This document shows, in pieces, positions 1 through 55,542 of a DNA stretch of 55,542 nt. Numbering within the stretch: the first letter of the stretch is position 1; each line of letters begins with the position of its first letter. Origin of the DNA: Candidatus Altimarinota bacterium (GTDB lineage: Bacteria; Patescibacteriota; Gracilibacteria; BD1-5; UBA6164); NCBI GenBank assembly GCA_030683605.1, contig JAUXPL010000004.1:1-55542 (forward strand), written 5' to 3'. The position numbers and the translations under genes are program-made. The notes beneath the pieces were generated by a model. That model was not told the DNA's origin. It was given only the letters and a program-made list of their open reading frames with translations, and made no database searches.

Positions 1-132
1 GTTAGAAAAATATACCACATTTTTTTTAAACTTAATGGTATTAGGGAAGTACCCGCAGGGGGATGGGTTAGAAAAATATACCACATTTTTTTTAAACTTA
101 ATGGTATTAGGGAAGTACCCGCAGGGGGATGG
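1..132. repeat. Two tandem copies of a 66-bp intergenic repeat
   Basis: Bases 1-66 and 67-132 are identical copies of a 66-bp unit that contains TTAGAAAAATATACCACA, CTTAATGGTATTAG and a GC-rich tail GGGAAGTACCCGCAGGGGG. The first part of the unit recurs in reverse orientation near 27155-27190, and the GC-rich tail recurs in many other intergenic spaces of the window, so this is a member of a dispersed family. No gene is seen between 1 and 165. Confidence 0.9.
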
Positions 133-165
133 GTTAAAAATAATTAAATACTAACATCTAATAAT

Positions 166-756
166 ATGATAGCATACCTAAAATGAAAAATACTGGAACT
201 AAATTTTAATTCTTTGATTATTTTAACAGATGCTTGAGTTTGATACGATGTATGAATAAATGAACTTACATATTCTAAACTATGATTAGAATCAGAAGCT
301 GGATTATTTATTTATCATCATATAACTGAGAATTACCAATCACTTTTTTGATTCATAGAACCTGAAGAAAAAAAGGTTTTTTCTGAACTGATAAAAATAT
401 CTGGTGTATGATGAAAAGTAGCTATGCAGATATTATCTCTATGAATAGAGAGATTATTATTTGCTATTAAATGAGAAGATAATAAAACAATAGAGTGAAT
501 AAAATGAATAGGTAAAAAAATGGCTGAAAAGATTATTCTAGAATTAAAAGATAAAGACTTCTGAATAGTATTTACAGATAGAGATACTCTTAAAAAAACT
601 AATTCCATTGCTCCAGATTTGCATACTTCTATCAAATCTACTCTTACAAATATGTGATACAATCCTCGTGATATAGATAGAATATTGTCAGATTTACCAG
701 AAGGAATGTGAAGTGCAGGAGATATAATACCGTATGTTATTAGAGAGTTGAGTTAG
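166..756 (+). CDS. ruvA: RuvA, Holliday junction branch migration protein
   Basis: The 196-residue product matches RuvA, which binds four-way DNA junctions as a tetramer and positions the RuvB motor during recombination and repair. The start MIAYLKG is typical of the family. Two helix-hairpin-helix motifs are visible: SGVGGK near residue 80 and GIKGIGKKMAEKI near 115-127. The C-terminal NPRDIDRILSDLP resembles the RuvB-contacting domain. Most of the conserved glycines in the hairpins are TGA codons, so the gene is readable only with TGA as glycine. Length is normal. No ruvB or ruvC lies in the window. Confidence 0.93.
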
Positions 757-954
757 ATTATTTTTTTATAGAGATAACAAAAATACTATTCCTATCCTGC
801 CCTAAAGGATTCACCCACAAGGGGATAAATCCTTTCCTTTACATAAAGGAAAGGGGGCACAATAAAATAAATGTAGCCTCCTTCCTTTTTGATAAAAGTA
901 AGGAATTCAAGGATGGAATAGTATAGAGTTTTCATTATTTTTTAATCATTATTT
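757..954. repeat. Intergenic palindromic repeat cluster
   Basis: This stretch between ruvA and rmuC holds GC-rich inverted segments unlike the surrounding AT-rich DNA, including CCTTTCCTTTACATAAAGGAAAGG around 830-853 and GTAGCCTCCTTCC near 872. The same word types recur at 52015-52095 and inside the coding sequence at 52126-53559. No open reading frame or RNA gene is recognisable. It looks like decayed copies of the dispersed repeat family. Confidence 0.6.
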
Positions 955-2007
955 ATGACACTAGAAATAGCACTAATTATTACTGTTTCGATACTTTTAG
1001 CTATCATTTTTTATTTACTTACTAAAAAGGATAATAAAATAGATGATACATCTATGAAGATGCTTCATGAACAAGTTTTAGCATTGAATAAAAACATAGA
1101 TTATAAGCTAGGAGAATCAAATAGAAATACTCAGAAAAACTTCGATATCAATTCAAAAATAAGTTTTGATTCTATTAAAAAGATTGAAGAAATTACAAAG
1201 AAGTTAGCATCACTTGAAGAAACTAATAAACAAATAAAAGATATTTGAGGTCAGCTTGAATGATTAGAAAATATACTTAAAAATACTAAGCAAAGAGGAA
1301 TATTATGAGAATATTTTTTGGAAAGTGTATTAAAAAATATTCTTCCACCAAATAATTATGAATTCCAGTATATGTTTAAAAATGGTGAAATAGTTGATTG
1401 AGTAATATTTGTAAAAGAAAAAATTATTCCAATAGATTCCAAATTTTCACTAGAGAATTATAATAGAATAATCACTGAAGATAATTTAGTTACAAAAGAA
1501 TTATTAGTAAAAGATTTCAAGAATGATATAAAGAAGAGAATAGATGAAACAAGTAAATATATTAGACCCGAAGAATGAACTATGGATTTTGCATTTATGT
1601 TTATTCCTAGTGAGTGAATTTATTATGATTTACTTGTTAATAAGGTATGAACTCTCAAAGTAAATACAGTGGATTTAATCGAATATGCATTCAAAGAAAA
1701 AAAGGTAATTATTGTAAGTCCTACTAGTTTTTATGCTTATTTGCAAACTGTTTTACAATGATTAAGAGCTTTACAAATAGAAGAATCTGCTAAAGATATT
1801 CAGAAGCAAGTAGAAAAATTATGAAAACATTTATGAGCTTATGAAGAATATTTATCAAAATTATGAAATAGTTTGTCTACTACTGTTAATCATTATAATA
1901 CAGCTACAAAAAAGTTTGGATTAATAGAAAAAGACGTGCTTAAAATAACTTGAGAAGTTGAAAATGATAATAGTAACATAATACAAATAAGTAAACCTGA
2001 AATTTAA
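955..2007 (+). CDS. rmuC: RmuC family DNA recombination protein
   Basis: The 350-residue product has one N-terminal membrane segment (about residues 4-21), a charged coiled-coil region (about 30-110) and a C-terminal RmuC domain with GILGEYFLESVL, IIPIDSKFSLENY, FMFIPSEGIYYDL and VIIVSPTSFYAYL. RmuC proteins have a nuclease-like fold and limit DNA inversions at short repeats; the biochemical role is poorly defined. That is notable in a genome with many inverted repeats. Family length is usually somewhat greater. The start at 955 is the only ATG before the membrane segment. Confidence 0.9.
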
Positions 2008-2323
2008 AATATATTCCATCTAAATAAGTTACTTTAGTCTTCTTCCCCCTCAATTGAGGGGGAATTGAGTTAATAATATTATGTGATGTTATAAAAATAA
2101 GTTTTTAACATTTATTGTTAAAAACTTATTTTTATTGATTTTTTAGTTTTTTACATTCTAGTATATTTAATAATAAAATATTATTTGAATATATAGACAT
2201 TGAAAACCACTTTTTAACATTATAAAAAAACAAATTAACACGACTGTTCTAAAATTTTTAGCAAAAATCAAAAAAATGATTACATTTCTTAACAGTCAAT
2301 TTTATTTAGTTTAGAAAAAAAAT
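2008..2323. other. Gene-free spacer upstream of nrdA
   Basis: This 316-bp spacer contains a short palindrome (CCCCCTCAATTGAGGGGG, about 2045-2062), the rmuC terminator, and AT-rich DNA leading into nrdA. One weak NrdR-box-like core (GAATATATAG at 2187-2196, one mismatch from CWATATATWG) is present, but I found no convincing partner box about three helical turns away. No coding sequence is visible. Confidence 0.5.
2093..2135. terminator. Hairpin terminator after rmuC
   Basis: An A/T-rich inverted repeat, AAATAAGTTTTTAACA paired with TGTTAAAAACTTATTT around a short loop, followed by T-rich DNA. It ends the rmuC transcript and is symmetrical enough to work in both directions. Confidence 0.75.
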
Positions 2324-4936
2324 ATGAATTTAAAAGTAATAAAAACAAGAGAGGGGGATTTAATTAATTTTGATAGAACAAGAATCGAAAGAGTTATAGA
2401 AAAAGCAGTTGAGTCAGTATGATGAATTGATATGTCTTTTGTCGATGAAGTTACAGATAATGTAATAGAGAGTTTGGAGTCAATTGTTGCTAATTCTGAT
2501 GGTACTAGTTTTATTACGGTTGAGGATATTCAAGATCAAGTTGAAAGACAATTAATGGAATCTGGACATTTTTTAGTAATGAAAAATTTTATTATATATA
2601 GAAATGAAAGAATAAAGCAAAGAGAAAAAGAAAAAGAAAAAGTAGAGAAACAATTAGAACAAAAAACGTTTAAAATTATTAAATCTACTTGAAATAAAGA
2701 AAGTTTTGATATAGAAAAAGTGAAAAAAACTTACAAAATAGTAAGCTATTGATTAGCTCGTAAATGTAGATTTGAAGAAATAGCAGACAGTTTGAGGAAA
2801 TATATAGTTGAATGAATGAAAACTTCTGATATTACAAAAATGTTAATTAAATCGGCTATTGATTTAATTACAGTTGAAAACACTTCATGGCAGTTTATTG
2901 CTGGTAGATTAGCATTAATTGACTTGTATAAAGAAGCTTCAAATAATAGAAAAATGGATATTACAAAGATATATGAGGCAAAACATTATAAATCTTTATT
3001 TGATGAATATGTTCAAAACGGATTATATTCAAAAGATTTTTATAATTATTATTCACCTGAAGATATATTAAAAGCATGAGAGTATTTGAAAAAAGAAAAT
3101 GATTTTGATTATAATTATACAACTATTTTGATGTATAAAAAAAGATATCTTTTAAATCCGAATAAAATTATAAAAGAGCTTCCACAAGAAATGTATATGA
3201 GTGTGGCATTATTTCTTGCTATGCCAGAAAAAAAAGAAGATAGATTAAATATGGCTAAAAAAATATATGATTATTGTTCTACTTGAAAAATATCTCTTCC
3301 AACACCTACTTTATTAAATGCTAGAACCAATTTTCACCAATTATCAAGTTGTTTCAAATTCAATGTAGATGATGATTTAAGAGCTATTTATCATAGTATT
3401 GAAAATATGGCTCAAGTATCTAAGTTTGGTGGTTGAATATGAGTTTATTTATGAAATATTAGATCAAAATGATGATATATAAGAGGTGTTAAATGAGCAG
3501 CAGGTTGAGTTAATCCATGGATAAAGGTCATAAATGATACAGCTATAGCTGTAAATCAACTCTGAGCTAGGGCTTGAGCTATATCTGTTACTTTGGATGT
3601 ATTTCATAGAGATATTTATAATTTTTTAGATCTTCAAACTGAGACTTGAGATATTAGATCAAAAGCATTTGATATTTTCCCTGCTGTTTCTTTTCCTGAT
3701 TTATTTATGCAAAGAGTACAAGCAAATTGAGATTGGACACTTTTTGATCCTAAAGAAATATACGATAAAACAGGTAAAAAATTGCAAGATTTTTTTTGAG
3801 AAGATTTTAATAAATTTTATCTAGAATGTGAAAAGAATCCTATACTAGAATTAAAAGAGGTTGTTAGTTCTAAAGATTTATTTAAGACGTATTTGAAAGC
3901 ATCAGTTGAAACTTGAATGCCATATGCTTTTTTTAGAGATACTGTAAATAATGCAAATCCTAATAAGCATGCTGGTAATATATATTCTACACAATTATGT
4001 GTTGAAATATGTCAAAATACATCAACTTCTAAATTTATTGAAGAAACTATTGAAGATTGAAAAGTAGTCATTAAATATGAACCAGGAGATACAGTTGTTT
4101 GTAACTTAGCTTCAATAAATGTTGCAAAAGTTAATACAGATGAAGATATAAAAAAAGTAATACCTGTTGCAATGAGAATATTAGATAATGTTATTGATTT
4201 AAATTTTTATCCAATAAAGGAAGCAGAGATTACAGCAAAAAAATATAGATCAGTATGATTATGATTTTTATGATTGGCTGAGTACTTAGCAGTAAATAAG
4301 TTATCATATGATTCAAAAGAAGCACGTGATGTCACTGATAAACTATTTGAAAAATATGCTTATACTACTCTTAAAACATCTAATAAATTAGCTAAAGAAA
4401 GGTGAACATATGATGTATATGAATGATCTGAATGGTCTAAATGAATTCTTCTTTGAAAAGATGCTAATTGGTTTGAAAAAAACTCAGATATGAGTGATAA
4501 ATGGTTAAAATTAATAAATAATATAAAACTAGATTGATTGAGATTTGCATATCATTTAGCACCAGCTCCTAATACTTCTACTGCATTAGTTATATGAACT
4601 ACAGCATCAATATTACCTATTTATAAAAAATATTTTGTAGAAACTAATGCTATAGCACCAAGTGTAAATGTTGCACCAAATTTGAATCAAGAAAATTTTT
4701 GGTATTATAAAGAATATGTAAATATGAATATGAATGATGTAATTGATATGGTATCTGTTATTTATAAATGGATAGATCAATCTATATCATTTGAATGGAT
4801 GGTTAATCCTGCAACAATTTCTCCAAAAGAACTGTATGAATATTATATGAAAGCACATAAAGAATGAATTAAAACCGTTTATTATGTTAGATCTATGAGT
4901 TTGGAAGTAAAATGATGTGAAAGTTGTTCTGGATAA
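2324..4936 (+). CDS. nrdA: Class Ia ribonucleotide reductase, alpha subunit
   Basis: The 870-residue product reduces ribonucleoside diphosphates to dNDPs with the NrdB radical subunit. The first ~105 residues are an ATP-cone and a second ATP-cone follows (about 115-190), then the 10-stranded barrel. Catalytic residues align with E. coli NrdA: the SSC cysteine (C343), the QLCVE motif (C559 and the following glutamate), the second redox cysteine in VVCNLAS (C593), the radical-relay tyrosine pair in VYYVRS, and a C-terminal CESC thiol pair for re-reduction. The extra ATP-cone implies added allosteric control. Many glycines, including those in VSKFGGGIGVYLGN, are partly TGA-coded. Confidence 0.96.
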
Positions 4937-4950
4937 ACATATTAATATTT

Positions 4951-4984
4951 AAAACACATACTTTAAATGTATGTGTTTTTTTGT
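4951..4984 (+). terminator. Terminator of nrdA
   Basis: The stem AAAACACATAC pairs with GTATGTGTTTT and is followed by a T-run. It lies 15 bp after the nrdA stop and separates nrdA from nrdD. Confidence 0.85.
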
Positions 4985-5060
4985 TTAGATAAAAGTATAT
5001 ACTTGATTATTAATATAAATTTTTAAATAGTCAATTAAAAATTATAAAAATATTTGATAA

Positions 5061-5108
5061 ATACAATATATAGTATATAGTACTACTTACATATACTATA
5101 TGTAGTAC
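5061..5108 (+). promoter_or_regulatory. Pair of NrdR-type boxes upstream of nrdD
   Basis: Two 10-bp cores fit the NrdR box core CWATATATWG: CAATATATAG at 5064-5073 (10 of 10) and CTATATGTAG at 5096-5105 (9 of 10). The cores are exactly 32 bp apart, about three helical turns, the spacing typical of NrdR operators. They end about 30 bp before the nrdD start. The nrdR gene is encoded downstream in the same island, so dATP/ATP-dependent repression of nrdD by NrdR is inferred. Confidence 0.75.
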
Positions 5109-5134
5109 TGATATTATATTAAATTTTTCTTAAA

Positions 5135-7339
5135 ATGGCAATTTATAAGGTGAAAAAGAGAAATTGAGCTATTGTAACTTTTGATAGAAAAAAAATAGAA
5201 AATGCAATTGTTGCATCGATTAAAGCATCTTGATGAAATAATTTTGATTTGGTAAAATCTATTACTAATTTAGTTATAACTTTGCTAGAAAATAGAGTGT
5301 GAAATAATATACCAAGTGTTGAATCGATACAAGATTGTGTAGAAGAAGCATTAATAAAAGAAGGACATGATATTGTGTCAAAAAATTACATTCTTTATAG
5401 ACAAAAGAGAGCAGAAGCTAGAAATGAAAAAAATGTTGTGATAGAGGTTTGAAAATCTATGGATGAATATTTAGATAAAACTGATTGGAGGGTAAATGCA
5501 AATGCTAATTCTTGATATTCTTTAGGTGGAATGATATTAAATATTTCTGGTAAAGTTACTGCTAATTATTGGTTAAGTCATGTATATCCTGAAGAAATTG
5601 GTAATTTACATAGAAATGCAGATATTCATATTCATGACTTAGATATGTTTTGTTGATATTGTGCAGGATGGAGCTTAAGAGCATTGCTTGAAGAGTGATT
5701 TAATTGAAGTGATAATAGAGTCGATTCAAGTCCTGCTAATAATTTACAAGCTGCAGTAAATCAAATGATAAATTTTTTGTGAACATTACAAAATGAATGG
5801 GCTTGAGCTCAAGCATTTTCTTCTTTTGATACTTACCTTGCACCTTTTGTTCATAAATATAAAGAATATGTAATAGAAGATTTAATTTGTACTAATGCTA
5901 GTTTTAATTCTGAAAAAGATAAAGAAAAATATATTTATGATAGAACTTATAAATATGTCTACCAGCAAATGCAAAATTTTGTTTTTTGATTAAATGTACC
6001 ATCTAGATGGTGAACTCAAACTCCATTTACTAATATAACATTGGATTGGACTTGTCCAGATGATTTAAAAGATAAAGCATTATTTTTAGGCTGAATAGAA
6101 AAATGATATTACAAGAAAAAATATAGTGAGTTAGAAGATGAGATGAAAATAATTAATAGAGCATTGATTGATGTATATGTAAAATGAGATAGAAGAGGTA
6201 GGGTTTTTACATTTCCAATTCCTACCTATAATATTACTCCAGATTTTCCATGGGATGATTCAGATGTTGATGAATTATTTGAAATGACAGCCAAATATGG
6301 ATTACCTTATTTTCAAAATTTTGTCTGATCACAATACAAAAGAGTTAAAAACAATGATTGAATAATTGAAAAAATTATAAATTCTGATGCTTATAAACCA
6401 GGTTCAGTTAGGTCTATGTGTTGTAGATTACAATTAGATTTAACACAATTAGAAAAAAGATGAGGTTGATTATTTGGTTCTGCTGAAATGACATGAAGTA
6501 TATGAGTAGTTACAATTAATATGGCTCGTATAGCTTATAATTTTTCTCAAGATATTGAATGATTTAAAAAACACTTATCATACTTGATGGAACAAGCTAA
6601 AATTTCTCTTGAACTAAAAAGAAAAACTATTACTAAATGGCTAAATCAAGGCTTGTATCCTTATACATATAGATATTTGAGAAGTTATAGAAATCATTTT
6701 TCTACTATATGATTAAATGGTATGAACGAAGCAATTATCAATTTTACAAATTGAAAAGAAAATATTTCTACACAATTTTGAAAAAATTTTGCAATAGAAA
6801 TTGTAGATTTTATGAGAGAATATTTGAAAAATTTTCAAGAAGAAACATGAAATTTATATAATCTTGAAGCTACTCCTGCAGAATGAACTACCTATAGATT
6901 TGCTAAAGAAGATAAAAAACAAATGCCAGATATTATCCAAGCATGAACAGAAGATGCTCCTTATTATACAAATTCTACACAATTACCAGTATGATATACA
7001 AATGATCCGTATGAAGCTTTAGAAGAACAAGATGAAATTCAGTGTAAATATACATGATGAACTGTATTACATTTGTATTTGTGAGAAAGGGTAAAGGATA
7101 GTGAAACTTGTAAGAAATTTGTAAAAAATGTTATGGAAAATTATAGTCTTCCATACATAACTATTTCTCCTACTTTTTCTATATGTCCCAAACATTGATA
7201 CTTGGAATGAGAACATGATTTTTGCCCAAAGTGTGATGATATAAATGGATACAATTGATTAAAGTATGATATTGTGACAAGAGAAAAATATACAGATAAT
7301 ATATATAAAATGGATAAAATAGAGAAATGTGAAATATAA
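5135..7339 (+). CDS. nrdD: Class III anaerobic ribonucleotide reductase, body without glycyl-radical domain
   Basis: The 734-residue product is NrdD, which makes deoxyribonucleotides without oxygen. Visible parts are an N-terminal ATP-cone (about 3-95), the barrel with motifs such as HIHDLDMFCGYC, PSRWGTQTPFTN, SVRSMCCRLQLDL and IGLNGMNEAI, and a zinc site near the C-terminus (SICPKHGYLEGEH then CPKC). The protein stops at TAA shortly after the zinc site and lacks the usual C-terminal RVxGY glycyl-radical motif, which is instead in the next gene. A perfect 14-bp tandem duplication (7326-7339, 7340-7353) covers the stop, but removing one copy would leave the stop in place. It forms an operon with the radical-domain gene and nrdG. 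Confidence 0.93.
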
Positions 7340-7382
7340 AATGTGAAATATAATTAATTTTTTATTTATTAATACTAATAAT

Positions 7383-7595
7383 ATGAATACAATTTCTGTA
7401 AATAATCATAGTTTTGAAATAGAAAGAACTATTTGTGAAATATATACTAGAGTTATGTGATACCATAGGCCAGTTACAAGTTTTAATATTTGAAAAAAAT
7501 CTGAATTTTATTCAAGAACATATTTTTTAGAACCATCTAAAACAGAAGAAGTAATTGATTCAAATATTGAGTTTGCTAAAAAATATTTTTGTTAA
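7383..7595 (+). CDS. Stand-alone glycyl-radical domain of NrdD
   Basis: This 70-residue protein carries the conserved C-terminal end of class III reductases: YTRVMGYHRPVTSF followed by NIGKKSEFYSRTYF. In intact NrdD this segment is fused to the barrel and its glycine holds the radical generated by NrdG. Here it has its own ATG, lies 43 bp after the TAA of nrdD in a different frame, and precedes nrdG by 8 bp. The radical glycine (residue 26) is encoded by TGA. About 20 extra residues precede the domain and about 20 follow it, which argues against a simple sequencing frameshift. Function as the radical-bearing half of a two-piece NrdD is inferred. Confidence 0.85.
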
Positions 7596-7603
7596 TAAAA
7601 TTT

Positions 7604-8305
7604 ATGCAGATATCATGAATAAATAATTTTTCTTTGATAGAATATCCTGGGGAGATTTCTTGTATAGTTTTTACACCTGGATGTAATCTAAGATGTGGTT
7701 ATTGCCATAATAGCGAATTTGTATTAGCTGAAAAATTAAAAGATATTTATAACAACTTAATTAATGAAAAATCATTTTTTAACTTTTTAGAAAAAAGAAA
7801 AGGCCTTTTAACTGGAGTTTCTATTTGTGGTTGAGAGCCTACTATGCAGAAAGATTTAATTAAATTTTGTGAAAAGGTAAAATCTATGTGATTTTTATTA
7901 AAACTTGATACAAATTGAAGATCTCCAAATATAATAAATGAATTATTAGAAAAATGATTGGTTGATTATATTGCAATGGATATAAAAAATGAAATATGAA
8001 AATTTAGTATATCAGCTTGAGTTCTTATAGATGAAAAATCTTATATAAAATGTATTGATTCTATAATGAATTCAGATATTGATTATGAATTTAGAACTAC
8101 TGTTATAAAATGAATTCATAATAAAAATTCAATAGAGAATATTGTAAAATACATAAAATGATCTAAAAATTACAGTATTCAAAATTTTAAATGATGAAAT
8201 ACTTTGGATGAAAAATTTGTATGAAAATCTTTTAGTGAAAAAGAATTAGAAGAATTTAAAAATATTGCTGAAAAATATATACAAAACGTAAATATTAGAA
8301 ATTAA
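7604..8305 (+). CDS. nrdG: NrdG, anaerobic ribonucleotide reductase activating enzyme
   Basis: The 233-residue product is a radical SAM enzyme. The [4Fe-4S] ligands are in CNLRCGYC (C27, C31, C34), followed by the SAM-binding ICGGEPTMQ motif; the GGE glycines are GGT-TGA. The C-terminal half completes a partial TIM barrel (KLDTNG, DYIAMDIKN, YEFRTTVIKG). Its job is to abstract hydrogen from the glycine of NrdD, here presumably on the separately encoded domain just upstream. It is closest to the longer NrdG2-type activators rather than the short E. coli form. Last gene of the nrdD operon. Confidence 0.92.
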
Positions 8306-8321
8306 ACTTGAATAAATAGTG

Positions 8322-8358
8322 AAAAAATATCCTAATATTATATTAGGGTATTTTTTAT
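8322..8358 (+). terminator. Terminator of the nrdD-nrdG operon
   Basis: AAAAAATATCCTAATA pairs with TATTAGGGTATTTTTT, with the T-run after the stem. It lies 16 bp beyond the nrdG stop. Confidence 0.85.
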
Positions 8359-8366
8359 TTGCAATA

Positions 8367-8415
8367 ATTCTATATTTAGTATAATTCCATAACTATATAT
8401 ACCAATATATTGATA
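8367..8415 (+). promoter_or_regulatory. NrdR-type boxes upstream of nrdR (autoregulation)
   Basis: Cores CTATATTTAG (8370-8379, 9 of 10 to CWATATATWG) and CAATATATTG (8403-8412, 10 of 10) lie 33 bp apart. A third near-match, CTATATATAC (8393-8402), sits between them. The last core ends 15 bp before the nrdR start. The boxes suggest that NrdR represses its own gene. Confidence 0.65.
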
Positions 8416-8427
8416 ATCCTAAAAAAT

Positions 8428-8883
8428 ATGTATTGTATAAATTGCTGAAATGATGCAACTAGAGTAATTGATTCTAGAGTTTCTGATGATTGAAAATCAA
8501 TTAGGAGGAGAAGGGAGTGTGAAAATTGTAATAATAGATTTACTACATTTGAAAAAATTGAAATAATTCATTTAATAGTGGAAAAATCATGAAATAGAAA
8601 ACAAAGATACAGTAGAGATAAATTGGAAGATAGTATTTTATCATCTACAAATAAGAGGAATTTAAGTGTTCATGTAATAAATGATTTAATTAGACAATTA
8701 GAATTTAAATGGGGTAATAAAACAGAAATCACTGCAAAACAAATATGAAAAGATGTTTTGGATGCCTTGTTTGTGCTTGATGATGTAGCTTATATTAGAT
8801 ATGCATCAGTACATTTAAATTTTGATTCAGCGAAAGATTTTATAGAATTTATTGAAAAAGATCATAAAGATATCCATAAATAA
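8428..8883 (+). CDS. nrdR: NrdR, transcriptional repressor of ribonucleotide reductase genes
   Basis: The 151-residue product has the family architecture: a zinc ribbon (CINC at 3-6 and CENC near 31-34) with the conserved [18 protein letters not shown] stretch for DNA contact, then an ATP-cone that senses ATP and dATP. Length matches the usual ~150 residues. It sits between the anaerobic and aerobic reductase genes and has candidate operators at its own promoter and before nrdD. Confidence 0.95.
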
Positions 8884-8974
8884 TATCTTTATTTACCTTA
8901 TATTAAAAATAGACATTATAAAAAAAAATAATATAATATTTATCGAATTTTACTTATTTATTGAATTATAGAAT

Positions 8975-10018
8975 ATGAAAAAAGAATTAACTGCTAACTT
9001 AATATTTAACCCCAAAGGGCAAGATGATGTTGCTCACAGGACAATAATTAAATGAAATACTACTGGTTTATTTCAATTGAATGCTGTGAAATATAATTGG
9101 GCTAAATCTCTTTATCAGGTAATGGTATGAAATTTTTGGATACCAGAAAAAGTATCATGATTATGAGAAGATGCTGTTCAATTTAAAAATGGTTTATCAG
9201 AAGATGAAAGAACAGCATATAAATGAATATTATCATTTTTAATATTTCTAGATTCTATTCAAACAGTAAATCTACCAAATTTTAATGATTACATTACTGC
9301 TCCAGAAGTAAATTTGATATTGTCTATTCAGGCATACCAAGAAGCTATTCATTCTCAATCTTATGCTACAATATTAGAAACTGTTGTTGATTCTAATGAA
9401 AGAGATGAAATATATTATTATTGGAGAACTGATAAACATTTATTAGAAAGGAATGAATATATTTGAGGTATTTACCAAGAATTTATAGATAATCCTAATG
9501 ATGATAATTTCTTTAAGGGGATTATTTGAAATTTTTTACTAGAAAGTATTTATTTCTACAATGGTTTTGCATTTTTTGATACTTTGGCTGATCAATGAAG
9601 AATGGTTGCAACAGATAGAATGATTAATTATATTAGAAGGGATGAATTGACGCATGTTACTATTTTTGCAAACATAATAAAAGAAATTAAAAAAGAATTT
9701 CCAGAAATGTACAATGAAAAAATAATTAACAGTATGATGGATATTGCAGTAAATCAAGAAATAAAATGGTCTAAACATATACTATGAAAAAATATTATTT
9801 GAATGTGACATGAAAATATAGAAAACTATACTAAATGGCTAGCAAATGAGAGATTGAATATGTTATGAATAAAGCCTTTATATCAAAATGTAGTAAAAAA
9901 TCCATATAAACATTTAGATAGACTTCAAGATAATAACTGAGATAGATGAAATTTCTTTGAGTCTACAGTTACAAATTATGCTCAATCTAGTGCTATGAAC
10001 TGAAGTTGGGATTTTTAA
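8975..10018 (+). CDS. nrdB: Class I ribonucleotide reductase, beta (radical) subunit
   Basis: The 347-residue product is a ferritin-like R2 protein that supplies the radical to NrdA. Metal ligands match the class Ia pattern: D93 in FLDSIQ, E123 and H126 in QEAIHSQSY, E190 in FLLESIYF, and E224 and H227 in RRDELTH. The radical-bearing tyrosine is present at residue 130, seven after E123, as in E. coli (E115/Y122). The C-terminus NYAQSSAMNGSWDF is likely the tail that docks on NrdA. It is transcribed separately from nrdA, 4 kb away, with the nrdD and nrdR genes between. Confidence 0.95.
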
Positions 10019-10023
10019 GTCAA

Positions 10024-10062
10024 AAAATAAATAGTTAGATTTTCTAACTATTTATTTTTTTA
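10024..10062 (+). terminator. Terminator of nrdB
   Basis: AAATAAATAGTTAGA pairs with TCTAACTATTTATTT, followed by a T-run, six bases after the nrdB stop. Confidence 0.85.
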
Positions 10063-10142
10063 TTTATCAGTTTTATAACATTTAGATTAAACTTCGCCTA
10101 GGGAGTATGCAACTAAACTGTTAATACAGATGTTCTTGGATT

Positions 10143-10275
10143 CTAAAACGAATTGCACAATATTAAATCTTTTTCAAAGAAAACTTCATGAGGAGTTTTG
10201 TAATTTAATCTCTTTCTTGGTCTAAAGTTTATTAAAGAAACATAATATTTCAACTGATTTTTAGAGACTAATGTA
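10143..10275 (-). pseudogene. Remnant of a transposase C-terminus (IS30/IS3-like)
   Basis: On the minus strand a short open stretch reads YYVSLINFRPRKRLNYKTP followed by HEVFFEKDLILCNSF and a stop. The N-x-RPRK-x-L-x-YKTP-x-EVF pattern is the C-terminal end of DDE transposases of the IS30/IS3 type. Nothing upstream extends it into a full transposase and no terminal repeats are seen, so only the last ~40 codons survive. It marks an old insertion between nrdB and the short pilin gene. Confidence 0.7.
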
Positions 10276-10315
10276 AAAAATGTGAGATATATATTTATTT
10301 ATATAAAAATTTATT

Positions 10316-10558
10316 ATGAAAAATTATGAAGTATATAAAACAAGACTAAATAATTTTTTGATATTTAAAGTTTGTTTTACAAAAATGGCCTTTACTCTAG
10401 TAGAACTAGTTATAGTAATAACTATTTTAGGTATCTTATGAGTAATAGCATTTTTAAGCTTACAATGATATTCAGAAAGTTCAAGAGATAGTGTCAGATT
10501 AAGTGATTTATCAAATATTGCTGAGTTTAGTGATTGGTTAACTTATGTTAAGATATAA
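10316..10558 (+). CDS. Short type IV pilin-like protein, probably truncated
   Basis: The 80-residue product has an N-terminal leader ending in KMAFTLVELVIVITILGILG, the hydrophobic helix typical of type IV pilins, with the conserved glutamate five residues into the mature protein. The residue before the cleavage site is alanine rather than the usual glycine, and only ~50 residues follow the helix start, whereas pilins usually have 100 or more. It lies next to a transposase remnant. It may be a decayed pilin gene or an unusual minor pilin. A start closer to the helix (ATG at 10385) is possible. Confidence 0.6.
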
Positions 10559-10646
10559 AAAAATAACTTTCTTAATTTGGGTGAGTAAATAGTTTTGTGT
10601 AAATGGAAATATTAGATACTAATAAAAATCTAAAAAATATTAAGTA

Positions 10647-10692
10647 AGTTGTAATTATATAGAAATTTTCTATATAATTACAACTTTTTTCG
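10647..10692. terminator. Bidirectional hairpin between convergent genes
   Basis: GTTGTAATTATATAGAAA pairs with TTTCTATATAATTACAAC, followed by TTTTTT. It lies between the short pilin (plus) and the M16-like gene (minus). Confidence 0.8.
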
Positions 10693-10710
10693 TATTATTT
10701 TAAATAAAAA

Positions 10711-11589
10711 CTAAAATTTAATAACATTTATAAAATTTAAATAATATTCTTTTAAATTTACTATTATTCTTTTTTTATCATTATTAGATAGTGTATATCA
10801 GTATAATAACATAGATGTTCAATCAAAATATTTTACATTTAAATAATCTTTGTTTTTTAAGTTATAAGTTATAAAATTATCTATAAAACTCTCATTTATA
10901 TTTTTGTATAAATTTAATGAATCTTTATTAATTGATAAGAATATATAATCTTTATAATCTCAAAATATAGTTTCATGTCTGTAATATTCTTCTTCGAAAT
11001 ATCTTTTTTTATAACTTATATATTCATTTATTAAATCTGAAATTTGTATAAGTATATAAAAATCAATCATATTATGATTAAATACATAAACTATTTCTTT
11101 ATTTATTTTAAAAGTATTGAATAATTTAAAATTTGTTTTAATTTCTCAATCAAAATATTTTATATTATTTTCCAAAATTATTATATTTTCTTTTGTATAA
11201 TACTTTTTGTGGTAATCTTTTGTTTTATTGTATGATAATTTTCAATTTTGATTGAAATTAACTCTATTTCAATATAATTTTTTTCAAATTTTATTAACTA
11301 AGTCAATTTCAAAATTATAAGTTTTATTTTCATCTTTAATTACATTATGTTCATATTTTATTAAATTATTGTTAATTGGTGATAATATTTTTTTTATAAA
11401 ATCATTTAAATATTTTTTATTTTTTGTTGGTAAAATAAAGTAAGTACAAAATGTATTACATGAAGCTTTTAAATTATTATATAAAAAATAATCTTTTTCT
11501 GATTTTATGTTTGTAACACAATGTTCTATCAGGTGAGGTATATAATTTCAATTATTATAAAAAGGTGTGTAAATATATATGTAATACAT
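10711..11589 (-). CDS. Small M16-like (HxxEH) putative metallopeptidase
   Basis: The 292-residue product has PHLIEH at about residues 18-23, matching the inverted zinc motif HxxEH of M16 (insulinase/pitrilysin) peptidases, in the expected position near the N-terminus and followed by a FLYNNLKASCNTFCTYF segment that resembles the strand after the motif in that family. The rest is AT-rich and highly diverged. M16 half-domains are ~200-230 residues, so this could be a single-domain member. No signal peptide is visible. Assignment rests mainly on the motif; it may equally be an inactive or unrelated protein. Start at 11589 is the first ATG. Confidence 0.5.
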
Positions 11590-11638
11590 TTTAATTTAAT
11601 TATTTATATTATTATTTATATTAGTATTAATTACTAAA

Positions 11639-11672
11639 AAGTAAAGAGCTTTCTTATTTAAAGAAAGCTCTA
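11639..11672 (-). terminator. Terminator of trxB
   Basis: Perfect 11-bp stem AGAGCTTTCTT / AAGAAAGCTCT at 11645-11671, followed on the minus strand by a T-rich run. It starts just after the trxB stop. Confidence 0.8.
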
Positions 11673-11673
11673 A

Positions 11674-12588
11674 TTACCTTAAATGGTCTTCATGAACACT
11701 GTTTGCAGCTAGACATCATTCAGCTGCTGACATTATAGTTTGTCTAAATTTATTTGAATTTGTAGTTACATCACCTGCAGCATACAATCATTTGATAGAC
11801 GTTTCTTGTCTTTTGTCTACTATTAGACATCACTCTTCATCTTTTAGTGGATTGAAATGGTCTACTAATCATATATTTGGTATATTTCATATAGCTACAA
11901 ATATTCAATCAGCTTTTATTTCTTTACCTGATTTCAGTTTTACACCAGTCATTCATAATGCATCTCATACTATTTCTTCTACTTCTTCATTTAGTACAAA
12001 TTCTATATTTTCTCTTTTTTTTGCTTGTTCTATCCAAATATCTTCAGCTCTAAAAGTATCTCTTCTATGTACTATATATACTTTTTTACACAATTCAGCT
12101 AAATATAATGCTTCAGTTAATGCTGTATTACCTCAACCATTTATTATTACATCTCTGTTTCTAAAAAACATTCAGTCACAAGTAGCACAATAACTTACTC
12201 ATTTTCCTAGAAATTCTGCTTCTCATTTTACTCATAGTTTTCTGTAATTATTACCAGTAGCCAAAATAGCATATTTACTTTTGAATTCTTTTCATGAGCT
12301 AGTTTTTATATGAAAATGATTTTCATGCTTATTTATTTGCGTTACTAATTCATTTAGTATTTCGCTTCCAGAAACTTCAGCATGTTTTCTGAAATTATCC
12401 ATTATTTCTTTACCTGGTGCAGATAGAGTACCAGGATAATTTTCTACTTTGTGACTAGTAGCTAATGCTCAACCCGGTTGTCATCCAATTATCAGATTTT
12501 TCAATTTATATCTACTGGCATACATTCCAGCAGGGTATCAAGCAGATCATGCTCATATTATTATCACATCGTAATCTAGATTTGTCAT
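11674..12588 (-). CDS. trxB: Thioredoxin reductase
   Basis: The 304-residue product is a low-molecular-weight thioredoxin reductase. It has an N-terminal FAD-binding motif (VIIIGAGSAGYPAGMYASR), the redox-active CATC (C134, C137, as in E. coli), an NADP-binding region (INGGGNTALTEALYL with HRRDTFRAED) and the C-terminal FAD motif (YAAGDVTT). It transfers electrons from NADPH to thioredoxin, which in turn can reduce ribonucleotide reductase. The alanine-to-proline position in the FAD motif (SAGYPAG) is the usual SAG-x-AA site with a proline. No thioredoxin gene is in the window. Confidence 0.94.
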
Positions 12589-12651
12589 ATTATTTTTTTA
12601 GTATTTAATTTTAATTACATATTTTTTAATTGTAACTAATTGTATTTTAAG

Positions 12652-12702
12652 AAGAATAATTAGTTTGTAAAGAGAAAATAAAAAATAATGAGAATTATTC
12701 TT
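12652..12702. repeat. Inverted repeat in the trxB-hflX divergent spacer
   Basis: AAGAATAATT at 12652-12661 is repeated in perfect inverse complement (AATTATTCTT) at 12693-12702 around an A-rich 31-nt loop. It could be an operator or hairpin in the divergent promoter region; its function is unknown. Confidence 0.4.
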
Positions 12703-12778
12703 GTTTTGAAAATATTCTAAAAACTTGCCATACAAGCTAAAAACATTATATTTATTAATAATATTTTTAATAAAATTT

Positions 12779-13996
12779 ATGGGTAGACAAAAATCGGATA
12801 GAGAATTAGAACAATTACAGCAAAATATAGAATACAGTGAACAAAAATTAAGAGTTTTTGTTGCTGATATTTTGCCTGCAGATTTGGAAATCAGACAAAA
12901 TATGGCAGATAGGATGATAGAATTAGAAAATTTAGTAAATACTTATGGTTGAGTAGTTATTATTAAGCATATTCAGAATAAATCAGTTCCTGATTATAAT
13001 ACATTTATATGAGAATGAAGATTGAATGAAATAATTGATGAAATGAAAAGAGAAGAAGCAAATATATTGATATTATGAAATATATTGAAACCAAGGCAAA
13101 TCTATACTTTGAATGAAAAATTAAAACAGATTTGAGCAAAAGCATGGGATAGAATTGATTTGATTTTAAAAATTTTTGAAAGAAATGCTTTTTCAAAAGA
13201 GGCTAAATTACAAATTGAATTAGCTGCAATAAAACATATGTGACCACGTATTTTTGATATGGGTATGGAACTATGAAAACAATGATGACAATGAAAATGA
13301 GAAACAAATACAGAAATAATGAAAAGACATTTAGCTACAAGAGAGAAGCATATAAAAGAAGAACTTGATCATTTTTCAAAAGTAAGGGTACAACATAGAC
13401 AATCAAGAGATAGAAAATGACTTAAAACTGTTTGAGTGGTATGATATACTAATGCATGAAAATCAACATTAACTAATTCACTGACGAAAAAATGAGTATT
13501 AGCAGAAGATAAACTGTTTGCTACACTATGAACAAGTGTTTGAAAAATGTTTATAGAAGCAAGTTATGAAGAAGCTACAGGGAAGTATATTGCACCTAGA
13601 GAAGTATTAATAAATGATACTATTTGATTTATCAGAGAATTACCTCCTAAGCTTATAGATGCTTTTAAATCTACACTAGAAGACTCTATAGAGTCAGATA
13701 TATTATTACATGTAGTTGATGCAAGTGATCCAAAAATAGAAGTAAAATTGAAGGTTGTTGACGATATATTGTTTAGTATATGAGCAAATCAGAAAAAAAT
13801 ATATGTGTTTAATAAAATTGATTGATTAGAAAAATGAGAGTTCAAGCTAGAAATCGATACAGAAGTAAAAATATATAAAAATAAATTAGAATATTTGAGT
13901 GAAAAATTCTCATATTTAGATCCTATTTTTATATCAGCTTTTGAAAAAATATGATTAGATGAATTAAAGATAAAAATAATTGAAAATTTATCATAA
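12779..13996 (+). CDS. hflX: HflX GTPase (ribosome-splitting)
   Basis: The 405-residue product has the HflX N-terminal domain with NTYGGVVIIKH and FIGEGRLNEI, a central coiled-coil helix pair with GPRIFDMGMELGKQGGQGKGE and RDRKGLKTVGVVGYTN, and a TrmE/Era-type G domain: G1 GYTNAGKST (about 220-228), G3 DTIGFIRELP, G4 NKID. The P-loop glycine is TGA. HflX splits stalled or heat-damaged 70S ribosomes. The ATG at 12779 is chosen because the longer in-frame start at 12725 adds a hydrophobic, non-conserved segment. No hfq is adjacent. Confidence 0.94.
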
Positions 13997-14056
13997 ATAA
14001 TTATATTATAACATATAATAAAATTATTAAATATTTTATAGTTTTAACAAAAATAT

Positions 14057-15187
14057 ATGAAAAAATTATTCATTGTATTTATAATTACTTTTTTTTTAGG
14101 TTCTTGTAGTATAAGTAGTGTTAAATATTTATCTAATAAATTAATAAATAATGAAGATAATTTAACTTTAGATTCTGCATCAGAAAAAAATACTAGAAAA
14201 CAAAGTTCTGTTAATTCATGATCATTAATAGAAAATACAGATATTTGATTAGAAGAAGTTGAAGAATCTGAAACAGATAATGAAAATGAATGAATAACTA
14301 AAGTTTTGTCTATTGAAGAACAATATTGTAAGTCAAAATGATGAAAAGTAATAGATGAAATATGTTATGCAACTGATGAAATATGATTGATTAAATGTAA
14401 TATAAATGTATTTTATTTGGATATGTGTAGAGATAAAACAGCTAAAATAGAAAACTGAATAGTTGTAAGTATTCCATGATATGCTAAAAAAACACAATTG
14501 AATAATGTAGCAAATCAAACAGTTAAAGAAGAAAAAAACGATGAAAAAAATAAAATAGAGTGAGAAAAAGAAAATAAATTGAAATATGATTTATCTGAAT
14601 CAATTGAATCTGAAGATTCAACAAATGATAAAGAAGAATCGAGTAAATTTTTAGTAGAAAAAAATATTTGAAATTGATTTATATTTAAAGAAGATGAAAC
14701 AAATAAATATTTGTTTTTAAATAATAAATTGATTACAAAATTGGATAAATCATCAAAATTATTAATGAATTCGACTAAAGCTAATGACAAAGTAATATCA
14801 TTTAATATATATAATAGTAAAACTTCATCAACTCCATCTAAGACATTGTATGTTGATATGGAAACAAATAGTATTATAGAAAAAAATACTAATGAAATCC
14901 CTACTCAAACAGCTAATATTGATCCAACTTTAAAACTTGATTCAACTAGTACAAAAACTCAATCAGATTCTGAAAATATGATTAATAGTAAGACATGAAA
15001 AAGTGGGACTTATTTTATTAGTTGAGGTGATTTAAAATTAAAAACAGCATCTTGAGAAGTAAAAAATATATTTTCAGAATCTTGAGTGAATATATATGAT
15101 TATGATTTGATGATAAACAAACAAATAAAAGTTTATTATAAATTGAGTGACTGAGAGAAAGAAGATAAAATAATTAATATTCCTTAA
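14057..15187 (+). CDS. Predicted lipoprotein, low-complexity
   Basis: The 376-residue product starts with a lipoprotein signal: a short charged N-terminus, a hydrophobic core and the lipobox LGSC at about residues 14-17. The rest is rich in Asn, Ser, Lys and Glu with two small cysteine clusters (EQYCKSKGGKVIDEICYA, IKCNINVFYLDMC) that could form disulfides outside the membrane. The cysteine pattern after a KGGK loop resembles short secreted disulfide domains, but I do not recognise a family. It is followed 10 bp later by a small membrane protein and probably co-transcribed with it. Confidence 0.75.
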
Positions 15188-15197
15188 TAAAAATTGG

Positions 15198-15590
15198 ATG
15201 TATATATATGAAATAATTATCATAATTATTTTGCTCATAATAATTTATTTATTTTTTAAATTTAAAAAATCATATAAATTAACAAAAAATAAAAAAGCAT
15301 TTTATATTAAACAATTAAAATTTATAATCTGACTAGATTCTTATAAAGAACAGGTTATAGATATGGATAAATTGTATCATAAGATTTTACTTGAAGTATG
15401 ATATAAATGAACTTTTTGAGAAATATTGAAGCAAAAACCAATTGAAATTTCTGATTTAAATCAAGTATGGGAATTACATAAATTTAGAAATAGATTAGTA
15501 CATGAATTTGATTCTAGTCCTTTAAATATATTAAAAGAAAATGCTACATATTATGTAATAGAGATTAAAAAACTCTTAAATAAATTTTAA
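15198..15590 (+). CDS. Small membrane-anchored protein with HEPN-like motif
   Basis: The 130-residue product has one N-terminal membrane segment (about residues 4-22), then a basic linker and a soluble helical part. Near residue 99 it reads LHKFRNRLVHEF, an R-N-x3-H pattern like the Rx4-6H motif of HEPN domains, some of which are RNases in toxin and immunity systems. Similar membrane proteins with this motif exist across CPR bacteria, with no known function. The gene follows the lipoprotein by 10 bp. A HEPN-type fold is only a possibility. Confidence 0.55.
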
Positions 15591-15608
15591 TTTATTTAAG
15601 AGTTTTTC
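15567..15608. terminator. Bidirectional terminator shared by convergent genes
   Basis: AAAAACTCTTAAATAAA pairs with TTTATTTAAGAGTTTTT. It overlaps the stop codons of both neighbours (plus gene ending 15590, minus gene ending 15592). Confidence 0.85.
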
Positions 15609-16671
15609 TTTTTTCTACTGCTTTATTTAGCGTATCGAGTAATTTTTTAGTATCATCCAAAGCTATACATCAATCAGTTATACTTATTCAGTATTTTAAA
15701 TCTGATGCTTTATCTACTCATGGTGTAAATGGTTGACTTCAATAATATATATTACTTTCTATCATTACTCATATTATATTTTTATTTCAATTTTCTATTT
15801 GTTCAGCTATATTTTTTATTACTGATTTTTGGTTTTCAGGTTTTTTATTACTATTTGCATGTGATGCATCAATCACTATTCAAGTATTTATTCATTCTTT
15901 TTTTAGTATTTTTATAGTATTATCTATATCTTCTTTTTTATAATTTGGTCAATTTTTTCATCCTCTTAAAATAATATGAGTATTTTTATTTCATTTTGTG
16001 TTTATTATTTCTAGTTTTGCTTTTTGATTTATTCATAAAAATGTATGAGAATTTGCACTAGATTTAATAGCATCTATTGCTATCTGTATATCTCAAGTTG
16101 TTCAGTTTTTGAATCATATAATAGAATCCAATCATGAAGCCATTTCTCTATGCACTTGAGATTCTGTTGTTCTAGCTCATATAGCTCACCAAGTTATTAA
16201 ATCGGATAAATAATTTGGTGTTATTGGATCTAGAAATTCAGTAGAAACAGCCAATCACAATTTATTTATTTCTAATAATAATTTTCTAGCTTTTTTTAAT
16301 CATTTTTCTATATCAAAACTTCAATCCAAAAATGGATCATTTATTAGTCATTTCCATCAATTAATTGTACGTGGTTTTTCAAAATATGATCTCATGACAA
16401 TAAATAAGTTTGGGTACTTTTCTTTTATTCTATTTAATTTTCTTGCATAAACTAGTCATTCTTCAACGTCATGAATTGAACATGGTCAAACTACTACAAG
16501 TAACCTATTATTATTTTTATTTATAATTTCACTAGTTAGTAGTCTCCAATTATTTATGTCTTTTTGTATTTTTTCATCTGCTAGTAATCTCATTTTAAGC
16601 AAAACGGGGGATTTTATTTTTTTCATTTTTTTATAATTTATAAAATTATTTCTCCTATTTAATATATTCAT
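15592..16671 (-). CDS. Class I 3-deoxy-7-phosphoheptulonate (DAHP) synthase
   Basis: The 359-residue product matches the AroF/G/H-type DAHP synthase, which joins PEP and erythrose 4-phosphate in the first step of the shikimate pathway. Motifs include LLVVVGPCSIHD, VMRSYFEKPRT, GLAVSTEFLDP, GAIGARTTESQVHREMASGL, FKNGTTGD, HIILRGG and GIVIDASHANSNK; the metal and substrate ligands lie in these. The upstream ATG at 16671 is preferred because the segment NYKKMKKIKSPVLL aligns with the E. coli N-terminus; ATG 16626 is the alternative. No other shikimate gene is in the window. It follows the glycosyltransferase gene by 52 bp. Confidence 0.92.
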
Positions 16672-16723
16672 TTTTTTAAATTTATGAAATTATATTTATA
16701 TTTTGCTTTTTTTATTCTAGTTA

Positions 16724-17551
16724 TTATTTATTCCTAGATTTATTTTTATTAATTACAACTTCATAAATAAATACAAAAATTGCATTGTATAGTCTCTTTA
16801 ATCTATCTATTTTTCTTGGTCATGTTATTAGACGATATAGCCATTCTAGTCATATCGCTCTCCATATTTTTGGAGCTCTTTTTTGAAATCAGATAAAGTA
16901 ATCAAAACTAGATCATATTCATAATCATAATTTTATATTACTACATTTTTCCATTATTTCTATTACTGATTCTTCTTGTTTTTTCATTCATAATGTTGAA
17001 AAAAGTATTTTTGATTCAGATTTTCATATTTGATTAATAATATTTTCTTTTTCAATAGGATTGTATACAAAATAATCAAATTTTAACTTAGGGAATTTAT
17101 TAGTTAATAATTCTTTAAATATTTCTTGAGATTTTATTTTATTTACATCAGTTGGATTATATAAATCTATAATTGTTACTGGAATTTGTGACTCTGAAGC
17201 TATATTTATCATATCTTTTGTTAAATCACTTCAACAAATCCTATCTCAATATTTTTTATATAAATATTTTCTTCTAAAGAATAAGTTTATAAAGTAATAG
17301 GGAATTAAAAATGTATTAATTATTTTTCAATAATTATTATCAAGTATCTGAAATGCTATATATAATCCTATTCAATCTGGAGTTAAATAGTTAGCTTTTT
17401 CTAGTAATTTCTTGAATTCTTCATCTTTTTTTGTTTTTAAAAGTATTTCAGGGTTGGGAGTAAATACTATGTTTTGTTTATCAAATTTGATTAAAATATC
17501 TATTAATTCTTTGTATTTAAGTTTGTCTAATTTTATTCAAAAAATTTGCAT
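16724..17551 (-). CDS. WecG/TagA/CpsF-family glycosyltransferase
   Basis: The 275-residue product belongs to glycosyltransferase family 26, which transfers ManNAc-type sugars onto lipid-linked carriers in wall or surface polysaccharide synthesis. Recognisable segments are FTPNPEILLKTKKDEEF, YLTPDGIGLY, RICGSDL, LGMKKQEESVIE, GLGIGSSFDYFIG and RAPKIWRAIGLEWLYRLI. The last ones correspond to the family's G-x-FD-x-xAG and RAP-x-W/GLEW-x-R positions. It is divergent from a GT4 glycosyltransferase and upstream of the DAHP synthase. The acceptor is unknown. Confidence 0.88.
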
Positions 17552-17601
17552 ATATGTTTTTTACTTTTATTATTATTTAAAGTATAAATAAATATTAAAT
17601 A

Positions 17602-18711
17602 ATGCAAAATATAAATCAAAAAAAAATAGCAATTATATGCGACTGGATAAAAGATTGGTGATGAGCAGAGCTAGTTTTGGAACAATTACTAGAAATATTT
17701 CCTAATGCAGATATTTTTACTAGTGTATTTTTTCAAGAAAATAATCCTGTTTTTCATTGAAGAAAAATTACTACATCATTTATTCAAAAAATACCATTAT
17801 TAAATAAATCTCATAAATTGGCTCTTACACTTAGACCACTTGCTTTTGAGAGTTTTGATTTATCAGATTATGACTTAGTTATTAGTTCCACTAGCGCTGA
17901 AAGTAAATGAGTGATAACGAAACCTGATACTATACAAATATGTTATTGTCATACTCCGACTAGATATTTTTGGTCACATTATCATGAATATCTGAATATG
18001 ATGGAGTTTTGATCACTAAATTTTTTATGAAAATGGTTAATGCCAAAAATTGTTCACAATCTTAGAAAATGGGATTTTGTAGCTTCAGCTAGACCTGATA
18101 TTTTCATAGCAAATTCTATAAATACTGCTAATAGAATAAATAAATATTATGCTAGAGAAGCTACTGTTATATATCCATGTATTGATACTACAAAAATCGT
18201 ATTAAATGAGCAAAAACAAGATTTTTATTTATATGTTTGAAGATGTATTCCTTACAAAAAATTTGATTTAATCGTAGATGCTTTTAATACTAATTGAAAA
18301 AAATTAATATTAGCAACAAATACTGATAATAAATTATATAAATATTTAAAATCGAAAAGTAATTCAAATATAGAATGGAAATTGAATGCTTCAAATGCAG
18401 AAATAATAGAATTATATTGAAAAGCTAAAGCATTTTTGTTTCCACCTGAAGAAGATTTCTGATTGGTACCAATAGAAGCAATGTCTACTTGAACTCCTGT
18501 TATAGCATATGGTAAATGATGAGCATTAGAAACAGTAGTAGCTTGAAAAACAGGTATATTTTTTGAAAATCAAACAGTAGAATCATTAAATAAAGCAATA
18601 GATGAATTTGAAACTATGACTTTTGATTGTAAGTTAATCAGAGAACATGCACAAAAATTTGATAAGAAAAATTTCAGAGAAGAATTATTATGATTTATAG
18701 AAAAAATATAA
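17602..18711 (+). CDS. GT4-family glycosyltransferase
   Basis: The 369-residue product is a retaining GT-B glycosyltransferase of the group 1 (GT4) type. The N-terminal half has the acceptor-side loop (CDWIKDWGGAELVLEQLLE) and CYCHTPTRYFW; the C-terminal half has the sugar-nucleotide site (YVGRCIPYKKFDLIVDAF) and the donor motif FPPEEDFGLVPIEAMSTGTPVIAY. The CHTPTRYFW segment is typical of mannosyl- or rhamnosyltransferases of O-antigen clusters. It is read divergently from the GT26 gene, so both probably serve one surface polysaccharide. Confidence 0.9.
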
Positions 18712-18742
18712 AAAAGAGAGGTTAAGGCCCTCTCTTTTTTTA
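18709..18742. terminator. Terminator of the GT4 gene
   Basis: AAAAAAGAGAGG pairs with CCTCTCTTTTTTT around a short loop. It overlaps the stop codon at 18709 and lies between convergent genes. Confidence 0.85.
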
Positions 18743-18790
18743 TTTTCCTCACTACTATATGAGTTAAATATATTATATATTATTTTTTAA

Positions 18791-20332
18791 TTATTTCAAA
18801 TTTTTCTTTATTATAAATGTTTTATCTATTTTTTCATCAGTATTATAACAATTGTAGTTTTTATAATATTTTAGAATAATAGTTAATAAATCATTTGGAT
18901 TATTAGTAATATCTAATGATTTAACAGGTACACTTAATAATTTATCAGTAGAATGATATGGTAGATTAGCATAAGGTCAATTTCAGAATTCATTAAAGTC
19001 ACTTGCTCATGCTCACCATATTCAAGTAGGATAACTCAATCATGAATGTACTATACTCAAAGTATTATCTCATTTTGTAGTTAATATATCGTCTCATTGT
19101 GTAAAATAAGGGAAATAATTTTGATATAATATTGTATTAGATGTATCAAGTAGTTTTAAATTTATATAATAACTACCTGTATTTGAAACATTAGTTATAC
19201 TATTAACAGTTAAACTTGATATAGTTTTTGGTTGATAAGTTGAAGTTTTTCAGGTTCAAGATGATACACATTGTATTGGATTATCTCAAATAATGTCTAT
19301 TTCATTTCAGCTACAACTTCCTTGATTGGAATCTGAATTGTAATTTACAAAATAATATTTTAAATAATTACTGCTTCAAGTTAAATAATCAGTACTTGTT
19401 GTTGGATTAATAAAATTAATACTTCATGTATTGTAGATAGATAATGATACATTAGTACTTACTCATAAAAATGATATTTCTGCTTTAGAAACATTATTTA
19501 CATTGAATCATGTTAATGTTAAACTAGGAGAAAAAACTTTATTTTTACTCGAGTATTTAAGTATCTCTCAGTTTCAACTATTTGCTATATATAGTGCTTT
19601 ATCTGTATCATTATAATATAATCAAGTTGGTTCATTCAATCAATCATTTTGATCAAGTAATAAATGAATATTTTGACTTGCATCTAGATATAAGACTCTA
19701 TTGTTTAAAGTATCAGAAATATATAAATTTGTATTATCAGTAGCTAATCATGTTGGTGAATTCAGATAAACGCCTGTTCAACTTACTCATTCTACAAATT
19801 TATCACCAAAAATACCTTTTCACACTATTATATTTCAATTATTATCTTTTACTACATTTTCTTTTTGATATGATCTATACATTCCTGTTCAAATTATAAT
19901 ACCAGTTGAACTTAGTATATAGTCATAATTACTAAAAATATCTTCTCACTGTTCTTCAAAAGGAATAAAACTTTTAATAAATATATTATTAGTTATAGGA
20001 TTCTCTGCGTCACTACTACAAAATACTTCGTTTAATAATTCAGTTCATATATAGCTAAATCATCAATCAGCTAGATTATTTCATCTTTTGAATATTATTC
20101 AACTACCAGTACTAATAGGTGCTATAGATCAAGATTGAATATTGTTTATACTTATATTCAAATTATTAGAAAAATCTGTAAATTCGTCTGTATTTTCTAA
20201 TACTTTTTGTCATGCAAAAATATTTTTCATACCACCACTAATAAATATACCTACTCATACCATTAAAAGCATAGAAATAGTTATTCAAACAATTAATTCT
20301 ATTAGAGAAAAGCCTTTTAATATTTTTTTCAT
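18791..20332 (-). CDS. Prepilin-like protein fused to an NHL-like region
   Basis: The 513-residue product begins with a class III prepilin signal, MKKILKGFSLIELIVGITIS, with the glycine before the cleavage site and Glu5 in place. The mature part is far longer than a normal pilin. It contains NHL/beta-propeller-like segments such as GLATDNTNLYISDTLNNRVLYLD and a second weaker one (GLYYNDTDKALYIANSGNGEILKY), then Asn/Ser/Thr-rich beta-type sequence. Such large minor pilins often form the tip and act as adhesins. It is not in the main pilus cluster. Function as a tip adhesin is inferred. Confidence 0.75.
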
Positions 20333-20339
20333 AAGGAAA

Positions 20340-20513
20340 AATTAGTAATAATCCATCAGTCCTTCAGACAGCTTCCTTTAATACTAAAGGAAGCATTTTC
20401 TACATGCATATATTATATTTATGATTAAAATTTAATAAAAATATAAATAAATTTTCTTCCTTTAGTATTAAAGGAAGTACCCCGAAGGGGGGGATGGATT
20501 ATAAAATTATTCA
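20340..20513. repeat. Dispersed repeat copies in the spacer upstream of the prepilin
   Basis: CTTCCTTTAATACTAAAGGAAG near 20374 and CTTCCTTTAGTATTAAAGGAAG near 20456 are related palindromes flanking AT-rich DNA. The second is followed by TACCCCGAAGGGGGGGATGG, the GC-rich tail of the dispersed family. No gene is visible. Confidence 0.7.
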
Positions 20514-21206
20514 TTAAATTCTTAGTAACCATTTATCTACTATATATTTTGCATTTACATTATTTTGTTTAATAGTATTTATATCCTCATCTATTTCATT
20601 TAAAAAATTTATCAAAACTAGATTTTCTTTAGAGTATATAATCAAGTTTTCTAGGAAAATAATATAGTCTTGTTTTTCTAATTTATTCCTGTAATAATAA
20701 GAAATTATTTCAGTGTTTTTATTTAGTATGTATTTTTCTATCATACTATATACAAAATTATCTTTTTTTATAATACTTTGTCATCACAAATCAATAGTTT
20801 GTACTCTAGATAATATTGTATCTAATATACCACTTTCAGAAGTATTTGTTAGAAATATTATACTAGAAGCATCTGGTTCTTCAAAAAACTTAAGCATACT
20901 ATTTCAAGCCTGAATAGTAAATCTAGAAATATTTTCTATTAGAAATATTTGAAATTTATAAGGTGATTTGGAATTAGAAAATTCTACAAATTCTTTAATA
21001 TCCTTTATTTTTATATTTTTTCAATCATCTTCTGAAATATATAGATAGTTACTAGGTATTTCAAAGTCTTTTAGTATTTCAATTCACAGATTTCTTACTT
21101 GAGAATTCAGTAATTCGGAATTTTTACCTAAAAACAAAAAAGGAGATATTCTTTCTCCCTTGTTTATTTGCTTGATAATATCTTGTTTTAAATTATTGTT
21201 TATCAT
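20514..21206 (-). CDS. holB: DNA polymerase III delta-prime-like subunit
   Basis: The 230-residue product resembles the delta-prime/tau clamp-loader family. It has an N-terminal SPFLFLGKN segment in place of a P-loop, a IFLIENISRFTIQAGNSM-type helix with the LLKxxEEP equivalent (MLKFFEEPDASSIIFLT), and ILSRVQTI corresponding to the sensor LSR-CQ motif. No intact Walker A is seen, as expected for delta-prime. It is shorter than the ~330 residues usual in proteobacteria, so the C-terminal collar domain is reduced. Its start overlaps the end of the upstream lipoprotein gene by 14 bp. Confidence 0.82.
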
Positions 21207-21612
21207 AATTATCTAAAGAATCTATAAAATCATCTAATAAATCATTTACTTCTTTTTCTAATGCTGCATCATCAGAAATTCCACTATCATCTTTAGTGTT
21301 TGATCATCAACTACTACTTGAAACTCAAGAGTTTCATTCTATAGATTTAGGATTATCATTGTTATTATTTTTATCCTTGCTAGTTGTTCAATTATCTGAA
21401 TTATTTTTTTGATTATTTATTTCACTTGAATCATCGGCTCCTGTATTATCAACTATAGCAGAATTATCTTTATTATCAATTTCATTGTCTGTTATTCATG
21501 TTTCTGTTAGTCAAGTTAATGTATCTCATATTTCAGTATTTGATTCTTGATTCTTATTTCCACAAGAAGTTAAAAAACTTAATACTATCAACACAATTAT
21601 TAATTTTTTCAT
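21193..21612 (-). CDS. Small acidic lipoprotein
   Basis: The 139-residue product has a lipoprotein signal with the lipobox LTSC at about residues 13-16, followed by an acidic, Asn/Ser-rich low-complexity chain with no recognisable domain. It probably sits on the outer face of the membrane. It overlaps holB by 14 bp and so is probably co-transcribed with it, though no functional link is evident. An alternative ATG lies two codons upstream (21618). Confidence 0.7.
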
Positions 21613-21695
21613 ATTCATTTGTTAATTACTATTATATAATCTAATAATTACATTTTAATAAAAAAAATAAATAAATCAAAAAAAGAATTAAAAAT

Positions 21696-21724
21696 TTGAC
21701 AAATAATAATTATATATATTATAT
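21696..21724 (+). promoter_or_regulatory. Probable promoter of comM
   Basis: TTGACA at 21696-21701 is followed about 16-17 bp later by an AT-only -10 region (TTATAT type). The comM start is ~40 bp further on. The same TTGACAAATAA context occurs at 23399 and 51487, so it appears to be the local promoter style. Confidence 0.5.
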
Positions 21725-21760
21725 GTATATATCTAGTATATAATATAACCAACACATAAT

Positions 21761-23302
21761 ATGATATCGAAAGTAAATTCTATAACAGTAAATTGATTAG
21801 ATTCTCATTTAGTAGAAGTAGAAGTGGATATAAATAATTGATTACCAAGTTTTACTATTGTTTGATTACCAGACCAATGAGTACAGGAGAGCAAAGAGAG
21901 ACTTAGATCTGCTATGAAATCATCTGGAAACAAATTGCCTATGACTCGAATAACTGTTAATTTAGCACCAGCTGATATTAGGAAATCTGGTCCTAGTTTT
22001 GATTTTCCTATTGCTATTTGAATATTATTACATGAATGATTTATAACTGATACTTATGTATTAGATTCAATATTTTTAGGAGAATTATCTCTAGATTGAA
22101 ATCTGAGAAAAGTAGCTTCTGTATTACCAGCAACTATATGAGCAAAAGAAAAATGATATAAGAGAATATTTATTCCAAAAGAGAATTCTCTAGAAGCATC
22201 AATAGTACCATGAATAGATGTTATTCCAGTTGAGAATCTCAAAGAAGTGATAGAATATTTAAACAATGATAAAGAAATGATAGTATTACCTCAACTTGAT
22301 TTTACCAAATTTTGAAAACAACAAAATTTTCATAATAATAAACATGATTTTAAATACGTATTATGACAGGAACATGCAAAAAGAGCTCTAGAAATAGCAG
22401 CATCATGATGACATAATATAGTTATGGATTGACCTCCAGGTAGTTGAAAAACTATGTTGTCAAAAGCATTTTCGACTATATTACCAGATTTAACCATAGA
22501 TGAAGCTATAGAAGTATCAAAGATTTATAGTATTTCTTGATTATTAAATTCTGATAATCCAATTATTAGAAAGAGACCATTTAGAACTATTCATCATACA
22601 GCATCTAGTGTGTCTATAGTATGATGAGGTAGAAATGCTAAACCATGAGAAATAAGTCTATCTCATAAGTGAGTATTATTTTTGGATGAAATACTAGAGT
22701 TTGAAAAGTCAGTATTAGAAGTACTTAGACAACCATTAGAAGATTGATGTATAACTATAAATCGAGCAAATGCCAGTTATACTTATCCCGCTCAATTTAT
22801 AATGGTATGAGCTATGAACCCTTGTCCATGTGGATATTTTACAGATCCAGATAGGGAATGTATTTGTACACATAAACAAGTGGAGAACTATAGATCTAGA
22901 TTATCATGACCACTAATAGATAGGGTAGATATATTTATAGAAGTACCAAAAGTAAAAACAGACAAATTCAAAGTATGAGAGGATTATTCAAATTGTGAAA
23001 CTTCAATTGATATAAAAACTAGAGTAGAAAAAGCTAGACAATTACAATTAAATAGATTTAAGTGAACAAATATTACTTTTAATTCTGAAATGTGAACTAA
23101 AGAAATAAATAAATATTGTCAATTGGAAGAATCGACTGATACTATATTGAAACAAGCAGTTAATAATATGAATTTATCTGCTAGATCATATTATAGAATA
23201 CTGAAATTATCTAGAACTATAGCTGATTTAGAGTGAGTAGATAATATAGAATCAAAACATATTTTAGAAGCTTTAAGTTTCAGAAAAAAAGAAGAAAATT
23301 AA
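21761..23302 (+). CDS. comM: ComM/YifB-family AAA+ ATPase (Mg chelatase-like)
   Basis: The 513-residue product is a ComM-type helicase that promotes branch migration during natural transformation. The N-terminal domain carries [22 protein letters not shown] and [15 protein letters not shown]; the AAA+ core has Walker A GPPGSGKTML (about 228-237), Walker [12 protein letters not shown] and the family motif [10 protein letters not shown] with zinc-type cysteines (CPCG, CICTH). The C-terminus [20 protein letters not shown] is also typical. Length is normal. With the type IV pilus genes it fits DNA uptake capacity. Confidence 0.95.
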
Positions 23303-23304
23303 TA

Positions 23305-23345
23305 ACCAATTCCCCCCTGCGGGGTACTTCCCTTGGAAAGGGAAT
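23305..23345. repeat. Dispersed repeat copy after comM
   Basis: CCCCCCTGCGGGGTACTTCCC followed by a short palindrome (CCCTTGGAAAGGG) is the inverse of the GC-rich tail seen at 50-65. It follows the comM stop directly and may act as its terminator region. Confidence 0.65.
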
Positions 23346-23398
23346 TAGTATATTTAATCTATATTAAAAAATAAATAATAAAAAAGTCAAAAAAAGTT

Positions 23399-23426
23399 TT
23401 GACAAATAAAAATTATTTATTATATT
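23399..23426 (+). promoter_or_regulatory. Promoter of the structured RNA
   Basis: TTGACA (23399-23404), 16-bp spacer, TATATT (23421-23426). Transcription would begin near 23433, immediately before the first hairpin of the RNA. Confidence 0.7.
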
Positions 23427-23432
23427 ACACAA

Positions 23433-23823
23433 GTCCAGTAAGGACATCACAAATTAACCTAGTCAATTATCCGGTAATTACCGTTATAAAGGATTAGAAT
23501 TTTGAAACACAATATCGGAGAAACGGTCATGATACATGCACCACCTAGTAATTTTACATTAACCTTTTTTAAATATAATCACTGATTCGGCGCCGGCCTG
23601 CACATGGAGAAAACATGTACATAAGAGCATCCCCGCAGTAAAAATGCAGTAGAAAAAAGAAAAAATATTGTAAAAATCATTCACAGGAAACGTCCATGCA
23701 CTCACCACCAATGAACTCTCATTCAGAGACTAATTAATTTCGTTTCGGCGTCGGCGTATATTTCGCATTGCCTTGAGTTAACTTTTTACAAAAAAGCCTA
23801 TCTAATAAATAGGCTTTTTTACT
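23433..23823 (+). ncRNA. Structured non-coding RNA of ~390 nt with two related modules
   Basis: This stretch has clearly higher GC than its flanks, no ORF, a promoter in front and an intrinsic terminator behind. Hairpins can be drawn for GTCC-loop-GGAC (~23433), CGGTAATTACCG (~23472), ACATG-loop-CATGT (~23602), CTCT-loop-AGAG (~23717) and GGCG-loop-CGC (~23752). Two modules share motifs in the same order: a GGARAAACG element (23517, 23686), CATGCAC (23535, 23695), CACC, and TTCGGCGYCGGC (23585, 23744), with 50 and 49 bp between CATGCAC and TTCGGCG. It does not match the tmRNA, RNase P, 6S or SRP signatures I know. It precedes the pyruvyltransferase-dapF-lysA operon and could be an independent RNA or a long leader. 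Confidence 0.7.
23789..23823 (+). terminator. Terminator of the structured RNA
   Basis: AAAAAAGCCTAT pairs with ATAGGCTTTTTT. It ends the RNA ~70 bp before the next gene, so it could also act as an attenuator for that operon. Confidence 0.85.
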
Positions 23824-23895
23824 TTATTTAAAAAATTGCATTTTGAATTAATTTATTTATTATATATTTAATTTATTAGTTTTAAATTTACAAAT

Positions 23896-24951
23896 ATGAT
23901 AATATCTATCTTTGCTTCAGTGTGAGCACAAAACTTGGGTGATGAATTAATATTAAAAAATGAAGTAAAGTTATTGGAGAGAAAATATTGAAAAGATACT
24001 AAATTTATAGTATTTTCTTATGATACTCTTAATCCATTCTTAAAGAAAAGTAATATTTTTTATAAAGAATATTTTCCTGTTTGAATTAGAAATATTTCAA
24101 ATATTTTTAGAAATATCTGTAATTTTTTTTCTTTTTTATTTGCAGTAGTTAGAAGTGATTTAATAGTTATAGGTTGAGGTTGAATTATTTATGATTCAGA
24201 ACATCAATCTACAAGGGAACCACTTGATCAATGGTTATTTAGGACTAAATTATTTTATTTATTAAATAAAAATGTGTTATTTTTTGCTGTATGATTAAAT
24301 ATTAAAAATAAATTTAATTTACATAAAGTTAAACAAATATTCTCACAAGCAGAAGTAACGGTTAGAGATTCATATAGTTATAATTTGTTAAAAGAAATAT
24401 GAATTAATTCAACTATTATAAAAGATCCAGTATTTAGTGAAATAGAATGACAAAGTAAGAAAAGTTATTTAATAAAAAAAATTAATTCTTTTGATTTTAC
24501 ATTTAGAGATTTATCTGATATTGATTTGAAGTGAAAAAAAATAGCTATAGCTTTTAGGAGAGGTTATTTGTCTAAAAAACATTGAGATGAAGCTAAAATA
24601 GAAGAAGAAAAAATCATAAATGAAATAATTAGTTTTATATTAGAGAATGGTTGAGAAGTAATTTTGATACCTAATAGTTTTCATAAAAAAGATTCTATAG
24701 CTAATGATTATGTCTTTTTGAATAAATTTACTAGGATAAATGAAAAGATTAGAATAGTTAGTACAATGGAAGATGTTTATACTAAATACATATATAGAGA
24801 ATTTGATTTATGTTTAGCTATGAGATTGCATTCAATAATACTGTCTCAAGTATATGAAATACCTTTTATTTGAGTAAGTTATTCTAAAAAAACTGATGAA
24901 ATTCTATCAATGATAGAAAGTAATAAATTACCGGATAAAAATATTCTTTAA
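23896..24951 (+). CDS. Polysaccharide pyruvyl transferase family protein
   Basis: The 351-residue product matches the CsaB/polysaccharide pyruvyl transferase family, which adds ketal pyruvate to surface sugars so that S-layer proteins can bind. Evidence: an N-terminal GAQNLGDELIL segment, DLIVIGGGGIIYD, FFAVGLNIKN, VTVRDSYSYNLL, IAIAFRRG, and the C-terminal MRLHSIILSQVYEIPFIGVSYS with the conserved RLH histidine. A B-T fold with two Rossmann-like halves is known for the family. It starts the operon with dapF and lysA (16-bp gap), suggesting a role in the envelope. Confidence 0.85.
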
Positions 24952-24967
24952 TAATAATATTGTATAT

Positions 24968-25834
24968 ATGAAAAAATTACATTTTGTTAAAATGCATTGA
25001 ACTTGAAATGATTTTATATTAATAAATAATGATCATTTAATTGAATTAAAAATAGATTTAACTAAAGAATTAATAGTAAGAATGTGTGATAGACATTTTT
25101 GAATATGATCAGATTGAGTTTTATTAATTTCTAGATGAAAAAAAGTAGCTTTCAAATATGAAGTTTATAACCCGGATTGAACACAAGCAGAAATGTGTGG
25201 TAATGGTATAAGATGCTATATGAAGTATTTGTTTGATAATTGATTTGTAAATCAAAATATTATTGATGTTGAAACATGAGTTTGAATACTTAACTTAAGT
25301 ATTGATAAAAATATAGTTACTGTTGATATGTGAAAACCATCGAGAATTAAAAATCTGGTATATAAAAGTAAAAAACTAGGTGACAAATTTCCTATTAAAA
25401 TTGATAATCAAGAATTTATATTTACTCCAATTAGTATGTGAAATCCACATGCAGTTATATTTTGTAGGGATAATAATTTATTGAATGATTTATTAGAAAA
25501 ATTGGATATAAGTATTTATTGAAAACATATTGAAAATTACTTGGATATATTTCCAGATAAAACTAATGTTGAATTTGTAAAAATAATAAGTGAATTTGAA
25601 GTTATGGTGAGAGTATGGGAAAGATGAGCTTGAGAGACATTATCATGTTGAACTTGAGCTTGTGCAGTTGTTGTAGCATGAATATTATCTGGAAGATTAT
25701 CAATAAATAAATTTATAAAAGTAAACTTACCTGGTTGAATACTTGAGGTTAAATGGAGCTGAGATGAAAAAGACTCAGTTATAATGAAATGAGAAGCAAA
25801 AGAAGTTTTCAAATGAGAATATTATTTATCATAA
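24968..25834 (+). CDS. dapF: Diaminopimelate epimerase
   Basis: The 288-residue product interconverts LL- and meso-diaminopimelate by a two-cysteine, cofactor-free mechanism. Both catalytic cysteines are present in MCGNGIRC (first C, near residue 77) and LSCGTGAC (near 226). The N-terminal KMHGTGNDFILI, FGIGSDGVLLI and PISMGNPHAVIF motifs are also intact. Many glycines of these motifs are TGA-coded. Length is normal. The adjacent lysA uses its product, so the pair closes the lysine/meso-DAP branch; the earlier dap genes are not in the window. Confidence 0.95.
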
Positions 25835-25846
25835 CCTATATTTATT

Positions 25847-27121
25847 ATGAATTTTTTGACAAGAGAACAAGCATATATAATTGATAATAATTTTGATACT
25901 CCTGTGTATGTTTATTCTGAAGATAAATTGGATGAAGCTGTAAATAATTTTTTATTATTTCCAAGTGCGTTTTGACATGATGTTAGATTTGCTATGAAGG
26001 CAAAATCTAATGTAAATATACTTAAAAAATTTAATAATAGATGAATAAAAATTGATTGAAGTTCTGAATATGAAGCTTTTAGAGCTTTAAATGCTTGATT
26101 TAAACCATCAGATATACAAATTTCAGGACAAGAAACACCAAGAGAATTAGAGAAACTATTAGATTTATGAGTATTTTTAGTAGCTACAAGTTTGGATCAG
26201 ATTAAAGCAATTTGAGAGATATTGAAACAAGTTCAGGATGAGACAATTAAATCAAACAATTCAAGAAAAATCTGAGTTAGAATTAATCCAGGAATGTGAT
26301 CATGAGCATTCAAGGCAATATCTACTTGATGAGAAACTTCAGCATTTGGTATTTGGCATGAATTTATACCAGAAATAAAAGAATTAGTACATTTATATGA
26401 TTTAGAAATATCAAAAATTCATATTCATATTGGTAGTGAAAATACTCCAGAATCATGGACTAATAGTGCTAATATATGATTAGATTTTGTTAGACAATTT
26501 CCAAATGTAACAACTCTAGATATGTGAGGTGGATTCAAAATGGCTATTATGCCTTATGAAAAAACAGCTGATTTACAGGCTATTGGTAAATCTGTAGCGG
26601 AAAAATTTACAGAGTTTTATAATGAAACTTGAAGAAAAATACATTTAGAGCTAGAGCCATGAAAATATATGGTTATCAATAGTTGATGTGTAGTTGCTAA
26701 AGTAGACTCTATTGTTAACACAGGTATTAATTGATATAAATTTATTAGAACAAATACATGAATGACAGAAATGCCTAGAGTAGCAATGTATTGAGTACAA
26801 CAACCTATTACAATAATAAATGATTCAATTGAAAAAGATTATTATGTAGTTGTTGGACATTGTTGTGAGTCTGGCGATATTCTTACTACAAAATTATATG
26901 ATCAAGAAGTGATAGAAACAGTTGAGTTAAATAAAGCATCAGTATGAGATATAATTGTTTTTGATGGTACTTGAGCTTATAATTCTTCAATGAGTATGAA
27001 AAATTATAATTCATTTCCAGAAGCTTGAGAAATTTTGATTAGAAAATCTTGAGAAATAGTTGAAATAAGAAAAAGAGAAAAACCAGAAGATGTATGGAGA
27101 AATGAAATAGAAGTAATATAA
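25847..27121 (+). CDS. lysA: Diaminopimelate decarboxylase
   Basis: The 424-residue product is a fold-type III PLP enzyme that makes lysine from meso-DAP. The PLP lysine is in FAMKAKSN (near residue 51), the phosphate loop in DMGGGFK, the substrate-side motif in LELEPGKYMV, and the active-site cysteine and aspartate in CESGD (C340). The late GAYNSSMSMKNYNS matches the family GAY motif. It follows dapF by 12 bp. Among fold III decarboxylases the CESGD motif favours DAP rather than ornithine or arginine, although a carboxynorspermidine decarboxylase relative is not fully excluded. Confidence 0.88.
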
Positions 27122-27124
27122 AAA

Positions 27125-27305
27125 TCAGACTATTCCCTAACTCATATTCCATTAAGGTAAGGAAAATGTGGTATATTTTTCTAACCCATCCCCTCGTACC
27201 TCGGGATACCCCAAGAGTACTTCCTTCGGGGCGCCCCCCTTGAAAAGGGAAGAAATTTCTCCCTTTTTTAAAGGTAGTAACGCAGGGGGACGGATTAAAA
27301 CCATA
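27125..27305. repeat. Dispersed repeat cluster downstream of lysA
   Basis: AAAATGTGGTATATTTTTCTAACCC (27164-27188) is the inverse complement of the start of the 66-bp unit at 1-132. It is followed by GC-rich palindromes around CCTCGGGATACCCCAAG and GTACTTCCTTCGGGGCGCCCC, then CTCCCTTTTTTAAAGG. The insertion sites of several family members seem to overlap here. No gene is visible. Confidence 0.7.
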
Positions 27306-27331
27306 GTACACAATTCCTTAACTTTCTGTCA

Positions 27332-27376
27332 TTATAAAAATTCACCACCCTTATTAAGGATGGTGAATTTTTATAA
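27332..27376. terminator. Bidirectional terminator between lysA and ung
   Basis: A perfect 16-bp stem, TTATAAAAATTCACCA with TGGTGAATTTTTATAA, overlaps the ung stop codon and can serve both convergent genes. Confidence 0.8.
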
Positions 27377-28048
27377 TTGCCAATTTATAGGAATTTTTCA
27401 ATTTTTTACTAATATTTCATTAGTTAGTTTGAAACAATTACTTCATAGAAATCATCTATGTGCAGAAAAAGGTGAAGGATGAGCTGTTTCTAGTATATAA
27501 TGTTTTGATGTATCAATTAATGACTTTTTACTTTGAGCAAAAGCTCACCAAAGTAGAAATATCACTCACTGCTTATTATCTGATATTGTTTTTATAACAG
27601 TATCTGTAAATATTTCCCATCATATTTTTGCATGGCTAGCAGGATTTCATGCTTGTACTGTTAATATAGCATTAAGTAAAAATACTCACTCTATTGTCCA
27701 AGCTGATAAATCTCACGACTTGGGAATTTCTAGTCACAAACTTCTATTTAATTCTTTATATATATTTTGTAGACTTGGTGGTAGTTTCATTCAATTAGTA
27801 ACACTGAAACAAAAACCTTGTGCTTGTCATTCTCAGTGATAAGGATCTTGTCATAAAATAACTACTTTTACATCATCAAAGTGTGTTTTATCAAAAGCTG
27901 CAAAAATATTTTCCATTTTTGGATATATAGTTATTCATGCTTTTATGTCATCATTTATTTTTGTATTAATATCTAAAAAATACTGTTTATCAAATTCTTC
28001 TTTTAATACTTCATACCAAGAATTTTCTATTTTAGCTAATTTATTCAT
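27371..28048 (-). CDS. ung: Uracil-DNA glycosylase (family 1)
   Basis: The 225-residue product removes uracil from DNA. The catalytic water-activating aspartate lies in [18 protein letters not shown], the uracil pocket in [12 protein letters not shown] and IFLLWGAFAQ, and the minor-groove loop in [17 protein letters not shown]. All are canonical for Ung. Glycines of GQDPYHG are TGA-coded. Length is normal. The start is the ATG before [10 protein letters not shown]; longer in-frame extension upstream is not conserved. The minus-strand promoter side overlaps the spacer with the small RNA-like unit. Confidence 0.95.
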
Positions 28049-28112
28049 TTTTTTCTTGAAATTAATTATTATTAAATTAATTATATCTAAATAAATAAAA
28101 ACAAAAATTTTA

Positions 28113-28141
28113 TTGACAAATTCACACAATTTTTATATAAT
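28113..28141 (+). promoter_or_regulatory. Perfect consensus sigma70-type promoter
   Basis: TTGACA at 28113-28118 and TATAAT at 28136-28141 are separated by exactly 17 bp. This is the best promoter match in the window, yet no coding sequence follows for about 345 bp. Confidence 0.85.
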
Positions 28142-28147
28142 GTATAT

Positions 28148-28224
28148 AACTTCCATAAATATTTTGGTTGTAAAATAATGACAATATAAAAAGAGAGGGC
28201 TGAAACCTCTCTTTTTATATTGTT
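28148..28224 (+). ncRNA. Putative small RNA or attenuator upstream of the M3 peptidase gene
   Basis: From the perfect promoter, transcription would reach a strong hairpin (CAATATAAAAAGAGAGG with CCTCTCTTTTTATATTG, 28181-28220) after about 35 nt, giving a ~75-nt transcript. The hairpin includes an embedded terminator-like AAAAAGAGAGG/CCTCTCTTTTT. A direct repeat TGTAAAATAATGAC occurs at ~28167 and again at ~28330. It may be a small RNA or an attenuated leader of the gene at 28487. Confidence 0.45.
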
Positions 28225-28486
28225 TTCCTTTTTCTAGAGAATTTTTTCTTTCTAAGAGAAAAGGATACAATATAACCTTTCCATACTGGAAAAGTTACTA
28301 ATACTTTCATAAATTATATGGTTACAATGTAAAATAATGACTCTTTAGTCTTGAAAGTAAAAACTAAAAGTATATACATAATATATACTAAATTAAAATT
28401 GTAAAGAGTTTTTAATAATAAATTATTTTAAACTATCTATTTTTTATATATAATAAGCCCATTAATTATTTAAAAACAAACTAAAC
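28225..28486. other. Structured gene-free spacer before the M3 peptidase gene
   Basis: The spacer contains AACCTTTCC-loop-GGAAAAGTT (~28277-28300), GACT-loop-AGTC, ACTCTTTA (~28341) complementary to TAAAGAGT (~28402), and an AT palindrome AGTATATACATAATATATACT. These could form a folded 5' leader. No ORF is seen. Confidence 0.45.
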
Positions 28487-30490
28487 ATGGAATTAAAACA
28501 AAAACTTATAGAAGAATTAGAAAAAGAATGATTTCCAGATTTGAAATTCATTTTTTCAGATGAGATACTTGATATAGCAACTAAAATGCTTGATGAATTT
28601 TTGGAAATAGATAAACAAAAATTTGAGGATTTTTTAAAAATACAGAACAAAGATTTAAAATTTGAGTCATTTGAAGATGAAAGTAATTTGGATTATTTTT
28701 GGAGTTTATTAAACCATTTTCAAAGTGTAGAAAATACTGAAAAAATAAGAAAAATAGTAGAAGATTTCAGACCAAAACTGCAAGATTTTTGAAATTATGT
28801 TGCATATAATTCAGATTATTTTGATAAACTTATATATGTAGAAAACAATTTAAACTTGGATGAAGAACAAACTAGAATAATGTATCTGAGAATAAAGGCT
28901 TTCAAAGATAGATGAATAGATTTACCAAAGGATAAACAAGACAGATTAAAAGAATTAAATAAACAATTATCTAAATTATCAGATGATTTTTCTAATAATA
29001 TAGTAGATGATGAAGCTCAATTTAGCTATACTATTACTGATTTTTCAGCTATTAAAGATTTACCTAAAGAGATACTAGATAATGCAGATAAAGAGAGATT
29101 TACTGATTGACCTGATGAAATAGAAAAAGAATGATATATATTTGATGCTGATCCTACTACTTATCAAGCAATTATGAAATATTGTCATGATAAAACTATT
29201 AGATGAGATTTTGCTCGTAGATTTTATAGTTTTGCTAGTAGTTGAAAATATGATAATAGAGAGAATATATTGAATATATTGAAATTAAAAAAAGAAAAAT
29301 CTGAAATATTATGATATAAAAATTATGCAGAACTAAGTCTGAATTCAAAAATGGCAGAATCACCGAATCAAGTATTTGAATTGATAGAATGAATTTCAAA
29401 AAAGGCTTATGAAAAAGCTGAAAATGAAATGCAAGAATTAAAAGATTATTTCAAGTTGGACAATATAGACTCAGAAGATTTGGCTTATTATTCTAGAATA
29501 TATAAAGAAGAAAAGTACGATATTGACGAAAAAGAATTGAAACAGTATTTTGAATTAGAAAATACTTTGACTTATTTGCATAATTTGTCAAAAGAGTTTT
29601 ATTGAATAGAACTAATAGAAATAGATTCAAATCTAGAAGACACAAGAATATATGAAGTTTATAAAGACTCTGTACTTATTTCTTATTATTTTTTGGATGC
29701 ATTTTATAGAAAAAATAAGAGACCATGAGCTTGGGCAGATAACTTAAGAGAAAAAGAATATTTTCCAAAGACTAAATTGCCTATAATAGTAAATGTATGT
29801 AATTTTCAAAAAACACCATGAAAAATTACACTATCTATGAGAGATGTAGAAACTCTTTTTCATGAGTTTTGACATGCTCTACATGAGATAAGTAGTGAGA
29901 GTAAATATAGTGAATTATCATGATTTTGAGTAGAATGGGATTTCGTAGAATTACCTAGTCAATTATTAGAAAACTGGGTTGCAGATAGAGATAGTTTGCA
30001 AAAATTGGCTAAACATTATGAAACAGGAGAATCAATTAGTAAATCTATGTTAGACAAGTTGGACAATTTAAAAACATATATGTCAGGTACATTTGTAGCA
30101 AGACAGAATGAATTTGCTTTATTAGATATGCATATATATTCTAGTGAAGTATCAGAAACAGTTGAAATGTTAGACAAAAAAGTTTTAGAGATAGTAAATA
30201 AGTATTCTATATTTCCTAGATGAGATGATTACAAAATGTATTGTAGTTTCGGCCATATTTTTTGATGATGATATTCTGCATGATATTATTCATATATGTG
30301 GGCTGAAATAATTGAAGCTGATGTATTTTCTAGAATAAAAGAATTATGAATGTTTGATAGATCTGTGTGAGAAAAATTACTTAATACAATATTGTGACAA
30401 TGAACTAGAAAAACAGCTACTGAGTTATTTTTTGATTTTATGTGAAGGGAAGTAGATAATACTGCCTTCATGGAAAGAAAATGATTGTAG
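28487..30490 (+). CDS. M3-family zinc oligopeptidase (OpdA/Dcp-like)
   Basis: The 667-residue product is an oligopeptidase of the thimet family, cutting short cytosolic peptides. The zinc motif is HEFGHALH (H459, E460, H463), followed by the ELPSQLLENW helix that contributes the third ligand, and the substrate-binding FGHIFGGGYSAGYYSYMWAE loop with the conserved HIF-GYSAGYYSY pattern. The C-terminus ends in GREVDNTAFMERKGL, typical of PrlC/Dcp-type members. No signal peptide is seen. The long leader upstream may control expression. Confidence 0.92.
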
Positions 30491-30499
30491 AAATATGTG

Positions 30500-30570
30500 A
30501 AAAACTTCGTATTTTTTCGACCACCCCCTGCCTTTCAGGCATCCCCCTCCTTAGTAAGGCGGGGGAAAGA
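30500..30570. repeat. GC-rich repeat copy after the M3 peptidase gene
   Basis: CCACCCCCTGCCTTTCAGGCATCCCCC and CCTTAGTAAGGCGGGGGAAAG lie back to back. They belong to the dispersed palindromic family and sit between the peptidase and rhodanese genes. Confidence 0.6.
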
Positions 30571-30606
30571 TTAAATATATTGATACTATAAATAATTTAA
30601 TTTATT

Positions 30607-30936
30607 ATGACTATTAGAAGATTACATGCAAAACAATTTAGTGATGAGATATTTAAAAATGACACTATTTTGATAGATATTAGAACTCCACAAGAGAAAG
30701 TAATTTATGGATATATTAAGTGAACAGATTTATATTATGATATGTATTCTAAAAAATTTGTTGATAATATGTTACATCTAGATAGAAATAAAAAGTATTT
30801 GATTTATTGTTGGCACTGAAATAGAACTCAATATGTATTACAATATATGAAAATAAATTGATTTACTGATGTATCAGATTTGATATGATGAATAGAATAT
30901 TGGGAAGCATATTGATTTAATGTAATTCGTGATTAA
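30607..30936 (+). CDS. Single-domain rhodanese
   Basis: The 109-residue product has the rhodanese fold signatures: ILIDIRTPQEKVIYGYIKG at the N-terminus, YLIYCWHGNRTQYVL with the active-site cysteine C68 and the loop CWHGNR, and SDLIGGIEYWEAYGF at the end (the GG-x-x-xW motif). It probably carries persulfide sulfur. Six of its seven glycines are TGA-coded, a useful contrast with the next gene. No sulfur-pathway genes are adjacent. Confidence 0.88.
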
Positions 30937-30945
30937 GTAAACAAT

Positions 30946-30985
30946 AAAAAAAGGACACTAAAAATTAATTTAGTGTCTTTTTTAA
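30946..30985. terminator. Bidirectional terminator
   Basis: AAAAAAGGACACTAAA pairs with TTTAGTGTCTTTTTT. It ends the rhodanese gene. The minus-strand neighbour, if its TGA is read through as glycine, would run into this stem. Confidence 0.85.
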
Positions 30986-31699
30986 AATAAATCATTGATT
31001 TTGATAGTCGTTCAAATATTTTCTCAAGTATTCGTTATACCATTTTGTTTTCATTCCCATTGATAGACCAGCTAATAATAGAGCTAAAAACAAAAATATA
31101 AGTATAACTGTTTCAAGTTTCAAAGTGTCATATATTTCAGGATATCTACCAGTAAAACTCATCATATAAATAGTGATAAATTTGATTGTAGTTTTTGCTT
31201 TACCTATTATTCCAGCCTCTGGAGGTGAATTTAGTCCTCTTATAAATTGACCAATAATGTCAAATATAGCTATAAAAGTTACAGGAATTAGATATATTGG
31301 TTCAAAAGTAGGGAAAAAACTAAATGCAAACATAGCAGGTAAATCAAACCACTTATCAGCTTGCGCATCCAGCTTGGCACCTTCTATACTACACATATTG
31401 CAATTTCTAGCAACCACACCATCAAGCAAGTCACTAATGGCTAAAAACATAAATATCCATACAGCAAGATAAACTATTATGCTATTTTGTGATTTGATAC
31501 CATATATGAAAAGTAAAACAGTTGGTATACCTAAATATTTCCTCCAATTGCTTATACAGTTTGGAGAAAGAAATCTTTTATTATTTATAAAAAATTCAAT
31601 TACACTTATATTTCTAGGTATTACCCAATAGCATAGAATAATCACTACTGAAATAATAACTAGACTAACAATTATTTCAAGCCAAAAATTCATACTCAT
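30965..31699 (-). CDS. CDP-alcohol phosphatidyltransferase, recently acquired
   Basis: A multi-pass membrane enzyme with the full CDP-alcohol phosphotransferase motif: D90, D93, G94, A97, R98, G107, D111 and D115. It makes a phospholipid head-group linkage such as PG or PI phosphate; the substrate is unclear. All 11 glycines are GGN, none TGA, unlike every neighbour, and it has a canonical Shine-Dalgarno (AAAAGGAG, 7 nt before ATG). A TGA at 30992-30994 follows residue 235; under code 25 it is glycine and the frame runs nine residues further to TAA at 30965 inside the terminator. The TGA is probably the ancestral stop, so the gene looks transferred from a standard-code bacterium. Confidence 0.88.
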
Positions 31700-31734
31700 A
31701 AATTTCTCCTTTTTCTGTTTAAATGAGTAATTAC

Positions 31735-31816
31735 ATAATAATAAAGTTTTTCAAATAATCAATACTTGGCATAATCTAAATTATGGTGGATTAGAACCTT
31801 AGTACTTTATTATTAT
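31735..31816 (-). promoter_or_regulatory. Inverted-repeat-bounded leader upstream of the phosphatidyltransferase
   Basis: ATAATAATAAAG (31735-31746) and CTTTATTATTAT (31805-31816) form a perfect 12-bp closing stem around a 58-nt interior. The interior has shorter complementary pieces (TAATC/GATTA). It lies 35 bp upstream of the start codon on the minus strand, the geometry of a structured 5' leader. It does not match a riboswitch class that I know. Confidence 0.45.
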
Positions 31817-32015
31817 AACTATATTTTTACTTTTACTATCAAAATTTATATTATTATTAATAATTTTTTTATATAATTATATTAAAAAATATTTGCATTA
31901 GTATCTTAAATCAATAATATTTGAATACAAGTTGTGAGAAATTTGTATAATTAGTATTTTTTAACTAGAATATTAATATTATGCAACTTATTTTAATTTT
32001 TTATATTTTATTTAT
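31817..32015. other. AT-rich spacer with no recognisable feature
   Basis: Divergent spacer between the acquired phosphatidyltransferase and the secreted coiled-coil gene. Very AT-rich; promoters probably lie here but none matches consensus convincingly. Confidence 0.4.
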
Positions 32016-32834
32016 ATGAATAAAGTGAAAAATACAATATTTTTAATTGTTATGCTACTTATTAGTTCTCAAGTTAGTGCATGAGATGATGTAATTAATG
32101 ATACATCTACAAAAACAGAAAAAACTACTGTAGATGAATATACAAAACATTTAAATTCTTTTAGAGAAGAATTTAAAAGTGAATTAATAAAGTGATATTT
32201 CATAAGAATTGATGAAAAGATTAAAGGTTATGAAGGTGATATAGCATATATATCTAGTGAAAAGGGTAGTAAATATGCTTGAAACTTAGATATATATAAA
32301 ACTAAATTAAAAGCATTATTACAAGTAAGAAACGAATATATTTCATATTTTAAAGAAGATTCATCAACTGTTAAAAAATATGATGATAGTAAAAAATATG
32401 ACGATAGTAAGATAAATGAGGAAAAGAAAAAACAAGAAATAAAAGAAGCTAATCAAAAAAAAGAAGAATTAATCAAGAAGATTGAAGAAAAAAGACAAAA
32501 GGAAATAATGGAAGATAAACAAAAAAAAGAAGCTATTAAAGATAAATCAGTAGATGATAGTAAAAAACAACTAAATATAGAATTATTAAAAAAAGAAAAA
32601 TCAGAAATGATTTCTAAATATAAGGAACAATTTAATTTAAGATTTAAAAAAAATATTGATAATTTAAATTCTACACAATTAGATAAGCTATTAACAAGAA
32701 CAAATGAAATGATAGTAAAAAATTCTCATAAAGAAGCACTTTTACTTCAATTATTATCTTTTAGAGAGTTAATTGAAGATAAAATGTCTAATAATTGAAA
32801 TGTTGATTTTGAATCATTATTTGATTGATTGTAA
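32016..32834 (+). CDS. Secreted or periplasmic coiled-coil protein
   Basis: The 272-residue product has a cleavable-type signal peptide (about residues 1-22, ending SSQVSAG) and then a long Lys/Glu-rich coiled coil with a short repeat KKYDDSK that occurs twice (near residues 115-130). No enzymatic motif is seen. The central EEKKKQEIKEANQKKEEL stretch is a typical parallel coiled coil. It may be an envelope scaffold or adhesin. It is flanked by its own terminator and is not in an obvious operon. Confidence 0.75.
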
Positions 32835-32841
32835 AAATATA

Positions 32842-32880
32842 ACAAAAAAACAGTAAAAATATTTTTACTGTTTTTTTGTT
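32842..32880. terminator. Bidirectional terminator
   Basis: CAAAAAAACAGTAAAAAT pairs with ATTTTTACTGTTTTTTTG. It lies between the coiled-coil gene and the end of dnaK, which are convergent. Confidence 0.85.
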
Positions 32881-32882
32881 TT

Positions 32883-34778
<1,896 letters not shown>

Positions 34779-34807
34779 AATTTATTTAGTTAATTTTTAA
34801 ATTTTTT

Positions 34808-34852
34808 TATTTCTCCCTTTTCAAATGGAGTACTCGTAAGGGGGGAGGGATT
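34808..34852. repeat. Dispersed repeat copy in the dnaK leader
   Basis: CTCCCTTTTCAAATGGAGTACTC followed by GTAAGGGGGGAGGGA is a member of the GC-rich palindromic family. It sits between the dnaK promoter and start codon, so it would be transcribed as part of the dnaK leader. Confidence 0.65.
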
Positions 34853-34881
34853 ATTAATTTTGTTCCACCTAACTTACAAGT

Positions 34882-34909
34882 ATTTTATTATTTTTTTTTA
34901 TAATGTCAA
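34882..34909 (-). promoter_or_regulatory. Promoter of dnaK
   Basis: On the minus strand TTGACA (34909-34904), 16-bp spacer, TAAAAT (34887-34882). The CIRCE-type element lies just upstream of the -35 box. Confidence 0.6.
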
Positions 34910-34915
34910 AATATT

Positions 34916-34942
34916 TTAGCACTTTTTTTACTTAGGTGCTAA
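34916..34942. promoter_or_regulatory. CIRCE-like HrcA operator of dnaK
   Basis: TTAGCACTT, 9 bp, AGGTGCTAA: the exact 9-9-9 geometry of CIRCE (TTAGCACTC-N9-GAGTGCTAA) with 8 of 9 and 7 of 9 matches in the arms. It lies directly upstream of the dnaK -35 box. HrcA repression of dnaK is inferred; hrcA is not in the window. Confidence 0.8.
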
Positions 34943-34960
34943 TTATTGTTTAATAAAAGT

Positions 34961-34990
34961 AAAAAGACCTACACTCGGTAGGTCTTTTTG
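34961..34990. terminator. Terminator between the 47-aa ORF and dnaK
   Basis: AAAAAGACCTAC pairs with GTAGGTCTTTTT. It shields dnaK from the upstream minus-strand ORF. Confidence 0.85.
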
Positions 34991-34993
34991 TTG

Positions 34994-35028
34994 AGAAGTA
35001 TGTTGAATAAATTCACCAACATACTTCT
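34994..35028. repeat. Perfect inverted repeat AGAAGTATGTTG
   Basis: AGAAGTATGTTG (34994-35005) and CAACATACTTCT (35017-35028) form a 12-bp stem with an 11-nt loop just downstream of the 47-residue ORF. Possible hairpin terminator or protein-binding site of the foreign segment. Confidence 0.5.
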
Positions 35029-35079
35029 GAAAATATTTTTTTAAAATCTTTGTTTTTGTTTTTACCTCCTATGTAAAAA

Positions 35080-35223
35080 TTATCGCGTTTCGTCTCCGTC
35101 TCGCGAATTTATAAGTTTTTTCAGCAAATCAGATGGGACTCGTCCTTTGAAGACATTGTCAAATTCTGTCCAAGATTGAATATGACGACCTTCATTTGAT
35201 GTAACAAAACCAGAACTAGACAT
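35080..35223 (-). CDS. 47-residue hypothetical protein with foreign codon usage
   Basis: The product begins MSSSGFVTSNEGRHIQSW and ends KLINSRDGDETR, with no recognised family. Its DNA is markedly richer in GC than the surroundings; all four glycines are GGT/GGA and all arginines CGN, whereas neighbours use TGA for glycine and AGA for arginine. A purine-rich GAGG lies 12 bp before the start, and a perfect AGGAGG occurs just after the stop with no ATG behind it. This suggests a fragment of a transferred segment. Coding status is supported by the composition change and ribosome sites, not by homology. Confidence 0.5.
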   Translation of the reverse strand: MSSSGFVTSNEGRHIQSWTEFDNVFKGRVPSDLLKKLINSRDGDETR

Positions 35224-35371
35224 AATATATTACCTCTATGTTGTGAAAAAATGTTTTGAACTTTTGAGTTCACAATTATTTTATAAAAAAAATAATTAAT
35301 GTCAAATTATTTGCATAAATAAATAAATATGGTATAATATATATATAATTATTAATAAATAATATAATATT

Positions 35372-35518
35372 ATGTCAGAGAATAATCAAATAAATATTGA
35401 AAACGAAGAATTAAAATCATCTAATAATTCAGATATTTTGGAGTCTGAGTGAAATAAGTGGGGTAATCTAGTAGAAGAATTGGAAAAATCTAGAAAAGAG
35501 ATAAATGATATATTTTAA
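35372..35518 (+). CDS. Small acidic hypothetical protein
   Basis: This 48-residue ORF (MSENNQINIENEELKSS then a glycine-containing SEGNKWGNLVEELEKSR segment) has its own terminator directly after the stop and is read with TGA as glycine once. The C-terminal half could form an amphipathic helix. I recognise no family. It is included because it has a clear start, a neat terminator and local gene-like composition. Confidence 0.5.
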
Positions 35519-35547
35519 AAACCACATAATATTATGTGGTTTTTCTT
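35517..35547 (+). terminator. Terminator of the 48-aa ORF
   Basis: AAAAACCACATAAT pairs with ATTATGTGGTTTTT, beginning at the stop codon. Confidence 0.85.
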
Positions 35548-35604
35548 TACATTTATAAAAATTACTTTATTATCATTTAAATATTAATTTATAATAAACT
35601 AAAA

Positions 35605-36828
35605 ATGATTAAATTATCAAATTTTCCAATAAAAACACTTAAATCTAGACCAAAAATAAGTGATAATATTTCTACTAGTATATTATTACAAGCCTGATTT
35701 ATTAGACAAACTATGGCTTGAGTATACAATTATACTACACTTGGACTTAAAGTTTTAAGAAAAATAGAGAATATAGTCAGAGAAGAAATGGATTCATATT
35801 GATGTGCTGAAATTCTTATGTCATGACTTTCACCAATGGATGTATGGGAAAAAACAGGTAGACAAGATATAGAAGAATATTTCAAAGTGCCTACATATTG
35901 AGATAAATTCTATAGATTAAATCCTACTCATGAAGAAATTGTAGTTCCATTAATGAGTGAATTTATTAATTCGTATAAAGATTCATGAGCTTGTGTATAC
36001 CAAATACAAACTAAATATAGAAATGAAAAAAGAGCAAAATCATGATTATTAAGAGGTAGAGAATTTTTGATGAAAGATGCTTATTCATTTCATTTATCTA
36101 ATGATGAATTTGTAGAGTATTACGAATGAATGAAAAATGTATATATGAAAATATTTGATAGATTATGACTTTTGCAAGATACATACATAACTCTAGCAGA
36201 TGGTTGAGTATTTACTGATAAATATTCACATGAGTTTCAAGTAGTTCTTCCTATTTGAGAAGATGATATTTATATTTGTGATAAATGTTGAACATCTCAT
36301 AACAAAGAAGTAGTAGATTTAGAAAATGGATTTGTATGTACAAAATGTTGAGACAAAAATCATAGAATAGAGCAAGCTTCTGAAGTGTGAAATATTTTCC
36401 CACTTGAAACAAAGTTTTCTAAACCATTTTGAGTAAAAATGTTAGATGAAAATAATCATGAACAAGATGTACTTATGTGATGTTATGGTATATGAATATC
36501 TAGACTTATGTGAGTTATTGCAGAATATTATATGACAGATAATGGTATTGCTTGGCCAGATAGTGTAGCTCCAGCTGATTATTATATAATAGTTATATGA
36601 GAAGAAAATCTAGATAAAGCATTTGATATGGCTCAAAAACTGGAATCAAAATGAAAAACAGTTATAGTAGACGATAGGATGTGAAAAAAAATATGATTTG
36701 GTCAAAAAGCTTGAGATTGTGAATTATTCTGAATACCAAATAGAGTAGTAATATCACCTAAAACTATTGATCAATGATGATTTGAGCTTACATTGAAATG
36801 AGAAGAAACTCAATTATTTAAATTTTAA
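35605..36828 (+). CDS. proS: Prolyl-tRNA synthetase, compact form
   Basis: The 407-residue product is a class II aminoacyl-tRNA synthetase. Motif 1 lies around VYNYTTLGLKVLRKIENIVREEM, motif 2 around YRLNPTHEE and QTKYRNEKRAKSGLLRGREF, and motif 3 in GCYGIGISRLMGVIAEYY. The C-terminal anticodon-binding domain is present (YIIVIGEENLDKA, GIPNRVVISPKT). A zinc ribbon (CDKC and CTKC) sits between motifs 2 and 3, where bacterial enzymes usually carry the long INS editing domain, which is absent. Mini ProRS forms without INS are known. It is followed two bases later by rlmH. Confidence 0.93.
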
Positions 36829-36830
36829 AT

Positions 36831-37283
36831 ATGATAAAAATTATAAGTTTTGTTGATTCGTTTAAACATTATGATGAACCAATAAAAGAATTCCAAAAAA
36901 GATTATGAAAACAAGTAGATTTTATTAAACTTAAACCGTCAAAGAGAAAAGAAATAAATGAAATAATAGATGAAGAATCTAAAGATTTGACTAAAATATT
37001 AGAAAAAGAAAAAGGATATAAAGTATTGTTATATATTGATTGTAGACAATTGTCTACAATGGAATTTTTCGAATTAATAGAGCAAAAACAAATGCAATAT
37101 TCTAATATAATATTCATTATTTGATGAGCATATGGAGTAGATTATGATATTATTCAAAATAATATTGATCAAAAAATATCATTATCTCCAATGACATTTC
37201 CACATGCACAAGCTATTATGATGTTATTTGAGCAAATATATAGAGTGAGTTGTATAAAAAAATGAATTAATTATCACCATTAA
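36831..37283 (+). CDS. rlmH: RlmH, 23S rRNA pseudouridine-1915 N3-methyltransferase
   Basis: The 150-residue product is a SPOUT methyltransferase. The SAM-binding knot is marked by IIFIIGGAYGVDYDI and SLSPMTFPHAQAIMMLFEQIYR, and it ends in INYHH, near the family's HPYH terminus. Length is normal. It starts three bases after proS and is co-transcribed with it. Its TAA stop is the first three bases of the MITE that follows, so the element inserted at the very end of the gene. Confidence 0.93.
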
Positions 37284-37446
37284 GGAAGGTATGAAAAACT
37301 ATTTAATTTTGATAAAAGACTATATTTTTTAGGAAATTTTTATGAATAAAATTTTTACTTTAGCTATTCTAAGCGAAAAATTTTTGAGTGAAAATTTACA
37401 AAAAAGATGTATTTTTCATTTAAATTAGTTTTTCAGACCTTCCTTA
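37281..37446. mobile_element. 166-bp MITE with terminal inverted repeats, copy 1
   Basis: The element starts TAAGGAAGGTATGAAAAACT and ends in the near-perfect inverse complement AGTTTTTCAGACCTTCCTTA, about 24 bp each. A second, nearly identical copy in inverse orientation begins at 55404 and runs off the window. The interior contains a 28-codon frame (37342-37428; MNKIFTLAILSEKFLS start) that is preserved in both copies. No transposase is encoded. The left end coincides with the rlmH stop. Confidence 0.85.
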
Positions 37447-37633
37447 AGTTAAGAAAACTAGTAATCAAAGGAAGTTAAAACATTTTTTCAACAGATTACT
37501 TCAGTCATTTGTGTCTTAACTTAATGGTATCACTATTAAAAAAGGTCATTTATGACCTTTTTTTTTGTTAATATTTCACTTCAAATAAAAAATGTGTATA
37601 ATAAATCTAACTTAATTATTTAGAGTTATATTT
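37447..37633. other. Spacer with repeat word and terminator
   Basis: Contains CTTAACTTAATGGTATCAC, a word shared with the repeats at 30-45 and 51970, and an intrinsic terminator at 37538-37563 (AAAAAAGGTCA / TGACCTTTTTT). No gene is visible. Confidence 0.6.
37538..37568 (+). terminator. Terminator after the proS-rlmH unit
   Basis: AAAAAAGGTCA-TTTA-TGACCTTTTTTTTT. Located beyond the MITE, so it was probably displaced from rlmH by the insertion. Confidence 0.85.
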
Positions 37634-38605
37634 ATGATTTTTGATATAATTATATTCATACTTTTAGTACTTATTTCTTTTTTCCCAATTGTATTATGGG
37701 CTTATATATTTTCATATATTGATAATAATCCATTAAATAAAAAAAGATTTATAGTATGAATAGTTTGATGAGTATTGTCTGTTGTACCTATTTTATATTT
37801 GGATAAATTTTTGGATATATTTGATTTCAAAATATTAAATATATTTTATTATGTATCAAATATAAAGTGACTTTTTTCAAGCTTTGAATTTTGAATTTCT
37901 CTTAGTTTATTCTTATTATTTTTGGTATTTTTTTCACTATTAATTTGATGATTTTTTAATAAATTTTGAAAAGTATCAAAGGTGTATTTTAAAAACATAT
38001 TAGTTTTTTTGATATTTATATTATTTTTGACACTTTGAGTTTATTTGTTTAGTGTACTATTTTCATCTATCAATTTAGTTATTTCTGATCCAGTATATTT
38101 TTGAGATATTGTCTTTAATTCATTTAAGTTAATAGTTTTTTATTATTTACTTGTAGCTTTTATAGAAGAAACTAGTAAGCATTTCAATTTTTTACAATCA
38201 AGTGTTTTATATATTGATACGGTTAAAAATTGAGTATTGTATTCTATATTTGTTGCATTGTGATTTAGTCTGATAGAAAATATATTATATTTACATAGTT
38301 ATTATAGTACTTATTGATTAACATGAGAATTAGCAAAGATTTATTTCTTTAGATCAATATTTTCTGTTATTGTTCATGTTTTGTCTAGTAGTGTTGTTGC
38401 ATATTATTTTTCACGTGCATTATTATTGTACAGGGAAAAAGACTTTAGTTTATCTTATTTAAAAATATTTTTCTATTGATTATTTATTAGTATAATTCTG
38501 CATTTATTTTTTGATGTTGCTTTAACACTTTGATTTTCTATTGTAATATTTTTGTATTTTATAGGTTGATATTTATATGTAAGTAGTATTTTTTATATGG
38601 AGTAG
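37634..38605 (+). CDS. PrsW-family intramembrane protease-like protein
   Basis: The 323-residue product is a multi-pass membrane protein with about eight hydrophobic segments. It shows the signature residues of the PrsW/CPBP-like glutamic-type membrane proteases: FIEETSKHF (EExxK), GFSLIENILYLH (FxxxEN) and two histidine motifs, IVHVLSSSVVA and LHLFFDVAL. PrsW cleaves anti-sigma factors in Bacillus; other members have different substrates. No anti-sigma gene is adjacent here, though an RsbW-like ATPase is encoded at 49529. The substrate is unknown. Confidence 0.82.
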
Positions 38606-38695
38606 ATTACATAATTAATAAATCTTTTTTAAAGATACATTTACATTTTATGAATTATGTTTATAATATATAAAAATATTACATAAATTATATAT

Positions 38696-39529
38696 ATGCA
38701 TTCTATTAGAAAAGACTTTTTAATATCTGAAAAAGAAAGTTTGTTATGAAGTTCTAAATGGTCAACAGAAAAGAAAATTAGAATATCTCAAGCTATAAAT
38801 AATCATTGATTTTTGGATAATTATTCTTCTATTGATATTTTAGAATTTTTGATTTGAGAAAAATGATTGAATAAGATTTTGGACTTAAAAATTGAATTAT
38901 CAAAAAGATCAATAGAAGGACTTGCATTAGATATTGATGAGACTTTATCATTGACTTCTACTTTTTGGTTTGAAAAATTGTTATCAATTTTTTGAAATCC
39001 AGAAAATTTAACAGCTTCTCAAATGGCAGAAAAATATCATCTATGCCAAAATGTTCCGTATTGGAAAGATAATTCTGATATATATGATCTAATGTATCAA
39101 TTTCGTGAAGATGATAATTTTCAAATTGAGATACCTTTAATAGAATGAACAAATCATCATTATAATAGGATTCATAATGAAATTATATCTATATTAAGTT
39201 ATATCACAGTTAGACCAGATAATGTTTCAAAAGGTACTTCTATATGGTTAGATAATCATGATTTTCCAAAAGCAGATGTTATTCATATACCACATGAATT
39301 GGAATATTTATTTTGAAATCTATGGAAAGCTTGTGTGTTAGATATTCTGTATCCAAATATAGTTTGAATAGTAGATGATAATCCTAATTTGATAAAAATG
39401 TTACCAAGTAGGTATAAATGAGAAGTATTTTTATTTAATAAAGCAGAAACTTGTAATTTCTGACATATAAATATTCATATTTCAGAAACTATAGAAGACG
39501 TTATTAAAAATATTGAAAAATTATTTTAA
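38696..39529 (+). CDS. HAD-superfamily hydrolase
   Basis: The 277-residue product has the HAD motifs in order: motif I GLALDIDETLSLT (D79 nucleophile, D81 acid/base), a helical cap of about 100 residues, motif II LSYITVRPDN, and motif IV VGIVDDNPN. A lysine for motif III may be in the LFGNLWKACVL segment. An N-terminal extension of ~75 residues is not recognised. HAD proteins of this type are mostly small-molecule phosphatases; the substrate cannot be told from sequence. Confidence 0.78.
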
Positions 39530-39532
39530 CAT

Positions 39533-39574
39533 AAAAAAATGTAGAATAATTATATGATTATACTACATTTTTTT
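39533..39574. terminator. Bidirectional terminator
   Basis: AAAAAAATGTAG with CTACATTTTTTTT and an imperfect inner stem. It overlaps the stop of the minus-strand K+ channel gene. Confidence 0.8.
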
Positions 39575-40399
39575 TCAGCATTTATTACAATAAATTGAAT
39601 TATTAGGATTTGATTTATTACATTTTGGACATATTTTTTTGTTGTAATTTAATTCTATTAATTTTGTAGAATCCAAGAATATTATTACTGTTATTGATGA
39701 AATTATTGTAATTAATACTGGTCCTAAAAACATTAGTAAACTTGCAATTGTTTTTCATATGAAACTTGCTGGAACCATGTCTCAGTATCATGTAGTTGTC
39801 ATAGTAACAATTGCCCACCAAAATGTTTTTGGTATTGAATTATATCCATTTTTGTCTCACCAAAATTGTTCTGCAAAGTAAACTGTACTAGAAAATAATG
39901 TTAAAACTATTATTATTACAAAAATTGCCGAAAGGTATTCTATTCTATGTTTATATATTCATTTGAATAATTTTTTTGCTATTGGTACTCTTTCTATTAG
40001 TTCATAAATTCTAAATATTCTAAATACTCTGAATAATGCGAAAAATCAATATGATCAAATTCAATAAAATATTATTAATAGAAAAAATGGTAGAAATGAT
40101 AATAAATCCATTATGTTTATAAATCTAAATGGGAATTTTATTTTATTATCTGAATTAATAAATCTATATATATATTCAAATAGAAATACTATTGATATTA
40201 TCAAATCAATAATGAATATTATAAATTTTTGTTCATTATTTATATTTGGTAATGTTTCTATTCATACTAGAATTACAGATAAAAATATAAAAAATATTAT
40301 TGTATAATTAGCTATTAATCATAATTTTGTATCAGTTTTTTCAAATAATGTATTTTTATCTTCATCAGGTATTTTGTAATATATTTTTCTTTTAATCAT
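39563..40399 (-). CDS. Voltage-gated-type K+ channel with C-terminal zinc ribbon
   Basis: The 278-residue product has six membrane segments and a pore loop with the K+ selectivity filter TMTTTGYGDMVP (near residue 200); both filter glycines are TGA codons. The S4-like helix reads FRVFRIFRIYELIERV, with arginines every third position, as in voltage sensors. After the last helix a zinc ribbon follows (CPKCNKS and YCNKCGKK). K+ channels with a terminal zinc ribbon are uncommon; the ribbon could form a tetramer tail or a sensor. Length otherwise fits prokaryotic Kv-type channels. Confidence 0.9.
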
Positions 40400-40470
40400 T
40401 TTAATTATATATTATTAAGATTTTACATTTATATCTTAACATATATAATTTTTTTTATCAATTATTTGAT

Positions 40471-40512
40471 AAAAACTAAAAAGTATTTGTAAAAATACTT
40501 TTTTAGTTTTTT
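40471..40512. terminator. Terminator of the TraB-like gene
   Basis: AAAAACTAAAAAGTATTT pairs with AAAATACTTTTTTAGTTTTT. It overlaps the stop codon at 40503-40505 of the minus-strand gene. Confidence 0.8.
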
Positions 40513-41522
40513 ATAGGATATAAATTACTTATAGAAATAATTTGCCATTTGTTATTATCTTCTTTTAACAATTCATATACTCATTTAAAATGTAATAATC
40601 AGTATGTTATATATATTTTATCATGATTTGAATTGATTATTTCATTAGCTAATACTTCATTTCTTTTTCACAATATTACTTCAAATAAATCTCTGTTTGT
40701 AAATGTATTTGTTAAAAATCATTGTAATTTTTCATTTCATATAATTAAGTTTAAAAGTGCTTGATTAATATATATAAGTACTTTTAACTCTTTGTCATTT
40801 AATCATGCCAATGTTTTAATTATAGTATTATTTGCATCTATTGGAAGTTTGCTTTGAAATTCTTTTTCTCATTTTGGTTTTTGCTCTATTATTTTTGAAT
40901 ATTCTGTTATTATTTCATCCATATTTAAATCTATATTGTAATCATTGTTATTAATAATTCACATAAATATACTATTGTCTTGATTTGTTAATCCATATAG
41001 TTTAGAAAAATTTTTATATAAATCATCATCAAATTTTATTCAAATAGCTTTATTAAATTTATCTAGATTTTCAGGACTACCTGGTTTTACTCATTCATAA
41101 TAGTATACTCCTCATTCTTTTTTGAAATTTGTAAGATTTTCTACAATTTGATTATAAAAATTAGTTGTTCATATGTGACTCATTGCTTGAAATTTTATAA
41201 CTTTATTTCAGTCAGATATGGTATATTCAGGCATAGGAGCTGGAAAAATTTCATTTAAAATATATGCTCATCATCAGATTACTACAATAATAATTACTAA
41301 TAATATTGCTACTCTATTTAAAAAGTAATTAATAAAGTCGTTAATATACATTATTTGTTTTTTTCTAAATTTTTTCCATAAAATATGCAAGCCATAAAAT
41401 ACCAAAGTATAAATACATAATGATAATAAAAAACTAAGTACTCATTGTATCCCAGATAAGTACAAAATAACAAGTGCATATGTTATTAAAAGTAAGTATG
41501 TAACAGTGTTCTTATAATTCAT
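40503..41522 (-). CDS. Membrane protein, possibly TraB/PrgY-like
   Basis: The 339-residue product has three N-terminal hydrophobic segments (about 5-25, 27-46, 68-90)  and a large soluble part. The region MSHIGTTNFYNQIVENL and VYYYEGVKPGSPENLDKFNKA resembles the histidine and glutamate motifs (H-x-G-x..., YEG) of TraB/PrgY/GumN proteins, some of which are proposed metalloproteases that inhibit pheromones. A further glutamate-rich helical part follows. The similarity is partial, so this is tentative. It is divergent from the pilus cluster. Confidence 0.5.
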
Positions 41523-41624
41523 ATTTATATTTAGTTATAAAATTATTAGTAGTTTATTTATTTTTTGATTTTATGAAAATATTTTTTATAATATATTCAG
41601 ATTTTTAAAATTTAATGAATAACT

Positions 41625-42044
41625 ATGAAAAAAATTTTGTCAATTATACTTTTAATATTTATTTTATTTTCATCTTTCTGATCTACATGTAGTGCTAGAA
41701 ATTCACTTTTTAATAACACAACAAATCAAATACCATATTGTAATGATTGAGATGATTGTTGATTAAGAGAATGAATTAAAGCAATTGAAAATATTGATGG
41801 AATAGAAAATAATAGATCAGCATCTGAATATATACAAGATATTCTATGATATATTTTATCTTTTTTAGCATTGATAGCAATAATAATAATAATTTATTCT
41901 TGAATAGTATTATTGACTTGACTTTGAGACCAAGAAAAATTAACTAAAACTAAAAATATTATATTATATGCAGTTTTTTGATTAGTAATAATTTTCTTAG
42001 CTTGACCATTTATAAAGTTTGTTATTTCTTCATTTTATTCATAA
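41625..42044 (+). CDS. Pilin-like small membrane protein (T4SS pilin/VirB2-like)
   Basis: The 139-residue product has a signal peptide (about 1-24), a short cysteine-containing extracytoplasmic segment, and two long hydrophobic helices (about 75-97 and 112-135) joined by a short charged loop GDQEKLTKTKN. This arrangement matches the VirB2/TrbC-like pilins common in CPR genomes. It stands immediately before the type IV pilus assembly genes. It could be a conjugative-type pilin or an unrelated two-helix membrane protein; there are no other type IV secretion genes in the window. Confidence 0.55.
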
Positions 42045-42052
42045 TTTATTAT

Positions 42053-42094
42053 TGAAAAGATTGATTTATTGTAAAAATTAATCTTTTTTTTGTT
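42053..42094 (+). terminator. Terminator of the pilin-like gene
   Basis: AAAGATTGAT pairs with ATTAATCTTT, followed by a T-run. Confidence 0.7.
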
Positions 42095-42148
42095 TTTTTA
42101 TTAACTATATGATATTATTATATTATGTATAATTTAAATAAATAATTT

Positions 42149-42685
42149 ATGGAAGATATAAAAGTTTTAAGTGATAAATCTAAATCTACATACTTTTCTA
42201 GTATAGTGTTTTTAGTTGTAGTTGTTGTAATTACAGTTTTACTGTATTTATATAATAACTATTTAAAAAATAACATTCTTGATATACAAAATACTATAAC
42301 TACAGTTGAATCTAGTATAAATGAAGTTGAGAATGATAAAAATATTCAAATTTATAGATTAATTCAGCTTAATAAAGAAGTAATTGCATCTTATGAATCA
42401 ATGAATAATATTACTAAATATATTAATAATTTAAATATATTAGAAAGAGAATATAATTTAGATTTCACTTGATTTGAAATATCTAAATGAGAAATATCTA
42501 CAAGTGTAATAACTTCTACTGATCAAGAATTATGAGCAGCATATCAAAAAACTAGAGATTTTATAAAAAAATATAGAGAGGATAAAAAAGCTTTATTTGA
42601 TCTAGCCTTTATTACTTCAGTTGAGTGAATGGTAGATATGAAATTTAATGTAAATTTTAAAATAAAAAATAATTTAACTAAATAA
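42149..42685 (+). CDS. Type IV pilus inner-membrane protein, PilN-like
   Basis: The 178-residue product has one membrane segment near the N-terminus (about 20-36), a coiled-coil stalk (about 40-85) and a small C-terminal domain. This is the PilN architecture. It lies directly before a second protein of the same build and a PilC/GspF homologue, the usual pilN-pilO-pilC neighbourhood. Sequence similarity to named PilN families is not obvious; the call relies on architecture and context. Confidence 0.6.
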
Positions 42686-42695
42686 TAAAAAATAT

Positions 42696-43235
42696 ATGTC
42701 AATTTATAATAAAAATAATAAATTTGTTTCTTATATAATAATTTTGTTTTCTTTATTTATTTTAGTCTTATTCACATCTGATAAAATAAAAGAAATATAT
42801 GAAAATAAAGATTTAAAAGAAACATATACTCTTAGTTTGAATGATAAAAAAGCTAAATTAACAGAATTAAATACTCTAAAAAATAGTTTAGTAAATTCAA
42901 AAGCTGATTTAGATAAATACAATGTTATAATAAAAGAAGATGAAATAATTGATTACATATATTCAACTATAGAATCAAAAAACGATAGAAATGGTACGAG
43001 TTCAATAAATAGTTTAAATATATCTGAGCCTATAAAAACAGAGTTATGATTTAATGAAACTCTTATTACTATAAATATTAGAGTAGCAAATGAAGCTAAA
43101 TTAAAGGAAATATTAGATGTATTTCTTTGAAAAAAATCTAAATATCTTTTTTATATTAGTTCTTTTTCATTCCCATACTGAGAAACACAAGAAAAATTTA
43201 GTGTAACAATTCCTTTAAAAATATTGCATAAATAG
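42696..43235 (+). CDS. Type IV pilus inner-membrane protein, PilO-like
   Basis: The 179-residue product has a membrane segment (about 11-27), a coiled coil (about 32-80) and a C-terminal domain with alternating beta-type sequence (ETLITINIRVANEAKLKEIL), as in PilO's ferredoxin-like fold. It follows the PilN-like gene by 10 bp and precedes pilC by 24 bp. PilN and PilO form heterodimers that link the cytoplasmic motor to the pilus. Assignment is by architecture and context. Confidence 0.6.
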
Positions 43236-43259
43236 AATAATTAAAACAATTTCAAAACC

Positions 43260-44360
43260 ATGGAAAATACAATTAAAGATGATTTATATAGTAATGAATT
43301 TATACTATTTAAAAAAGTTTCTACAGTTGAAAAATACAATTTTTATGAATACTTATCAGTTATGATTGATTGATGAGTTTCAATAGTAGAAAGTCTAAAA
43401 ACAGTAGAAACAAAAATAACGAGTCATTATTTTAAACAAAAAATCAATGAATTAATAACATTTATATCGTCTGGTGATTCTTTTTCAAAATCTATGAAGA
43501 AAATTCCAGATGTATTTACTAGTTCTGAGATATCTGTTATAGAAGCTTGAGAATCTAGCTGAATGCTTGCTATTTCTCTTCTAAAAATCAGTGATGATCT
43601 AAAAAAGGTACATGAATTAAAAAATAAAGTAAAATGAGCTCTAACTTATCCAATTATTATATTTTTATTTTTATTTTTGGCATTGTTTGTAGTACTTACT
43701 TTTGTAATACCACAAATTAAACCATTATTTGATACAGCTGAAGTAGAATTACCTATGTCAACTAAGTTATTAATAATGTCTTCTGATTTTATTATTTGAA
43801 ATATAGGATTATTATTTTTATTACTAGCTTCACTTGTATTATTTATATTTTGATACAAAAGTACTCCATCAGGAAAAAAAGCTATTGATGATTTTTTATT
43901 ATGATTACCTCTTGTTTGAAAAGTTTATAAAAATTATATTTTATCAAATATAGCTTCTACTCTTGGAAGTTTAACTTGATCATGAGTAAGTATTATAAAA
44001 ACTTTGAAATTAATTTGAAAATCAACTAACAATTCAATATATGAATGATTATTTGAGGATATTGTAGTAAGAGTATCTTGATGAGAACAATTAGTAAAAG
44101 CAATGGAAGCTGTAGACCCAGAAAAATATTATTTTCCTGCAGATTATACTCAAATGTTATCTGTTTGAGAAAGAACCGCAAATATAGAATTAATATCAAA
44201 AAAAATAAATTCTCAATATATTAAAGAAGTTGATTACTCACTTGCAAGTTTAACTAAATGGATTGAGCCTCTAGCTATATTATTAGCATCCATTTTCGTT
44301 TTATGGTTTGCTTATGCTATTCTTTGAGCAATACTAAAAATAACACAAACAGTTGCATAA
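43260..44360 (+). CDS. pilC: PilC/GspF, type IV pilus platform protein
   Basis: The 366-residue product is the polytopic inner-membrane platform of type IV pili/type II secretion. It has two T2SSF domains: the first with LSVMIDGGVSIVESLKTVE, SFSKSMKKIPDVFTSSEISVIEAGESSGML and a membrane segment near ALTYPIIIFLFLFLA; the second with LGSLTGSGVSIIKTLKLIG, EQLVKAMEAVDP and MLSVGERTANIELISKKI, ending in a hydrophobic helix. Length is slightly below the usual 400. No pilB or pilT ATPase is in the window. Confidence 0.92.
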
Positions 44361-44392
44361 AAAACAAGAAATTTATAATTTCTTGTTTTTTT
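44360..44392. terminator. Bidirectional terminator between pilC and the lipoprotein gene
   Basis: AAAAACAAGAAATT-TATA-ATTTCTTGTTTTTT joins the two convergent stop codons. Confidence 0.85.
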
Positions 44393-45611
44393 AGTATCAA
44401 CTGATTCAATCAGTATCACAATTCTCTGGGTCTTCTATACATTTATTTACAGCAGTTGTTCTTATTGCTCTATTTGTTGCAAACTTATTTACAACTCAAA
44501 ATGTTTCTTTTGTAACAGTAGATATTGTACTTCAAAATACTGGTACATAAGATGTTGCATATTCCAATCATTCTCATAATAGTATACTTCATTTTAATAC
44601 TTCTACTTTTCATGCATCTAGTTTTCATTGTTTTCATAATTGTTCTACTTTATTTATTTTGTCTTGAATATCCTTCATTTTTTCATATGAAGCTTTTAAT
44701 TTTTCATATTTTTCATTTACACTATTATAATATTCACTTCATTTTTCATAAGTTTCTTTCATTTTTTCCAATTTTGAAAGAGTATATTTCATATTTTCTC
44801 ATGATCTTTTATATGCTTCCTCTAATAATTTTTCTTTTGCTTCATCTAATATAGCATCTTTTTCACTATTTACTTTATCATTTACCATATCAACTAATGT
44901 ATTTTTTACAGTATCAACAAGCATATTTGCATTTTCATCCAATTTTTTACTTGTTGTTTCTATTTCAGTTATTTTTTTTAATCAATCTAGCTCTTTCAAT
45001 GTATCTCATCAAAATCATTGCCTTTGTTTTGCATAACTACTAGCAATTTGTTGCTTTAAATCTTGATCTATAATTCATACCAATATCTCATCTTTTTTCT
45101 TTGTATAATATATTCATTTTTCACTATCTGGTAGTTTTTGAAAATTTTCTCTAAATTTTAATTCTAATTCTTTTTTATTTTTTAAAAGTTCTTCTGTTTC
45201 TTTAAATCATACTGAATATTCTATTTTAGAATCTAATTCTTTTATTTTATCTTCCAATGTGCTCACCAATTTTGTTCTAGTTTCTCCTTGACACTCTTCT
45301 TTGGAGTATGACATCATTCCTCATTTTATATTATTACAAATATTTTCATCTCACGAATTTATTGCTATTTGCATATAACACTTATCTTTTGGTGGATTTG
45401 ATCAAGCATCTTTAAAGCTTGTTCATTTAATATTTTCACAAGCAGCAGGGGATGACGATTGAATTGCTATAAATTGGAAACAATGATCAGAATCAGGTGC
45501 TAATTCACACATCATTCATCATATATTTTCTAAAAAACTACATGAAGATAAAAATATAATTGAAGAAAGTGAAATTAAAGAAATTTTAATATTTGACTTT
45601 ATATTTTTCAT
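44391..45611 (-). CDS. Lipoprotein with cysteine-rich head and coiled-coil domain
   Basis: The 406-residue product has a lipobox LSSC (about residues 21-24) and then about nine cysteines in the first 115 residues (CELAPDSDHC, AACENI, CYMQI, ICNNI, ECQGE), suggesting disulfides outside the membrane. A long coiled coil with EKMKETYEKGSEYY and KDIQDKINKVEQ repeats follows, then a glycine-containing hydrophobic segment near the end and a last cysteine pair. I recognise no family. Its place inside the pilus cluster suggests a surface or pilus-related role, which is inference. Confidence 0.7.
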
Positions 45612-45632
45612 ATAATTGTATAAGAAAATAAA

Positions 45633-46076
45633 CTATTTTTCTGTTTTAACTTTTTTTAATGATAACAAAATAATCATTATAATAACAATACTTGAACTTA
45701 TAATCAGTGGAATGGAAAAAGTATTGATAATTAGTGCAGCTAGGGGGGCAATTCTAGATTCTAAATACATAAAATCTATTCATAAAAATAGATATAATCC
45801 AAATACAACAAAATAAATTAAAATAGTAACAATAAGTAATTTTATCCTTAAAATATATTTTATAAACAATAATAAATATAGTAGAATAATACTTAATAAT
45901 CAAAATATAACAGGTGAAAACATAGTATATTTCATATAAAAATCTTTGTATTTTAAATCAGAAATATCTGGATTTGCATTGAAGTATTTGAGCAATAATA
46001 AATATAATAATACTCAATAAATAACACTGAGAATTAAAGGAATTATTTTTAATTCTATTAATCTTTTATTTTCCAT
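45633..46076 (-). CDS. Small four-helix membrane protein
   Basis: The 147-residue product has four hydrophobic helices (about 9-24, 49-68, 73-95 and 112-136) with short loops and no conserved motif I recognise. It is 21 bp upstream of the lipoprotein gene on the same strand and is probably co-transcribed with it. Function is unknown. Confidence 0.6.
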
Positions 46077-46158
46077 ATAAGCATAGTTAATAAATAAGAT
46101 ATTAGAACATTTATTATTATATCATTATTTTTATTTAAATCAATACCATATATTTTGT

Positions 46159-46197
46159 AAAAAAACTAAAAATTAATTGAAATTTTTAGTTTTTTTT
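46159..46197. terminator. Hairpin in a divergent spacer
   Basis: AAAAAACTAAAAATT pairs with AATTTTTAGTTTTTT. It lies between two genes that point away from each other, so it may be left over from a lost gene or block antisense transcription. Confidence 0.7.
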
Positions 46198-46235
46198 GTA
46201 TATTTAATATAATAATGTTTACTAAAATTATAATT

Positions 46236-46799
46236 ATGATCAGTAAAAAATGATTTACTTTAATAGAGCTTATGATATCTATTACAATTATAGGGATTTT
46301 GAGTGTTATAACTTATTCTCCTTATAGTTATTACCAAAATAAAGCTAGTTTAAAGGTAACAGCAAGGGAAGTATCTCAGCTATTATATGAATCAAGAAAT
46401 ATGGCAATAAATTGAGCAATTGCTAATAATTGAAATGTAGCTATTTGAGTTTATTTTGATACTAGTGAAATTGCTAATACTCAGATAAAAGTATTTTCTT
46501 TTCCTCATAATATTGACAAATTAAATATTACAAATACGCAATGATGAGATATTAGACTTATAAAAACATTGAAATTACAAAAGTGAATATTAATTGATAA
46601 AATAGAGGATAAGCAAAATATATTATTTTTCTTTGATTCCATTACTTGAAAATTGAGTTATTATAATTGGCATATGTTAACTAGGCAAAATTTCGAAGAT
46701 GATATAGTTTCAATAAATTTTTCATTTAAATGATCTTCTTCACCAAACTTAAATAAAACTATAAATTATTATACAAATACAAATATAATTGATTATTAA
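46236..46799 (+). CDS. Minor pilin/pseudopilin, GspH-like
   Basis: The 187-residue product starts MISKKGFTLIELMISITIIG, a canonical prepilin leader: the glycine before the cleavage site is a TGA codon, and Glu5 is present. The mature domain is the size of a GspH/FimT minor pilin. It is the first of four pilin-related genes in a row (46236-48998) that probably form the priming tip of the pilus. The ATG at 46236 gives a short leader; an upstream in-frame ATG at 46215 would lengthen it by seven residues. Confidence 0.88.
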
Positions 46800-46858
46800 G
46801 ATATCATTTATTATCCCTAACCTTTATCTTCAGCTTAAGCTGGAGAGCTACAAAAAAT
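46800..46858. repeat. Short palindromic repeat between pilin genes
   Basis: CTTCAGCTTAAGCTGGAG with flanking GAGAGCTAC resembles TTCTCCAGCTAAAGCTGGGG inside the gene at 52126-53559 and belongs to the same dispersed family. Confidence 0.6.
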
Positions 46859-47488
46859 ATGAATACAATTAATATTACAAAGAAATGATTTTCTATAATT
46901 GAAATACTAGTTTGAATATTTATTTTTTCTATGTGAATAGCATGAGTATATGCTATTATTTCTTCAACACTTAGAATAAATGATTTGAATAAAAATTATA
47001 TCATTGCAGTTAATTTAGCAAATGAACAAATAGAATTAGTAAGAAATATTAGAGATAGTAATTATAAAAAAATTCAGAAGTATAATATGATAAATCCTTC
47101 ATCTAATAATTATACTAATGTATTTGAATATTGAAAAAAGTACAAAATAGAAAATAATTATTCAGATACTGCAGATTTCCCAATACAAGTTATAGATATT
47201 ACTGATTGATTTGAACAGTGAGTAGATAAATTAAATTGAGTATCTATGCAAAAATATATTATATGTATAGATTCACTTAATAGATATACTCATGATTGTA
47301 ATAATCCTAATAATAAAAAAACAAAATTTTATAAATATATTAGTTTTGAAAAAGTAACACATAAAGAATGAACAAATCAAATAGATATTACGGATGCATA
47401 CTTAGTTACATCAAAAGTAATTTGGTATATTAGGTGATATCATGAATTTGAAATTAAATCTATAGTTGCAGATTGGAAAAGACTATAA
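46859..47488 (+). CDS. Minor pilin, PilV/GspI-like
   Basis: The 209-residue product begins MNTINITKKGFSIIEILVGI, a prepilin leader with TGA-coded glycine before the cleavage site and Glu5. The hydrophobic helix continues with FIFSMGIAGVYAIISSTLR, and ANEQIELVRNIRDSNY is typical of PilV/GspI minor pilins. A C-terminal part with two cysteines (IICIDS, HDCNN) could be disulfide bonded. Second gene of the minor pilin set. Confidence 0.88.
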
Positions 47489-47571
47489 AATAATTACATT
47501 AATTTCTCCCTTTTTAAAAGGGAGTACCCTGGAATTTTAATGGAAGGGGGAGGAATTATTAATAATAAAGT
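47489..47571. repeat. Dispersed repeat copy before a minor pilin gene
   Basis: TCTCCCTTTTTAAAAGGGAGTACCC then GGAAGGGGGAGGAATTATT. The purine-rich end of the repeat lies 18 bp before the next start and may double as its ribosome site. Confidence 0.65.
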
Positions 47572-48171
47572 ATGAAAAAACAAAATTTAAATTACTGATT
47601 TACACTTGTAGAAGTATTAGTTTCTATCACTATATTTTCTATTATGTTTATATCTATTATATGGATATACATAATTAGTACAGATATTAGTATGAAATCA
47701 GATATAAATAGAGTAATGCAAGAAAATCTAAAAAACCTAGCTAGTAAAATATCTGAAGATATTAGAAAAGATTGAATAAAATGAGTATCGTCTAGTACTA
47801 TAGATACTTGTGATTTTGATAAAACTACTTTAAAAAATTATAAAGTATGAGATAAATTATGTGCTAAATCTGGAAATATCTATTATCTAGCAAAAAAAGA
47901 TTTAGTATTATGAGAATATTATAGAGTTTCTGATTCATTAGAATGTAGTTGATTAACAGACAATTGTGTAATTGCTATGTGACCAAATGAACCACTTACT
48001 AATAGTTATGTTTCTATTAAAGAGTTGAAATTTTATATATCAGATGATTCTGTACCTAAAGTAACAATTAATATTGTATTGCAACCATCAATTAAAAAAT
48101 GAGTAAAACCAGATATGATAAAAGATAGTAAGATAATATTCCAAACCACTATAAGTGAAAGATTGTTTTAA
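47572..48171 (+). CDS. Minor pilin, PilW/GspJ-like
   Basis: The 199-residue product starts MKKQNLNYGFTLVEVLVSIT, a prepilin leader with TGA-coded glycine, then the hydrophobic helix IFSIMFISIIWIY. The mature part has four cysteines (IDTCDF, KLCAKS, LECSG, NCVIA) and the beta-rich build of GspJ/PilW minor pilins. A member of the dispersed repeat family lies immediately upstream. Third of the set. Confidence 0.85.
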
Positions 48172-48191
48172 AAATTTATAAACCTTATTTT

Positions 48192-48998
48192 ATGAAAATA
48201 TCTAAAAATAATTCATGATATTCTGTGATAATAATTTTACTTATAATATGATTATTACTTTTTTTGTGAATATGAATATTTAATTTAATATTAAATGATT
48301 TAAAAGATAATAAAGCAATGTGAGATTATTACAAAGCTTATGCATGAGCTGAATCTGCAAGTGAATTAGCTTTATTACAAATAAAGAAAAATTGATATGC
48401 ATATTATGATAGAATAGATCATAATTTGAATAATCGTTCAATAGTATTGTCAAATAATCCTCTAGATGTTAATGCATTTAAGGCAAGTACTGATATATAT
48501 ATATCTTATGATATATGATCTAAAGTGGATTTTTATGAATGAAGTTTGGATCCACTTTGATATGATATTGTACCTTTGTTTTATATTGATGATACTTGAG
48601 AAAAAAAGGTTACGGATATAGAGTTTTCACTTATTTCTTGAGAAGAAACTAATTTAGCTTGGAATGTAATTTGAAAAGAAGATTGAATATCATGAGAATG
48701 AACAGATATGAATTGATATAAAAAAACATTTACTTTAGACTGATTAAAATATTCTACTGATAATATTAATAATTTTATATCAAATTCTGATTTCAATTAT
48801 ATGGTTTTGTTAAATTCTTGAGATAAATGAATAATTAAGTATAAAATAAAGTCAAAAATAGCTTCTCAATTTTTCTCTAAACCAAAAACATCAATAATTT
48901 CTTCTGCACAAGTATGAAATTATAAACAAAATTTAAATGTTGATTTAAATAATACTGAATACCTAAATATGCTTAAATATTCAATTTATAGTGAATAG
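48192..48998 (+). CDS. Minor pilin-like protein, PilX/GspK-like
   Basis: The 268-residue product begins MKISKNNSGYSVIIILLIIG, a divergent prepilin leader (TGA-glycine, then Tyr-Ser) without the conserved Glu5, which fits the PilX/GspK position at the tip, where Glu5 can be missing. The region GDYYKAYAGAESASELALLQIK is the PilX-type helix. It is the last of four consecutive pilin-type genes and the largest. Confidence 0.78.
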
Positions 48999-49088
48999 TG
49001 ATTATTTTAAAAAATTATGTATAATTTATTTATAATAGTAATATATGTATATAATTCGACTGTTAAAGGAAAAAAATAAAAAAAAAAT

Positions 49089-49116
49089 TTGCATATTCAT
49101 TAAAGATTGCTAAAAT
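49089..49116 (+). promoter_or_regulatory. Probable promoter of the HU gene
   Basis: TTGCAT (49089-49094), 16-bp spacer, TAAAAT (49111-49116), about 33 bp upstream of the start. Confidence 0.5.
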
Positions 49117-49148
49117 ACAATTGTTTTATATTTATAAATAATTTTATT

Positions 49149-49421
49149 ATGAAAAAACAAGATTTTATTAAAGCTGTTGCAGCTACTGCATGATTAAGCC
49201 AAGATGCTGTATCAAAAACTTTAACATCTATGATTGATGTTATTACTGCTGAATTAAAAGCAGGAAATGAAGTTAATATTACTGGTTTCGGTGCTTTTAA
49301 AGTATCTTCTAGAGCTTCTAGAAATGGTGTTAATCCTAGAACAGGTGAATCTATCAAAATTCCATCTATGAACTCTCCTGTTTTCAGAGCTGGAAAAACA
49401 CTTAAAGAAGCTGTTAGATAG
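49149..49421 (+). CDS. hup: HU-family nucleoid protein
   Basis: The 90-residue product is a typical HU: KKQDFIKAVAATAGLSQDAV helix pair, ITGFGAFKVSSRASRNGVNP at the start of the DNA-binding arm, and RTGESIKIPSMNSPVFRAGKTLKEAV at the end. It bends and packages DNA as a dimer. Only one of its seven glycines is TGA; the others are GGT or GGA, in contrast to most genes here, probably because of its high expression. It has its own promoter and terminator. Confidence 0.97.
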
Positions 49422-49441
49422 TCTTGTTATAATTAGCGATG

Positions 49442-49471
49442 AAAAAACTTAAGATTTCTTAAGTTTTTTTT
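49442..49471 (+). terminator. Terminator of the HU gene
   Basis: AAAAAACTTAAG-ATTT-CTTAAGTTTTTTTT, 20 bp after the stop. Confidence 0.9.
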
Positions 49472-49528
49472 GATTTTTTTAATTATAAGTGTTATAATTA
49501 AAAAAATACTAATTGTTATTATTAATAT

Positions 49529-50074
49529 ATGAATATAATACATATTAACAATCTTCCGAGTTCATTTAATATAAACGAATTTATATCTGAAAAAATCATA
49601 GATTGAAATATAGATATAGAGTTTATTTATGTTTCAAATTTTAAGAATACTAAACTTTTAAGAGATTTTATTGAAGTTATTTGTTTAGAATTATGAATAC
49701 CTGGTAAGGAGATACCAATTTTTATTTTAATTGTTGATGAATTAAATAATAATGCAATAGAGTATTGAACAGAGGAAGGTTGATATAATAGATTGAGAGT
49801 AAAATGTATTAAAATAAATGAGTATTTAACTATTAATATAGAAGTAGAAGATACAGGAAAATGAAAAAAACATAAAAATGCATTAGAAATGGAAACTATG
49901 AGAGCTCATCAATTAAAATTATGATATAATTGACATAAGTCTATTAGATGAAGATGATTATTTATGATAATATTCAATACAGTAGATAGGTTGTATTTCA
50001 AAAATACAAAAACATGATGATTAATTGTATGAATAAAGAAAAAATTAAAATTAGATACTCAAAAATGTATATAA
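49529..50074 (+). CDS. RsbW-like HATPase (anti-sigma factor kinase type)
   Basis: The 181-residue product has the GHKL/Bergerat ATP-binding motifs of the SpoIIAB/RsbW type: N-box LIVDELNNNAIEYG, G1 VEDTGKG and G2 GRGLFMIIFNTVDRLYF, ending in TKTGGLIVGIKKKL. Proteins of this type bind sigma factors or anti-anti-sigma proteins and phosphorylate the latter. No STAS-domain antagonist or sigma factor gene is adjacent. Length is slightly above the usual 140-150 because of an N-terminal extension. Its partners must be elsewhere. Confidence 0.85.
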
Positions 50075-50079
50075 AAAAT

Positions 50080-50112
50080 AAAAAGTATTTACTCTCAGTA
50101 AATACTTTTTAA
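50080..50112. terminator. Bidirectional terminator
   Basis: AAAAAGTATTTACT-CTC-AGTAAATACTTTTT between the RsbW-like gene and ftsQ, overlapping the ftsQ stop. Confidence 0.85.
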
Positions 50113-51030
50113 ATTTTTAATACATTGTGGTTTTTCTGCTTCATTACAATAAAAAATTTTATTGTTTATTCTCAAATCTATGTATATAATTGGATTTTTT
50201 ATTATGTCTAATTGTTCCTTGCTAAAAATAGCTAGTTTTTTTATTTGATTTTTTATGTCTCAGTCTAAATCAAATATAATAATTGTATTATTATCTGTGA
50301 TTATATGTATTTCTCTTTCTATTTCATAGTATATTAATGAATTGATTTTGATATTTATAAAATTTTCTTTCATATATTCATTTGCATAATATATTTTTTG
50401 TATATATTCTCATTCTAGAATTTTTTTATAATCCAGAAATTTACTTTTATCAAAATCACTTTTTATTATTATTTCTTTTAATTCTGTAGAATATGATGAT
50501 GGTATAAGAGTTCAATTCTCAGTAACTATATATTTTTTTCAGTTAATAGTTGTATTGAATATTCACTTATAAGAATCTATGATTATTTTTAGAGTATTAG
50601 GCAATACTATATCCAATTTTATATCTCTAATGTTTTGTTGATAATTTTGTAGATTTTTAAGAATATCTTTTTTTTCAGTATTCCATATAGATAATCATCT
50701 ATAATCTTCCACTGATTTATATGATATAGTCATACTTGTAATATCATCTTTTTTAATTATTTCTATAAACTTTATTTTAAAAGTTGGTCATAATACTACA
50801 AATATTGAAATAATTATTAATATAAATAATATTAAAATATAATAATTTGTAATATTATTTCAAAATACTTTTAGTTTTTCTATTTGGTCATTTTTTATTA
50901 TAAAAGCTCTCCTTTTTTTAGTTAAAGGAGCTCTTTTTATATTATTTAGTACAAGTTTATTATTGTTATTAATTTGTACTTTTTTACTTAAAAAATTATT
51001 AATTGAGTTTTTAATTTTTTTTATATTCAT
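50089..51030 (-). CDS. ftsQ: FtsQ/DivIB-like cell-division protein
   Basis: The 313-residue product has a basic cytoplasmic N-terminus (~75 residues), one membrane helix (about 74-92), a POTRA-like domain (GLSIWNTEKKDILKNLQNY, RDIKLDIVLPNTLKIIID) and a larger beta domain with YIVTENGTLIPSSYS, the FtsQ-type segment. FtsQ links early and late divisome proteins. It begins 7 bp after rbfA, on the same strand. Sequence conservation is low, as usual for FtsQ, so a related POTRA protein is possible. Confidence 0.75.
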
Positions 51031-51037
51031 ATATTTA

Positions 51038-51373
51038 TTAAGTTATTTGATTGATTAATTCACATACTTCTTGTCAAATAGCTCAACTATTATCATATCT
51101 ATATCTAATTCTAGGTAGTTTTCTAATATTTAATATTTTGTTAAATTTAGCTTGTATTTCATAATTATGCTTTGCCAATGTTTTAGCTAATATATTTCAA
51201 TTTTTAAGTGAACTAACATATATATCCAAATATGATAAGTCACTACTTATTTTCACTCAAGTTACGGTTATTATTCAAAATGTTTGTTCTGAGTCTTCTA
51301 ATTCTTCAAATATAAAATTTGTAACTAATTCTCTCGACACTCTTTCTAATTTACTAATTCTTTCCTGGTTCAT
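51038..51373 (-). CDS. rbfA: RbfA, ribosome-binding factor A
   Basis: The 111-residue product matches RbfA, a KH-fold maturation factor of the 30S subunit. Recognisable parts: an N-terminal helix RISKLERVSRELVTNFIFEE, GIITVTGVKISSDLSYLDIYV, and KLPRIRYRYDNSGAIGQEVCELI, corresponding to the conserved R-x-x-P-x-L-x-F-x-x-D segment. Length is normal. It is the first gene of a unit with ftsQ. Confidence 0.88.
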
Positions 51374-51450
51374 TTTATTATGATTAATTGTACAATTTTT
51401 TCTAATCCCTCCCTATTTGGGAAATCCCTTGAAAAAAGGGCGAAAATTCT
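51374..51450. repeat. Dispersed repeat copy upstream of rbfA
   Basis: TCTAATCCCTCCCTATTTGGG and CCCTTGAAAAAAGGG form palindromic, GC-rich segments of the dispersed family in the rbfA-rpsU spacer. Confidence 0.6.
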
Positions 51451-51486
51451 ATTTATTACATATATAATATATTAAAATATTTACTT

Positions 51487-51514
51487 TTGACAAATAAAAG
51501 TTAATAAATATACT
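51487..51514 (+). promoter_or_regulatory. Promoter of rpsU
   Basis: TTGACA (51487-51492), 16-bp spacer, TATACT (51509-51514). The leader that follows contains TCCTTTACTTTTAGGA, CTATC/GATAG pieces and a Shine-Dalgarno-like AAGGGGAT about 10 bases before the rpsU start. Confidence 0.65.
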
Positions 51515-51584
51515 TCCTTTACTTTTAGGAAGAATTAACCCTTTCTATCTTTATAACTTAATTTCCTGTAAGGGGATAGTAAAC

Positions 51585-51785
51585 ATGATATACGCAATTA
51601 AAAATAATTGAGAAACTAACGAAAAACTAATTTTAAGATACAAAAAAATGTTCTTTCAATCAAGAATAACAAATAAAATTAGAACTGAAAGATATGCTAT
51701 TAGAAAAACTTCTGATAAAAAGAAAAGAGAACAAGCTATCGTTAGAGAACACTATAGAATGTTAAATACTAAAGTTTACTTTTAA
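51585..51785 (+). CDS. rpsU: Ribosomal protein bS21
   Basis: The 66-residue product is bS21: MIYAIKNNGETNEKLILRYK, then a very basic C-terminus with KIRTERYAIRKTSDKKKREQ and IVREHYRMLN. bS21 sits at the platform of the 30S subunit near the anti-Shine-Dalgarno and helps initiation. The start has one of the few purine-rich ribosome sites in the window (AAGGGGAT). Its single glycine is TGA. It has its own promoter and terminator. Confidence 0.93.
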
Positions 51786-51796
51786 GTAGATTTTTA

Positions 51797-51828
51797 AATA
51801 AAAGCTAATTTTAGCTTTTATTTTTTTG
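51797..51828 (+). terminator. Terminator of rpsU
   Basis: AAATAAAAGCTAA pairs with TTAGCTTTTATTT, followed by a T-run. Confidence 0.85.
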
Positions 51829-51839
51829 TGAAAATTGTA

Positions 51840-52105
51840 TAATGAAGAAAATCTCTCTCTTGTCCCTAAAGGGCAATGCCATTAAGTTAAGGATAATTTT
51901 GTACTTTGTTTCTAATCCCTCCCCCTGCGGGTACTCCCTTTGAAAAAGGGAGAAATTTAATTAATTCCTTAACTTAATGGTATTTCCCTAAAGGGATACA
52001 CTACGATAAATTCTCTCCCCTTGTCAGGGGAAAGAGGACCAAATTACTTTTTGTAGCCCCTTGCCCTTATCTAAGGTAAAGGATTCGAGCATAGAGTTAA
52101 TTAAT
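51840..52105. repeat. Cluster of dispersed palindromic repeats
   Basis: This gene-free stretch between rpsU and the U32 gene holds several family members: GTCCCTAAAGGGCAATGCC, CCCTCCCCCTGCGGGTACTCCC, CCTTAACTTAATGGTATTTCCC, CTCCCCTTGTCAGGGGAAAGAGG and GTAGCCCCTTGCCCTTATC. Two related palindromes occur in frame inside the next gene, so this is probably where the family is most active in the window. Confidence 0.75.
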
Positions 52106-52125
52106 AATATATCCAATTTATTTTT

Positions 52126-53559
52126 ATGTTCAAAAAAATAGTTTGATTAGGTTTTTCAACGAAATGAAAAAATGCTAAAGATTTAGAAAAATATATTGCT
52201 TCATTAGTAGAGTGATGAGCTAATGAATTTTTTACGGGTTATAATCCTGAATATTGGAGTAGTAAATTTGGTTTTGAAGTAAGCCCAAATGGTAGATTTG
52301 CTGAACATGAACAGATAACTGATTTTGAAACACTTAAACTTATAGTAGAAGAAGTACATAAGTATAATTTAGAGATATTTATTAATTTGAATGCTTGGTA
52401 TTATACAGATCAAACATTTCCGTTAATAAAGCAAATGGTTGAAGAATTTATTGAATTGTGAATTGATTGAATAATATGTTGAAATATAAGTATTTTAGAG
52501 TATTTAAAAGAAATAGAATATAAATGAAAAATAAATATTTCTACTATATTAGCATTGTACAATTCTGAATCAATCAAGTTTTTCTTAGAAAATTATAAAA
52601 TAAATAAAATAATTCTATCTAGAGAAATTACATTAAAAGAAATAGAAAGTTTAGTAATAGAATTTCCAAATACTCAATTTGAAGTATTTTGAGAGTGAGA
52701 TTTTTGTAGATATAATAATTGACTGTGTTTTGCAGAACATAAATATGGAGCAAAAGATATTTGTACTATAGTGGTAAATGATTTAGTTATAAAAAAGAAA
52801 TTTAGAGCAGATTTTAAAGAATTTATTTTAGATGAATCACTATCAAATCAGGAAAAAGTAGAAAAAATGGATGATGAATATGCTGATATATTTTCTCAAA
52901 TTTCATCTATTTTATGAAAAATTGAATTGTGATTTCTAGAGAACAATATAACCCATCCTTGAATTCTCCAGCTAAAGCTGGGGAGGCTGCAAGAAGAACT
53001 TTATAAATTAATAAATATTTCAAAGAATAGGGTTGATTTATATTTTGATGCTATGCAAGCAATTAATTCAAAGAAAAATGTAAATATTATCATATATTTA
53101 AGAGCATTGAAGTTTTTAGAACCCCTCCTAAGCTCCCCTTGTCAAGGGAGGGATAGCCTCAATGAAATCGAAATTAAAGAAATAATTAATTTAAAAAATG
53201 AAATAGAAAATAGTGTTAAATCATGAATTAAATATCTCACAAATAAAACAAAAGAAATCTGATGATTACCAAAATTAAAAGCATTAGAATTAGCTTCTTT
53301 TTATGCAAAATGAGATAATTTGAATCTATATACTTACTTATTTTTTTCACAATTTAAAAATATAGAAACAGTTAAGTTTCCAACAAGAGGTAGAAATTAT
53401 ACAGAAAAAATAAAGCTAATAGAACAAGTACTAAATGATTGAAAAGTAGATGAAAAATATTTAAATAGGTGAATAAGTATAGAGAGAGCACATTATGATT
53501 TAACTTATTTATTTGCTGAAAAGTTATGGTTTAGAGAGTTATTGAAACAATATTTTTAA
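52126..53559 (+). CDS. Peptidase U32-family protein with in-frame repeat insertions
   Basis: The 477-residue product resembles U32 peptidase/RlhA-type proteins: an N-terminal barrel part with EGGANEFFTGYNPEYWS, YNLEIFINLNAWYY, LGIDGIICGNISIL, and the IILSREITLKEIE and FEVFGEGDFCRYNNGLCF segments, where U32 proteins place a cysteine set. Two GC-rich palindromes of the dispersed family lie inside the frame (about 52951-52990 and 53122-53160) without breaking it; they encode THPGILQLKLGRLQEEL and PLLSSPCQGRDSL. These segments look like added loops. The remaining protein is intact. Substrate is unknown; some relatives modify rRNA. Confidence 0.75.
52951..52990 (+). repeat. Palindromic repeat inserted in frame in the U32 gene (first)
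   Basis: ACCCATCCTTGAATTCTCC followed by AGCTAAAGCT and GGGGAGGCTGC. The same word set (CCAGCT-AAGCTGG with GAGGCTGC/GAGAGCTAC) occurs in intergenic DNA at 46825-46850. Confidence 0.7.
53120..53160 (+). repeat. Palindromic repeat inserted in frame in the U32 gene (second)
   Basis: CCCCTCCTAAGCTCCCCTTG then TCAAGGGAGGGATAGCCTC. The CTCCCCTTGTCA-GGG palindrome is shared with the intergenic copy at about 52017-52033. Confidence 0.7.
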
Positions 53560-53646
53560 TAAAATAAACAAATAATCAATTTTTCAACTTTACAAAATAA
53601 TAAAAAATACTAAACTAACTCATATTTTAAAATTAATACTAAATAT

Positions 53647-54417
53647 ATGTGAAGAGGTCCAGTCGTACAAGCTAGAAAAAATGCAGTAAATGCTGTAAAA
53701 TGAAAAATATTTTCACTTCATGCAAAATTAATAACAATTGCTGCTCAAAAATGATGAGATCCTGATGGAAATCCTTCTTTGTTTGCAGCTATTCATAAAG
53801 CAAAAAAAGAATGAGTTCCAAATGAAAATATAGATAGAGCAATCAAAAAATGAACATGAGAAGATAAATCTGCGGCTCAAATAGTTGAAATTGTTTATGA
53901 ATGATATGCTCCAGGTTGAGTTGCTATTATGGTTTCTGTTTTAACAGATAACAAAAATAGAACAGTTGCCAATATTAGACATATTTTTACTAAATATGGT
54001 TGAACTATGTGAGAATCAGGTGCTGTTTCATGGATGTTTCATAGAAAATGAGTAATATTTATAGATACATCTAAACATTCTTTTGATCAAATAGAAGAAT
54101 TGATTTATGATACAAATGCAGAAGATATTATTTCAGAAGAATCATATATAAAAATCATTACTGCAATAGAAGATTTTAATGATGTAGAAAAATATTTAGA
54201 AGGGAAGTGAATAGAAATAATGGAAGCTAAATTGGATTTTGTTGCTGATAATGAAGTAGAAGTAACTGAATTTGATAAAGCATTGAAATTTATCAAAATG
54301 ATGGAATCATTCCATGAAGATGAAGATGTAAATACTTTATCATCAAATGAACTTATATCAGATGAATTAACAAAAGAAGTAGAAGAATTCATAGAAAAAA
54401 ACACTTTTAGAACATAG
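53647..54417 (+). CDS. yebC: YebC/TACO1-family translation factor
   Basis: The 256-residue product matches YebC: GRGPVVQARKNAVNAVKGKI replaces the usual N-terminal AGHSKWANI-x-x-RK, then LITIAAQKGGDPDGNPSLFAA, GVPNENIDRAIKKGTGE, YEGYAPGGVAIMVSVLTDN, RTVANIRHIFTKYGGTMGE and VSWMFHRKGVI. YebC proteins help ribosomes over polyproline stretches (YebC2-type) and some members regulate transcription. Almost all conserved glycines are TGA-coded. Length and order are normal. Confidence 0.94.
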
Positions 54418-54430
54418 AAATATAAAAAAT

Positions 54431-54464
54431 AAAAAAAGATTAATCATATGATTAACCTTTTTTT
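54431..54464. terminator. Bidirectional terminator between yebC and rpmG
   Basis: AAAAAAAG-ATTAATCATATGATTAA-CCTTTTTTT, overlapping the rpmG stop codon. Confidence 0.8.
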
Positions 54465-54634
54465 ATTTCTTTCATTTTTAATACTTCGTGTTTTCTAGTT
54501 ACTTTGTTGTATTTTCTTAAAGTTGGTCATTTAACACCAGCTTCAAAATTCTTTTTTTGGATATTAGTTGTGTGAACCATATTTCCAGTTTCAGTAGAAT
54601 AGAAAGCAACATAAGTTCTCTTACCTTTAGCCAT
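54452..54634 (-). CDS. rpmG: Ribosomal protein bL33
   Basis: The 60-residue product is bL33 without zinc cysteines: MAKGKRTYVAFYSTETGNM at the start, NIQKKNFEAGVKGPTLRKYN in the middle and TRKHEVLKMKEIKK at the end. Four of five glycines are GGN and one is TGA, as expected for a highly expressed gene here. bL33 sits near the E site of the 50S subunit. Confidence 0.9.
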
Positions 54635-54756
54635 CTTTCGTTCATTAGTTATATAAAATAAATTTTTACTGAGTGATTATATAAAAAAAGCAATTATATG
54701 CAAATTTAATTTTAAACTTCTTATTTCTCCACTGACAAGGAGGAGCTTTGTATTAG

Positions 54757-55302
54757 TTATATTTTCATTATATCAATATCTTTATGTTTGTAATGATCTT
54801 CTACTTTTTTGTTAGCATCATCTATCAATTTTTGTAGTTCTGATTCTAGATTTTTTCTTTGGTCTTCAGATATTTCTTTATCATCTTCTGCTTTTTTTAT
54901 CAATTTCATTATATCTGCTCTCACATTTCTAACTCATACTTTTGCATCATCAGCCATTTTTTTAGCTATTTTTGATACTTCTTTTCTTCTTTCTTCAGTA
55001 AGGGGTGGTACTTTAATCACAATAGAATCTGCCATTGTTTGAGGATTTAATCATAATCATGATTCAGTTATTGCTTTAGCTATTGGATGTATTGCACTTC
55101 TATCCCAAGGTTTAATATTAAGAGTTTGAGAATCTAAATTGTTTACTGAAGCCATATTTTGTATTGGTTGCATAGAACCATATTGTTCAACCAAAATTCA
55201 CTCTACCATTATTGGATTAGCTCTTCCTAATTGTAATTTAGAATATTCATGTTCTAAATGTTTTAAATTTTTATCTATTCATTCTTTTGCTTTTGCTAAC
55301 AT
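54757..55302 (-). CDS. frr: Ribosome recycling factor
   Basis: The 181-residue product is RRF, which splits post-termination ribosomes with EF-G. Typical motifs: SKLQLGRANPIMVEGILVEQYG, NMASVNNLDSQTLNIKPWD, AIHPIAKAITESGLGLNPQ, IVIKVPPLTEERRKEVSKIA and VRNVRADIMKLIKKAEDDKE (the R-x-x-R-D/N motif). The two-domain L shape is predicted. Length is normal. It is encoded upstream of rpmG on the same strand, separated by 122 bp. Confidence 0.96.
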
Positions 55303-55403
55303 AATTTAATTATTAATATATATAAAACAATATGTCTCAGATTATAGTATTTGTTTATAAAAAATCAAATAAATTATTGATACTATTACTATTTTTTATT
55401 GAT

Positions 55404-55542
55404 TAAGGAAGGTCTGAAAAACTAATTTAAATGAAAAATACATCTTTTTTGTAAATTTTCACTCAAAAATTTTTCCCTTAGAATAGCTAAAGTAAAAATT
55501 TTATTCATAAAAATTTCCTAAAAAATATAGTATTTTATCAAA
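55404..55542. mobile_element. Second MITE copy, cut by the window end
   Basis: The sequence from TAAGGAAGGTCTGAAAAACT onward is the inverse complement of the element at 37281-37446, with only a few differences over ~138 bp. The far terminal repeat would lie just beyond the window. The 28-codon internal frame is also intact here, with one Ser-to-Arg change. Confidence 0.85.

Follow-up and report, generated by a model that had tools for sequence, protein, structure and literature searches.

The window analysed here, a 55,542-nucleotide stretch of a Candidatus Altimarinota genome (contig JAUXPL010000004.1), encodes a PgsA-like CDP-alcohol phosphatidyltransferase that contains no internal UGA, in a genome where UGA is the predominant glycine codon. 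Judged from sequence comparison, the gene is old and vertically inherited and has been UGA-free through a long history; it is not a newcomer. It shares the hallmarks of a small class of genes in this lineage: no UGA, a strong Shine-Dalgarno sequence and a stop codon beside an intrinsic terminator (Table 1).

Table 1 Features of the PgsA-like locus and its neighbours in the window
Feature	Position	Strand	Remarks
Oligoendopeptidase F-like PepF	28487..30490	+	Convergent; marks the conserved locus; named from sequence
Rhodanese	30607..30936	+	Convergent; UGA-rich (6/7 Gly); syntenic in G004 and G002; named from sequence
Intrinsic terminator hairpin	30954..30977		GACACTAAA/TTTAGTGTC; TAA of the PgsA-like gene in the loop
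Code-25 C-terminal extension and TAA stop	30965..30994	-	G FILKKTLN, 9 residues
TGA, stop in the standard code, glycine in code 25	30992..30994	-	
PgsA-like CDP-alcohol phosphatidyltransferase	30995..31699	-	235 codons, 11 GGN glycines, 0 TGA; PF01066 E 1e-16
Shine-Dalgarno AAGGAG	31706..31711	-	6 nt 5' of ATG; kept in orthologues
DnaK	32883..34778	-	UGA in 25/56 Gly; conserved neighbour in G004, G002 and G022

The reading frame opens with the ATG at 31699-31697 on the minus strand. The initial annotation had described 235 codons in which all 11 glycines are GGN and TGA is absent, a canonical Shine-Dalgarno sequence, a TAA inside the terminator and a rhodanese neighbour using TGA for six of seven glycines, all of which was confirmed on the sequence (TAA in the hairpin loop; rhodanese TGA 6, GGN 1). 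The duplex of AAGGAG with the 16S tail of the family has a calculated energy of -9.9 kcal/mol, and the hairpin at 30977-30954, probably a bidirectional terminator, folds with -12.3 kcal/mol (z -6.1). Downstream of the TGA the codons are TTT ATT TTA AAA AAG ACA CTA AAT, followed by TAA (30965-30967); the extension to the TAA was thus rightly described, its length of ten residues was not, the glycine and eight codons making nine. The TGA had also been placed exactly at the expected end of the protein, which is nearly so: the two closest orthologues have a TAA two codons earlier. A GC-rich stretch, ccccctgcctttcaggcatccccctccttagtaaggcgggggaaag, lies between pepF and the rhodanese gene (30535-30580) in this genome of 24% GC, and a similar one seems to be present near 27170-27310.

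The share of glycines written as TGA is 76% in the window and 74% in a 391 kb sample of the genome, with a median of 78% per gene; only about 4% of genes with at least 10 glycines are UGA-free. Under a uniform model, 0 TGA among the 11 glycines of the PgsA-like gene has p ~4e-7. UGA is read as glycine in the neighbouring genes, a tRNA-Gly(UCA) with glycine identity bases (G1:C72, C2:G71, G3:C70, U73) is present, and a search of the genome for RF2 or an alternative release factor found none, the single RF-family gene being of RF1 type by its motif. The tRNA (L082:6364-6442, L018:19078-19156), called tRNA-SeC by ARAGORN, is identical in the window's genome (G000) and in G004, G022, G018 and G025. 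That Gracilibacteria and Absconditabacteria read UGA as glycine is well documented (PMC8629427, PMC6851277 and references therein). Because of the TGA share of the window, the sole RF1-type factor and the tRNA-Gly(UCA), the terminal TGA should be glycine in this host, adding the nine residues. The natural C-terminal extension proposed initially is therefore likely in the window's species; a conserved tail was rejected, as the extension is not kept in the orthologues (in G004, for instance, the earlier TAA precedes it). In two genomes of the same order, of another family and of higher GC (G049 and G042; L013, L014), in-frame TGA codons of PF01066 genes seem by eye to align with tryptophan of relatives (AV-TGA-LLGF, ETV-TGA-LSPN), hinting at UGA = Trp in that family.

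The predicted protein scores 62.1 bits against PF01066 (cut-off 22) and contains the family motif D-x2-DG-x2-AR-x8-G-x3-D-x3-D, with D90, D93, G94, A97, R98, G107, D111 and D115 invariant in the 12 orthologues and in the set of 14 sequences. Both the profile and the predicted fold place it closest, among solved structures, to the phosphatidylglycerol phosphate synthase PgsA (7drj/7drk), from which it differs by about 40 additional N-terminal residues and by a score far below the curated pgsA equivalog cut-off (TIGR00560, 44.9 vs. 109.1 bits), and for this reason we call it PgsA-like. By family, it is predicted to be a membrane enzyme that links CDP-diacylglycerol to an alcohol, for example glycerol 3-phosphate. 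UGA-containing sister PgsA-like genes in G010 and G012 (L025, L026) adjoin a CarS-like gene and, in G010, also a PgpA-like gene, as judged from sequence; this context suggests a phospholipid operon, which is not seen around the window's gene.

Orthologues occur in 11 further genomes of its taxonomic family (95, 74 and 60% identity in three, near 30-36% in eight more), all of them UGA=Gly by one and the same coding test. None of these orthologues has an internal TGA, although the sampled stretches of their genomes have 49-84% of glycines as TGA. The 12 UGA-free orthologues form one clade (support 98/93), and its sister consists of the UGA-rich genes of G010 and G012 (13 of 16 glycines as TGA in G012) together with two order-level relatives. 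The order dnaK ... gene - rhodanese - pepF is common to G000, G004 and G002, the 95% and 74% orthologues having the same neighbours on both sides, and the intergenic DNA upstream of the gene is orthologous between G000 and G004. In the species of genus g4, too, the gene and pepF converge, and its other neighbour is tsaD. Four-fold sites have changed at 12/42 positions between G000 and G004 and at 21/34 between G000 and G002, and overall the synonymous change of the orthologues falls inside the range seen for other genes or just above it; this normal rate rules out a strong constraint on all synonymous sites, such as an overlapping gene or RNA. The gene has no CGN codons and an ATA fraction of 0.54 (range 0.48-0.57), both native-like, with only GC3 (0.20) and TTA (0.34) somewhat off. 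Beyond glycine its codon usage is not foreign, and since the arginine and isoleucine codons are native-like, codon amelioration has largely taken place, with UGA as the exception.

Searches of 353 genomes of the class and 380 of the phylum, and of plasmids, phages and viral contigs (plasmid records, phage records and IMG/VR), yielded no close standard-code homologue; chromosomes outside the phylum were covered by one whole-genome contig scan with a single protein (three close relatives only). Phages gave no match to the gene and viral contigs only weak PF01066 matches. We rejected a code-neutral phage gene on the chromosomal synteny and the missing phage match; a viral or plasmid reservoir was not found in the records searched. 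The initial annotation had read the gene as a recent transfer into the window's species from a standard-code bacterium, caught before codon amelioration. The absence of UGA (0/11), the Shine-Dalgarno sequence and the TGA at the expected end speak for this, and the standard-code style that it recognized stands, as does the likely extension in the window's species. The phylogeny and the homologue search it proposed gave, instead of standard-code donors as nearest relatives and absence from sister species, a UGA-free code-25 clade with no close standard-code member found; the close homologues in other code-25 genomes likewise lack TGA, those at 95, 74 and 60% identity among them, the first two with the same neighbours. 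Together with the normal synonymous rates and native-like arginine and isoleucine codons, this makes a recent transfer hardly credible. A foreign origin is plausible; its recency is not supported.

The third base of the GGN glycine codons changes often among the PgsA-like orthologues, and TGA never appears. In ordinary genes, 36% of GGA and 17% of GGT glycines have TGA as their counterpart in the second species for G000/G004, and 54% and 39% for G000/G002. Over four path-independent species pairs, 2.4, 4.2, 3.1 and 4.1 TGA gains (14) were expected in the PgsA-like gene and none was observed (P ~8e-9); the G000/G004 pair alone is weak (P 0.06), and it is the combination of several pairs and genes that carries the weight. 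Six of 135 orthologue pairs between G000 and G004 are TGA-free in both species (the PgsA-like gene, pyrE, pyrF, purC, pyrD and a 900-residue protein), and the distribution of TGA fractions has a gap after these six, the next gene being rplA at 0.12. For the six genes 25 TGA gains were expected and 0 observed (P 1.6e-13), a figure which, as the class was picked for having no UGA, is best read as showing no gradual passage from no UGA to much UGA; slow amelioration would require such a passage, and it is not seen. Genome-wide numbers are from partial samples (644 kb of G000, 571 kb of G004 and 335 kb of G002). Native genes that are presumably highly expressed also avoid the codon (rplL 0/11, rplA 3/20, pilin 2/22), so that there seems to be selection against UGA.

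The absence of UGA is coupled to the mode of initiation. GGAG precedes the start in 0.8% of 793 UGA-rich genes vs. 53% of 30 UGA-free genes, and in other genomes of the family a Shine-Dalgarno sequence was found in 1/236 UGA-rich vs. 6/7 UGA-free genes; the UGA-free minority is thus mostly Shine-Dalgarno-led and the UGA-rich majority is not, about 80% of genes in the genus having no such match. Within the purC and pyrF families, members without UGA mostly have a Shine-Dalgarno sequence and members with UGA mostly do not. Hybrids with both internal UGA and a true Shine-Dalgarno sequence are nearly absent, a rare one being a ComM-like gene of G018 (L019:1015-2553; AAAAAGGAG before the ATG, UGA for 21/32 glycines). 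The assembly of the window itself yielded no 16S gene, and the anti-Shine-Dalgarno sequence was taken from eight relatives (L259-L266: G022, G021, G008, G023, G068, G007, G010, G033), in which the 16S tail is GGACTATCTCCTTA and not the canonical GGATCACCTCCTTA. The core is therefore UCUCC, altered yet usable, and pairs with AAGGAGA.

The UGA-free genes include pyrD/E/F, purC, ilvC, spermidine synthase, PEP-CTERM proteins, a HaeIII-type enzyme and a polysaccharide cluster, which is the make-up of transferred genes; some are probably recent, because they are lineage-specific in the samples. Their TTA fraction of leucine codons is 0.15-0.43, vs. 0.5-0.9 in highly expressed native genes, and CGN reaches up to 0.55 of arginine codons, vs. 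near 0. Foreign codon usage is carried by purC and pyrE/F, that of purC being constant in three species. In G002 (L255, G002:C12), UGA-free polysaccharide and surface genes lie side by side, a few of them ending in TGA with a short code-25 tail; this cluster has the look of a genuinely recent import. The UGA-free 900-residue predicted membrane protein (L211:239-2932 in G000 and L221:4798-7509 in G004, 62% identical) had no match in Pfam, NCBIfam or PADLOC. UGA-free secreted PEP-CTERM proteins (L066:4810-5439 and L214:1759-2298 in G000, L080:880-1488 in G004) have a GC3 of 0.21-0.37 and no orthologue in the other samples.

The PgsA-like gene ends in TGA in G000, G022, G018, G025 and G032 and in TAA in G004, G002, G007, G067 and G068. 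In G022, G018, G025 and G032 an intrinsic terminator lies between the terminal TGA and the next in-frame TAA or TAG, so that read-through would yield a non-stop mRNA; such a hairpin in the last 40 codons occurs in 0/944 ordinary genes. This leaves three readings for the four genomes: UGA acts as a stop, rescue takes care of the product (a tmRNA is present and could act on non-stop mRNAs), or the copies are young arrivals. In the window's gene the stop precedes the U tract and read-through therefore gives no non-stop mRNA.

Our preferred explanation, held tentatively and at something short of an even chance, is an old vertical gene of a standard-style class from which purifying selection keeps UGA out. 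The class would have entered the lineage by one or more ancient transfers from a standard-code source; the PgsA-like gene would be translated in its own cell from its Shine-Dalgarno sequence, and purifying selection would remove UGA, most likely owing to the cost of decoding it with tRNA-Gly(UCA) when an mRNA is strongly initiated. The terminal UGA in the window's species would probably be read as glycine, with nine tolerated residues. This explanation is strained by the codon usage of UGA-free genes, which in other respects does not follow native preferences: simple selection for fast translation fits poorly, because the other codon marks of highly expressed genes are lacking, and the constant foreign usage of purC calls for more than selection on UGA. 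The main rival, rather unlikely though to be taken seriously, is that such gene lineages have their main home in a standard-code reservoir outside the present sampling (prey bacteria, phages or plasmids), from which they enter UGA=Gly genomes repeatedly, so that each copy looks unameliorated. It would account for the whole foreign style of UGA-free genes (Shine-Dalgarno, CGN arginine, higher GC3, some TGA stops), for their patchy presence (29/48 family genomes are without PF01066) and for lineage-specific cases in the samples such as the PEP-CTERM proteins, ilvC and the polysaccharide cluster, and the G022 and G018 copies could be separate arrivals. However, the gene sits at the same locus with species-like divergence in G000, G004 and G002 and in five g4 species, even the upstream intergenic DNA is orthologous between G000 and G004, the clade has no standard-code member, and the records searched held no close viral or plasmid source.

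Ordinary expression-level codon bias, by which a highly expressed gene would avoid UGA as ribosomal proteins do, is improbable. Low UGA use (0-19%) in rplL, rplA, an S1-like protein and pilin agrees with it, but these genes have GC3 0.07-0.14 and TTA 0.76-0.92, against 0.20 and 0.34 (with ATA 0.54) in the PgsA-like gene, and high abundance is not expected of a PgsA-type enzyme; high expression as the whole reason was rejected on these codon marks. Quite improbable, too, is that UGA is a true stop in these mRNAs, translated either in a standard-code cell (prey or host) or in a special decoding state of their own cell. This would fit the absence of internal UGA, the UGA that is the only in-frame stop before the terminator in G022, G018, G025 and G032 (vs. 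0/944) and the presence of nucleotide and phospholipid enzymes in the class. Against it, neither a delivery route nor a second release factor was found (one RF-family gene, RF1 motif), the tmRNA could rescue non-stop mRNAs, and related genomes have UGA-rich PgsA-like, pyrF and purC genes that presumably work. The boldest form, a long shot, would be a chromosomal gene set in UGA=Gly episymbionts under lasting selection for standard-code readability, with UGA as true stop and the products made where the standard code holds, for example in the prey cell, or in a cell state without decoding of UGA as glycine. If true, a recoded genome would hold a code-neutral gene set, including nucleotide and phospholipid synthesis otherwise thought to be taken from others.

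Searches of open-licence papers retrieved no report of UGA-free chromosomal genes, nor of their link to the Shine-Dalgarno sequence. In Streptomyces the rare leucine codon TTA, through bldA, marks a set of regulated genes. There, too, one codon is excluded from a gene set; here, in contrast, a common codon, UGA, is missing from a minority of genes, and no regulation is claimed. Unameliorated transferred genes likewise combine atypical codon use with atypical initiation signals, but the atypical state described here spans several genera, and the arginine and isoleucine codons of the PgsA-like gene are native-like. Phages that have no TGA in frame, and so may be readable under either code, have been described in or around UGA=Gly Gracilibacteria and Absconditabacteria (PMC10746230), and they resemble the present genes in reading the same in code 11 and code 25. 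Those are phage genomes, explained by dual host range, whereas here single chromosomal genes are concerned, with vertical descent and no phage relative found.

A reassigned stop codon is often viewed as a barrier that is crossed once and then adapted to. Here genes are code-neutral across several genera, and their lack of UGA is coupled to a Shine-Dalgarno sequence that the rest of the genome hardly uses. In genomes of this kind the two features together are a marker pair for standard-style genes; callers using code 25 will mis-end genes like those of G022, G018, G025 and G032 if UGA is a stop there. The system is a simple one in which to study the working and the cost of UGA=Gly decoding and the passage of genes from one code to another.
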